A stretch of DNA of 64,000 nt, from contig CM037462.1 in assembly GCA_021014325.1 (NCBI GenBank), positions 18,062,135 to 18,126,134 on the forward strand, read 5' to 3'. Shown piece after piece: positions 1-64,000 of this stretch. The position numbers and the translations under genes are program-made. The notes beneath the pieces are model-generated. The model did not search any database and was not told where the DNA came from. It saw only the letters and a program-made list of their open reading frames with translations. Every line of letters begins with the position of its first letter. Position 1 is the first letter of the stretch. Origin of the DNA: Plazaster borealis (taxonomy: Eukaryota > Echinodermata > Asteroidea > Forcipulatida > Labidiasteridae).

Positions 1-280
1 AGCTGCGGAAGATGTAAGATAAATTTTGTATCAAAACATAAAACGGTTTCCTGTGTAAAATGAGGCACAAAGGAAAATTCTCTGTGTTTACATGTACTTG
101 GCTAACCGCTTGTACTTTTGCATTGTACTGTTGCTGATAAGATAAAAGATGAATATTCATCAGCAATCTGAAATATCCTCAGGACTCAAATTTCAAGAAA
201 ATGTTGAAGCACAACATTTACCAGGCACGATATTCTTCCTACTCTAGTCCGATTTCCGACTTTTCTTCACTCTTTAATTT

Positions 281-426
281 ATCTCTTTGAAAACTACTTT
301 ACTTCAAAGGGGGTCGATTCTAACAATGTTTTATAATATCAACAGCTCCCCAATGCTCTTTACCATGTAAGTTTTTATGGTCATTATTTGTTTGAGTAAT
401 TACCAAGGGTATGACCTCCCTTTAAA
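281..426 (+). mobile_element. TTAA-flanked MITE family A, right half only
   Basis: Matches the right half of the fuller copies at 6210-6588 and 18146-18519: aactactttacttcaaaggg, then tataatatcaacagctc, then taccaagggtatgac, ending ccctttaa. The left half is missing. Confidence 0.7.
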
Positions 427-760
427 GCTAATCTGAAAGCGTTCCAACTGCATCATAATAGCGGTACTGTAACACTAATTGACAGAGGAGAGGACATGAA
501 CAGAGAAAGGCCAATGACCACAACATTAGCGAATGTCAACTGGAACATCAATAGTGACAACACCCTGTACTATTACAATAACAAAAGACTGGGGGGGAAA
601 AACAAAACAAACAAAAACAGACGGGACAAAATATGAGACAATTTCCTGCATGAATTCATACATGTCCGGTACTGCTGATCAGCTTACAGATTGCTTTCCT
701 AAATGGCTTTCGTTGCTGTGTAAAATTAAAGTTTGATATAAATCACCTCAAGGTTGAGTT

Positions 761-998
761 TAAAGGCATCGTACACGTTTGGTAATTGTCAAAGACCAGT
801 GTTCTCACTTGGTGTATCCCAGCATATGCATAAAATAACAAGCCTGTGAAAATTTGGGCTCAATTGGTCATCGAAGTTGCAAGAAAATGAAGAAAGAAAA
901 AACACCCTTGTTGTACAAATTTGTGTGCTTTCAGATAGGAATAAAAACTTCTTGCAAGAAGTTTTGATTATTTTAGTGAGAAATTACCTCCTTTAAAG
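761..998 (+). mobile_element. TTAA-flanked MITE family A, left part
   Basis: Starts taaaggcatcgtacacgttt and continues ggtaattgtcaaagaccagt, then ttgggctcaattggtcatcg and cttgcaagaagttttgatta. It stops at cctcctttaaag, so the right arm is lost or was rearranged. Confidence 0.75.
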
Positions 999-1370
999 AT
1001 CAACTCAAACACAATTAACATCATTTTTCTTTTGTTACAGAAAGGTAAATGAGTGTGTAATGATTACATACAATTGAGTAAAACTCAATAACTATTGTTT
1101 CACATTTTTATCAGTGTCACGCTAGGCAAAAATGCAGTGTTTCACGAAAAGCCCCTGAACACCTAGGATTAAAAAGAGCACTGTGACGTCGCACTACGGA
1201 CTCGATTCAAACAAGACTAGGAAAATGCATACATGTAGCAACGAAGATAAACAGCCTTCATCTAGACTGTGTTGTGATGTATGTTACCTCACAAGTTACC
1301 TCACAACTCGGACTGGTTTTACGCTGGTTTTCTTGGGCACTGGTACTTCAGTGTTGATTTCACTTTTCAT

Positions 1371-1519
1371 GTAGTCTTGGCCCAAGACGTCAGTGATCTA
1401 TAGCGGATAGTGTACTGCGCTCGTTGTAAATCATTATAGCGCGCCCTCTTATGGCAGGATTTACAATGAGTGCGGTACACTATTCGCTATCGATCACTGA
1501 CGTCTTGGGCTGAGACTAC
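1371..1519. mobile_element. Fold-back MITE with ~58-bp inverted ends
   Basis: It starts GTAGTCTTGGCCCAAGACGT and ends with the near-perfect reverse complement (ACGTCTTGGGCTGAGACTAC). The inverted arms extend about 58 bp each around a short centre near 1436-1456. It has no coding capacity. Confidence 0.85.
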
Positions 1520-1779
1520 TTTTCATGTTGACGGGTCTCTGCTGGGAACATGCATGGCACCGCTAACTGTAGAGAAAAACACTACTTTAAAAATCAAAGA
1601 GTTGGGGGGGGGGGCTAGTTTTTCCAATCAAATTTCAACAAAAGTACAGGGAGGAAAACTTCATACCTATTACCAAATAATAACTAAACACAAAATAAAC
1701 AAGGATAAATAGTCAATATAGTTTGAGTGAAAATGCTCAAGTTGGTCTTTAACAGAGATTGAATTAGCCCAATCAGGTA

Positions 1780-1955
1780 GGCCTGGAATTACACCAGGGC
1801 CACAGAGGCCATGGCCTCTGTGGCCCTGGTGTTGGCCGTGGTGCCCCTTTGAAAATTCTGCATTAAAATTTTTTAAAAATCCAACGGAAGTGCCCTTTGC
1901 AAAATGAAAGTGGCCTTGCCCTATCGAAGATGAGATTCCAGGCCTGATGAAGGCC
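1780..1955. repeat. GC-rich palindrome repeat (ggccatggcc core)
   Basis: Ends with agattccaggcctgatgaag; the core is cacagaggccatggcctctg. Related copies are at 4830-4980, 5968-6090, 19908-20010, 41729-41870 and 55560-55715, all with caggcctg at one end and a cctttgaaaa or similar stretch. The last copy is in intron 2 of the methyltransferase gene's 3' region, antisense to no exon. Confidence 0.65.
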
Positions 1956-2102
1956 CCAATTTCATGTACCTTAAGCATTAAACACAAAGTAACTGCTTAG
2001 CATCGAAAAAACTTGCTCAGCAGAAACAGGTTACCAGCCAAAATACCATGTAATGTAAACTGTTTTGTCATGTTTGTGACTGGTTCTTCGCTAATTTAAG
2101 CG

Positions 2103-2512
2103 TAAAGGCACTGTACACGTTTGGTAGTTACTCAAAATATATATTAGCAAAAAAACTTACTTGGTAACGAGCAACGGAGAGCTGTTGATAGTATAAAACA
2201 GGGTGAGAAACGACTACCTCTGAAGTAACGTAGTTTTTGAGAAAGAGGTAATTTCTCACTAAAATATTTGCATCTGAAAAAGACTTCAGGCCTGAAGCCT
2301 TTTTTCAGGCATTTGAAAGCACACAAATTTGTGCAACAAGGGTGTTTTTTCTTTCATTATTTTCTTGCAACTTCGATGACCAATTGAGCCCAAAGTTTAA
2401 CAGGTTTGTTATTTTATGCATATGTTGGGATACACCAAGTGAGAATTGAGAATACTGGTCTTTGACAACCAAACGTTTTTTAAAAACAGAAACAAACTTG
2501 CTGGGCACCGTT
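2103..2512 (-). mobile_element. TTAA-flanked MITE family A, near full length
   Basis: A reverse-orientation copy: left end aaaggcactgtacacgtttg, and right end near caaccaaacg at 2465. The interior motifs of the family (gtgagaaacgactacctctg, ttgcaacttcgatgaccaat, tatgttgggatacaccaagt) are in the expected order. Confidence 0.75.
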
Positions 2513-3905
2513 TTCTGCTTAACAGCTTTATGAAAGTAGGCCGTGGAAAGAGGTTGTCCACATTTCCAGAAAAATCACAAACCTGTTATCTATCTGTTTA
2601 CTACATGCAGGGCTTGAAAGTTACACTGAATCCCAGTGTTTTTAGCATCAGGCCAGTAAAGTCATGACTGGAGAAGTCCGACGGTCTTCCGTTTTTTTGT
2701 TCAAATGTTGACTTTCACTCTGAAAATATATCTTTCAATTCAATTCTGTTGTGAAGAATACTTGACCCATAATAACCATGGAGATAAATCTTCTCTTAGT
2801 GCTTGTTCAAATTCTAATTCTAAACGGCGTAGTGTATTTTCTTCTCTTATTTCTATTCTGGTCGTGTAAAAAATTCTGGTTCCAGTAAACATTTTGAGCT
2901 ACATTGTACAAGCCCTGTGGTCTTGTGGATTTTCCCCCCAAATTTGAGCAATGGCAGGTACGCTGTATCAATACTTTTACATTTGTCTAAACTACATTGT
3001 GTGTATCTATAGGCCCAAACTTCTCTCTAGTAAAGTACTCCAACATGTTAGTGTGCACAGCAGATGGGATAGGGGCCTACATTCTGCATGGCGCACTGAC
3101 AGCTACAAATGTACACTAGTTGAACACCTGTCAGGGCCACCTGCCTATGAAAAACCCATTTGAACCAGCTGGCAGGTATTCATGCATTGCACATTACATA
3201 CCTATCATGTTTTTTGTTCACCGGTTCGGTAAATTTATCACTCAAGTGAATGTATTAACACAAAGTGACAAACAATCTGGCACTTCTATAGAAGATCAAG
3301 TTCATACACATGATTAATTCAATGCGATATCAAACCAGTGTGGTCTTTCCACACCTGCAAGCATGGTACAAGCATTATGTGCCAAGGGGTTGTTCAAACT
3401 TTTGTTTACGCTCCCAGGTATAGCATTAAATTTGTCTTATTTTCATTTATTTAAAAGTTCAATGGAGTACATTTTCAGTCTAAACTTCATGATATGATTT
3501 GGTTGTGCTAATAATAATAATAATAATAATTTAATAATAATAATAATAATTTATTCTTGATCTATCGTTTTACATTTAAAATCTCAAAATGCTGTACGGG
3601 AAATCACAACAAAAAAGACAGTAAACCAGTAAATCAGTAAACAAACAATTAATTATATACAATAGAGTAAAAACACACAATGAAGAAGTAAAAACCCACA
3701 ATCACTAAAAACCACGTTATACATTTAAAATTACATAAACATCATAAAAGTATAAAGACAACAGTTTAAAATACATTATTTTAAAATTTAATTATTTAAT
3801 AATACATTTATCACTCAAGTGATTGTAACACAAAGTGGCAAACAATCTGGCACTTCTTTAAAAGATCAAGTTTATTTTTGAATGGCTGTGGAACAATTGC
3901 TAGAC

Positions 3906-4254
3906 TTAAAGGCCCTATACACTATTGGTAAGATCGAAAAACACAAATGTTCAAAGATTCACACACAACTTACATGATTTAAAGTAAGTAATGGTTGAAA
4001 GGGTTCCTTAAAATATTTCTGCCTAAAATGCTATCGTTTCTGAGAAATGAGTAAAACAATAGTTTTTATCACACGCGATATTTTGAAAAAACAGAAAACA
4101 CATACATGTAAGGTCTCTTTTCACTACTTTCTCGTGATCTCGATGACCAATTGAGCTCAAACTTTCACAGGTTTTTTTGTTCATGCATATGTTGAATCAC
4201 ATAAAATGTGGACACTGATTTTGAGCTGTTACCAAAAGTGTACAATACCTTTAA
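3906..4254 (-). mobile_element. TTAA-flanked MITE family A, diverged copy
   Basis: Bounded by TTAAAGGCCCTATACACTAT and a right end accaaaagtgtacaatacct followed by TTAA. The inverted ends are clear and the middle has diverged (ctcgatgaccaattgagctc is still recognisable). Confidence 0.7.
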
Positions 4255-4448
4255 GAAATCCTGCAAAGGAACTTCATTTTTAAGGGGGCAAGGCTAAATC
4301 TATATTACAAAAGGCCAGTTTCTTTTAAATGTATCAATCCACCTACATACATGCATAGCGCTTTATCACACCCGATGGGCATATCAAAGCACTCAGTGTT
4401 TGTTTTTCTGCAAGGTATGCGGGCTACGTTTTTGAAGTATGAGACCTA

Positions 4449-4624
4449 TAGACCTTTATCATACTTCCACCATCTTGGTCATGTTCCCTGCATCCAGTAA
4501 ACGTAATGAATGCTAATACCCATTGTATAAAAAGGAACCAGACTATTTTTTCCTTCCAGCCTCGGTTTGATAACAATGAGTTGAATAGGAGAAAATCAAG
4601 ATGACCGCACCATGATAAAGGTCT
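4449..4624. mobile_element. Small fold-back element (tagacctttatcat ends)
   Basis: Left end tatagacctttatcatactt and right end accatgataaaggtctattc are inverted copies with mismatches; ccatcttggtcat pairs with aagatgaccg. The total is about 175 bp and there is no coding content. Confidence 0.6.
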
Positions 4625-5329
4625 ATTCCTTTACAAAGCACCATGTAATGGTTTACAAGGTGCTGTGGCGCAATATGCTGCCGATCAAACCAGGGTCTTG
4701 GGCCAAAATGCGGGTTACAGAAATAATTCTACTTGCCTCTTATGTTATTCCTGTCTGGTATAAAATCTTGATGATAAAAATGTTTTTCCTCTTTGATAAA
4801 ACAATAGTGGTAGCACTTAAAGCAGGTCTTACACAGAGGCCACGGAGGCCATGGCCTCTGTTGCCCCTGGTCTTGGCCTTGGTGCCAATTAAAAAGTTTC
4901 TCATATACTCTAAGATTTTGCAATGGCCCTTTGCTAAAACGGAAATAGCCTTGTCCTGTCAGAGATGAAATTTCAGGCCTGTGAAAGATTAACTTATGAC
5001 AAAAAGGTGCATGAGGCTTTCTTAGCAATTAAGCACTTTAATCAAATGCACTTTGAGTAAGGATTGATGACGAGTTGATACATCTATTATAATATTAATA
5101 ACCAATTTCCTGGTTAGTCACGGAGTGCTGAACAACCAAGAAGAACTGTTAATATTATTTTTGTTCAGGACTCCACCACCCTTGCCAAAGGGAAAATTCT
5201 ATACTACATACTCCCCATGTTCAGAGATGACATTAGGCCTATATGTAATATTTAATGTTTCATGGTATTTATGTGTGCCACGTTTTATGCTTTTACCAGT
5301 TTTCATCTATCAGCCCCACTTGGAGCTTT

Positions 5330-5674
5330 GAGGGAAAGTACACCTTTGGTAAATACTCCAAAAATTTATGACTATAAAAACTTACTTGGTAAAGAGCACT
5401 GGAGAGCGGTTGATGTTATAAAACATTGTTAGAAATGTAGTAATTTAGTTTTAGGGAAAGAATGAATTTTCCACACAAAAATTTGAGTCAGGCATCTGAA
5501 AGCATACAATTCTATGCAACAAGGGTGTTTTTTTCTTGTATTATTTTCTTGCAACTTCGATGACCATTTGAGCCCAATTTTTCACAGGTTTGTTATTTTG
5601 TTGCATATGTTGGGATACACCAATTGAGGATACTGGTCCTTGACAATTACCAAAAGTATATCTTACCTTTAAGG
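5330..5674 (-). mobile_element. TTAA-flanked MITE family A, diverged copy
   Basis: Starts agggaaagtacacctttggt and ends ttaccaaaagtatatcttac with ctttaa. It keeps acaagggtgttttttt and the ttgcaacttcgatgaccatt core. Confidence 0.7.
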
Positions 5675-6209
5675 GACTTACAAATGAAAATAAATTAGTG
5701 ATAAAAAAAACCTACAAAAATGAACAAATATGGACACAAATTTTTATGACAATCAATATATTTGATTGGTTTTGTTTGCACCGAAGCACTGTGTACTCTG
5801 TGCTTTCTGAGTCCGCAGGAAAACCCCAATCCTTTGGAACCTCAGGTGGGATTCAAACCCACAAACTTTCCCATCAAGTAAATTAAACAAAAATTTTATT
5901 TCATATACATATAGGAAATATGGGTATAAAACAATTTTCAATTTGAAACACCCACTGCACCACTGGCCTGATACATCAAGCAGGCCTGATACTTCAATGA
6001 GGCAATGGATGCAATTGCCTCCATGCCCCAAGTCATTGCCTTGGTGCCCCATATAATGTCTTAAGAGGGGCTTCAAGGTCAAATTTGGTTTTGTGATGCA
6101 CTCATTTTCCAATAGATATACAAATGTAGTCCTCATTAAAGTTGGGGAAAATTACAACTCTCTAACCCCACGTCAAAACGGTGTAAAATGCCATTTTATT
6201 TTATACTCT

Positions 6210-6588
6210 TTAGGCATCGTACACACATGGTAAATGTCAAAGACCAGTGTTCTCACTTGGTGTATCCCAACATATGCATAAAATAACAAGCCTGTGAAAA
6301 TTTGGGCTCAATTGGTCATCAAAGTTGCAAGAAAATGATTAAAGAAAAAACACCCTTGTTGTACAAATTTGTGTTTTTTCAGATAGGAATAAAAACTTCT
6401 TGGAAGAAGTTTTTATTATTTTAGTGAGAAATTACCTCTTTCTCAAAAACTACGTTACTTCAGAGGGAGTCGTTTCTCACAATGTTTTATACTATCAACA
6501 GCTCTCAGTTGCTCGTTACCAAGTCAGTTTTTATGCTAATATATATTTTGAGTGATTACCAAACATGTACATGTACAGTGCCTTTAAG
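6210..6588 (+). mobile_element. TTAA-flanked MITE family A, full length
   Basis: About 380 bp from ttaggcatcgtacacacatg to acagtgcctttaa. The interior order matches the other copies, and a short ACATGT duplication lies in the right end (aaacatgtacatgtacagtg). The element is palindromic overall: the left and right arms can pair. Confidence 0.75.
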
Positions 6589-6877
6589 AGCATAATTTTA
6601 AACATGACGACGTCATCGAACATCAGTAAAAATGGGTCTGTACATTCCAAAGAGGAATTTTTGTGCCAGTCATAAGCTCAGATTCAATGCTGTTTTGATT
6701 CAGAATTTAGGAATGAACCGAAAAGTCTCTGTACAAAAATGTACAAACCACATATTTGAAATGTGACGTCATTGAACATTTTTGGATTTTGACAAAAATT
6801 GCACTTAAAGGGTATCAAACACAGTGGCATTTGCTCCATTTTAATGTGAGTAAAGAGTCTAGAATTTTTGAGCAAGG

Positions 6878-7092
6878 GCCTTGTCACTCGAGGCAACTTT
6901 TACAGGCAACTTGGAGGCAACCAACCACAGTGCATGCAACAGGACCACTTTGGTACCACATGACTAATTTTTCAAACAGTGTCTTACGATCCCCAAGAAA
7001 AATATGTGAAAAATTCAAATGTGAACGCCTTTTCTTCATGGAGATTGCCTGGAAGTGGTTGCCTGTAAATTGCCTCGTGTGACATGGGCCTA
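6878..7092. mobile_element. Inverted-end repeat (ggcaacttggaggcaacc)
   Basis: Begins ggccttgtcactcgaggcaa and ends aaattgcctcgtgtgacatg with ggcc. The same element, moderately diverged, is at 31763-31984. It lies just upstream of the first recognised SLC44A1 exon; open frames within it are incidental. Confidence 0.7.
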
Positions 7093-7192
7093 ATAGATGT
7101 GTGTTCTACTGGAGATTCTCTTGAAATTGAGCCCCGGATGTTGTTTTCAAATTTGAACGTATACATAAGAATGTTTTTTATTCTGCTTTTAG

Positions 7193-10100
7193 GCAGCAGA
7201 CTCGGGGAAGTTGACACCAATTGAGAAGAGATCATGCACAGATTGCTTGTGCTGCATCATCTTCATCCTCTTCTGGATCGGAATGGTGAGTTGCTCTACT
7301 AATATTAATCATGAATATTTATGAGTGCAAGGATGGGAATAATTTCATGAGTTGATATTGGAATGTTAATGAGGCGAAGCAGAGAGTTGAGTGGCACATT
7401 CCATCTCTCAACGAATTAAAATATTCTCTCCACACACATGCAAACCATACATTATTTGTTTTATATAACGTTCAGGTAGATCTTTGTTAATTGATACAAG
7501 ATTGTACTCTGGAATCGACTACAAGGGCGTTTTGTACTGCTGTGTATTTTTTTGTATTTTTGTATTTTTTTATTTGAGAGATTGCCCGGATGGCCACTTC
7601 AAGGTGAGGGCTACACTTAACTGATTTGGGCTGTCGACCCAAATCAACTGCCACCACGGGCACGTTGCACCTACTCTTGGGGCTGTCACAGGGTTACCCC
7701 CTTCACAGTCCGTAAGGATGTTGACATGGGTATCATCCACTAGGAGCCTGGCTGGTAGAGCAGAATGCAATACATACCCAACTTTAATGCATGGTGTGGT
7801 CTAGCATGCAATTAGTCAAACAGAATGGGTGGAAAATGCATGGTGAATGTAAGGGTATTATGGGTATGAAAGCCATGGAAGGGTTTGACAAATGATTGCC
7901 GCTTGACCTCCAGAAATTTGAATGCCTTGGTATCGCTGTGAGGGCATATCTTCTATACTTTGTGTTTAATTGGTTTAAACTTGTACAATGACGTTTACTT
8001 CTTTAAAACTAAAAAATTTAAATGATTGCTTTGTAAAATGTACTGTTCATCATTCATTACATGTTGAAACTTATTTTGACTTTGAGTGCTTTCTTTAAAG
8101 ACCTGAAGAATCAAAGACTTTCTTAAAATGCTGTTTTTTATATACAGTTTTTCATTGCTGGTTATTCCATCGCCACGGGCAACGTGCTAAGGCTGATCTA
8201 CGGCTATGACAGCTATGGTAACATCTGCGGGATGGACAACCCTGAGATCGCCAACATTTCAAAGTCTGGCATGGACATGACAGGGAGACCGTAAGTCCCT
8301 CACAGTAGTCTTGTTACAAGTTGTTTGTTATGATTCTTTGCTCAAGAGTTGTAAAGATTACAAAGAAACGGTTTGAGCAAAGGCTACAAAATATGTAATA
8401 CCAAATATTTAGTGCACTGTTTTGACAACAGTTTTGTTCAGGTGAAATTATTTTGGGGTGAACAAAGACAAAGTTGTCTTGTGACACTCTTTTAGTATTA
8501 GTATGGGAAAGAATTAAGGCTGATTTTATGATTAAGCATGAATCATGAATCATAAGTCTTGAGTCTTGAATCTTGAATCATGTTTCATGAACCGGGAATA
8601 GTGGGTTGTGAATCGTGAATCGTGAATCAGGAATTGGGAATGGAGAATTGTGAATCATGAATCATCAATCTTGAATCAGGAATCAGGAATCAGGAATCAT
8701 GAAATTGTAAATCATGAATTAAGAATTGTGAATCAGGAATCAGGAATCATAAATCCCGAATCTTGAATCATAAATCGTGAATCGTGAATTGTGAACTAAG
8801 AATCATAATTCACGATTCTTTTTATATTGAATATTTAAATTGTGTGTGTATTTAAACATATTTTCTTTGCAGTTTGCTAAATAAATCAAATCAAATAAAC
8901 TCAAATGAATCTTGAAATGTGAATCATGAATTATGAATCACAAAATGTTAATTGTGAATCATGATTCAAGATTCAAGAGTCATGAATTATTTGTTATTGT
9001 CTTAGTCGGGTGTTCTTTATGGATGTACGACAGCCGTTTCCTTCTCTTGAAATCTGCGTCAAGGAGTGTCCTAAGGAGATGCTGAATGACACTTCTGACT
9101 TGAAGACGTTTGCCGAAAAGACAGGATCTCTGCTTTGTGATTATGACGTGAAGGTAGATGATTACATCGGTACAAAACAGGGGGTGGACGGACCATGCCC
9201 AGCTGTAGCTCTTGCAAGGTATTAATAATAATAATATAGACATTTATATAGCGCATATTGCAAAAAGCCTCTAAGCGCTTAAACATGAAACAAAATTAAC
9301 AAAACTAAGTATAATAGGGAAGTATTGACAGTGATGACAATTTTCCAAGGATTTGCGAGCACTTTTTTGTCCAAGTATATGTAATAAACATACACTGGAG
9401 ACCCTCCACTCCAAGCACAAAACAATTATGTTTACCAGAAAAATAATAATAGTGGCTTTGTATATAGCACACATATCCGTCACTCGGTGACGGTCAAGGC
9501 GCTTCAATATTCAGTATTTTTCCTGCAAGGTTTGTGGAGCTACGTTTTTTGAAGTATGATACCTTTTTCCTTTACATAGCACCATGTAATGGTTTACAAG
9601 GTGCTGTGGCGCAATATGCTGACGATCAAACCAGGAACCCCCGGGGTGAACCCCTTCTCTTTTCGATGAGTGCACTGGGTTCTTTTACGTGAATTACACA
9701 ACACACGGGACCAACGGCGTTGCGTCCCATCCGAAGGACGAAGCAATAATGGTCAAGTGTCTTGCTTAAGGACACAAGTGTCACGACAGGGACTCGAACC
9801 CACACTCTGCTGAACAGAAACACCAGAGCTCGAGTCCGGTGCTCTTATCCGCTCGGCCACTTCATTTGTACCATTTGTGACTTCCTGGTAACCAGGATTA
9901 AAAATTGGTTTACAATTTTTTGCCTTCCCAAATATTACAACTTTTCAACAATTTCTGTTGACAGTGAAGTTATCTTGAACCGCTGTGTACCCGAGGACCT
10001 TACAGAGCTGAGTAGTGACACCATTGAGAAGTTGATTAGCTTCCTCAATTCTTCTCGCCTCATCTCCAAGGTCATGGCAGATCTCTATATGGCTCGCTGG

Positions 10101-13100
10101 GCCATACTGGGCATGTGCGGCATTGCGTTACGTGAGTACATTGATAATTCAACTTTCGGATAGTTTCAAAGGGTCTGTATACGTTTGGTAATGACTCTGA
10201 AAACTAATGGCAATAAAAACTTACTTGGTAAAGAAGTACAGCAGCTTTGGATAGTATAATGCATTTTGAGAAACTTTTCACTTAGAAGTACTGTGGTTAG
10301 GGAAATAGATATCACTTTTTATCCGCAACAATTTGAATCTGAGAAGCGTTATTGCCAGTAAAATTTCTCAGATTGTGCATTCCAATTCTTCCTGCGGGCT
10401 CCAGATTTTTGGCAATATCTCAAAAACGCTACCACCTTTTGAAATGAAATTTTCACAGGTTAGTTTTTTGGTATATATCTGCAACTATATAGGATTGAAA
10501 CAAACAGTGGGTTCCAATTACCAAACGTATACAATCCATTTAACTTATTGAATGTATGTGTATTCAGGTTGCGGTAACATCATTGTGTAGATTTGTTCTT
10601 AAGAACTTGTCTTGCTATTTATTCTACTGCCGCAGAGTAGATTTCGGAATTCGGTAGACTACTTAGTTCTGAAAAGAACTGTCCTGCTTAAAAGTACTAC
10701 CTGGGGAGATAGGAAATAGGCTGGGACTACTACTTTGACTTTCAGTGGATCGAGGGGACTTCTCGTTATTAACTCCACCTCCGCGGACTGAGTTCTTAAT
10801 TGGTCGTAGCATTTCAACTAGTCTGCTCTAGTCATGGTCAGGAGACTGAAGAGTGTTTGAGATGCTGGTCTCTTTATAGGGATTTAGGATTCAGAGGTTT
10901 CAGTGTAGAGTTAGCACTTCTCTGATTAGTTCTGAATGTAGTTTTTCTGATGTTATGTACATATGTAAATGGTTTAAGTAACGTGTTCTCTTGAATATCT
11001 GGGAGCCTTGGGTTTTAATCGTGTAAAGGAAACAAATTACACACTTCTGTTTTTTTTTCCAAACGGCGATTAATGCCAATCGTCTTAACATCATCGAGTT
11101 ATATTCGGGTCATAAACAATCGGCGACCGATATGTTCGCGATGGTCTTAGCTCAGAAGCAGCATCATCCTGAAAGTCAGTCGCCGACTGTTTCTGTGTCA
11201 TCGTAAGGGTCCACCTGAGGGCGGCTTAAGATTTTCATTTATTTGATCTTAATTTGTAACATCATTTGTTTTACTTATTTTCTTTGATAGTGCTGGCAGT
11301 CATCATGGTTTTCTTGATTCGCCTTGTTGCTCAGGTCATCGTTTGGGTCATCTACATCCTTTCCATCGTTGGTGCTGTTGGTAAGTGGAGACACACATCA
11401 CACCCCAGAGCTGCCGACTCTCCCTGATTCCGCAGGAAGTTCCCTGAAATTAAACCAATCTTTCTATTTTCCGCTGAACGAATTTGAAAATCTCCCTGAT
11501 TATGGAAACTTGTTCCTTAATATGTTGAATGTAATTTCAAATGTCTCCCTGATTTGTGTACAGAATCTCCCTGGTTGCAAGATGCAAACGTTGGCTGCTC
11601 TGACACCCCACCACTCAGCCATCTGTGTTGGGTCCCCAGAATACCTGCACACAATCAAAGCACTGAAACTGAAAAGGGGCCAGCCTATTTCACTGTACAG
11701 CCTCAAATAGCATTCCGCACTAAAGACATCACTTTTGCTCCAAAAGCCCGGATCCCAGACAAACATTCTACCACTAGACCTCACGTGACCACCACATCAG
11801 CGCGCCATCCACAGAAGAACCATGAGTAGTACAGTCAGTACACGAGAAACGTAAAGCTTGGACATAACGTGCGCATACGTTAGTGAAATTTGACACTTTG
11901 TCCGAGATCCGGGTACTGAGCTTCTATTTTTAGTATTAGCCCAGAGTGCTATTCAAAAGTTCATTCTAGTGGTGTTCATCAGTCACAACTGTGTATTGAT
12001 TGATGTGTTGCTCTGTTTTAAGGTGGTACTGTGGCCCTCTGGGTAACCTATGTCCTGCAGAAGAAGGAGCTGGATGCTATGGAGGTACAGGTTGAGGCAG
12101 CTCAGCGTAACGTCACGTCTTTCCTTGTCTACTCCATCTTGGCCACTGTCTTCACGGTGAGTAGATGCCGGTGCTGCGATCCATTTAGGTCACATTCCCG
12201 GTAGTAATAATAACTCAGACTTGGCCATCTTCCGGGAGGGCTCTCGCACCTCCCAGACAAGGGTCCCGCCGGGGCTCACGACCCCCATTGCCCCTCGTCC
12301 GGTGTTTCTGCTTCACCCTGCTTGGGCTCAGGACACAATCGGCCGGGCCACTTGGTGGGGAATGGAGGTCTGCCCGGCCCCATCAGTGTGCCCCTGCGAG
12401 TTACCTCAAACTCTCTACTCCAGCTATCTTTCGGAAGAAAAAGTGCTTGTATACACACGGAGTCCCAATGTGCTATACAGATCGAGGAAGAACTATAAAA
12501 CTAAACAGATGGATTTGAGAAGGCATTTAAATTAATCCAGAGTTTATGCCTCTTTGATGTTTACTGGCAGTTTCTTGCAAAGAGTAGAAGATGAGTTAGA
12601 AAGTATACGCTGACTGTCTGACCTTGTCAATGACTCTGTGAGTGGGAGTGGAGTTTTTTTAAATTTTAGATTCAGGAATGAATACAGATGTGACACCGCT
12701 TGCCAAAAATCAGGCACATCTTGGAACTAGTGAAGACAACCGAAACATCTACCATGATATCAACTTGATGTGATATCTTAAACATTCTATACAAAAATAT
12801 GTAGAGAAACATATCGTTGTGTCAGTGCCAAAATGTCATATCTCCTATACGTTACACGCGAGTTTAAATAGTCAAAACGTAATTTCTCGCTCAAACAAGT
12901 ATGCGCCGAGCTACGACGTTATTGTGCGTAGCATTTTCGTGTGAGAAACAACGGGTTTTTTCAAAATCGAGATACAACGTTTTTGCAAAATCGAGATACA
13001 ACATTTTTGCAAAATCGAGATACAACGTTTTTGCACTCATTCTGATAATCTCAGAATGGTTACTAAACACATCATCATTGTCGTCTCTTTAAAACATGAA

Positions 13101-16100
13101 TGTCTTGACTCCATCCTCAGGTCATTCTCCTCTTGGTGATCTTAGTGATGAGGAAGCGAGTGGCTTTCACTGTAGAGCTTCTCGGCCAGGCTGGCAAGGC
13201 CATCGCAGCCATGCCGTTCCTTCTCATCCAGCCCATCTGGACGTTCCTCATTCTGATGTTATTCTTCGTCTACATCCTCGTCGTGTTTGTCTGCATCGCG
13301 GCCACAGGTTAGACAAAATACACACCTCATCAAACGTAGAAAATTTATGATAATGGTAACAAAGTAACCATATCTGTCGTACCTATGTGTGGGAGGGTTT
13401 TAATGTTGCTGCTTTCTCGTTGACAGGAACGCCGAAGCTTGACCCTGACACCGGTCATGTGATCTATGACCCCCCTGAGCCGGTCAGCTACATGTGGTGG
13501 TACCACGCCATCGGATTCATCTGGACCGCCGAGTTCATCTTGGCATGTCATCAGTTTGTCATTGCAGCCTGCATCGTGGACTGGTACTTCACAAGGTATG
13601 GATTTTAGTCAGGTTGCCAATGTACACAATGATAATGTAAGTTCAAAATGAAATGCATTCACAAGGGATCAGTCTATTTTGTCCTTCAAGCCTCACTTTG
13701 GTTACATTAAATCGTAAGGAAGGTAAATAAAAGGGATCATTGGGGGAACGCAGGTGATTGATTTTAATCTTCACCATCTAAAAACCATCTAAATCCAACA
13801 GGGCCTTATCGTCAACCAGGCCCTATCATCAACCGGGCCATATTGTCAACCAGGCTCTATCATCAACCGGGCCCTATCTTCAACCAGGCCCTATCATCAA
13901 CCGGGCCTTATCATCAACCGGGCCCTATCATCAACCGGGCCATATCGTCGAACAGGCACACTTTATATCCCTGATGCAATTATGACATCTATTGTTATTT
14001 GTTGTTGTTGGTGTTTTTGCATTGTAGAGATAAGGAGAACTACAGCTCTCCCATTCTGAAATCCATCGGGGTGCTCATCCAGAACCATCTTGGCTCCATG
14101 GTGTTTGGTGCCTTCATCATCCTGCTGGTTAAGATACCTCGAGCAATCCTGCTGTGGATTCAGATGAAGTAGGTTGGATCCGGTTCAGTCTGGTTTAAAC
14201 CAGAGTAGACTTGATATAACACAAAATAATGAACATCTATTCACTTACTCTGATCTGTTATAGATTCAAATGAAGTAGGTTGGATCCGGTTCAGTCTGGT
14301 TTAAACCAGAGTAGACTAAATATAGCACAAATGAACATCTATTCACTTACTCTGATCTGTTATAGATCCAAATGAAGTAGGTTGGATCCGGTTCAGTCTG
14401 GTTTAAACCAGAGTTGACTAAATATAGCACAAATGAACATCTATTCACTTACTCTGATCTGTTGTAGATTCAAATGAAGTAGGTTGGATCCGGTTCAGTC
14501 TGGTTTAAACCAGAGTTGACTAAATATAGCACAAATGAACATCTATTCACTTACTCTGATCTGTTTTAGATTCAAATGAAGTAGGTTGGATTGGGTTAAA
14601 GTCTGGTTTAAACTAAAGTGGACAAAATAAAGCAAAATCTTACTTTTATTCTAGCACTGATACTCAGATGTAGACCTAGATGAAGTAGGTTGGATCTGGT
14701 TTAATCTGGTTTGAACCAAAGTAGCCAACTTTTATGTTACTTTTATCTGTTGGTGTATCCAGTTCAATCTGATTTTAACCAGAAACTTAATTTTTAATTG
14801 TTATAGTGACCAGCACCTGATCTAGTTGAAACCAGTTTGATCCTGTTCATTCTGGTTGACATCAGAAAGCAGACAAATTACTGCATCAACAGAGGTTTTT
14901 AGTTTTAAGCAACTTGTTCTTTTCAGAACCACAAAAGAGTTTCAAATAAACCTTCCAGACTTCCACCAAAGAAAATTTACACGATCGATGTTATTTTCTT
15001 GTTATATTATTTTCTATTGCTACACAATTCTTTTACCGTAAATGAATTTTCTTTGCTTTCCTTCTTTTTTTAAAACTCAGAATGAAGGGGTCAGAGAACA
15101 GTGTGGCCAAGTTCATTCTACGCTGCATGTCTTGCTGCCTCTGGTGTCTGGAAAAGTTCCTCAAGTTTCTGAATGAGAACGCGTACATCGTTATGGGTAA
15201 AGCGTCTTCAAGATTCAAGATTTGTTTTCTTTTTTTCTCACGTCGATGTTCTCTGACAAATGAGATAGCATGGTTGAATAAAAAATACAACAATAATTAT
15301 AAAATACAACAATAATTATAAAATACAATAAATACAGTAGATATGACCAAATCAGGGACCAAGGAATACGACAGGACTTAAGCGCAGAATTCTGTGCTGA
15401 CGGTGCCATGTAAAGCTTGTGATTCTATGGGCTGTAAGCGCAGAATTCTGCGGTAAAAATGCCATGACATTGGGCCCAAATTGTTTAATAATGTTAAAGT
15501 TGTGATTTTGGAATAAAAAGTTAATAATCATTCATGACTGACCTGACATGACCTATAGAAAAATGAGCTATCAATATTTTGCCAAAAAAATTATCCAGAA
15601 CAGGGGAAACTTAAAATTTTTGTACCCATTGGCTTTTTTTCAGCAATTGAGGGCGGTGGATTCTGCAGTTCTGCCCAAAAGGTATGTGAAAATTATTTTT
15701 GAGATTGAAAAGATGTGATTAATTAGAGAGTTAAGAAAGTTTGAGGAATGTTCTAAGTATGTCTGACGAACATAGATAATATTGTTGTAAAACGTCTTGA
15801 TCTAGCTGCTAGGATATAGGCTATATAAGAACCCAGTGTTCTTTTTCATTAGATCAAGTGCGGTGAATCCACATGTGGTAACCCCTTCTCTGACAATGCA
15901 GAGGTCGCAAAATGTACACTTTATATTTTGCTTGATCAATAAAAGTGGAATCTTCTATAAGGAAAAGGGGTAGTACAATGAAGTAAGAGTTGTTAATGGT
16001 GCAGTTTTCCGTTATTCAAAAAATTGTAACAAAACTGAAGCTGATGGGAAAATTAGTCTGGCACCTTTTTGTGATTTGAGACTTGGAATATCATTGCCCT

Positions 16101-19100
16101 TGCGAACACAGGGAATCAGACGTAGTAGAGCTGTGTTTAAAAAGTTGTAAAGGTAGTGCATTCTTCTCTACCAGCAAGGCTCCTAGTTGATGATACCCAT
16201 GCCTACATCCTTACGAACTGGGAAGGGGGTAACCCTGTTTTAGCTCCAAGAGTAGGTGGCAACCTGCCCCTGGTGGCAGTTGATACGATGTGTACGATGC
16301 CTTTAAGCGATCTCTCATAAAAATAAATAAATAAATTTTTAAAAATCTCCCTTTACAAGCTAAAACAATAGCAAGATAATCTAATCTAGGGCTTCTAAAA
16401 CAATAGCAAGATAATCTCCTTCCCTTTGTGTAAAACCAACAGGCGTTCATCGTACTGCTGTCCAATGCGCTACGTGTAGCCGCCATCAACTGCGTCGGAG
16501 ACTTCGTCCTATTCTTAGGGAAGCTGGCTGTAGTTGGCCTTACTGCTGTCTGTGGCCTGGCCATCATGGGGGTAAGTTTGTCACATGATTCTCATTTACA
16601 AGCTCGAAACAATAGACCTTTCTTTTGTTTGCAAACACCAGGGTTCTCCCCATGCACAAGCTAGCGTATCGGGCCGATACTTGTGATTTGCAGGCCATTA
16701 CATGCAAATTTTGGCCAATACACCAAATGACAAATATATATAAATAATAAAAAAATTCCTTTTTATTTTTACAAAAAATCATCAAGAGAAAACCATAAAG
16801 AATGCTCCAGATTGCACTGTAGGGCTTTTAAAACCAAGATAAACACCAAGTAGAAAACATTCCGAAGACCTTGTTTCAATTCAGCGTGCTTCGGCCAAAC
16901 ATCCAAAGATTTGGCTCCAGAATGCCCCACAGTTTTGAAAAAAAACCTAGGGAGAACCCTGAACACTGACCACAATTGTGTATGGGCGGCTTTGAGTATC
17001 ACAAAATATATAACCGGGTTGGCACAAACCTGCCATTTTTTCAAAACAAAACATTTAAAGCCCGTCTTTTTATGAAGAATGTATGTACTTTTTGTTTTGG
17101 GTAGCCAATTGATTTATCAGTGAAATGGGTAATTTAAAAGCATTTATACATTTTTGCCGACCACCGTTTGGCAAAAATCTCTTGATGTGACGGCCCAAAA
17201 GAAAGGTCTATAGCTGACAAAGAAATCAAAACATTCATTGAGTTATGCAAAAACTACATTATGAACGCACATCATTTTTTGTTTCCATCCAAAAAGGCAT
17301 TTGTGATTAAGATAAGAAAATACAGTTTTGACATATTTTTCAATTTCCTGACATTATGGACTAAAAATCATGAAATAATTTTACCTGATCTGAAGCTTTA
17401 CTTGAACGTCAAACATCCAAATATTTTCACTTGATTTAACTAGTAATCAAAAGGAAATTCGAATTTTGCATAATTTTGAACGAACCAAATCTTTGCCATT
17501 ATAAATATTGAAACTACCTTTAAGTTATTTAATTCCAACTGACCGTATTTTTGACCGCATGAGGGCGCTCTCAACTGCAAATTTCCTTGCATCACAATTA
17601 CAGTTTTATCTATGTTGACTGCCTGTATGTTGTTTTCTTGTATCAATGGCCAAATAAACAATAATAATATTGCAACAAATTTAAAAAATTGCTTTACTTG
17701 TTTCGTTTCATGTATTAGTTAGGTTTACACACCCTCATGCGGTCAAAAATGCTGCGAACTTGGTTTTAAAAAACAACAAAGTTTTGAAGTGATTGTTTTG
17801 TTGTTTTAGTTTAAAAGTTCACTTGCTACACTTCTTTTAAATCGTCGACTCAGAACTGGAAGGTCCTCATTACAATTTGTATGGATTCATAAAATTGCTC
17901 TTGCATATTTTTGAGCTCCTGGTAATTGGAGTTTATTCATTGAGAGTGGTCGCGAAATAAAAAGAAACATTCATTTTTTTATAAAAATATTGATTCGTGA
18001 ATTTACATTTTGTCTTCTTCAGATTTCTAAACATTTAACGCCATTTTGGTTATTATATTTTTGACTGGCGCCCCCGGGAACAAAGATATTAACAAAATAG
18101 GGAGACCGCCAACATAGGGCTAGACTAGCTCAGCAGCGTTCTCCCTTAATGGCACTGTACACGTTTGGAATTTGTCAAAGACCAGTGTTCTCACTTGGTG
18201 TATCCCAACATATGCATAAAATAACAAACCTGTGAACATTTTGGCTCAATTGGTCATCGAAGTTGCATGAAAATGATGAAAGAAAAAACACCCTTGTTGT
18301 ACAAATTTGTGTGCTTTCAGATAGAATAAAAACTTGTTGCAAGAAGTTTTTATTATTTTAGTGAGAAATTACCTCTTTCTCAAAAACTACGTTACTTCAG
18401 AGGGAGTCGTTTCTCACAATGTTTTATACTATCAACAGCTCTCCGTTGCTTGTTACCAATTAAGTTTGTATGCTAATATTTGTTTTGAGTCATTACCAAA
18501 CGTGTACGATAATTTTAACAGTGGTCTGCTGTCCAAATGCTAATGAGAACACCTCGATGAGGACCAGTCAAAATTCTCTCCAAGTGGTCCAGCTGGCTAG
18601 TTCAATATTAGTGTGAACTATGGACAAGTGAAAAAGATGGCGGACCAGTTAAATGACAAGCAAACTGGACGTGCTGGCTAGTCTGTGAAACACTTAAGGG
18701 CAAACCCTGACCAGTTGGTGGAGCTCCGGCACGTTTATCCGGAGGTTGCAGGTTGAAGTCCTGCTCCAGTCAATTTTTCTTTGATCAACCACAATTTATT
18801 GAATTTTTAAATACATTTAATCGTCCTGTTGATATGACGTTGCATTTAATGAGGACCTTCCAGCTCTGAGTCGACAAAATGTTGTTGTTATTTTCTCATA
18901 CTCACCTCAGTCTTTCTCTGTTATTTGACGTGTCCGTTGTGCCAGAGTTGTTTTTGTTTTGAAGCATGTCCAATCTATTCCAATCTATTACAAATTTATT
19001 CAAATCTATTCAAATTTATTTAGACGGGGTCATTTAATCTTGTGGTGAGTGAAGTATGGGCCCCATGGCATTTGTCTATCATGAGGCATGAAGTTGATTT

Positions 19101-22100
19101 TGCATGAATTTAAATTTGGGATGATGTACATTTTCTGGAGAAATAATTTAAAACACATTTCCCTTCCAAATACAACCCCCCAAAATGGGGTTTGATAAAA
19201 AGTATTAACATGCCTTGAAGGTCACAGACAATATCAACCTTTACCTACAAATAATCTGTGATGAATTAGTACCAGTGAAGATATGTTCCAAATGTTCTTT
19301 TTTTTATTGACTCTTTCAGTGCTAAGGTCGTACATGTACAATCTATTTTATGTATTCCGAAAGCGCCATTATCGTACATGTACAATCTTTTTTTACGTAC
19401 TCAAAAAGTGTCATCAATCATACATGTACGACCCATAATATACATGTTATTGGCTTTTGGATATAGGCCTACCAAGGCCACACAAATCAGCAAGATACAT
19501 TTTGTTTGGTGAGAAAGACTTATGTTTTATTTTAATACAGAATTCCGAAAAACCTCAAAAAGCTGGGCATTTTAGGTTCATAACAAACAAAAAAGTGGGC
19601 ACTGAAAGAGTTAACAAAAAAATCCTTTTTTTTAACAAATTGAAATTTGTTAGAATGTTGATGTGTATCGAGAAGATTCTGAATTGCATGCATCTCTTCT
19701 TTTAAACTGTAACCTTGGCCCAAGTTCATAGAGCTGCTTAAGCACAAAAAGTAGCTAAGCACAACAAAATTGTGCTTATCAGAATAAGGTTACCAGCCAA
19801 AATACCATGCTACATGTACAATTTGTGACTGGTATCCTGCTAATTTTTGCTTAGCAGAAAATGTTAAGCATTATTTTCTGCTCAAGCAGCTCTATGAAAC
19901 TAGACCCTGGCCTGATACTTCACGAAGGCAGCAGAGGCAATTGCCTCGGTGCCCCTTGGAATGTTCCAGTACAAGTTGACCTCATTGAGGTTCCCTTTAC
20001 AAAGGAAAATCTTGTTCGAGATATCGCCTAACATCACAAGGCCGAACCGAACGGCCACTTCAAGGTGAGGGCTACACATAACTGATCTGGGCTGACGACC
20101 CAAATCAACTGTCACCAGGGGCACGTTGCCACCTACTCCTGGGGCTGAAACAGGGTTACCCCAGTCCGTAATCTGTTTTACCCTTTGAATAATGAAGTAT
20201 CAGGCCTGTCTCACTTTTATTTTTGCATCTTACAGTTTTTGTACTTCTTTCTTTAGGCCTATTTAGTCTGTTCAATGGTTACTTCATTAATGTGAAATGA
20301 AATGATTTCAGACAATCAGGTGTCTGTTTCTCAAATGATATAAAAAAAAAGACGATGCATCTAGAATAGGCGGACAGTTTTTGTTTAATAAAAACACGAT
20401 TTTATTTGATTCAGATTTGAGACATTGTGAACAATGTCTCATGGCATACAAATAATTTTGTAAAATGCTCTGTAACATGAAACTTGCAGTAACCATTGGC
20501 CAGAAAATGTTTGAGTCTATGCTTGTTGATCTTGTTTCTAATTATAATTTATTCTAATTTGTCTTTTGTTTTTCATTCTGATTTGAATCATCCTTATCCC
20601 GCCTGTGAAACCCTCCGTTCATTGAAAATGTAAAAAAAACAAAAACACCAAAATTCTTTTTGCTGCTGGGCTGTCGTTCGTCTTGCCACGCTTGTGTTCT
20701 CATCGACAGGCATTGCCTCAGCTGCATTTCTATGCTGTACCCATATTCGTTGCCTGTATTTTCGCCTACCTGGTTGCCGGCGCTTTCATGTCAATATATG
20801 AGGTATGGCCCACGAGGGCGCTATTTAAAAGACGCAGCGGGGAGGAGTGGTACATTGAATGCAGTTTGTGTCTCTAATGCTCTGACCGTTTTATGGTTTT
20901 TTTTAGTGCATCTTACAATTCTTAAATCTACTCAAACGATATTTTTAAAGATCTGAGTTTGAAAAGATTGAAAACAAATTTGTATTCATATGATGCATTC
21001 TATATTTAGTGTGTTATTGGATGTGATGTACCTGTACGTTAATACTGAGTATAATCCTATTGAGCAGGCTGAACCTGTTTGAACTGATTAGAACTGGTTT
21101 GAACCGGTGTGAACAAGCCATTTAGTGATACAACTACAACTGCATGATGAGGTCAGACTGCATGCAAACCACAATTCACTGTACTATTCCACCCCCTGTG
21201 TATTCTATACCCAATTCATTCATAGCAGGAAGTGACACATTATCAAATGAGCTTTTCCAAAATTGAAAACTCAATTTGAGTACGAGGTGTTGGGTAAATA
21301 TGAGACTCAACTCTCATTTGATGATTACTCGCGACTTGAAGCTATGGGTGGCATGTAATTGTGGGAATTCCAGATCAACTTAACCAGTTGCTCTGGGATT
21401 TTCACTTTGTAAAGTTTTAACATTTTCTTAAAGTTGTTCTCTCCCTATTTTTATCTCTCCCCCACCCTGTGCCTTGGTGTTTATCCCACCCCATGTTTGT
21501 GTGTCAATGTATTCCCCACACTGTGTATCAATGTATTCCCCACCCTATTTGCCTGTATATCCCTCCTGTATGCCACTGTATCCCCACCCTGTGTGCTTGT
21601 ATGTGTCCCACCCTGTGTGTCTGTTAATCCCTCATTCTATGTTTGCTTGTACATATCCCCACCCTGTACATGTACATATCTATGCTTTTATATCCCCACC
21701 CTTTGTGTCAACGGAACCCTGTGTGCTTGAAACCCCAACCTCATCCCCACCCTGTGTGATCGTTCAACCCCACCCTGTATAGACCAATGAGAGTATAATC
21801 TTCTATGCAGTGTCCCTATTAATTGGGGCCATATTTGCCTACTTTACCGCCAGCTGTTTCCTGAGTGTGTATGAGGTAAGGTGGGCGGGTCCTTGATTCA
21901 TGATTGACAGGTGTACAAACAAGTAGGATCAGACATTTTGCATGTCGTAGATACAATCAAGTTAGGTTTTTTTGGTAACCCCATGTACATGAAATCTCTC
22001 AATTAGTTAAATGGTGGTGCCGGAAAGGATCGGTGGTGTAACAACTTGATGTTTCGATCAGTATGATGCTCTTATCATCTTCAGGAGAAAGCCTTTCTTT

Positions 22101-25100
22101 TTTCTCCTGAAGACAATCAGAGCATACTGATTGAAATGTTGAGACGTTACATCACAAGTTCTTTTCAGAATCGCCACAACTGATAGAGTGATTTTGTCAC
22201 AAACATGGTGTACCGCAAACTTGGCTAGATTGTACGAACAAGGGTTTATTTTTTATGCATAAAGAGAATTTACTGGCCATCATCTAATTTTGGAAGGTTG
22301 TGAAAAATTATCTTTAACGAATCCGGGTTTAATAGATTAACCCATAGTTACTCATAATGCATACTGTTTCTCTTAATACATCAGAAGTGGATATTCATAT
22401 ACAAAAAAAATCACTTCAATCTGATATCTACGCTTTTCAAATCAGTTAGTCAGCTCTGCAAAAAAAAAAAAAAAGCAGGAACTTGTAAACCTGATGCATT
22501 GTCATCATCTCATCGCCCGGTTTTAGTAATAAAGCTATGTACGCACGACGCACAAGGGTTAATTTCATAAAGCACTAAGATTCTTTTTAAGATAAGTTGT
22601 CAGTTGTGCCATAGTGATTTGTATTGTGACATCACATTAGCAGTTAAAGAGTGATTTGTAGTTAAGATCAATTTTAGCTCTTTGTGAAATTGAGCTCTGG
22701 ATAAAAACCCGTATTGAGGAACTTTCTTTTGACCTCTAAGGAAGGGGACCTTACTGTGATGACATAAAGATCTATAGACCCCTTGCATGTGACGTTACAA
22801 ACCCAACAAAACAGCGCCCTCACTGAGGTAAATGAAGACCTACCATTGGCTTCGAGTTGTGAGCAGCGCGTACACACATGCAGGAAGTTGTTTGACCTCG
22901 GCAATGGCGGCCAATGCAAGGAGTTTATTCATTTTTGGTTCTACCCTATAACGATGTGTGATAATCACTGTGTACTCGGTACTTTCCAGAGTCCTGCAGG
23001 GAAAAAAAATCCACAGGCATACTACTCAGGTGAGATTCGAACCCACAACCCTCGCAGTTAAGAGCAGATTCCTTAGTACCGAGTCTACAGTGCTTATCAC
23101 ACATTGGTGTGGGGTAAATCCAAAAACAATATTCTTTATCTCCGATAAACTTATTATGTCTACCTTAGTATAAGAACAAAGTGGGAGATTTTTTTACAAT
23201 TTACTGAACTGGTTTTGCTCTTGGAGATATAAGATGCATGTATTGGTGAATTTGTGTCCGTAGATGGCTGTAGACACCCTCTTGTTGTGTTTCTGTGAGG
23301 ATGTTAGAATCAATGATGGGTCAGATGAGAAGCCATACTTCATGGATGTAGACCTCATGGTAAGCCACGAAACACTTCTTCTTACCCCCCCCCCCCCACA
23401 CACACACACACAAATTGAACTCCCTTGGAAGCAAGAACCTCTTATTCATATGGGAACTCAAAACCAATTACATAGATTACACAAAAACAGCCTAAACCTC
23501 ATGTTTATTTTCCTCCATAAATCATAATGTTCTTATATACATGCATAAGGCCTACCCAAAAAAAATATGTTATGTCGGCGTAACGGGCCAGAAAAAATAG
23601 GGTAGGTAGGTTGGGATTTAAAATAAAATAAAAAAAATTAACAGTTAAACGAAACTTGTGAATTCCAGAGAACTGTTTAACTGTTTATACCATTCCAATC
23701 AAAACTTTAAGCCAGTGGATGTCAACACAATTTCCATGTTAAACAGAACACTATACCCACTCCTAATGGTCACAGAACCAGGTCATAAAACCACAAAGAC
23801 ATAGCGCGCACCGCTGGTCTTTGTACTAATGTATAACAGACTGCAGAGGATTAAGACAAGATGTAATTTGATCTCAATAGGAGTGCCAATCATTCTCCCA
23901 GGGCTGGAGAGTGTCTGGGGCTGATTAAATAAAGAAAAGGATGTCAGGTTTTTTTTCACTGTCGGCTTTGTTTGTGGTAGGAAAGTTGTTTTTTTAATCA
24001 TTGACAAAACTTCAGCTGGGGGAAAACAAGTTGAACAAAAATATCCAGGGTCAGCCGTATTTTTAGGGTCGGTCGGGTTACGCCAACATAACAATTTTTT
24101 TTTAGGCCTAAGCAATGCATGCTAAACAGTTCCAATAGGGGCAGCAGACATACCAGGGGCCAATTTCATAGCGCTGCTTAATGGTAAGCAAATTTTCACG
24201 CTAACTATAGCAGAAAAATTTGCTGCAGCATATAAGCGTATTTCACAGGTTAGCAAGAAAATTAGGCGGCCAGCTTGCGCGTTCACCATGAATTTGCATT
24301 GTTACGTCATTCATTTTCATACATTAAGTAATGGAAAGTTAGCATGCCTTTTCGTGAGCTTACGGTTAGCAGCGCTATGAAATGGAAACTCGCGCAGTAA
24401 GCACAAAAACGGCCGTTAAGTAGCTCTATAAAATTGGGGCCAGGTTAATTTCCATTCTTTATGTAGTTCTGAGCGTGCGCACGCTTTGGAGAACGTTAGA
24501 TTTACCTGGTAAGTCTGCTGCCACCTAGTGTCCTTGAAAGTCTCTTATTCCATTTCTTTGGAGTGTAATATCCAGTTAAGCTGATCACTTTGGGTTCTCG
24601 TATTACAGAGCTGCCAACTCTCCCTGATTCTGCAGAAAGTTTCCTGAAAATAAACCAATCTTTCCATGTTCTGATGAACAAATTTGACAATCTCCCTGGT
24701 CATTGAAAATGTTTCCCTATTATGTTGAATACATCTCTAACTATTTCCCTGATTGTTGTACAAAATCACCCTGATTGCAAGATGCAACTGTTGGCAGCTC
24801 TGCTTTTAAAAGGACATGAAAACAACTTTTTTCCCGTCTGTCTTGACCAGGAATTTGTGACAAATAGCAGTGAGGCCCTTGACAACTTGAAGAAGAAGAA
24901 GAGGGGTCGGAGCGAAGCCATTCCTGGTGAAGATGCGGCGGATGCAGCCACACCCGCCCACGTCATCCTGAAGGAGGAAGAAGAAGAAGAAAAGTCATCC
25001 CCGCCTCCTTCAGGGGACGTACAAGAAGCCGAGGAGAAGCAACCGCTCAAGAGTGCGGAAGACGGTCGGGGAGATGAAAACGAGAAGCCCAAGGAAGATG

Positions 25101-25129
25101 AAAACGAGAAGCCCAAGGAAGATGTGTAG
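7193..25129 (+). CDS. SLC44A1: Choline transporter-like protein 1 (SLC44A1/CTL1), first exon missing
   Basis: Multi-pass membrane choline transporter of the CTL/SLC44 family. Coding exons read in phase: 7193-7285, 8148-8290, 9006-9218, 9965-10131, 11291-11380, 12023-12156, 13121-13307, 13427-13595, 14028-14168, 15081-15196, 15644-15681, 16443-16571, then 20710-20802 or 21783-21875, 23264-23359, 24851-25129 (TAG). All introns are GT-AG. With one of the two alternative exons this gives 695 residues plus the missing start; human CTL1 is about 657. Recognisable family motifs are RSCTD before the first helix, [10 protein letters not shown] after it, [42 protein letters not shown], and the late [14 protein letters not shown] segment. 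The N-terminal loop has potential N-glycosylation sites (NIS, NDT, NSS). The closest match is CTL1 rather than CTL2-5. The C-terminal tail is longer and more acidic than the human one. Confidence 0.95.
8525..8990. repeat. Degenerate tgaatca-type minisatellite in SLC44A1 intron
   Basis: Runs of gaatc-atgaatc-gtgaatc with a basic period of about 7 bp cover roughly 8525-8810 and 8905-8985, split by AT-rich sequence. The array lies in the intron between coding exons 8148-8290 and 9006-9218. It has many substitutions and no coding content. Confidence 0.8.
9520..9870 (-). mobile_element. tRNA-derived SINE
   Basis: On the minus strand it starts with an A-box-like tract (agtggccgagcggataagag) and has a B-box GGTTCGAGTCC about 60 bp on, followed by a tRNA-unrelated body (cttgtgtccttaagcaagac). 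Near-copies occur at 43060-43345 (minus) and 46715-47030 (plus). It is inserted in the SLC44A1 intron upstream of exon 9965-10131. Confidence 0.75.
10167..10543. mobile_element. TTAA-type MITE family B
   Basis: Ends are tcaaagggtctgtatacgtt and ccaaacgtatacaatccatt with TTAA. The interior has gaatctgagaagcgttattg, caatatctcaaaaacgctac and ttttggtatatatctgcaac. Copies also lie at 48151-48640, 59564-59959 and 61750-62079. Confidence 0.75.
10560..10880 (-). mobile_element. Dispersed repeat with hammerhead-like hairpin
   Basis: Shares ttctactgccgcagagtaga, agttctgaaaagaactgtcc and gggactactactttg with 45240-45580 and 50440-50860. On the minus strand it contains ctcctgaccatgactagagc, agactagttgaaatg: a hairpin with CTGA before and GAAA after an ACTAG stem. 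It is intronic in SLC44A1. Confidence 0.65.
11405..11605 (+). repeat. Dispersed repeat (ctgccgactctccctgattc)
   Basis: Other copies at 24605-24805 and 52610-52805 share aaaccaatctttc, ctccctgattatggaaa, attatgttgaatg and ttgcaagatgcaa. About 200 bp, ending with the same ggc(t/a)gctctg that starts it. No terminal inversion is visible. The ORFs through it are incidental. Confidence 0.7.
12955..13035. repeat. 24-bp tandem repeat, three copies
   Basis: The unit caaaatcgagatacaacgtt with tttg is repeated three times in the SLC44A1 intron just before exon 13121-13307. Confidence 0.85.
13796..13960. repeat. 18-bp tandem repeat, about nine copies
   Basis: The unit ggccctatcatcaaccgg recurs with small changes (cttatcgtc, catattgtc). 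It is intronic, between exons 13427-13595 and 14028-14168. The period is a multiple of three, but nothing suggests it is translated. Confidence 0.88.
14159..14690. repeat. SLC44A1: 102-bp minisatellite spanning an SLC44A1 splice donor
   Basis: About six units start near 14159, 14264, 14366, 14468, 14570 and 14674 (spacing 102-105 bp), followed by degenerate pieces to about 14860. Unit 1 contains the real end of exon 14028-14168 (ATTCAGATGAA then GTAGGT). Units 2-5 keep ATTCAAATGAA/GTAGGT (ATCC in unit 3) and have an acceptor-like tract ending TATAG, TGTAG or TTTAG immediately before it. The array therefore arose by amplification of an exon-intron junction. Confidence 0.9.
16130..16310. repeat. 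Dispersed repeat (caaatcaactgccaccaggg type)
   Basis: Shares gatacccatgcctacatcct, ccgtaaggatgttgac-like and agggttacccc sequence with 7560-7790 and 20040-20170. It is intronic, just upstream of SLC44A1 exon 16443-16571. Orientation varies between copies. Confidence 0.6.
18146..18519 (+). mobile_element. TTAA-flanked MITE family A, full length
   Basis: Runs from ttaatggcactgtacacgtt to ccaaacgtgtacgataattt followed by TAA, inside the long SLC44A1 intron. It is one of the best-preserved copies and shares long identical stretches with 6210-6588. Confidence 0.75.
19719..19908. mobile_element. Fold-back repeat family C
   Basis: Arms read tcatagagctgcttaagcac and, inverted, gctcaagcagctctatgaa. 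The middle carries aaggttaccagccaaaatac and gtgactggtatcctgctaat. Related copies are at 24161-24442 (diverged), 40622-40795, 40984-41170 and 58479-58650, with fragments at 1995-2098 and 52520-52605. Confidence 0.75.
20710..20802 (+). CDS. SLC44A1: SLC44A1 alternative exon A (late membrane segment)
   Basis: A 93-nt, phase 0-0 exon flanked by an acceptor (tcatcgacag) and a donor (gtatgg). It encodes 31 residues containing [20 protein letters not shown] and ending SIYE. It aligns without gaps to exon B at 21783-21875, and both correspond to the single human CTL1 segment ending FLSIYE. Either exon joins the upstream exon ending at 16571 and the downstream exon at 23264 in frame. Confidence 0.88.
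21783..21875 (+). CDS. SLC44A1: SLC44A1 alternative exon B (same membrane segment)
   Basis: A 93-nt, phase 0-0 exon with a pyrimidine-rich acceptor (accctgtatag) and a strong donor (gtaagg). It encodes [20 protein letters not shown] followed by CFLSVYE. Length, phase and the FYAV, IFAY and S-Y-E positions match exon A, so the two are an old tandem exon duplication and look mutually exclusive. Including both would keep the frame but add a second copy of one helix. The purely C/T-rich DNA upstream (21430-21780) is a degenerate repeat that serves as the polypyrimidine tract. Confidence 0.85.
22775..23110. repeat. Repeat remnants with SINE-like B-box
   Basis: Includes gtgtgataatcactgtgtac, then ggtgagattcgaacccacaa and, inverted, acagtgcttatcacacattg, forming a fold-back of about 150 bp at 22955-23105. 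A related fragment lies at 5785-5885. The contained ORFs are not genes. Confidence 0.5.
24605..24805 (+). repeat. Dispersed repeat just before the last SLC44A1 exon
   Basis: Copy of the repeat at 11405-11605, ending about 45 bp upstream of the last coding exon. An open frame starting inside the repeat and running into the exon is therefore not the real start of the coding sequence; the acceptor at 24849-24850 is. Confidence 0.72.
24851..25129 (+). CDS. SLC44A1: SLC44A1 last coding exon with acidic repetitive tail
   Basis: It follows the acceptor ttgaccag, begins [10 protein letters not shown] (human: EFVENSRKAM) and ends at TAG 25127-25129. The 92 residues are Lys/Glu-rich and cytosolic by analogy with human CTL1, and carry an EEEEEE run and a PLKS stretch comparable to human LKPML. 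The tail ends in a perfect 24-bp duplication at 25073-25096 and 25097-25120 that encodes DENEKPKE twice. Confidence 0.93.
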   Translation, partial: EFVTNSSEALDNLKKKKRGRSEAIPGEDAADAATPAHVILKEEEEEEKSSPPPSGDVQEAEEKQPLKSAEDGRGDENEKPKEDENEKPKEDV

Positions 25130-27208
25130 AAGGAGATTAATATTCGAGAAGAGGGGACAGTCATCTCCAAAATGGAACGGGAGCGGTAGCATTCAAGGGA
25201 AATTATGCTTTGGTTTGTCCGAATTCTATCAAATTACAGCTATCAGAAAATCGGAAGGGTTGGGTTACAACAAATGTATGTTCGTTATCAAAGTTTAAGA
25301 TGCCAGTTTCGTAGAAGGGGTTTCTGGTAAAGAACCAAAATGTATCTTAATTGAACGGAAGTTTAAAAAGGACTGCCCCGAGCATGGAGGGGTCGGAATA
25401 AAATTCAACATCTGAGTTGAGTTTTGCAATTTGAAATTTGAAGAAAAAACACCATGTTGATAACTGGTGCTGAATGAGATTTTTTTTTTTTTTTTTTTTT
25501 TAAGAGCAGGAAAGAACACTTTTTCAGAAATTGTGTGCTTGCATCCAGAAGTTGAGAAGTTTAAAAGACGTATAATTTAAACCGACATCTATTGCTGTAA
25601 AACAGCTATTCAGATCTGAATTTTCAGTTAATATTGGCGGGGGGGTTTCAGTCGGGAAAACGTAAACTTTATTGGTTGTTTTTATACTTGAATATTCGTT
25701 TTGATTATTAGAATTGTTGAGCAAGAGAATGTGGTGGTAGTTAATATCGTAGAGTTTTGGTGGACATCGGCAAACCTTGTGTACATATAGTGTTTAAGTT
25801 TGTTGCAGCGATTGTTTGAGTGTCGTAAAGTTTTGTGAAGAATTGCAGTGGCTGGATGAGCTTGAGTTTGCAGTTTGCGACTTTGCAGGGGCAGTGGTGA
25901 GCACTTTGAGCTTGAACTTGGGTAACCTCTGTTTAGGGAAGGTCGATCAGGGGAGGGGATTCCATACACAAGTGTGACTTGTTCATCTGACGTCACGTTT
26001 TGATAAATCTTGGTTGCGCCGTTTATGGTCAGATGCCCTGTGTGCTACTGTGCAGTGCGTATTTCGGTGTCGCAGGTTCGGTTAGACACACACCGTAGCT
26101 TTACCTGCCGTGGACTCTCAAATGACAGACCATGGGCAGACAGTCTTGCCGCATGTAACATCAGTGCGAGGGTCTTTTTGCCCCTTTGCAGTGGGATGGC
26201 TGAGAGAGGTCATTTGAGGTCACTCCGTGGTGCAGTCAGAAAATTATGATGTATGAAGGAATCTGCTCAGAATGATGCATGGAAAGGGTTATAAATCACT
26301 TTGCATTGATACAGCATTGATGCTAGAAAAAGTGTCAAGATTATTTGTGGGGTATTTTTCCTTCTTTTTTCTAATGTTTAATCTTGAATGCATGTAAACA
26401 TTCATATTATGGTAATCTGTAGCTTATGAAAGAAATTCAACTTTAAATCTCTTTCGCTTTTTGCTTGAATTATGTGTCTTTATATACCTAGTAACTGTAT
26501 GTAATGAAGTATAATGTAAATATACATGTTCTTCGTGGCAATTGGAGATAGGTTGACCAAAACTCCATCAAACACTGGTACTACACTCGGCCACTAAAGA
26601 CAGATTTGTACTACACTCAGTCACTAAAGACAGATTGGTTTAGCTCAACTGCTTTGCAGTAGCAAGTTCAACAGATTGCAACAGCTTACCGACTCTTATA
26701 AACTAGGATACCTAGCCTCATGCTATAATGGACCTTTAAATTTGGAGCTACATGGAGTACATGACCCCTGTAGTGTTGCCCTGGTCTTTGCCTTGGGTGT
26801 CCTTTCCTCTGATTGTCCCCCTTCCTCAGGAAAAAATGACTTCTTCTTTCCAGGTTTTCAGTACTGAGTACATTGTAATTATTCTTCCTACTCTCGGTAA
26901 CCCTTTCCAGGGAGTTGACCAATCATTTGAAACCATTGAACTTCACGAGTTGTGTATGGTTGAACAAGTATGTTTTAATATTCACTACCTTATGGAGACC
27001 GAGGGAAAAAAACCACAAAAGGTCTCCATAGGGGATTTCTAAAGACTGGGGTGCTACACAAGTGAATTTTGTACAAAGTATGGGAGGATGTTAAGTACAG
27101 GGACAAAGGAAAGAACACAAGATGTCTCCACATGGATGTACAAAATAGGAACGGTGCACAGAACTGTGTTTCTGTGTGTACTTGGACCAGATTGTAGGTC
27201 TCGAAGCC

Positions 27209-27352
27209 TGGGGCCGATTTCACAAAGAGATAAGACTAGTCTTATCTGAAGTTAGGATCAGTAACTGGTCTTAACTTCAGACTAGTCCTATCTCTTAGCA
27301 TTGCCTATAGGACTAGTCCTAAGTTAGGAAGAGTTTTGTGAAATCTACCCCT
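27209..27352. mobile_element. Palindromic repeat (gatttcacaaagagataaga)
   Basis: Starts ggccgatttcacaaagagat and ends agagttttgtgaaatctacc. Internal arms alternate actagtcttatctgaagtta with taagttaggaagagt. A second, nearly identical copy is at 33140-33284 in a DOHH intron. Confidence 0.75.
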
Positions 27353-28377
27353 GGTCGTGGTCTCAGATTGGCCTGCAAATGTCTGGGGAGGCATGGTCTC
27401 TGAACCCCTTGGAAAGGCCTTGGTTTGGTCTTGGTCTCGGTTTGGACTTCCTTGTCTTGCCAACACCAACTTGTAATGTGTAGATACTTGCAACACATAT
27501 TGCAGGCTGGCACAAAGTTTATCTATCATTCAAAAACACAGTGGATGATATTGATTGGTCAGACAGTAGTTAGAAACATCTGCCTGGTTGAATTTGATGG
27601 GTCTGGAGTCAGTTGGGTATCATCATGGAAGAAAGAAATATATTTATTTCCTCCATGTTACCGTGTAGGTGTAAGAGTGAACAATTTTATTACATGAATT
27701 TCAAAGTTAGAAGAATTTGTATATAATATTTCACATTGGTGTAAGGGTAGAACCAAGAATATAAGAAAATCAATATAGTTTAATAATTTTCCAAATATAC
27801 ATTCTACAAAGGTGCACATAAATGCTTGGATGGCGAGGTGTAAACATTCTTAATATGAATTATCAGGACATAATTATCAGAAATACTAATATTGTAATCT
27901 TTAAATTGTGTATTTTTTGAAAAGGAAACGATGTGCCTTTTGGATGGAAGAGTTTAAAATGGTGGTTTGATGTATTTAAATTTAGTGTTTCATCGTGTTA
28001 ACGTAATTCTAGAAGGTTGGATGTTTAGTACTAGTTTGCATGCTTCAAGTATTACTAAAATGCTACCACTATGAGCGACTGTATTATGTATAAATGTCTA
28101 ACACAACGACATCTTGAAATTTACAAAGTTGGTGTCCCAGTATTTGTAGCCAAGATTTTATTTTCTAAATTCTAAACTATCAAGGTGCAATGTGAAACGA
28201 TCTACTTTAAAATTTCGGACACAACGAAGCTAGTAAGGTCCCTGACAATTTAGTTGCTCGGCAGCTTTAGAAAGTAAGCATGCCTGCAGTTTTTCATTTG
28301 TACAGAATGGCTTAGCAACTTAGCTTAACTTCATGCTTCTACGCTTGGTAACATTTTCCAGCATTTAACTACAAGGG

Positions 28378-29120
28378 TTGTGTGTATGGCGGCACAACCT
28401 GCATAGAACTAACTATGGACTGTGTAGATACATCCACTGCATGATATCATTACAGGCTGGAATAGTTTATCTGGCATTCGAAACCACAGTGGATGATATT
28501 GAATGGTCAGACAGTAGGAGGGTTGGCTGTGTACTTTGTAGACGCATTCACCACATGATATCATACTGCAGGCTGGTTTCTCATCATTCACTTAGGTGAT
28601 ATTGAATGGTCAGACAGTAGGAGGGTTGGATGTGTAGATGCATTCACCACATGAAATCACACTGTTGGCTGGTATAATTTATCATCATTCACAGTGGGTG
28701 ATATTGACTGGTCAGACAGTAGGAGGGTTGGATGTGTAGATGCATTCACCACATGAAATCACACTGTTGGCTGGTATAATTTATCATCATTCACAGTGGG
28801 TGATATTGAATGGTCAGACAGTAGGAGGGTTGGATGTGTAGATGCATTCACCACATGAAATCACACTGTTGGCTGGTATAATTTATCATCATTCACAGTG
28901 GGTGATATTGACTGGTCAGACAGTAGGAGGGTTGGATGTGTAGACGCATTCACCACATGAAATCACACTGTTGGCTGGTATAATTTATCATCTTTCACAC
29001 TGGGTGATATTGAATGGTCAGACAGTAGGAGGGTTGACTGTGTGGACTCATTCACCACATGACATCATACAGCGAGCCGTCATAGTTTATCATTCAAAAC
29101 CACATTGAATGATAATAATA
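28378..29120 (+). repeat. ~102-bp satellite cluster, forward
   Basis: About six to seven units, each containing attgaatggtcagacagtag, then gagggttggatgtgtagatg, cattcaccacatgaaatcac and ctggtataatttatcatc. The central units are almost identical. A lone related unit is at about 27484-27570. The same sequence in reverse orientation forms the cluster at 54400-55020. Confidence 0.88.
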
Positions 29121-31090
29121 ATCAGACAGTGGGAGGGTTTATTTTTTAATTTAGTTATTTTTAGTTCTGAAGGTAAACCAATTACACAAGCATAATAATT
29201 AATGCACCTCTTTCTTTACTGAAACACTTTCAAATTATCGTGTTTTCTGTCTTGAAATCCTAAATCATTGGGAAAATGTATTCTCATACTCTTGCCTACT
29301 TCCCATTTTGTAACATATATTTTGTTTTCTTTTTACTGCAATAACTATTGTATTCACAATATGGTATAACTTCATAGCATAATATGATATATGTAGCATG
29401 ATAGAGAGTCTTTTTGGGAGTGGTAAAATGGTGGAACAGTGGCTTCAATAGTACTACAGTAACCGTCTCTTCCATTGGATTTTAATTTTCGATTTTAACC
29501 TTTGCCTTTATATTTTGCCATTTATATTATATTTTCTACTTTTTTATACTTCGGGAACTGTCTGTGTATTTTGGTTTTCAAAAGACTATTTTTTGGTTTT
29601 TGTCACGACAAGGAGTGAATATTTAGTTAGCTTACCGATTTGTTTTAGTTTTACTTTTACAATAAGTAAGCAATCCTTTTTTATGTAAAATTATGTTAAT
29701 TTTTGTTTAGTTGAGCTTGCTTGACTTATTTAGCCTTACCCATGAAATATGCTAATTACATTTACCCATGCGTGGCCTAATGCGTGCAGACACTATTGGT
29801 TGGAAAACACCATAGAGTTGTGCATTTGGCAGACGCACAAACGCAATTTGCGTCACGCCAACATCAGCCCTCACAAATATGCGCGATTTTCCCTCATTTT
29901 GCCAACCGATAATGGAAGGGTGAACGCGCAATGTGCAATTTACATACTTCATGGGAACAATCTGTCGGCTATAATTCAAATTTGTTTTCATAAGGGCCAT
30001 TCTTGACTTAATTGACATCATAGTTTTAGTAATTACAGGGTAAAATGAATGACATTGTTTCCAGAAAACTGTTGCCACAAAGTGGACGAATACAGTTTTT
30101 GTAGGAGTCGGGTATAAATATTTTGTTCAACCGGTCACAAAGTAAAGATTCCGTGATATGAATATGCTAATTAATTATAAATTCACCTATAAGTTTTATG
30201 GTCGAAAAAGAATTAACATTTTATGTATGTAATGCTAGAAAAGTTCACAAGTATTGAACACTTTTCTTCTGGGGCGATTGTTTTTGCCGTCTGAAATTAA
30301 GACAAATCACATTCTGCTATGTCTAAGTTGCACTTTTGTACTCAGTTTGAATTAAAATGTGAAATTCCTTAAATTAATGGATTTACTTGATGTCTTATTT
30401 CATCAGATTTTCAGTATCTTAGAGTGTCACACTTTAGCACACTTTAGGGGCCGTCCAAAGTTATCCACATTTTCACAAAGAGTATGAAGAGGGGAGGGGT
30501 GTCCGAGACCATGTATGACTTGAGAAGGTATGTAAAATGTTGACATTTAAACAATGTACATCAATTTTGAAAGAATTGTTTTGATAAATACCACTTTGGG
30601 GGAGGGAGGGGGTCCTCAAAAGTAGTACTTTCTGTATGACCTGAAAAATGTTGACAACTTTGGCAGTCCCTTACAAACAACACAAAATTAATTAGAGATG
30701 GAATAATGTTATGATATTACCATGCTTTCTTTATTATTATATTTATTCAGTTTTACAAAAAATATGTGGTCTTAACAAGCGTGCATATCTTGTGTAAGTT
30801 GAGGACTTTGACCAAGCGACATATCATTGGACATGAGACGAGCGGTCATAGAGCCAGGTATTCGATTGGCTACCAAAGTCAATGACTATATGACACCATG
30901 CAATTATCACTAACTGCACGTTTCCTGTAAAATATTCTCACATAAACCAAAAACCTATGCATAACCTTGGGTAGTTCAGCGTTTGGACCGTTTTCGTTAT
31001 AGCTCCGCGCTCAGAGATGAAGGAGAAAGCTTTTCCAACTACGCCCTCAACGACACGTCAAGACACAGTCCATTTTTGCCAGGTCTCTAA

Positions 31091-31256
31091 ATTGGTGGGC
31101 AAAGTGCCCTCAACGCGGAGGGTTTCAGTGTGATCGGGAGAGCTATTTAATAAAGAACGTCCAGAATCGGGTCTCTGAATTGGTGGGCAAAGCGCCCTCA
31201 TGCGGAGGGTTTCCGTGTGATCGGGAGAGCTATTAAATAAAGAACGTCCAGAATCT
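31091..31256. repeat. Tandem duplication of a ~85-bp unit
   Basis: Two copies of ctctaaattggtgggcaaag (second: ctctgaattggtgggcaaag) through gcggagggtttc, gtgatcgggagagctatt and aataaagaacgtccagaatc. The copies differ by few bases and short indels. Confidence 0.85.
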
Positions 31257-31472
31257 GGACTAAACCTTGGGCTACAAAAGCCAAGAAAACTTGAAAAAGT
31301 TTTCCATAGATGATCAGTTGCAGGGATGGGACCCTACTTTATGACCTAAGTCGCTCATACAGATTAAATTCAATCAAATAAGCTTGAACATCTGGCTTCT
31401 GCTAGTTTGAAAAAATTACAAAGTTTGCAATGCCATTTTTGTTGTACCAGTGTGTAATATGGGGCATGTCAT

Positions 31473-31719
31473 CACTTAGTCTTGGATCCAAGACGCTCCA
31501 GTTGTGTAATCACGAATGGTCACGGGAAAACCTTGTTACCGCTAGAGGGCACTATCATTCCTGTAACTGCTATCACACACGAACTGCTATAAATGCAGTG
31601 GTTACACAGAAATTATAGCACCCTCTGGCGGCGAGCGGTTCGTGGGGCGATAGCAGTTAGGTTTCGTGACTACATGTATTCATGACTACACAACTGGAGC
31701 GTCTTGGAACCAAGACTAG
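31473..31719. mobile_element. Fold-back MITE sharing AGTCTTGG..CCAAGACG ends
   Basis: The left end TTAGTCTTGGATCCAAGACG and the right end CGTCTTGGAACCAAGACTAG are inverted copies, with arms of about 45 bp running through ctccagttgtgtaatcacg. Its terminal palindrome matches that of the element at 1371-1519, although the interiors differ. Confidence 0.8.
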
Positions 31720-31762
31720 TCATCATTATGCAAATTGTCTCTTTGATTTTACTGCTGTGTGT

Positions 31763-31984
31763 AAAGGCCATGCCACACGGGGCAATATTTTCAGGCAACT
31801 TGGAGGCAACCAACTGCACTACATGCACGAGGAACACTTTGGCAGCACAAGAGACATTCTTTTAGCTGTAACTCACTATCCCCAGGACAATAATGAGAAA
31901 CTTGATATGAGAATGAATTTTCTTCTTGAAGATTGCCTGGAGCTGGTTAGCTGTAAATTGCCTCGTGTGACATGGTCTTAATGG
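31763..31984. mobile_element. Inverted-end repeat, second copy
   Basis: Runs from aaggccatgccacacggggc to attgcctcgtgtgacatggt. It shares ggcaacttggaggcaaccaac and the gattgcctgga segment with 6878-7092. Confidence 0.68.
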
Positions 31985-32685
31985 TCTATTCTTGTTCACA
32001 TGCAAATTTGTAACAAATACTATCAGCCATTAAGTACAAATGCAGCCCTGAAGTGCTATGCGTATAGTGAAGAAACAAAATGCCGCAACTATTGCCCTTT
32101 TTCGAAACCACATCTTTGGCTTTCACTGCAGCATTAGCTCCCTACACCTATCTGAAGCCCCATACCGAAGACCATTTTTTTTCAAAATAACTGACGGAAC
32201 TTGAGCTGAATTCAAAGCTGTGATTTCCAAAAGGTCCACTGCTTCTTAGATTGACATTGGTAGACTGGCCACTTATAATAATTTGAGAGCTCTCTGGTTC
32301 ACATAAAATACGGTGCTGTATCGTTTACATGGACCTAGCTTGTGACCGAGTCAAGTCTACTATGTAACACGTACCAGTCAATCCCATATATATGGGGAAG
32401 GACTTTCTGCCAAGTCTTTTCCATCCGTTTCATGTACAGAGGGTTTTTACTAACAAAGCAAATAATTGCATTTAAATATGTTGCACAGTGTTGTAGACAT
32501 TGTAGGTTAAGGTTAGAGCATGCAAGACTTGAATTCTAGAGTATATTTCGGCAGTTAATTGTGCAACAAATAACTGTTTTGGTTGTAACTTTGTTGACAA
32601 CTGAGAACCCAATCAACACAGCTTTTTGATGCAGCTAATTTGCCTGTCCAAACGGCATCCACAAAAAACATGCTATATACCATCG

Positions 32686-35038
32686 TTAAGCAGATGGTTC
32701 TGATGTTGTGGAACCCACTTTTGAGAGTCCATCACAATACTGAAATTCGCTACTGGTCTCATGCTCCCCCATGTCAAGCGCGACCACACAGCTCTCTCTA
32801 ACAACCCTCTCCTCATCCGTTAAGTATTCCTTGAGCTTATCCAGGCAATCCTCCTGAGCAATGGAACCCAAGGCCTCTGCGCACTCATGCCGAACCATGG
32901 AGTTCTCTTCGGATTTCCCGAGGGCCTCGAGAAGTTGCGGGATGCAGGCTCTGTGCTGCATCTGTCCGAGAACGTAGGCTATCTCGTGCCTAAAGAGTGC
33001 ACTTTTACACTGTAGACCTAAAATTAGAAAAAGTAGAAAGAGCATTTAGCAGTGTTGTAGGTCTCGAGACCGGTCTGGGACCTTCATGGTCTCAGTCTTG
33101 GTCTCGAACTTCTGGTCCCGGTCTCGGTCTTGAACCTTCAGGGGCCGATTTCACAAAGAGATAAGACTAGTCTTATCTGAAGTTAGGACCAGTAACTGGT
33201 CTTAACTTAAGACTAGTCCTATCTCTTAGCATTGCCTAGGACTAGTCCTAAGTTTGGAAGAGTTTTGTGAAATCAACCCCAGGTCTGGGTCTCGGTCTTG
33301 GACTCTCCGAGTCTCAGGTCTCAGTCTCAAACTATGGGTCTCAACTACAACACTGGCATTTAGAAGTGAATTTAGAATTTAGATTGGGGAGGGGTGACTA
33401 AGAGGAGAGACAATGCCTACCCTTGGCTAAAGCTCGTACTGCCGGCTCGTCGTTCCTGTTTCTCAAAGCAAACATAGCCCTGTACCTGTCGAAGAGAGAC
33501 GATTCCTCATCCAATAACCTCGCCTGAAGCTCCTCCAGGGTGGCTGTTACGGCTGGTGGAGCAGGATCCACCGATTTGAATGGGTTTGTTGTAATTTGGG
33601 TTTCTTCTTGAGCCCTCTGTTCACTCTGCAACCACTCTATCCTTTGCAAGGCTAACTGGCATGTCTCTGCAATCTGACGTTTGAAGGTTTGGTAAAAAAT
33701 GCAGCATAAAGTTATTCTATAGTATAGGACTGGGAGAGCTAATGTAGAAAAATGTCTCGATAAAATAGAACACAAAGTCAAGATTCAATTGTTATTGATA
33801 TTAATTTACCTCTGTGATGGGGTCGTTTTCATACTTCTTTAAGACACTTAAGATGCTGGGAGAACCAATCGCTCCAAGAGCTTCCCCTGAAATGGTTCAA
33901 TCAATTAAAGATAAAAACTTGACAATTATTAAAATAAATTCTGTGTTGGCCTATACAGGCAGTACTATCTGTGGAGATGATATCATTAACAAAATAATGA
34001 TAACACCAAAATACTTTTGTTTAAAACCAAATTGGCGAAGTTACAGCACTGCAGTGGTGCAACTGCAACATGTTTAACAGTGCCCCCCCCCCCACCTTGG
34101 CTTCCCCCTCCACCTTCCAAGTTCTATTGCGCCCATGCTACAGCTGGGTTTGTATTAAAATAACAGCTTTCTTAAAGGAACATTACAGAATTGGTTTTTG
34201 CTAACAAAACAGTTGCTGGCAGTGTAAGCACTTTATATAATCCACCATCATATACATAAACTGACAAACCTGTAGAAGTTTGAGATCGATCAGCCATCTG
34301 GGTCACGAGAAAATAGTGAAAAACCGATTACACATTTGCATGTGTTATACAATGCATGAATAAAACGCTCATGAGTGATAAACTCCAATCGGAAATTAGT
34401 TTTATTTATTTCTCATCAAATATAGCATTTCAGACAGAAATATTTCTAGGGATGTTTTCTACTATCATCATCATTAGACCGTGTAAGTTTTATGTAAATC
34501 TGTGATCTTCAAGAAAATTTTAATTACCAGTTCTGTAACGTTCCTTAGTTCTTAAGTCACCACAAAATTTACAATTTGCTTAGAATGACTGTTAGTGTTA
34601 CTGTGTTTAGTGTTCAGTAAAAAAAATATAAACAATTGCACCAATCGTGTACAGACATGACAGACAGACAGAATACTGTAAGAACAGGTACACCACACTT
34701 CCAGTCAGGCGCGGTATGTTATTGTTTGGCAATCAATTAAAATAGTTGATTTTGTTTTCACCTGCTTCATGTCTAACGATGGGTTCCTGGTTTACATCTT
34801 CAAGCACACTGACTAGTATTGGAATTGCTTCTTCATCTTGCATCTGACCAAGACAGTACGCAACCTCGTGCTTCAACAAGGCCGAGTCATCGCCGAAACA
34901 CCGTCCGATGCTGGCCACCGCTGCTGGCCCACCGAGATTACGCAACGTAAACAGGGCACGAAATCGCTCCGGGAGAGGTCGGGTTTTGTCGACTAAAACA
35001 TCCCCTATCGACTCAATTTCACTTGTATCTATTGGCAT
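32686..35038 (-). CDS. DOHH: Deoxyhypusine hydroxylase (complete, four exons)
   Basis: Di-iron HEAT-repeat enzyme that hydroxylates deoxyhypusine on eIF5A to complete hypusine. Exons in transcription order: 35038-34762, 33886-33810, 33673-33421, 33017-32686; all GT-AG. The product is 312 aa (human 302). Two HEAT-repeat halves are joined by a linker (about residues 125-160, [11 protein letters not shown]). The four metal-binding His-Glu pairs are present: H57-E58 ([11 protein letters not shown]), H90-E91 (VRHEAGEALG), H213-E214 ([11 protein letters not shown]) and H246-E247 ([10 protein letters not shown]). The start is the ATG giving [10 protein letters not shown]; the frame remains open upstream but that part has no family character. 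The C-terminus [20 protein letters not shown] matches the family end. Confidence 0.96.
33140..33284. mobile_element. Palindromic repeat (gatttcacaaagagataaga)
   Basis: Near-identical to 27209-27352, with both ends and the gactagtcctatctcttagc core. It lies in the last DOHH intron, flanked by a short ggtctcggtcttgga-rich stretch on both sides, into which it seems to have inserted. Confidence 0.75.
34171..34555. mobile_element. MITE-like element in DOHH intron
   Basis: Left end cttaaaggaacattacagaa followed by ttggttttt, and right end accagttctgtaacgttcct followed by TTA. The inverted ends are about 20 bp. It has a family-like layout but no sequence match to families A and B inside. Confidence 0.6.
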
Positions 35039-38000
35039 GATGAATACCTTGAAGAAGATGCTATCAATTATGTGTCTTAAACAATTAAAACTGTCAAATC
35101 TAGTAAAAATCTTTAGGACAGAAGTTGTTTCTTGCACGATTTGCAACAACCACGTAACTCTCGTGTTTCAACAGCGCCCCCAAGCGGTGGGTAAACACTG
35201 ACAATTATTAGAACAATTATTGCAAGGGGAAAATATCTGTTATAAAGGTCAGTAAAGAAAAATTAAGGTTGTTGGACTGAATAAAAATTAGTCTATTATT
35301 TTGACAACTTTGCATTAAAAAAATCATTTTATGAGAGAATCTTAAAAAAACAATGTATAGAATTAGAATGATCAACTTTTAGTTTCTCCAGGAGGAAGGG
35401 TTTCTCCCAACGAAAGCAATCCTTGTCTCAGTCGCAACGTAGAGAAAGAGGTAGAAAGTCGGAAGGTGGCATTCATCAGCTGGTGGCATTTTAACTTCTA
35501 AGTTCTCAAAAAAACTTCCAACCTCTTAAAAAAAAAAGGTCCTAGCCAAGATCCCAAGAGGATGTTTTCAGGAGGAACCAACAAGTACCAAGTAAGGTCG
35601 CCCATCAATCAGAATCCGCACCGGGGAGACGCATCCATTTAACACGATCCCCGACCCCAGACTGAGCAGTAGGAACACTGTTTTTTTCTGATACGAAAAC
35701 TATTTGTCTGATCTACCTCCATGGTCTGATCTAATTTTACCTCCATGGTCTGATGGTCTGATGGTCTGACCCTGACCATGGAGCTATAGGCCTGACAAAG
35801 TTTTGAAATAATAAATCACTTCACAGTTGTCATCAAATAGATTATGATTATTCATTCGATAAAATGCATATTAAGGATCATTAATTATCCTTCAAATATT
35901 ACTGTGAATTAAATTGTTCTTGTTTTAAAAACTGATGATATGGGAATGGGGTTTCTCCAGTTTCTTATAGTGCACCCCACCTACACAATCCCCGCCCATC
36001 CAACTTACATACGTCTCTTGAGGGCGGTACATTACGATTTTTTTTTTTTTTTAACAAGTAGTCTGTGCCCTTTAATGTGCTGATTCTTTTTAAGTTGTAT
36101 TAGCGTTTGAGAAGTCCAGGGAAATGATCAATCAATGTTATGCCGTTTACCTCCCATTTGCTGATTACTTAAGTTTTTGTCAATGTCAGTAAGTAAATCA
36201 CTTCTTGCGGATTGTATTCGGTGGCCTTTATTGTAAACACCAGGACTTCATCACGGGTATGTACTTGTGGAAATACTACATTTTATACACATCAGATCCA
36301 GATGCAATTTCTGTTTTAAATTGTTATTCTCATCTCATGAGTCATGTGTTGATCGTTGACAAAAAAGTAAGACATGCAATGATGCATGATGTATGATGAT
36401 CATCATCATCATGCATGTCTCATAATTTTTATTAACATTTACTCCAAACAAACTGAGTCACCCACTATAGACGGGGTGACTATGCACTGTCACTGACACT
36501 GTCTTGAGTAAAACAATACTAGTACTTTTGTATTGCTAAATAAAGTTAGACCAAAGGCTTACTTAAACAAAAACATTGTTGTCTTCCTTTGTAGTGTAAC
36601 GGTATAGTCAAGCCTCATATTACCGTGGGTCTCCTAATACCGTGGTAGCAGAAAATTCACTTTTTTCGTTGTCAAAACGTCATCTATATAGACGACTTTC
36701 ATATGGTGAATCAATGGCCAAGAACCCTTTATTACCGATCTGGTAAAAAAAAAAAGAAAAAAAAAGAACTGTTGCGGAAATGTTTTAAATTTAAATAATT
36801 TTGAAAAAAACGCTATTTTCCCAACTGAACAAATTTTCGCTGACCATGTCTGTCAAAAGTGCCATTATATCATTAAAATTGTTGTTACATTAAATGTTGT
36901 TCTGTGCATTGAAATGTCAGTGCCCAGATCCTGTTCCTCGGTAAAAAAAAGATTGACATCGAAAGTACGTATTTTCACCTCCAAAAGGTAAACCAATGTC
37001 TGGCGTCCAAATAAGGACAGGAAACTAAAAAGGCTAACAAATTCAGCATCTTTGCAAAGGGCGCCCTCAATATGTAAGTTTAACACAAAAGTAAAAAACT
37101 CGCTCAAATTACACTACAGACATGCTTGCACAAGTATAATACATATAGCAGGCGAATGCACGCAATTTCCGAACTTGCGCAGTTATGTTTTAACTTGCGC
37201 GGATTACTACTTTGCGCTTGATATCTACGTCATCGGATTGGTCCAAAATTGAGCGCAGGGGTGACTAAGGAAATTGTCGGTACTCGGTAATTATAATGCC
37301 TAAAAGATAAAAATGTATCCATCTGCTGGGAAGTTAAACATCGTAATCCCATTAGGTAAATATTTGAATATTATCTTTGGATTTAGCTCCTTTAATGTAG
37401 AGATAGTTCATTTTAAAAAATTATTTCTGATTACCACGATAATAGGAGGCTCACCTCCAGAATCACTCCGTGCATGGACGAATTTAATCAGACAAACGAT
37501 GTATTTTTTTTATGTCAAAGTGGAAAGTATTACTTCAACAATAATAACTGGACACTTTTTATAGGTTGTTGATTTTTTTGTACTTTAATCGAAAAACGTC
37601 CTAACCCCCACGGTAATAGGGTAACCCATCCTACTAGTAGCAGAGTACAACAACTTACATTTATATTTTACTACAAACCATGGAGGAAGTTCCTTCTGTG
37701 TCCATCCATGTCCACACGAATGATGAATGTCCATTAGGCCACATAAAAATAAAAAATTTTTGATCGTTCTTTTTTGATTGGAAGTGGGGGAGGAAGGGCG
37801 GTTTTTGTTTTTGTTTTGTTTTTTGTTTTTTTGACATGGCAAAATATGAAATAAAGAATAAAGATATCATCATAATCACTATAAAACAAAGGGTTTGTGT
37901 GATGTTGATGTTTTTAAATGTATAAACCCTTTCAACTCCTAAATGACATTTTCTGTAAACATTTAAAAAAAAACTAAAACGCAGCCCAAGTAAATATTTG

Positions 38001-38802
38001 AAGAATTGTTCTTGTTTTGCCAACATGAATAATCTTTCTTCAATCATCTATTTCCGACCTATGGATTTTGAAAAAATATCAGCTGAAAAATCTGGGAGCC
38101 AAATTTGACTGAAAAGATCATTAAAAAATACCGTTTTTTATGATTAAAAAAAAAGAAAAAAAAATGGGGGCGGGGGGTTTTGTAGGGTCGGGCGGGGACG
38201 ATCAACAATTTTTTTTTTATGTGGCCTTAATACAATACTTCTAGCCCTGGTGGTGGGACGTCAGTGTCCGTCGTGTTGTATGCAACGGAGGAGCCCAACC
38301 TTGGCTAAATGACCATAATAAAACATAATAAATGATCTGATGATACAACCATGGAGTATGATGGAGGAAATCCTTCCTCCATCCATCATACCTGGATACA
38401 ACCAACGCAACAGTTGGCAACACTCAACAGTCAAGTCAACACTGTACTAAACAGACTGGGTTCATGTCAAAAATCTGCATAATGATAAAACATTGGAGAA
38501 AAAATATACACAATTAGTTATAAAATAAAGGATTGACTTGATATTGTAGGAGAAAACTATACAATTATTTATTTATTTCCCAGTGGAATTTCATAACAAT
38601 GCCAGAGCATTAATAATAGGCGTATCATTTTTGGCCCATTCTTACATGCAACATTTACATGTATAAACAACAATAACAAATACATCAAAGACAATAATAT
38701 AAAAATAAATTATCTAATTCTAAAACTAAAAAAAAAAAAAAAAAAAAAAAAATTAACTTCTGACTTCAATTATGACTGACAATTTTTAATTTTTTTTGCA
38801 GA
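35039..38802. other. Intergenic region between divergent DOHH and the microprotein/C9orf72 stack
   Basis: Contains the presumed DOHH promoter just above 35038, low-complexity A- and T-runs (36030-36052, 38144-38163, 38724-38750), and AT-rich sequence. No exon-like frame was seen. Just before the next features a good acceptor-like tract (tttttttttgcag) ends at 38802, which may mark a spliced 5' leader exon. Confidence 0.55.
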
Positions 38803-38990
38803 TCCTACAATTAAAATTCTGAATAGTATGGTATGTGTTGAATTGAGTCTGTGAAAAACTGATCGTATCAGCTCAGATCAGCTCAGTTTAAAACCAGCTT
38901 TGTACAACAACCACCATATGATTCAGATGTAGCTTGCATCAGAAGGATGATTTACCTCTGACCTTTGACCTGGGCTCCCTTTAAGGCATC

Positions 38991-39248
38991 ATGCCTGTGT
39001 ACAGTAAATGGATCGGCACAATCATCAACCACAACGGGCTCAAGTACATCTGCTTCAACCACATGGTGACGACGTACATCTTAACCAGTATGGTGATGTT
39101 CCTTATGACTCTCATCAACATCACGTCTTCTCCTCGTCTTGCCTCCATCGCTATGTCGGCTCTTGTTTCTCTCTTCATCCTGATGCTGTCCATCAAGTTT
39201 GCGCACCAGGTGGCTCATGGCTTCAAGACTCAATTTGAACTCCACTGA
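38991..39248 (+). CDS. Two-helix membrane microprotein 1 (85 aa)
   Basis: The intact ATG-to-TGA frame encodes 85 residues. Two hydrophobic segments (about 24-42 and 52-68) flank a short loop with SPRL. It is paralogous to the next ORF: both have (L/I)K-x-I-x-F-N before helix 1, PRL in the loop, and LSI-x-x-AH at the end of helix 2. That shared pattern over 57 residues is the main evidence it is real. The ATG has A at -3. No splice donor is evident between this ORF and the next. I do not recognise the family. It could be a stand-alone intronless gene or part of a polycistronic leader of C9orf72, whose start is 367 nt downstream of this stop. Confidence 0.68.
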   Translation: MPVYSKWIGTIINHNGLKYICFNHMVTTYILTSMVMFLMTLINITSSPRLASIAMSALVSLFILMLSIKFAHQVAHGFKTQFELH

Positions 39249-39328
39249 AATCAAAGTACTGCTTCTCTGTAGAAAAGAGGATCTGATTATTCATTTTATG
39301 TACTACCAGTGAATAAAGGCATTGTACT

Positions 39329-39610
39329 ATGCTTCCGCTTTATGTTCAACTGACGGAAACAACGGTTGACAATTTTAGTATCAAGCACATTTTCTTCAAC
39401 TTCCTCTTGTCCTCTTGCATCTCCAGCTGCCTCATCCTGTTCATGCTGGCAATAGTCAACGCCGGTACTCCACGTCTGACCGTCGGTGCTATGCTCTCAC
39501 TCATGACCCTTCTTGTACTTACCTTGTCCATCGAGTGTGCTCATAACATTATCTTCTGGTTACTCGTCAGCCACGAGATCCAAGGTGTCCTTGAGAATAG
39601 GAGCTTGTGA
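39329..39610 (+). CDS. Two-helix membrane microprotein 2 (93 aa)
   Basis: The frame runs ATG 39329 to TGA 39608-39610 and encodes 93 residues. Predicted helices are about 26-46 and 53-80, with an intervening loop INAGTPRL-type (VNAGTPRL). It aligns to microprotein 1 over about 57 residues with one single-residue gap. The start has A at -3 and lies 80 nt after the stop of microprotein 1. Its own stop is followed by five bases (ccaaa) and then the C9orf72 ATG at 39616. That spacing is too small for a separate promoter and terminator, so a shared transcript is likely. Function unknown; both proteins look like small membrane proteins of the same type. Confidence 0.7.
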   Translation: MLPLYVQLTETTVDNFSIKHIFFNFLLSSCISSCLILFMLAIVNAGTPRLTVGAMLSLMTLLVLTLSIECAHNIIFWLLVSHEIQGVLENRSL

Positions 39611-39615
39611 CCAAA

Positions 39616-42600
39616 ATGAGTTCCTCCTCCCAGGTTGACTCGGATAGTATCGGGATGGCGAGCTCTGTCGATGAGAATTATTCTCCTTCCATCTCGCAGA
39701 CGATGACTTTTATCGTCGATGCGGAAATGCACGAATCAGCGATCATAGAGACCCTGCCGGACACCAGGGATTGCCCGGTCTACGGGCTTGTCATGTGCTG
39801 CTGGAATAACATCCTCGGCCCGCATTCTAAATGCGTCTGGCTCACCGAAGACAAGAAGAAATTCACCCGGGATCATATCAACTACCTATCCACGCGTATG
39901 TTGACGTCGTGCGAGCAGCCGCAGTCCACAATTGACTCGAAGATTCTGATTCTTCCAGATCGAGGGATCATTGTAGCGGTGTTCTTATTCAGCGGCCATG
40001 ACCGGGATGAGAAGACGATCTTTGCGCTGTCGTTGGTCATACCTCAGGAGGAGTACACGTGGTATCTGCCCATTCATGAGATGTGCGCAGAAAGATTAAC
40101 TGGCATGATAAGGAAACTCAGGGTTCTACAAGACAAAACTAAAGATGAAGTAAGAATCCTTGAATTTGTTATTGACAAGGCATCCTACTCCTAGCCTCCC
40201 CAAATCCTCAAAAATCCATTTCATACTTTTGCTTGAACTTGATGCTTTTGGTAACGTGTACAAATGTAATTCCCTTGCTGATGAACAGATAGAGAGCTGG
40301 TAAAAATTCAAATTGATGATTGAAGCGAAATTCACTTAAGCCATAAACTAAGAAGTATGCAGCGCTCACACAAATGGGTGGTGTTTCCATCTACACATCC
40401 ACATTAGAGTTTTAGGTACATAGAGGTCAAGGAAAAAGTTCATAAATGTTTGCAGTATTTCCTATATGACAAATCTTCACAGCGAGTTGGTTATAATATT
40501 GACAAAAAGTGAGTAAGGTGGTCACTGAAAGTTGCGAGGTGGGCCCCCTATGTTTGAATGGGCAGAAAAACACCTGTGTACCCCTAACCACTAATCCACC
40601 TAATCTTGACACAAGGCCAGGACCCAATTTCACAGAGCTGCTTAAGCACAGAAAGTAGCCAAGCACAACCAAATTTTGCTTACCAGAATAAGGTTACCAG
40701 CCAAACTACAGTGTCACGCGTAGAATTTGTGACTGGTATCCTGCTCATTTATGCTTAGCAGACAATTGTATAAACAGCTCAAAGAAATTGGGCCCAGGGC
40801 TAGATTTCACAAAGCACTAAGATTCATCTTAAGAAGAGCTGGCAGTACTACCCTAGTGATTTGTACTATAACGTCACACTTTGCTTAGGAATTAAGGTTG
40901 ATTCGCACTTAAGATCAATCTGAGCTCTTAGTGAAATCAGCCCCTGGTGTACCAAATTTGATTTGGGAGAGTTTCTTGCCAGGGCTCAATTTTGTAGGGC
41001 AGCTTAAGCAGAAAACATTTCTTACATTTTGTTTGCTTAGCAGAAATGAGCAGGATACCAGTCACAAATTGTACATGTGATTGTAGTTTGGCTGGTAACC
41101 TTATTCCGGTAAGCATAATTTTGATGTGCTTAGCTACTTTTTGTGCTTAAGCTGCTCTATGAAATTGGGCTAGAAGAGATTAAGATAATAAAACTGGTAT
41201 TCAAAGTTTCTTCCTAACTTAAGCCCGGTTCATACTCCACACGAAAGCGAATGCGAAGCAAAGTTTTGTGACGCAATAATCGTTTTTCCAACTGTGACGT
41301 AAGAAAATTTGCTTTGCGAGTATGAACCGGGCTTTAATCCCCTCTTCGATTTAACTACTATTGACATTGTTCCAATTGCAGAATACTGGCTATGCACTAG
41401 AGGCATTCAGTGCAGAGATACCGTCTTTTATTCGACTTGTGACTTTGCTCAAGACTCATGGTGTCTCCTCAAGGATGGAGGTGAATCAAAATATTAATTT
41501 TATTCACTGACTTAAACCAGGGGTGTGTTCCTCTTGCCCAAACATTGCAAATGTTTGCCATCATTTGCAATCAACATCTGATGGAATGTGCTGCCAAATT
41601 TGGCGAGCTTTAGCAACAGACAGCAAACGTATTTCTGAGATGTTTGAGGGCGAGTGTTTTATTGAGTGCTCTCATTGAGTTTTATTGAGTGCTCTCACAT
41701 AAACTGGTTCCACTAAGCGTGTTGTCCAGACCTGATACTTCATGGAGGCAATGGAAGCAATTGCCTTGGTGCCCTTTGAAATGTTCCTGTAGAAATTCAG
41801 ATTTACCTCATAGATGTGCCCTTTACAAAAGGAAAACTGCTTTCCCCTAGAAGAATAAAGTATCAGGCCTGACTTTAAACATCTGAAGATGAAGCAAGTT
41901 TTCAGATAAATGTTCTATGTAAACGGCTAACAATCCAAAGTCCTTTTCCTGGTTTTACCAAAGCCTTTAAGCTCAGTTAGCGCTAAGTTAAACTACCCAT
42001 GCTCAACTTTAGTAATTTGACCTGAGTTCTGTTTTGTTTTCAGCTGCGAGACACGGTTTTCGCTCCAGGGCAAGTCAGGCAACTAGACGTACAGTTTACA
42101 AGAATGTGAGTACTGTACCAGAGTTGTATTTGCTGTTGATATCCAATGCATCATGTTTCAAATTTTTCTCCGAAAGCGTCTAATATAAAATGACATTTTA
42201 CAATATTTTAATGTGAGGTTAGAGACTTGTAATTTTCTGTCCACTTTCATATGGACTCAATCTATTGGAAAATGAGTGCATGATGATTCTATCTATTGAA
42301 AAATGAGTGCATCACAAAACAAAATTTGACCTTGCAGCCCCTCCTTAAAGTTAGGGTCAAGATCCAAAATTTCATGACCATAAAAACTTACTTGGTGAAA
42401 AGCACTGCAGCTGTTGATAGTATAAAGTGTTTTGAGAAAGGATTCCCTTCGAAGTAGTATGGTTTGGATAATTTTTCACCCCAAAACATTTGAATCTGAG
42501 AGAGGATTCATGCATGAATTGTTTCTCAAATTTCAGAGGGTTGGTGTCCGTTCGTGTATGCTGCGGCCAGAGATGCGGTTGGTAGTACTCGCTGCTATCT

Positions 42601-45600
42601 AAATGGATTCAACATTCTTATTAAAATACCATGACAGTTTGTTGTTGTTTTCTCAGCAAGAAGACACTGTATTCACCTAAAACTTTCACATGTGACTTTT
42701 ATTGTTGACAAAAACCAATCTATGACCCTGTCTTTAAGAAAATAAAACAAAAGTAGCGAAACTTACTGTTTTTTAATTTTTTATTCAACAGAGCAATAGC
42801 TTCTCACCTTCAGACCTGCGGCTGTTCAATCATTGTTGGAAATACTCCTGCTGATGTGAATTTGGTAAGTGTCTATCTGGGATTAAAACTTAACGAGGAT
42901 ACGCGAGAGGTTTCGCAAGTCTATGGATAATAATATTAATATTATTAATAAAAAATAAAAAAATAATAATAATAACTATTTTTTATAAACCGCTCTGTCT
43001 ACGGGCATCTCAAAGCGCTTATCATCAATTATTTCCAGACAGGTTTTTGAAGTTTTTGAACTATGAGACTCATTTATGTAACACCTTGTAAGGGTTTTAC
43101 AAGGTGCTGCGGCGCATTCAGCAGCCTCTACCAGAAACATCGGGGCAAACTTCTTCTCTTAGTGATAAGTGTAACTAGGTCATTTTACGTGCGTTACACA
43201 ACACATGGGACCTACAGCTTTACATCCCATCCGAAGGACCAAGCAATAATGGTTAAGTGTCTTGCTTAAGGACACTAGTGTCAAGACCGGGACTCGAACC
43301 CACACCCTGCTGATCAGAAACACCAGAGCTTGAGTCCAGTGACGACTGTCCCTCGGAAATCTACTCCTTAAAGAGGCACTTTGCCTTTGAATCTCTCAAA
43401 ATGTTGTTGTTTGGAATTGCTCCTTATCCTTTTTTAAGAGTTGTTCATGCACTTAAACACCTTTGGTGTGTTGTAATTAGTGAGTAGCGATTTAAAAAAC
43501 ATAAATTTGCTCCTGGAAATACAGCCAACAGAACATACGGTCCGCCAATTTGTGGAGTCAAAAATTTGATTCTACAAAATAGCGGCACTTGTTCGCATGA
43601 AGTTACACAAAAAACACACAGTTTCAAGGGATATTTATGTGAATCATTATATTATTGTACTTTTAAAATATCTTTCAAACCATAATTGTTTCATAACAAA
43701 CAGTTGTTATAGCCCAAATTGCCCAATCCGAAGGCCCCCCTTTAACCAGATGACCATTGTGGCAGGGGTGGCTACCCCGCATAAGGACCCCTCAAGGTAG
43801 CAATTTCACCATCAATAACTTCAATCGTAGGAACCAGTTTAGGCTCTTAAAACCTGCAGAACTGTGTACTCTTTACTTTCTGAGTTTGGGAAAACAGAAC
43901 TCCACGCTTCTCTGTTTGGAGTTAACTCTAATTATTACCTGGAATTTTTATAAGACTGTCGTAATGGCGTATTAATTTGTTTGCCTTTCAAACCCCTGTA
44001 GCCAAACTAAGGCAAGATAGGCAAATAGTCTGTCCCTTTGTGCATCCATTGACAGTTACCCATCGTGACCATTTGGAACCTGACATAGGTGAAGGATCAA
44101 AATTCACTGTCTTGTGATGAAGTTGGTGATGGGATAAAATATGCAAATAAATTTTTCTGTCAAACAATCAACTCTAAAAAATATAATGTTTCAACTTGTG
44201 TCTCATTTATCTCAGATGATAAGTACTCTTGCTATATTCCTGACCCCTTCCGAGCGACAATGTTGCCTGTACCTGGACAGCATTCCCAGGACCTACCAAA
44301 AAGACATCCTCATCCAAGGATTCATTAAGGTAAGAATAAGAAGTCCATCGAAGCAATCGATGAGGGGAGTGTGGGAGGAGGTGGGCAAAGTTTAAGCCAG
44401 GATTTAGTGAAAGGGTGTCAAAATTTGCTGGAAATTTAAAAACTGGGTGTCCAAATTGTTCACTTACAATACATTTACATGTAAATGACAAATAAAACAG
44501 GGTGTCCAATTTAAAACAGGGTGTCCAAACAACACCCAGACACCCCTCTGGCTAACACTATGGAAGGGGGTTGGTTCTGGGAAAGGGGGACTAGATTCTC
44601 AGTTACATTTACTGGATCTCACTGACTCAACAGAACAACTAGCCTCCATGTACAGGCCTCAAATTTGGGGGTAAAATCCACAAGACCGCAGGGCTTGTAG
44701 CTTAAAACTTTTACTGGACCAGAAATTCTTTTTACAAGACCAGAATCTAAATGAGAAAAAACTTTATCTCATTTCTTTTAAGGGTAAGCAATTGTCGATA
44801 CTCAACAGAATTGAAAAATATTCATCAGACTCAAAGTCAACATTTGAACGTCATATGTTATAGTTTTAAAGTTATTATACACTGTGAGGCAGGGCTCAAA
44901 TTTTACACTGGACCGCAGGCCCGAGGCCAGTGGTTTTTAGTGTCCGGCCAGTAAACTCATGACCAGACAAGTCCGGCAGTCTTGTGTTTTACAATTGAAT
45001 AGCAATACCTCACTGTGTTATATCTTCAACAGAAACAAATTATGTTCAAATGCTGATCATGAGTCTGGAAAATAGCTTTCAATTCTATTGAGTAATGGAG
45101 TATACTTGATATCCCCAAAAGAAAGATGAAATAAATCTTCTCTTACATGTCTTAGTGCTTAATTGTTTATAGGATTTGAGGCATTGCATGGTGAGGTATC
45201 AATATATTTGGTTTGCGGTAACACCATGTGTGTATCTACTTGCCAGGTAGAGTTTGTTCTTAGAGAATTGTCTTGCTTAATTCTACTACCGCGGAGTAGA
45301 TTGTTCGGGTGTTCGGGAGACATCTCAGTTCTGAAAAGAACTGTCCTGTTTATTAACTATTACCTGGGCGGAAGGTATAGAAATAGGCTGGGACTACTAC
45401 TTTAGCTTATAGGATCATAATTAACTGTACTACCGCTGAGTCAGTTCTTAGATCCAAGAAGTCTCCCGAACACCCGAACAATCTACTCCATGGTAGTAGA
45501 ATTAAGCAAGACAGTTCTCTAAGAACAAACTCTACCTGGCAAGTAGATACACACATGGTGTTACCGCAAACCAAATATAGTGCTTATTTGTTCAAATAAT

Positions 45601-48600
45601 AACTGTATCAGGACTTGGGAAGTTTTTTTCTCATTTTGATTCTGGTCCAGTAAAAATATTAAGCTACAAGCCCTGCAATCTTGTGGATTTCTCTCCCAAA
45701 TTCAAGCCCTGTGAGGTATTATCATTCAATTGAAATAAACAAGACTGCTGGACTTGTCCAGTGGTGAGTTTACTGGCCCGACACTAAATTTAGTGGCCTT
45801 GGGCCAGCGGTCTAGTGTAAATTGTGAGCCCTGAATCAAGGAGAGGATGGTTGGAGGAGGTAGGCGGGGCTGTTCTGGGAAAGGCGGGGGGACTAGAATT
45901 CTTGAGTAACGGTTACTAGATCTCACTGACTCTAAAGAACAATTAACCTCCATGTATTGGGCATGCAACTTCTCAGCTGATGTTATATTTTTTTCCATAA
46001 TTTCAGTGCCATGGGAAACTGAAAAATGTACAAAGTCTTGTATTCCAGGCAGTTTTTTGTGTCTCTTTTTTGCCAATATTAATACCAACCTTGTCCTGGT
46101 CCTCCCCCTTCAGACAAAATCCCGCTCTGAGCACAATACCAAGTAGGAAAAGAAATCCTCCCTACTTCATTAAATGTATCTTTGTCAAATGACATTTGTG
46201 TGTTTTATCTTTTTTTATCCAGGACTCGATTAACCTGGACGATTTTCTGCCTGTCATCATGACTAGTCAGTACCCTACCACCTTGATAGATATGGTTACA
46301 CTAGAAGTGAGACAGACACTACGTCACAATGAGCATACCTTTAGGTGAGTTATCAATAAGCAATCAGTCAATCAATCAATCAATCAATTATTAACATTAG
46401 TATTTGTTATATCACGGTAACAGCTGTGAATTGTTATTGGTCGAGAACCAATCACGTGATGTGATACAAAGACGCATGTAACATGGCTTAGGCCGGAAAT
46501 CCATCTGTCCGTTGTGCGTAACGCGCAACGCGTAAAAATGAAAACACGCATATTGCGTACTGCTTGTTGCACGCTGTGACCGGATCCATGGGTTTTGTAC
46601 ACCCTCAGGGGGATATGGCACCCTCGGCTTTGCCTCAAGTGCCATTTGCCCCTCGGGTGTACAAAACACCATGGATCCTGCCGCAGCGTGCAACAATTGT
46701 ATAATGTTGGCTTGTCATGGCGGAGCGGTTTAGTGCATCAGACTTAAGTTCTGGTTGCCGAGTCGTTAGGGTGTGGGTTCGAATCCTGGTCATGACACTT
46801 GTGTCCTTGAGCAAGACACTAAACTACAATTGCTTCTCTTCACTCAGGAGTATAGGGTACCTGGGAGGGCAGAGATTGTTCTTGTGATTGTACTTGGCAG
46901 CACAGGCTGTATACTCCCAAGGGAGGTGAGATGGTTTAAGGAATGAAATAAATGGCCCAGTGACCAGGGGTAATAACGTTCAAAGCCCAATGATCACTCT
47001 TTGGAATTGCGCTATATAAGATTCGATATTATTACTGTGGTGATTCGGAAATGCAAGGATTTGATCAAGACTAAACTGCTTTGTCATGTCTCAAAAGCTA
47101 TGGTGAACTAGCAGGGACTCAAACGTGGCATATATGTTCCTTGTTTAAGGCTAGATAAGTCATCTCACGTGCAGAGATTCAAAAAATACATTATGCAAGG
47201 TTGGGGCCAACTTGGTTAATCCAAATGGTGAATATCATTGAAATTTTCACTACAGAGAACAAAGCTCTCTAATAAATAAGATAACACTTTTGTTTTTCTT
47301 GTTGCCATTTTTTCCTCAACTACAACTAACTTTTAAAGTTTAAAAGTGAGTGTTTTTTATTGTAATTTCCCACTCTTTAACCCTTTAGAGACCATTCATT
47401 TCTGTGTAATTATCACAAAAACGCCCAGACATCGCTGATATTGTTCATTTATTTAATCAAATTATTTTCAGTAAAAATGTCAACAGAAATAATATGAAAC
47501 AGAAATAAGAAGTAACTATAAATAATTAGTAAACTTGCGGGTACAACCATGTGTAAAATCTCTTTGTGGGAGTGTTGGCTCTGAAAATTATCCTTGAAAG
47601 AGTGGTACATGGTTGTACCCGCAAGTTTACTATTTATTCATAGTTACTTCTTATTTTTCCACACCATGCAAAGCTTCAAACAACACTTATGAAACAGAAA
47701 ATTTGTTTTGGTTTTCGAAATTGGGATGCTATGTTAACATAGAAAATATTGGAAAATTTCATATACGGACATGACCTTTACTTTGACCTCTTCCTGTGAA
47801 TGGAAGTAGGTCAAATCTTGCGGCCGCTATGGGCATTCTGGTACAAGCCGCTTGTGGCCGCTATAATCTCTTAAGGGTTAACTTGTTTTTTGTTATAAAC
47901 AAAACAGTTTTTGTTTTTGTTTTGTAGACGGCATGAAACCATGAGTCAAGAGCTGCGGAGTCTCTGGTTGGGCAGTGATAAACCAATGCTCTATACCCCA
48001 ATGTAAGTTTTTCTTGAGACAAGTTATCATTGGGTAAACGGAAGGATAGGTACATGATTGGGTTTTTTGGTAGAGTAAATTCATCCGTTTGTTTTTGAAA
48101 ATGACATACAGCCAAGCTGTGAAAATTTCATCAAATTCGGTGTGCACATTTTAAGGTAGAGTATACCTTTGGTTTTTGGAACCGTTCAATTGTTTTATTC
48201 GCATATAAATGTAGATGATGACGTCAGGTGAATTGAGTCGATACAATGATTAAAGGGATTGTATACGTTTGGTAATTGGAACCCACTGTTTGTTTCAATC
48301 CTATTATAGTTGTAGATATATACCATCAAACTAACCTGTGAAAATTTAACTTCAAAAGGTGGTAGAGTTTTTTAGATATCGCCGATATGGAGCGATTATG
48401 TCCAGGCAAGTCAAGAAGAATAATCCGTTATTGGAGTACACAATCTGAGACATGTTTTATGCACAAAATGTTTCTCAGATTGAATTTTTTAAAATCTTTT
48501 TCGCTAAAACCAATTTTCTTAGAAGGGAATCGTTTCTCAAAATGTTATACATTACCAACAGCTGCAGTGCTTCTTACCAAGTAAGTTTTTGTGGTCTTTA

Positions 48601-51600
48601 ACTTTTGAAGTAATGACCAAAGGTATACCCTCCCTTTAAGTGAAACAACGATTTGCTTTTTCATCAGTGATTTTGTGCATGTTGATATGAGACTTATTTT
48701 GATTGCGGCAATCCAAATAAGCAATGGTGATTTGTGTGGTATTCAAAGTAATGGTGATTTGTGTGGTATTCAAAGTACTATTTCATTGACTTTGATGTTA
48801 TATCAGATGGAAACAGTGTAAGGGAGGATTGGTAGTGGAATGCCGGCGCTCTACAAACTGAGCTATCTAGTCCTAATGTTGACAGATTTGGTCAATTTCT
48901 TTGTTCGGGGGTGCCAGACAGAAGCTATTCAACCTGTAAAGCCTTGTTCATATTTCCTGCGAATGCGAATGCGAAGCGAATTTGACGTCACAAATTGGCA
49001 ACAAACAATTCGCAAGAGTTGAGCTGTGCTTCGCAGCAAAAACAGAGTTGTAGCATCAAATTCGCTTCGCATTTGCATTGGCAGGAAGTATGACCTGGGC
49101 TTTACTGCCGTATAACCAGGGGTCATACCCAAGTTTATGATACAACCTGGGACGCGGCAGCAGAGGGATCACCTTATGGGGATGCAACTTTTTATTTCAA
49201 ATATCAAGTAATATCAAGTGATATAGGAAATATTATATAATTTTGGGTTGAAAAAAGAGTTGTGTTATTCAAACCTTTCACAAAGTACTGATTTAAAAGT
49301 TTACTTTTTGTTTGTATGCCTTTCAGATTCCACTTTTCCCTAAAGCCTGAGGTGGAGACAATTGTGGAGAGTTTCTTGAAAGAGGTAAGAGTGTTTTCAT
49401 TAAAGGGGGGTTCCAAGATCGAAATCTGTTTCGTGATGCAAACATTTTCCAATAGATAGAGTCCTCATGAAAGTGGGAAAAAACAATTAAAGGCTCTAAC
49501 CTCACGTTAAAACGGTGTAAAATGTCATTTTTTTTACACTGTTCCAGTGTGAATGTTGTAAACATAAAAAACCCATCTGACGTAACATTTCAGATATTTG
49601 GGTCTCTACATTTGTGTACAGGAAATGTTTAGCTCATTCCTGAATTTTGATGATACTCAATCAAAACGGCATTGAATTTGACCTCTTGACTGGCTCAAAT
49701 TTTGACGTCATGTTTCAAGTTTGGCTCTGAAGAGTATCAAATAAAATGCAAATTTTACACCATTTTTAACGTGAGGTTGGAGACTTGTAATTTGTCGTCT
49801 CTTATTCAACTAAGAAAAAGCTTGCCCCTAACCATGTGACATAGCAACACTGGATGTAGTCTCAGAAATTCAAATTGAACATTAACTTGTGACCTAGCAA
49901 GGCATATGTACCAGACATCATTCAAATCCAACTGAAAAAATAGCTTATTGGTGAAAACTACTTTGAAGAACAGTCAAAATGATTACGCCCTCCGTGTACT
50001 TAACCTCTCTACTCTTGAGAACTGTAGGGAAAGCCTGTGCTTAAAGTTAGCCAGAGAGTTAAGTCTACCTTCCTCCCGGTTGCATGACTGGCGTCCTCCA
50101 ACTCAAGCAGATTGTCACCAAAGATCACTGCGCAATTGTTGTAGATAACACTGAAGTTTGCTGCAAAGCGCGCAGTCCCTTACTTAGGTAGACTGCTAAA
50201 CTGTAGTCCAAACCAATAAGAGCATAATTGTTGAAAACCTATCCCCCACTCTTTTTTCAGATTTTCTGTGTACGCATGCTGTTGATACTTCCTTTTTATT
50301 TGCATTCTTGTATTTGATTTTGTATTTGCTGGGCCAGCCAACCACAGTTCTCCTTTGAGAAGAACCAATCAGAGCAGTGACTGACTCTACACTGAAACCT
50401 CTGAACCCATATAAATGGACAAACATGTATTACACTCTTCAGTCTCCTGACGATGACTAGAGCAAGCTAGTCGAAACGTTGAGACCTATTTAGACTCACT
50501 CCGCGGCAGTGTAGTTATTAACGAGAAGTCCCCCCGATCCACATAGCGAAAGTAGTAGTCCCGCCCGATTTTCCTACCTCTCGCCCAGGTAGTAGTTAAT
50601 AAGGATTGTTTCTTTTCAGAACTGAGAAGTCTCCCGAATTCCAAATATTCTACTCTGCGGCAGTAGAATAATAAGCAAGACAAGTTCTCATAGAACAAAA
50701 TCTACCTAGCAAGTAGATTTAAGAACTGAGAAGTCTCCCGAATTTCGAATATTCTACTCTGCGGCAGTAGAATAATAAGCAAGACAAGTTCTCAAAGATC
50801 AAAATCTACCTAGCAAGTAGATACACATGGTGTTACTGCAAACCAAATATATAATGTTTTTGCTGGTTGTTAATAATCTGTTTTTCATATTGTTAAAGAT
50901 TTTGGAATTCGGCCCCTCGGCCGCGAAGTAATGTTTTCCTTATAAACCGGTTCCAATCAAATCAAATCAAAAATACTATGAGTTTATATACTGACTGGTT
51001 CCCTACTAAATTTGCTGAACACTTATTTGAGAACTTTTCTCTTTTGTCTTGATGCTCTTGCAGATATTAATGTTACAGTCCTCAGAGTGTGGGGTGAGGG
51101 AGGCGTTTATTGAAGAGTTCCTCCACATGTTGGATCGGAAAGCTGTGTCTCTCATCAAATATGTAGAGGAAGAAACGTAAGAACAAAATTAATGTTAAGA
51201 TTTTTTAAATGCTTTGGGTAGGGTCATAGATTCATAAGTACTCAAACAAATAATGACCATAAAAACTTACTTGGTGAGAAGCACTGCAGCTGTTAATAGT
51301 ATAAACTATTTTGAGAAAGGATTCCCTTTGAAGTGTTGGTTTGGATAATTCTCCACCCCAAAACATTTGAATCTGAGAAATGGATTCATGCATGAATCGT
51401 TTCTCAGATTTCTGAGGGTTGTTGTCCGTGTGCGAATGCTGCGGCCAGAGATGGTACCCACTGTCACCCGCGCTAAACGTGAAAATACCATGACAGTTTT
51501 TGCTGTTTTCTCAACAAGTGGACACTGTATTCAGCTGAAACTTTCACATGTGACTTTTATTGTATCTTTCTGGATAATTTAGCCAACAAATCAGCATTAC

Positions 51601-51954
51601 GTTGACAAAAAACAGTCTATGACCCTACCTTTAAGTAAAAGCTTAAATACTAAAACAACTCCCAAGCTGAGATGATTTTGTCTCTTATTTTTTGTTTTGT
51701 TTTTGTTTTTAGAATCCTGATTATCTTTTTTCTTCAAATCTCACGACATAACTTAAACTTTGTTCAACAGTAACCGTGGCAACAAGCCAAACCGTCTGGC
51801 CGTCAGGCGCCTGAAGCATGACCTTCACCTGACCCCCGATGGGAACTTCCGCATCGTCCTAGCCGTAGCCGAGAAACTTCAACCAGGTATTTACACGTTG
51901 GTTTGTGGTAACCCAGGGCAACCGAGGGACTCTTATGCCGATCTGGTGACCTAA
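39616..51954 (+). CDS. C9orf72: C9orf72 orthologue, DENN-type protein (ten coding exons)
   Basis: Human C9orf72 forms a complex with SMCR8 and WDR41 that acts on small GTPases in autophagy and lysosome control. Exons: 39616-40149, 41382-41480, 42044-42105, 42792-42864, 44216-44329, 46223-46344, 47928-48002, 49327-49384, 51064-51176, 51771-51954 (TAA). All introns are GT-AG and phases match, giving 477 aa (human 481). Conserved segments: CCWNNILGPHSKCVW (about 61-75, uDENN), ILPDRGIIVAVFLFSG, WYLPIHEMCAERLTGMIRK, SHLQTCGCSIIVG (about 236-248), FLTPSERQCC, YPTTLID, FHFSLKPEVE, LHMLDRKAVSLIKYVEEET, then HDLHLTPDGNFRIVLAVAEK and LQPGIYTLVCG at the C-terminus. The N-terminal 40 residues are Ser/acid-rich and not conserved. 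The start is the ATG giving MSSSSQ, with A at -3. Confidence 0.96.
40622..41170. mobile_element. Cluster: two family C fold-backs around another fold-back
   Basis: Family C copies at 40622-40795 and 40984-41170 flank a third element at 40797-40945 (gggctagatttcacaaagca to gctcttagtgaaatcagccc) that is also seen near 22555-22700. The cluster lies in the first C9orf72 coding intron. All are short palindromic elements without coding content. Confidence 0.7.
42344..42740. mobile_element. TTAA-type MITE family B variant (tatgaccct ends)
   Basis: Left end CCTTAAAGTTAGGGTCAAGA and right end tctatgaccctgtctttaag. The interior (gtgaaaagcactgcagctgt, gaatctgagagaggattcat, tgctgcggccagagatgcgg) is shared with 51217-51635. 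It lies in a C9orf72 intron. Confidence 0.75.
43060..43345 (-). mobile_element. tRNA-derived SINE
   Basis: Same family as 9520-9870: on the minus strand it has B-box GGTTCGAGTCC, then cttgtgtccttaagcaagac, then a body including aaccattattgcttggtcct. Its 3' part shares caaggtgctg-type sequence with the copy at 9590 and a partial copy at 4420-4700. It lies in the C9orf72 intron between exons 42792-42864 and 44216-44329. Confidence 0.7.
45240..45585. mobile_element. Head-to-head inverted copy of the same repeat
   Basis: The left part (aattctactaccgcggagta, agttctgaaaagaactgtcc) and the right part (tactccatggtagtagaatt, gcaagacagttctctaagaa) are inverted copies about 150 bp long, together covering a C9orf72 intron segment. 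Arms are imperfect but extend to the acacatggtgttaccgcaaa ends. Confidence 0.65.
46563..46693. mobile_element. Fold-back element with CATGG..ACAAAACAC arms
   Basis: Left arm ttgttgcacgctgtgaccgg followed by atccatgggttttgtacacc; the right arm is its inverted copy (ggtgtacaaaacaccatgga, then gcagcgtgcaacaa). Arms are about 40 bp. It lies in a C9orf72 intron. Confidence 0.75.
46715..47035 (+). mobile_element. tRNA-derived SINE
   Basis: The head resembles a Ser/Leu-type tRNA: A-box tggcggagcggtttagtgc, and B-box GGTTCGAATCC near 46775. It is followed by cacttgtgtccttgagcaag and a tail ending gcgctatataagattcgata with ATTATTA. It lies in the C9orf72 intron after exon 46223-46344. No 3' CCA and no cloverleaf without mispairs, so it is a SINE rather than a functional tRNA gene. 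Confidence 0.75.
47505..47656. mobile_element. Fold-back element in C9orf72 intron
   Basis: Left arm aagaagtaactataaataat then tagtaaacttgcgggtacaa; right arm ttgtacccgcaagtttacta then tttattcatagttacttctt. Arms are about 45 bp around a 55-60 bp centre. Confidence 0.78.
48151..48640. mobile_element. TTAA-type MITE family B, composite copy
   Basis: The outer ends are ttaaggtagagtatacctt and ggtataccctccctttaag. A second start (taaagggattgtatacgttt) lies inside at about 48251, so one element appears nested in or fused to another. It sits in the C9orf72 intron between exons 47928-48002 and 49327-49384. Confidence 0.65.
50430..50860 (+). mobile_element. Dispersed repeat with hammerhead-like hairpin and duplicated tail
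   Basis: The hairpin ctcctgacgatgactagagc, aagctagtcgaaacgttgag is followed by the body (cagtgtagttattaacgaga, actactttcgc in inverse), then two tandem copies of a segment with agaactgagaagtctcccga and gcggcagtagaataataagc (about 50620-50720 and 50720-50820). Confidence 0.65.
51217..51635. mobile_element. TTAA-type MITE family B variant (tatgaccct ends)
   Basis: Left end gggtagggtcatagattcat and right end gtctatgaccctacctttaa. Its interior is a close relative of 42344-42740, including tgctgcggccagagatggta and ctgaaactttcacatgtgac. It sits in the last C9orf72 intron. Confidence 0.75.
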
Positions 51955-54900
51955 GGTCATCTAGTTTGTCAGGTTTGAACTTGCCTGAGATTCTTTATCC
52001 TTGAGAAAACAGGAGTTTTTTTCTATCAAGTCCAAGCAACACCGGCAGCCATTATGGTGCACTGATCTTGAAGCAATAGTTACATGTGAACTGCAGCATG
52101 GCATCCATACTGTCAGCTTGATTATATTTGAACTGTACTCAGTTTCCCTAAGATGCATTGCGGTACTTTTTAAAGATGGCGCTTATGCATAATGGGCTCT
52201 TGAAGATTTTGAATATATTTCCAAACTCACCAAGCTGATGCCAACAGAGTTCAGCATGAGGGAGATAATTTGAACCTTTGTGACATCAAAAGCAACACTT
52301 GCCCACTATTGCTTTTTTTTCCTTCGCAAAAGTACAGTGACTGCAGCACTCTGAGCGAAAGTTATCATTTTCCTAACAGTGAGAAAGCAGTGAACTAGAG
52401 AGCAGTATACTCACATAAAGCAGATATTTTCTAAACAATGTTTATTCAAGCAAGCAGTACTTTTATTAATGGGGTCGGGAATACCATGTAAACTGTGATT
52501 GAGACTCTTGAGGGCGCAGAAGCATAATCAGGTTACCAGCCAAAACACAATGCAATTTATCACAATGCAATTTATATGAATTGTGACTATTTCCATTTTG
52601 CTATCTCGGATCTGCCAACTTTCCCTGATTCTGCAGAAAGTTCCCTGAATATTAACCAATCTTTCCATGTCCTGATGAGCAAATTTGACAATCTCCCTGA
52701 TTATGGAAATTTTTTCCCTATTATGTTGAATGAATTCTAAATATCTCACTGATTGTTGTATAAAATCTCCGTGATTGCAAGATGCAAATGTTGGCAGCTC
52801 TGTTATCTTTACATGCTGACAAGTTTTGTTTTTTTAAATGGCCCTTGCAAAGACTTGAAAGTGAAGGCTGAATACCCTACTAGTAGTTGAAGACAACTTC
52901 CACTTACCCTAGTATTACAGGATTTTAGACTCTGCTGAGTTGATTCAGTAGTGTATGTTGTTTTCTAGATTTACTTTAGAACAAAGTCATGTGTAATGAA
53001 TCGAGGCTCACACACGTCTGTCATAACAGTAGAGAGTGCTTGTTTATTCATGTCAAAGGTCAACTATGGAGTGCCATACGTAACATCATGCCTTATGCCA
53101 TAATCAGGCAGTTGTCGGACACAGTGAAATGGCATTCAAAGTGAAGACACCTTTCACATTAGCCATGATGTCAAGGTGATGTCATAAATATTTTTTTGAG
53201 AAATACTTACCTATTATTGGCCCTAATTAGGAGTTATTTGAAAGTTCCTCTCATCTATTTAATGAGCAAATAAACCCAGTTTTTAGTGTTTGGCTGGAAG
53301 CGCCTGGTTTTAAGCATGGAGTATCACGTATATGTTATTTTTGTTTATAATATTGGGTTTTATATAACACCCAAGTAAATTCTTGTTATTTGATTGGAGG
53401 TTTTGAGGTCACGCGGCATTCATTATTCAAACCATTTCTTGGCTCGTCAATGAGCGTGCATTTTTTGTTATATACCGCGTGCGTTTCTGGTACTATCCTT
53501 TTTGCACTATTGCACGCTAGACCACCACGTGCTCACACGCGTCGTACACAGCGGTACATAACATGCACCCTAGACCAAAGCATGCGCGTCAGCTTACAGG
53601 CTATTGTTTTGTTAGTGGAAATAGCAGACTAGGCCTAGGCCTACATTATTTTGTAAATTTTGTTGTTTTTTTGCTCCAAATTACGAAGATTTACTTGATG
53701 GATGTTATATAAAACAAATAGTGAATGTTTTGTATTCGTGCGATGGAGATAATGTTTCTTCGTTGAAAGATGGCATGTTCCGGTCAACTCAGCTTCGCAT
53801 CATTAAATTGAACATGCCATCTTTCAACCCATGAAAATATTCTCACCATTGTATTCTTAAACATTCATTATTTGTATAATATTACATTAATTTATTTGAT
53901 TTAAAGCCAAGATTGAGGTCTTAAGGCGAGTTCAAAATGTTACCTAAATAATCACAAGAGAAATTCTAGCCATTTAATTTTGTAATTTTTTTTTAATTGG
54001 GAGATACACAAAATTATTTATTTTATTTGTTTTAACCACACCATGACGGACATTACTGGTCTTGTTAATTCATATGTTTAATCACCTAAAAAATAAAATT
54101 GTTTGTGCTGTTTATTTTCCACATAATTGTGGCTTATCTTCATCATTATTTTTTTCTGTTTCCCTGACAACTCAGAGGTTTTACTTTTCAAAGTAAAGTG
54201 CAATACTTTGAGATTGTATTAAAATATTGAACATAAAAATCTTACATTTAACTGGTTTACATGTATACTTTTGTGAATTGTTTGGCTAAATGGAGTTAAA
54301 CTAAAAGCTTGTGTCATTTTTCTAGGAGATGAAAAGCATTGGTTGGTCATTTATGCAGACCTTGAACTTCTTTAAACCCTCACACTGTCTGGAACAATGC
54401 CAGCCTACAATAGTACAATGTGATATCTAGTGGTGAATGCATGTATACAGTCAACCCTCCTACTGTCTGACCATTCAATATCAACCACTGTGGTTTTGAG
54501 TGATTGATAGATAAACTATGCCAGCTTGTAAAATGATGTCATGTGGTGAATGCATATATACACAGTAGACAGTCAACCCTCCTACTGTCTGGCCATTCAA
54601 TATCATCCACTATGGTTTTAAATGGTCAATAAAAGTTTGCCAGCCTGCAATATTATATCATGTGGTGAATGCATCTACACAGCATACAGTCAACCCTCCT
54701 ACTGTCTGACCATTCAATATCATCCACTGTGGTGTTGAATAAATACTGTGCCATTCTGCAATATTATATCATGTGGCGAATGCATCCAGTATACGGTCAA
54801 CCTTCCTACTGGCTTACCATTCTTAATACCATCTGCTGTGGTTTTGAATAATAGATGCACTATGCAGCCTGTAACATGATATCCTATGGTGAATGCATTT

Positions 54901-55244
54901 TGCATAGTTCGTGGTTAATCTTACCACTGTCTGACCATTCACTCTCAACTACTGTGGTTTTGAATGACGATTAAACTATGCCGGCCTAAAATATGATAAC
55001 ATACTGTGATTGCATCTACGTAGTGTACACATGTAATAACTATGTACACATAAACAGTTCTGCCATCATACACAACCCGTGCAGTTGAATGGTTTCAAAT
55101 GGTTGGTCATCTTGCTAGAAAATGTCACTAAGAGTCGGGGTGTTAAAAAGGAAAAGTACACATCACAGAATTATGAACATCTTCTGGAATACAAATATCA
55201 TGGGTACCTTCACGTGGGTATCTGTTGGTTTTTGAAAAGGAACT
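51955..55244. other. Intergenic, repeat-rich, C9orf72 3' side
   Basis: Holds a family C fragment (52520-52605), a copy of the 11405-type dispersed repeat (52610-52805), an AT-rich stretch with a loose inverted repeat around atggcatgttccggtc / aacatgccatctttcaa (53770-53830), and the reverse satellite cluster. No coding evidence. Confidence 0.6.
54400..55025 (-). repeat. ~102-bp satellite cluster, reverse and more diverged
   Basis: Five to six units with atgtggtgaatgcat, then cagtcaaccctcctactgtc, then tgaccattcaatatcatcca. These are the reverse complements of the unit motifs at 28378-29120. Units here are more diverged (about 110-120 bp each), suggesting an older array. Confidence 0.85.
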
Positions 55245-57658
55245 TTATAGATGGAAATGCGGTTTGCGCGCCACGTAGATCCCATCCACGTTACTGTAAC
55301 GGATGTTATGTTGAATCTGGAAACCTATCTCCTGAAGGTAGTTTGGCAGCTGTAATCCATTCTGGTATTCATCCATGTATGGCTCGGGACCATGCTGAGC
55401 TGTGGAGTTCCAGTCGACGCCGTATGTGTTACTTTCGACGTTCATATTTCGCCACTCTGGATCCTTCCAATACAAAACTGTTTGGAAACAAAACCAAAAA
55501 TAGTTGTATTGCCTCGAAACTGAGAACTTACGAAAGGCTCAAAAAAATTGAAGTCACCATAAGGTCTGGAATTACCCGGAGGCCATGGCCTCTGTTGCCC
55601 CTGGTCTTGGTCTTGGTGCCCCTTCAAAAATTTCCAATAGGCTTTAAGATTTTCCAATGAGTGCCCTTTGAAAAATGAAAATGGCCTTGCCCTCTCAAAG
55701 TTAAAACCCAGGCCTGCACCATGCACAAACCTGTGACATTTCATTAAATTAGATAGTAATACTTTTTGGGCGCGAAAAGCCACATCACTTTTTTTTTTAA
55801 GTAAAAGAGTTTATTTGCAGTGGGATACTTTTTGGGACGCTTGGAGGTAGCAGACTTACCAGGTAAAACCATTGTTCTATAATGATGTGCGCATGCCCAG
55901 AACGCGTGCATTTTTTTACACCGCAGCGAGGGGTTTTGTACTGTAACACTGTCAATTCCGTCTTGAGATAGGAGACTACGTCTAACCCTAAACCCTAACC
56001 CTAACCCTCACCCTCATCCTAACCCTCACCCTAACCCTAACCCTAACCCTAACCTTAACCCTAACCCTAACCCTAGACCTAACCCTTTATAGGCATAAAT
56101 GTTTGTAGTCTCATCTCCCAGTACAAAACCCCTCGCTGCGGTGTAAACAAAAATATGCGACCAGAACGACGTGAACAATGACAATTTATCTGCCGCCACC
56201 TAGAGTTCCAAAGTCTCCCTTTGAAAAGACTTTTGCACAAATTTTCCTGGAACGTAAACTCACCGTCAAAGCCGCTGACAACACCGCCCGGCTTCAACAG
56301 CCGATGGATCTCCCGTAAGACCCTCTTGCTGTTCTCTTGCGGCATCTCGTGGAGGACGTACGTAAACTGAATCAGGTCAAACGACTCTGACGCGAATGGG
56401 GTCAGCTCGCCGTTGGCCTGGTAGAAGGCAATGTTCTTGGCACCGCGTTGTTCCTTCCAGAGGCGGCAGAATCTGTGAGGAGGACAACGGTCACAAGTTT
56501 TTTATTGGAATGAAAAACTTTCTGGCAGCTGCCATTTTCTCAGGAATCAACAGCTTTACTGAGGCGAATTTTTAGCCTACTCTTCTCATAGGTTTTTAAC
56601 CAAACATGTTTGGCATGTTTACATTTGATTTGACTACTATGTAAATTGTGAGCCACAGCTTGCCATATTTTATTATTTAAAGCAACACCTTACCTGATGT
56701 AAGCTGGGGCCAAGTCAATGCCGATGACCTCAGCTTGAGGAAATATCTCTCCCAAGACGAAAGCGGAACCACAATTCCCGGTTCCCACTTCCAATATTCT
56801 CTTGGGCGCGCGATGACCATGCAACTGCTGCAACCAAGGCTTCAAATTGATCTCGTTCTCAAAGTTGAACTTATTGTAGGTGCTGTAAGACATGCGGACG
56901 CTGTGTCCGTTCAGGTAGCCCCCGGGGATGAAGTGAACGTAGGTCTTGTCGTAGTGGTACGGATACCGCATTGGGGTGGTCACCCCAGGCGCCCAGACGT
57001 CCGAATCGTCCTCCGCTCCAGCGAAGACCGGCAACGTCGCTACGTAATTCTGGAAGTACTCGGTGAAAGCTTCGAACCCGATGTCGTCGTAACGGAATGA
57101 ACGCATAAAGATGTAGTTTTCGAACGGCATGACGGGTACCAGGGCGTCCTTTTCGGTGTCGAACACGGGTGGCTCCGGTGGGAAAGTAGGTAAACGATCG
57201 TACAGCAAGAACTTCATAAACGTCAGGAAGTTCTTGAGGTACTTTATATCGTTCCCATCCCAGTTGATTCCCAGGAAGTCACCGTAGAGGGTCGTCTGAG
57301 AAAGAGAGTCATACTGGGTGAGTGAGGCCTTCATGTAGGTGTCCAGGTTTGACAGGGTGTTGTCGTTGTCTGCTGGTAGACGCAGCTCCTTGTAATACCA
57401 CGACTTGAGGGAGTCAAAGTGCTGGAAGTCTGCGTAGCTACGGTGGATGAAACCCTCCACCTCCTCACCATCCTCGGTCCGTACCGTGAACTCGATCCGG
57501 TAGACGGGCTGGCCGCGGAAATCCGGCGAGTCCTTCTGGTAGGAAACTACGGATGCTTTCACCGGTGTGCCGAAGATTGCCCTGGGGAAGTAGGAAGCTA
57601 TCAACGGTGACGGCAAACCGATGGCGATCAGAAAAACGCCCAACGTCCATAAAGCCAT
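55245..57658 (-). CDS. PX-like domain fused to SAM-dependent methyltransferase
   Basis: Exons in transcription order: 57658-56694, 56472-56264, 55477-55245 (TAA); GT-AG introns; 468 aa. The start ATG (MALWTLG) is in strong context with A at -3 and G at +4; the frame upstream has no ATG. Residues 5-22 are hydrophobic, a signal peptide or membrane anchor. Residues 33-132 look like a PX (phox) domain: beta-type start, then HRSYADFQHFDSLK (72-85), LP (94-95), and LSQTTLYGDFLGINW ending the fold. Residues 286-400 are a class I methyltransferase: motif I ILEVGTGNCGSA (about 288), acidic VIGIDLAP (311-318), ESFDLIQFTYVLHEMP, and LLKPGGVV. The substrate is unknown. PX placement is by pattern only; the methyltransferase call is firm. 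Odd: a possible luminal or secreted N-terminus next to a normally cytosolic lipid-binding fold. Confidence 0.85.
55903..56160. mobile_element. Fold-back element with interstitial telomeric tract
   Basis: The centre (55981-56090) is a CCCTAA array with a few variants (ccctca, cctcat, ccttaa). Flanking inverted arms are ccgcagcgaggggttttgta (55921) and tacaaaacccctcgctgcgg (56121), with an inner pair gagactacg / tgtagtctc. The whole lies in intron 2 of the methyltransferase gene. End-related sequence (ctgccaccta, acttaccagg) also occurs near 24470-24545. Confidence 0.82.
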
Positions 57659-58189
57659 GATTTCTGTAGTTTTTCTACCACAGATCTTGTAGTAGTTGTT
57701 GAATGACACAAGTTTATTGCCCACTGTTCGATAACATGAAGTCAACGCTCAATATATTAGATAATAATCGAGGTCGTTAACAAACAGCTTGGTCTAGCTT
57801 GGGGGTTGAAAGCTCAAAAGCAATCATTGGATACTTTTGGAGGTCACAACTAAACCTAAAAATAATACTAATGGGTCCGCTAAGGGATAGCTATAAAGTA
57901 CAAACATGAAATAGGGGATGGTTTTTATTGGTTCGTTATAATATCCAAGACAAGGAAGTTGTACCCATGATAAAGCAACTCGATCTGTAGCGGTTCTTAG
58001 TGTAACTTTTTTTGTTCTATCAGCTACCTACTAAAATAAATCAAACGAAATACCAGCCTCATGGTGTTTCTAGAATATGCCCATTCAAGGCCACCGTACT
58101 TTCTGGCATATTGATTTTTCATAATAGTTATCTGATAAAATCACAGTATAAAGTACAAGGTACCAACCGTCGAAGTTATGTAGCGCTCA

Positions 58190-58800
58190 CATCCAAAGTC
58201 CTGGAAGCAGAGCTGTGTATTGAGAGAGTTGCGACATGGAGGGACCAGCTTTCTCCGGTCACGTGGTTGCTGGACGCCATTTTGTTCCAAAATGCAGTAC
58301 AACCCAATGGGCAGACTAGTCTGGCACCCTGTATTCGCCAATGCATTTTTTGGAGACAAAATGGCTCCTAATCGCAAGTTGTCGCAACTCTCTCAATATA
58401 CGGCTCTGCCTGGAAGGACCGAACAGCGCCCTCAAACATTAAAGATAAAATAAATATCATAACATGGCTGGTCCAGGGCCCAATTTCATAGAGCTGCTTA
58501 AGCAGAAAATATTGCTTAACAATTGTTTGCCAAGCAGAAGTGAGCAGGATACCAGTCACAAAGTGTACATGTGACATGGTAGTTTGGCTGGTAACCTTAT
58601 TCTGGTAAGCATAATTTTGTTGTGCTTAGCTACTTTGAAATTGGGCCCAGCGCTTGGGCTGGTCCAGAGCTGTGGGCTGGTCCAGAGCTGTGTATTGAGA
58701 GAGTTGCGACATGGAAGGACCAGCTTTCTCCGGTCACGTGGTTGCTGGTCGCTAATCTCAAGTTGTCGCAACTCTCTCAATACACAGCTCTGGGCTGGTC
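58190..58800. mobile_element. Two related fold-backs with a family C element between them
   Basis: At 58205-58420 the arms are cagagctgtgtattgagaga and ctctctcaatatacggctct; at 58675-58795 they are agagctgtgtattgagagag and ctctctcaatacacagctct. Both enclose ctttctccggtcacgtggtt. A family C copy lies between them at 58479-58650. This region upstream of the methyltransferase gene has no coding evidence. Confidence 0.72.
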
Positions 58801-59563
58801 TGCTGCAGGGCGCCCTCTGAGAAAGACTGTACAGCCAATTAGATTTCTGACCTTAGTCAAGTCTAGGCTCTCTTGTTGATAGCTCTGAGAGTAGGTCGTA
58901 TTTGCACTCTAGATTATCACAGAATACGATTTCCGGTTTTGTGAGTTCAATCATGGAGCTATAAAAAAGTGGTTCAATAGACGCTAAGTCATTTTTCCTG
59001 CATAATTTCAAGGCATGAGATACGTAAATGAATTTTGAATTTTGCACATTGTTAGAATCCTAATTTCCATTTCGTATTTCGTATTCACTAACTTTCGATC
59101 AAGCGTCGCTAAATAGTCATTCATTTCAGAGAATTTAATCAATGATTAAAATTATGCACCATTTGGCGCTCATCAGCACGTGTGACAATATTAAAGTGAC
59201 TAAATAACGTACAAGCTGTTGCACTGCTACGTCGTAGGCACCCGTGACGTCATCATTGCTGGGCCAACGTCAATGAGTTGGAGTGTGGCCCGTTCACGAA
59301 CATACCCCCACGTGACCGTAAATCTTTAAACCAATGTCACACGTCTGAACAACGTATACGGGCGTGCTTGATGCCCCATAATGTGCGAATCAGTTGCCGG
59401 TTGGAGAAAGTTCCAGTATAATTGTTACCCTTATCTTATTTCGAGTTCATCCAGAAGCCATATTATCTCTGATGTGATCTAATTTCATCTGGCATAACGA
59501 AGAAGATCCGCTAATAATAGTTCAATGGACCGTTCACGTCACGTGTAAATAATGATTTGAACG

Positions 59564-59959
59564 GTTAAAGGGATTGTATACGTTTGGTTATTGGAACCTA
59601 TTGTTTGTTTCAAACCTATATAGTTGTAGATATACCATAAAATTAACCTGTGAAAATTTCATTTCAAAAGGTGATAGCGTTTTTGAGATAATATTGCCAA
59701 AAATCTGGAGCGGTTATGTCCACGCAGGAAGAATAATCTGTATTGGAATACACACTCTGAGAAGCGTTACGCGTAACGCTTCTCAGATTCAAATGTTTTG
59801 GGGATAAAAAGTGAGATATTTGTCCATAACCGCAGTACTTCGAAGTGAAAAGTTTCTCAAAATGCATTATACTATCCAAAGCTGCTGTACTTCTTATCAA
59901 GTAAGTTTCTATGGCCTTTAACTATCAGAGTCATTACCAAACGTGTACGATGCCTTTAA
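59564..59959. mobile_element. TTAA-type MITE family B
   Basis: Flanked by TTAA on both sides: TTAAAGGGATTGTATACGTT at the left and aaacgtgtacgatgcctttaa at the right. The two inverted arms and the central gcgttacgcgtaacgct palindrome are intact, making this the clearest view of the family structure. Confidence 0.78.
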
Positions 59960-61749
59960 GTGCGCGATTTTGTTTAATTCACCATACCTAAAGGTTTTTA
60001 AAATGTACCGATGCACGAGACTTGCAAAGTTGTTTGCACTGAACAGTAACCTGTTGTATCCGTGAAAGTTCTGGCTGTGTCTAATGGCTGCGGCTGCTGC
60101 TTGATTGTCACGTGAACTAGCGTTGAAGCATAGGGTTGCCGATAGCAACAGCCTTAGCAACAGCCGTAGCCACAAATTGGGACACTGCCTTGAGTATTGT
60201 TAAATTTTACCTTGTATATAAACAAAAAAAGGACAGTTTGGTTGATTTTCACCGATCTATATACGGAATCTCACAATGACCATCAACGTTTTCATTTGTA
60301 TGAGCTGTAAATCATCGCAGAAAGGCGTAGAACAGAATAGATAGAATAGACTGGTTTATTCAGCCAATGATTAAAAACAATCGCAGGAATTTAAAATATT
60401 GATAATACGCGATAATTTAATAGCATTTCCTATAAGTTTTCTGTTTTCCATTACATTATGGTCGTGGAAACCAGATACAGCAAATCAGAAATATGTCTTT
60501 CTGGTGTGAGAACTTGGACAATTATTTGTTTAATTTATTTTGTGTTAATCTGTCTCTCTCTCTCTCACTTTCTATATGACAGCATCGGAAACGTGGTCAC
60601 TTCAAGCTTCCGTAGATATTGTGATAACAAGTAACTTGTGAATTATTTAGAGATTGGTGTTTATCTTGATGGGTTCTCTAGCGTGAAACCACAACCCCCT
60701 GTGGACATTGGCACGGAATCATGTCCCTATCATTCACAATGTACATAACAATTATGTGGTCCAAACCTTTGAACACGAGCAATTACATTGATGGTCTTGG
60801 CTCCGTAGCCAAAAATACTGACAGTTTTTTGTGTATCTCCAAAGGTGAACCTCTGGAATAGCGCTGGCCTCTCATTAAATACTCGCTGTGTGTCACACAT
60901 TGACAGCGTAGTTAAGATTCCATAAGTGACCCACTCGCGACGTGACGTCACTCTGTCAACCTGTATGGATCGCATTCCAAGCAAGACGAGAGACTGCGTT
61001 GCTCTCTCTTGATTGAAGATGCAAGTCTATTTATAGAAAGTCTTCGTCGAATCAACCCTAAAGCGGTGATATGGTAAAAACAACTCTATTCCCAATTCAC
61101 CCTGAAATAATAGTCTGTGTAGGAATTCTGCTCATTGTTTTGTTTTATTGTAAGAGGAAAATGTTTACGCTGTAATTGTACCCGTTTATTTCGTCAGAAA
61201 GTCATGAAAAGAGAAAAATCCAATGTAATCTGCCCATACGCCCGCAAAGCTTTTTGCTATGGTACTGACATCATTGCTTCTTGTTTGTTTGTTGTTTAAA
61301 GATTGAATTAATTTCAATTCTCCAGTTTTTGATACACACACAACAACCAAACTGTATACATCTTTAAAAAAAAAAAAATTAGATGATCGCGTTTTGCAGT
61401 TGAAAACAACAACACATATTTGTTTTATTTTAGAAGGGGAATAATGTGTATATATTATTCTTGCTTATTTCGATTTTGGCAATCGAAATGATAAAAAATA
61501 TTGGGTTTTTAAAAACTTGTTTTGTTTTCTTTCTCGGTTTATTTAAGTTGTATTTGTATTTTTGCATTTGTTTATGTGTTTGTTTGTTTATTTGTGGGGT
61601 GTGTTCGAATATGTTTACTTGATTTCAACAGTGTTTTAGGCGGGAATAAATCCATTTACACTCCGTACTTGCGATTCATATAAACTGTTCAATTTCTGAA
61701 CCATTTAACTGAAGAAGAACAAAATTGCTAAAATGATTATAAATCCTAA

Positions 61750-62079
61750 TTGGTAAACGTTTGGTAATTACTCATAAAATTAAGCATTTTGAGAAACATT
61801 TCACTTTGAAGTAATTATGGTTATGGAAAAAGTTTTTATCAAAACAAATTTGAATCTGAGAAGCGTTTCTGACGAAAAGGTTTCGCAGATTGTATACTCC
61901 AATTGCAGATTATTCTTCCTGCTTGGGGACATAACCGCTCCAGATTTTCGGCAATATCTCAAAAACGCTACCACCTTTTGAAATGAAATTTTCCCAGGTT
62001 AGTTTTATGGTATATATCTACAACATAGGATTGAAACAAACAGTGGGTTCCAAATACCAAACGTATACAATCCCTTTAA
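61750..62079. mobile_element. TTAA-type MITE family B, slightly shortened
   Basis: Begins tggtaaacgtttggtaatta with the outermost bases lost, and ends ccaaacgtatacaatccctt with TTAA. The interior matches 10167-10543 closely, including cagattttcggcaatatctc. Confidence 0.72.
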
Positions 62080-64000
62080 AAATAAACATGATTCTGATTT
62101 ACCGAATGTCTTAGATTTTGTCCCCTATTTTCGTTAAATTATTTATATCACGAAAGTACACGCTGACAGTTACATTCAATTATGAAGAGACACCATACAA
62201 AAAGAGGAATGACACAAAGGTTTCTTTTGTAATGATGCTGTTGATTGGTTATTGTTGATACAGTAAAAACAAAAAAACGTCCCGTGATCTCATGGAGCCG
62301 AGCCAAGAAAATACCCGTGATAAAAAATCAATATTCTTGTTGTTAAATTGATGCGTGGCAACCTGCCAGGTCATGTGACACTCTGGGGGAGGCGGGGGGG
62401 GGGGTGTCTCGTAAAAATAGTGCGTGGCTGTACAGTGGGAATTGTTGTTTAGCAGAATACTCGACCTTTCAAAGTGAAATACCCATTACGTTACTACCGG
62501 GGGAATTTATATTGTAATAATCAATAGTATAAAATGTCATGTAAAGTATAATTTCTAACCTTTGTTCATGTGTTTTATTCAGATATATAGTTGTGATGAC
62601 AAGGCAAAAACCTTAATGCGATAGAGTTAGTTTTTGGTGCTGTTCTCGCTATTGGAAATACTTTCATATTAAATGAGTCAAAATCTTCTCGGTCTTTTGT
62701 GAAAAACACTTTTGTTTAGGCACCCTGCTATAGAAAGCGCAACAATTTGCTTACCGGCAGACAACTCATTAAATTTTGCACTGCTTGCCACACAATTTTA
62801 CGCTGATCGATGCCCTGAAAAGCGCGTCAGAAATCCAGAGTGAGCAGTGTCATGAAATTGGGCACAGGGACGTCATCACACACGATAATAATTATTGGTT
62901 GTCAGGTTAAACGTGTATTCAAGTCAGTGCGCATTTTAGGCAACGCGCGCGTGATGAGACGCGCACCACGTTTACTTGCACGGGCAGACAGTACCCGCAT
63001 GTGACGTCAGTGCAAGGGGTCAATGCACCCTTTTTCCCAGAAAGAAACATCTGTTTCAATTATTTAACTGTTCAAATATTAATAGTTATAATTACTAAAT
63101 GGGTAGAATTTTGATTTGACAAAAATCTGATAAACAAAACCTACAAACTGAAATCGAATCGGAGTAAGAAATAAAACATATTGAAGCGAATGGTATGTTG
63201 CCGTTTGGGTTGAGAGTGTTCGGCTATTATAGAGCTGTCATGTACCTGTGTTATCGAGTCGTGTTTGTTTTCACTCGGCAGCAAGCACTTATCCCATTGT
63301 CGTCACACGCTTTAATATTCAGAATTAAGCCGTCACCACACACCGTGCGACAGCAAAAACAAGAAATTATGCTCGAGGAACGTTAAAGGGGAATCAGATT
63401 GCGAAGCAATCCTCATGGTTGTCAAGAAGTACATCATACATATTTTATTTTATTTGTTTATTTATTTGCAAATAATAGTTAATGAACTGACGTGTCGACC
63501 CGAGCAGAGCCTTCGAGAAAGACTCTGCTAAGGTCGAAACGTCAGGCCATTAACTATTTTTTGCATTTATACCATTGGTCCTTTTGGTTGGCAGGTTGCA
63601 CCAGCTAAGTCTATATTCTTATTTATTTATTTGGAGATGAGTAAAACCATCCTCTTGTTTTCTTCAATCCGAAATGGATGATTAATCGATGTTGTGGGGC
63701 AGCAGAATACATTCTCTTGTTTTAAGAAACATATTTAATTTAATTTCATTTCATTTGTATTAATTTTAGTGAGGCCAAGGACTCACAGAAAAGCGAACTT
63801 ACTAATATCACTATTCGCCCTTTGCACTGTTAGCCATTTGCGTGTCGAGCCTCGAATTCGGGACAGCAGTGAATAGAAGCATTAGGCCTATATAACTCTG
63901 TATTGTCACGGTAATGTAATGACACTTTCATCCAAATAGAAGCATAAATACACAACATAATATGAAGCATGAAGTCGAGATTCTACACTCACATAGCGGA

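Follow-up and report, generated by a model that had tools for sequence, protein, structure and literature searches.

Two paralogous, predicted membrane microproteins encoded immediately upstream of C9orf72 in Plazaster borealis

The C9orf72 gene and the reading frames that precede it

The window analysed here is a stretch of 64,000 nucleotides from Plazaster borealis. On its plus strand lies a gene that, judged by the protein it encodes, is C9orf72, a DENN protein and the relative of a human motor-neuron-disease gene product. The match to the Pfam profile PF15019 (E 4.2e-12) reaches 46.7 bits against a cut-off of 27, and the solved human C9orf72 (PDB 6lt0_C) is matched with an E-value of 1.4e-19. 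The similarity falls into four collinear blocks in a single frame, spanning 39.8 to ∼51.9 kb, and two of these blocks are significant alone; C9orf72 was also sought in the two other forward frames and was not found there. Two short open reading frames, ORF1 and ORF2, precede the gene, with the coordinates and lengths given in an earlier note on this DNA. The features of the region are listed below; the splice-site weights behind the ranks are general consensus values.

38800..38802, plus strand: predicted acceptor AG and first base of the putative shared exon; seventh of 3,516 plus-strand AGs
38991..39248, plus strand: ORF1, 85 amino acids, predicted two-helix microprotein of family A
39312..39317, plus strand: AATAAA separating ORF1 from ORF2, at which an ORF1-only mRNA might end
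39329..39610, plus strand: ORF2, 93 amino acids, predicted two-helix microprotein of family B, paralogue of ORF1
39425..39427, plus strand: weaker alternative acceptor within ORF2, predicted; 34th of 3,516 AGs
39599..39625, plus strand: predicted 10-bp RNA hairpin with its loop at 39609-39615, in the gap between the ORF2 stop and the C9orf72 start; weak
39616..40149, plus strand: part of the first coding exon of C9orf72, bounded by the upstream ATG and the predicted donor
39698..39700, plus strand: alternative acceptor AG and first exon base, predicted; tied 10th-11th of 3,516
39703..39705, plus strand: second-choice in-frame ATG of C9orf72, 3 nt after the predicted acceptor

ORF1 and ORF2 are separated by 80 nt, and ORF2 stops 5 nt before the in-frame C9orf72 ATG at 39616, just as the earlier note had described; the last stop upstream in the C9orf72 frame is located at 39598. 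All three starts carry an A at -3, another of its observations that holds, with an expectation of ∼2.7% by base frequency. The ATG at 39703 gives an N-terminus of human length: counted from this codon, residue 24 is the first to align with human C9orf72, and in the human chain it is residue 23.

The genes on either side occupy the minus strand. HEAT-repeat exons (PF13646, PF03130) at 32686-35038, which we take to be a likely deoxyhypusine hydroxylase, are arranged head to head with the C9orf72 locus, ∼3.8 kb from the acceptor at 38802. Pieces of a methyltransferase gene (Methyltransf_11, E 3.1e-12) are found at 56079-57658, and the upstream piece, 322 amino acids long, matches only weakly and near its end (E 0.0069).

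The microprotein pair and its relatives

ORF1 and ORF2 are true paralogues. BLASTP aligns them at 31% identity over 74 columns with a single gap (E 8e-14), a longer span than the ∼57 residues over which their mutual similarity had been claimed, and hhalign returns an E-value of 5.6e-16. With a Smith-Waterman score of 122 they rank first of the 9,255 non-overlapping pairs formed by the 137 ATG-initiated frames of at least 50 amino acids in the window. That score was reached by none of 2,000 full shuffles, which peaked at 58, and by none of 2,000 ten-residue-block shuffles, which peaked at 71. Taken together, the local shuffles, hhalign and BLASTP place the similarity beyond what composition and hydropathy would produce. 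Across 73 aligned codons, identity amounts to 0.42, 0.77 and 0.45 at positions 1, 2 and 3 against shuffled means of 0.27, 0.33 and 0.30, a pattern that would result from retention of a membrane-helix protein during divergence of the underlying DNA. A search of 2,211 stop-to-stop frames disclosed no further copy within the window, the next match having an E-value of 0.76.

Other high-scoring pairs of frames in the window, at 116, 105 and 104, include two HEAT exons and probable repeats. The pair 4612-4968 and 55379-55660 (score 116) and the pair 40937-41116 and 58368-58577 (score 105) are each probably an interspersed repeat.

A search of ∼5.8 billion proteins recovered three ORF1-type relatives with identities of 96, 72 and 73%, and three ORF2-type relatives by ORF2 alone, with identities of 98, 49 and 70%, the last being a partial protein. 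A joint eight-sequence profile added two more of the ORF2 type, bringing these to five and the outside relatives to eight, none of which carries a Pfam domain or a name. The longest contigs bearing relatives measure 619 to 3,213 bases and may represent transcripts. In a tree built on nine of the ten proteins, from which the partial P0006 was omitted, the four sequences of type A are split from the five of type B with a support of 100/100. The separate clades imply that the duplication that gave rise to ORF1 and ORF2 is older than the split of the sampled lineages. Both types persist after this ancient duplication, and their presence together in one organism is observed for this window. In one ORF2 relative (P0007) the frame remains open for 23 residues further upstream of the aligned start, so that the stretch before ORF2 is readable in frame in that organism.

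These observations bear on whether the two frames are coding at all. The window contains 29 ATG-initiated frames of at least 85 amino acids, that is, 27 besides ORF1 and ORF2, a figure that includes C9orf72 and other real exons, and frames of this size could accordingly be chance or decayed sequence. The noncoding reading is nonetheless close to refuted, and we regard it as extremely improbable: the similarity is at the protein level, with the excess concentrated at the second codon position, and eight outside relatives fall into separate clades. By the conservation of their peptides, ORF1 and ORF2 are conserved protein-coding smORFs.

A codon score was also computed, trained on a small, hand-chosen set (C9orf72, a methyltransferase-like exon and two HEAT exons) and thus a weak test. 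Of the three forward frames, it is the proper one that obtains the highest score in ORF1, in ORF2 and in the segment 39616-39699. Measured against overlapping open noncoding windows, they rank in the top 3.2%, 5.3% and 2.4%, respectively, with 18,547 such windows in the case of 39616-39699. Reverse frames reach 0.06, as against 0.17 for ORF1 and 0.12 for ORF2; for 39616-39699 one reverse frame (0.30) exceeds the C9orf72 frame (0.24). The coding-like character of this last segment in the C9orf72 frame favours use of the upstream ATG and an mRNA that includes the segment.

The earlier note did not recognise the family, and database searches bear this out, the protein relatives that were found being all nameless. 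Pfam, searched with all ten family members, gave no match above cut-off for ORF1, the best being DHHC (E 0.0059). An assignment of ORF1 to the DHHC palmitoyltransferases (PF01529) was rejected, as the match attains 16.7 bits against a gathering cut-off of 28.7, and only two of the ten members match this profile at all. No match was obtained for the two window proteins in NCBIfam at E 1, for the eight-sequence profile A1 in PDB at E 10, or in Rfam at the gathering threshold. A viral and a prokaryotic origin were likewise rejected: with the ten-protein alignment and a single peptide pattern, a scan of viral_contigs yielded 20 pattern matches and a scan of genome_contigs 18, none of which was confirmed in either case.

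ORF1 and ORF2 are predicted to cross the membrane twice. The two helices per protein that had been proposed reappear in the AlphaFold2 models as two long helices each, at modest confidence (mean pLDDT 65.4 for ORF1 and 68.1 for ORF2), with an additional short N-terminal helix in ORF1, and two hydropathy peaks above 1.6 are present in either protein. Twelve positions show fixed differences between families A and B, and a single one of these is a site of opposite charge: residue 69 of ORF1, in helix 2, is Lys in all four A-type proteins and Glu in all six B-type proteins. The overall charge contrast between the families is uneven. ORF1 carries a net charge of +4 and each of its three relatives one of +3; for ORF2 the value is -2, and its five relatives have -1, 0, +2 (the partial P0006), -1 and -1. 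The Lys/Glu contrast suggests a heteromer in which ORF1 and ORF2 meet close to the end of helix 2; such pairing would account for the continued presence of both types next to each other. As one of twelve fixed differences, the contrast may be plain divergence.

Exon sharing and the production of C9orf72

Between 38831 and 40148 no donor scores above 2.5, in keeping with the absence of a strong donor between the two frames and the C9orf72 start that had been reported. Neither AATAAA nor ATTAAA occurs between 39318 and 41186, so that a message bearing ORF2 would be expected to extend into C9orf72. The 5-nt gap, combined with the lack of a good donor or poly(A) signal between ORF2 and C9orf72, indicates that one exon probably carries all three. 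The simplest reading is a predicted single exon that is delimited by the strong acceptor at 38802 and the donor following 40149 and accommodates ORF1, ORF2 and the start of C9orf72; the linkage of the pair to C9orf72 is observed for this window.

The same signals can be read as belonging to separate genes. ORF1 and ORF2 would then have their own promoter and be polyadenylated within the first intron of C9orf72 or, where ORF1 is transcribed by itself, between the two frames, C9orf72 would be expressed from another promoter, and the closeness would be an accident of compact packing. The AATAAA at 39312, a further AATAAA at 41187 in intron 1 and the good acceptor within ORF2 at 39427 are all consistent with this arrangement. 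We nevertheless judge it improbable: as ORF2 has no AATAAA or ATTAAA before 41187, the exon of C9orf72 would remain part of any ORF2 mRNA, and the coding-like segment 39616-39699 also argues against it.

The predicted strong acceptors at 39427, in ORF2, and at 39700 would make separate messages possible. The AGs assigned to later C9orf72 exons score between 0.5 and 6.4, which means that the score predicts acceptor use poorly, and several other high-ranking AGs have no recognised gene adjoining them. A run of 25 A is present at 38728-38752, upstream of the acceptor at 38802. An inverted repeat (38745-38756 and 38786-38797) pairs this run with the T-rich tract of the acceptor, and the resulting hairpin could hide the site.

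The earlier note had inferred a tricistronic exon. Two paralogous, conserved and likely membrane microproteins in an apparent single exon with C9orf72 are what stands of this proposal; a translated tricistronic mRNA is a further, hypothetical step, and the acceptors at 39427 and 39700 had not been weighed. In its full form the proposal entails one long transcript on which ribosomes that terminate at the end of ORF2 reinitiate at 39616 to translate C9orf72, and this we consider rather unlikely. The 5-nt interval between stop and start would be short enough for a ribosome hand-over, 39616-39699 is coding-like in the C9orf72 frame, and the predicted hairpin whose loop lies in the interval has a z-score of -3.42, with none of 200 shuffles as stable. 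However, an equal stability is attained by 107 of 9,137 equally sized windows, and by 32 of 2,670 of like G+C, which renders the hairpin weak evidence, while the larger fold of 141 nt is ordinary (z -1.10). The reverse frame that outscores the C9orf72 frame in 39616-39699 detracts from the coding argument. Reinitiation generally needs a minimum spacer after short uORFs and special elements after longer ORFs (PMC5972666), and by that account 93 codons followed by 5 nt are unfavourable. Plain leaky scanning was discarded as a way to reach C9orf72: 20 AUGs are encountered from 38802 to 39615, 15 of them from the ORF1 start onward, and this number makes such a route unlikely.

The reading that we favour, from the arrangement of predicted splice sites and start codons, is that C9orf72 is mainly produced from a short splice form and that a long form serves the microproteins. 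In the long form, splicing to 38802 would keep ORF1, ORF2 and the C9orf72 start in one exon; both small frames would be translated, delivering the two partners from one message, and C9orf72 would be made at most inefficiently, through reinitiation. In the short form, splicing to 39700 would drop both small frames and place the ATG at 39703 three bases past the junction. The choice of acceptor would thereby determine how much of the microprotein pair is made relative to C9orf72. We give about an even chance to the whole combination, namely an ancient, conserved two-pass pair that shares an exon with C9orf72 and binds as matched partners by opposite charge, with C9orf72 derived mostly from the shorter splice form.

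A bolder scheme, which we rate as very unlikely, would make C9orf72 the third cistron of an operon-like locus, the first two encoding a membrane heteromer, obligate and paired through Lys and Glu, by which the C9orf72 complex would be anchored or tuned at its membrane; the exon switch or stop-start coupling would set the ratio of anchor to C9orf72. Any contact between the microproteins and C9orf72 is speculation, and the coupling to the DENN protein that the earlier note had raised is likewise hypothetical. A conserved pair of small membrane proteins set against the C9orf72 start in another animal would be a natural candidate for a partner that was lost or has escaped detection, and the locus offers a place to test this idea. 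Paralogous microproteins lodged in the same exon as a large gene would also be easily missed by gene annotation.

Comparison with known polycistronic loci

Among the matches listed in a search of the open-licence PMC literature, none dealt with a polycistronic C9orf72 or with microproteins upstream of it. Animals are known to have polycistronic loci, as exemplified by tarsal-less/polished rice in Drosophila; what appears to be new here is the microprotein family and, as its partner, C9orf72. The description of a tricistronic exon as rare in animals needs qualifying: FlyBase release 6.04, as summarized in PMC4528330, lists 159 dicistronic pairs together with seven tricistronic and two tetracistronic sets, that is, nine sets of more than two genes. 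Similar genes are present in ∼18% of the polycistronic loci of the fly, and monocistronic forms are also made from many of these loci, some of them by alternative splicing (PMC4528330). The likeness lies in the several short ORFs that an animal transcript carries in those loci (PMC4528330), transcript sharing being a prediction in the present case. The difference is that C9orf72 is the downstream partner here and that the family has no Pfam match above cut-off and no NCBIfam match.

The mammalian bicistronic mRNAs GDF1/CERS1, SNURF/SNRPN and RPP14/HsHTD2 contain two functional ORFs, with leaky scanning or reinitiation proposed (PMC4705651). The predicted one-mRNA layout at the Plazaster locus resembles these two-ORF messages, but its upstream frames are two in number, mutually paralogous and predicted to encode membrane proteins. 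Calicivirus termination-reinitiation (TURBS), as outlined in the relevant passage of PMC5972666, likewise involves stop and start codons that are very close; the locus described here belongs to an animal, and its stop and start do not overlap.

In the dual-coding gene TP53BP1/SEP53BP1, the form of the transcript decides whether the small protein is made (PMC10193022). A choice of transcript form as a switch is also what is proposed here. The small ORF of SEP53BP1 overlaps the main coding sequence and uses another promoter, whereas in Plazaster both ORFs are situated upstream and splicing is the proposed switch.
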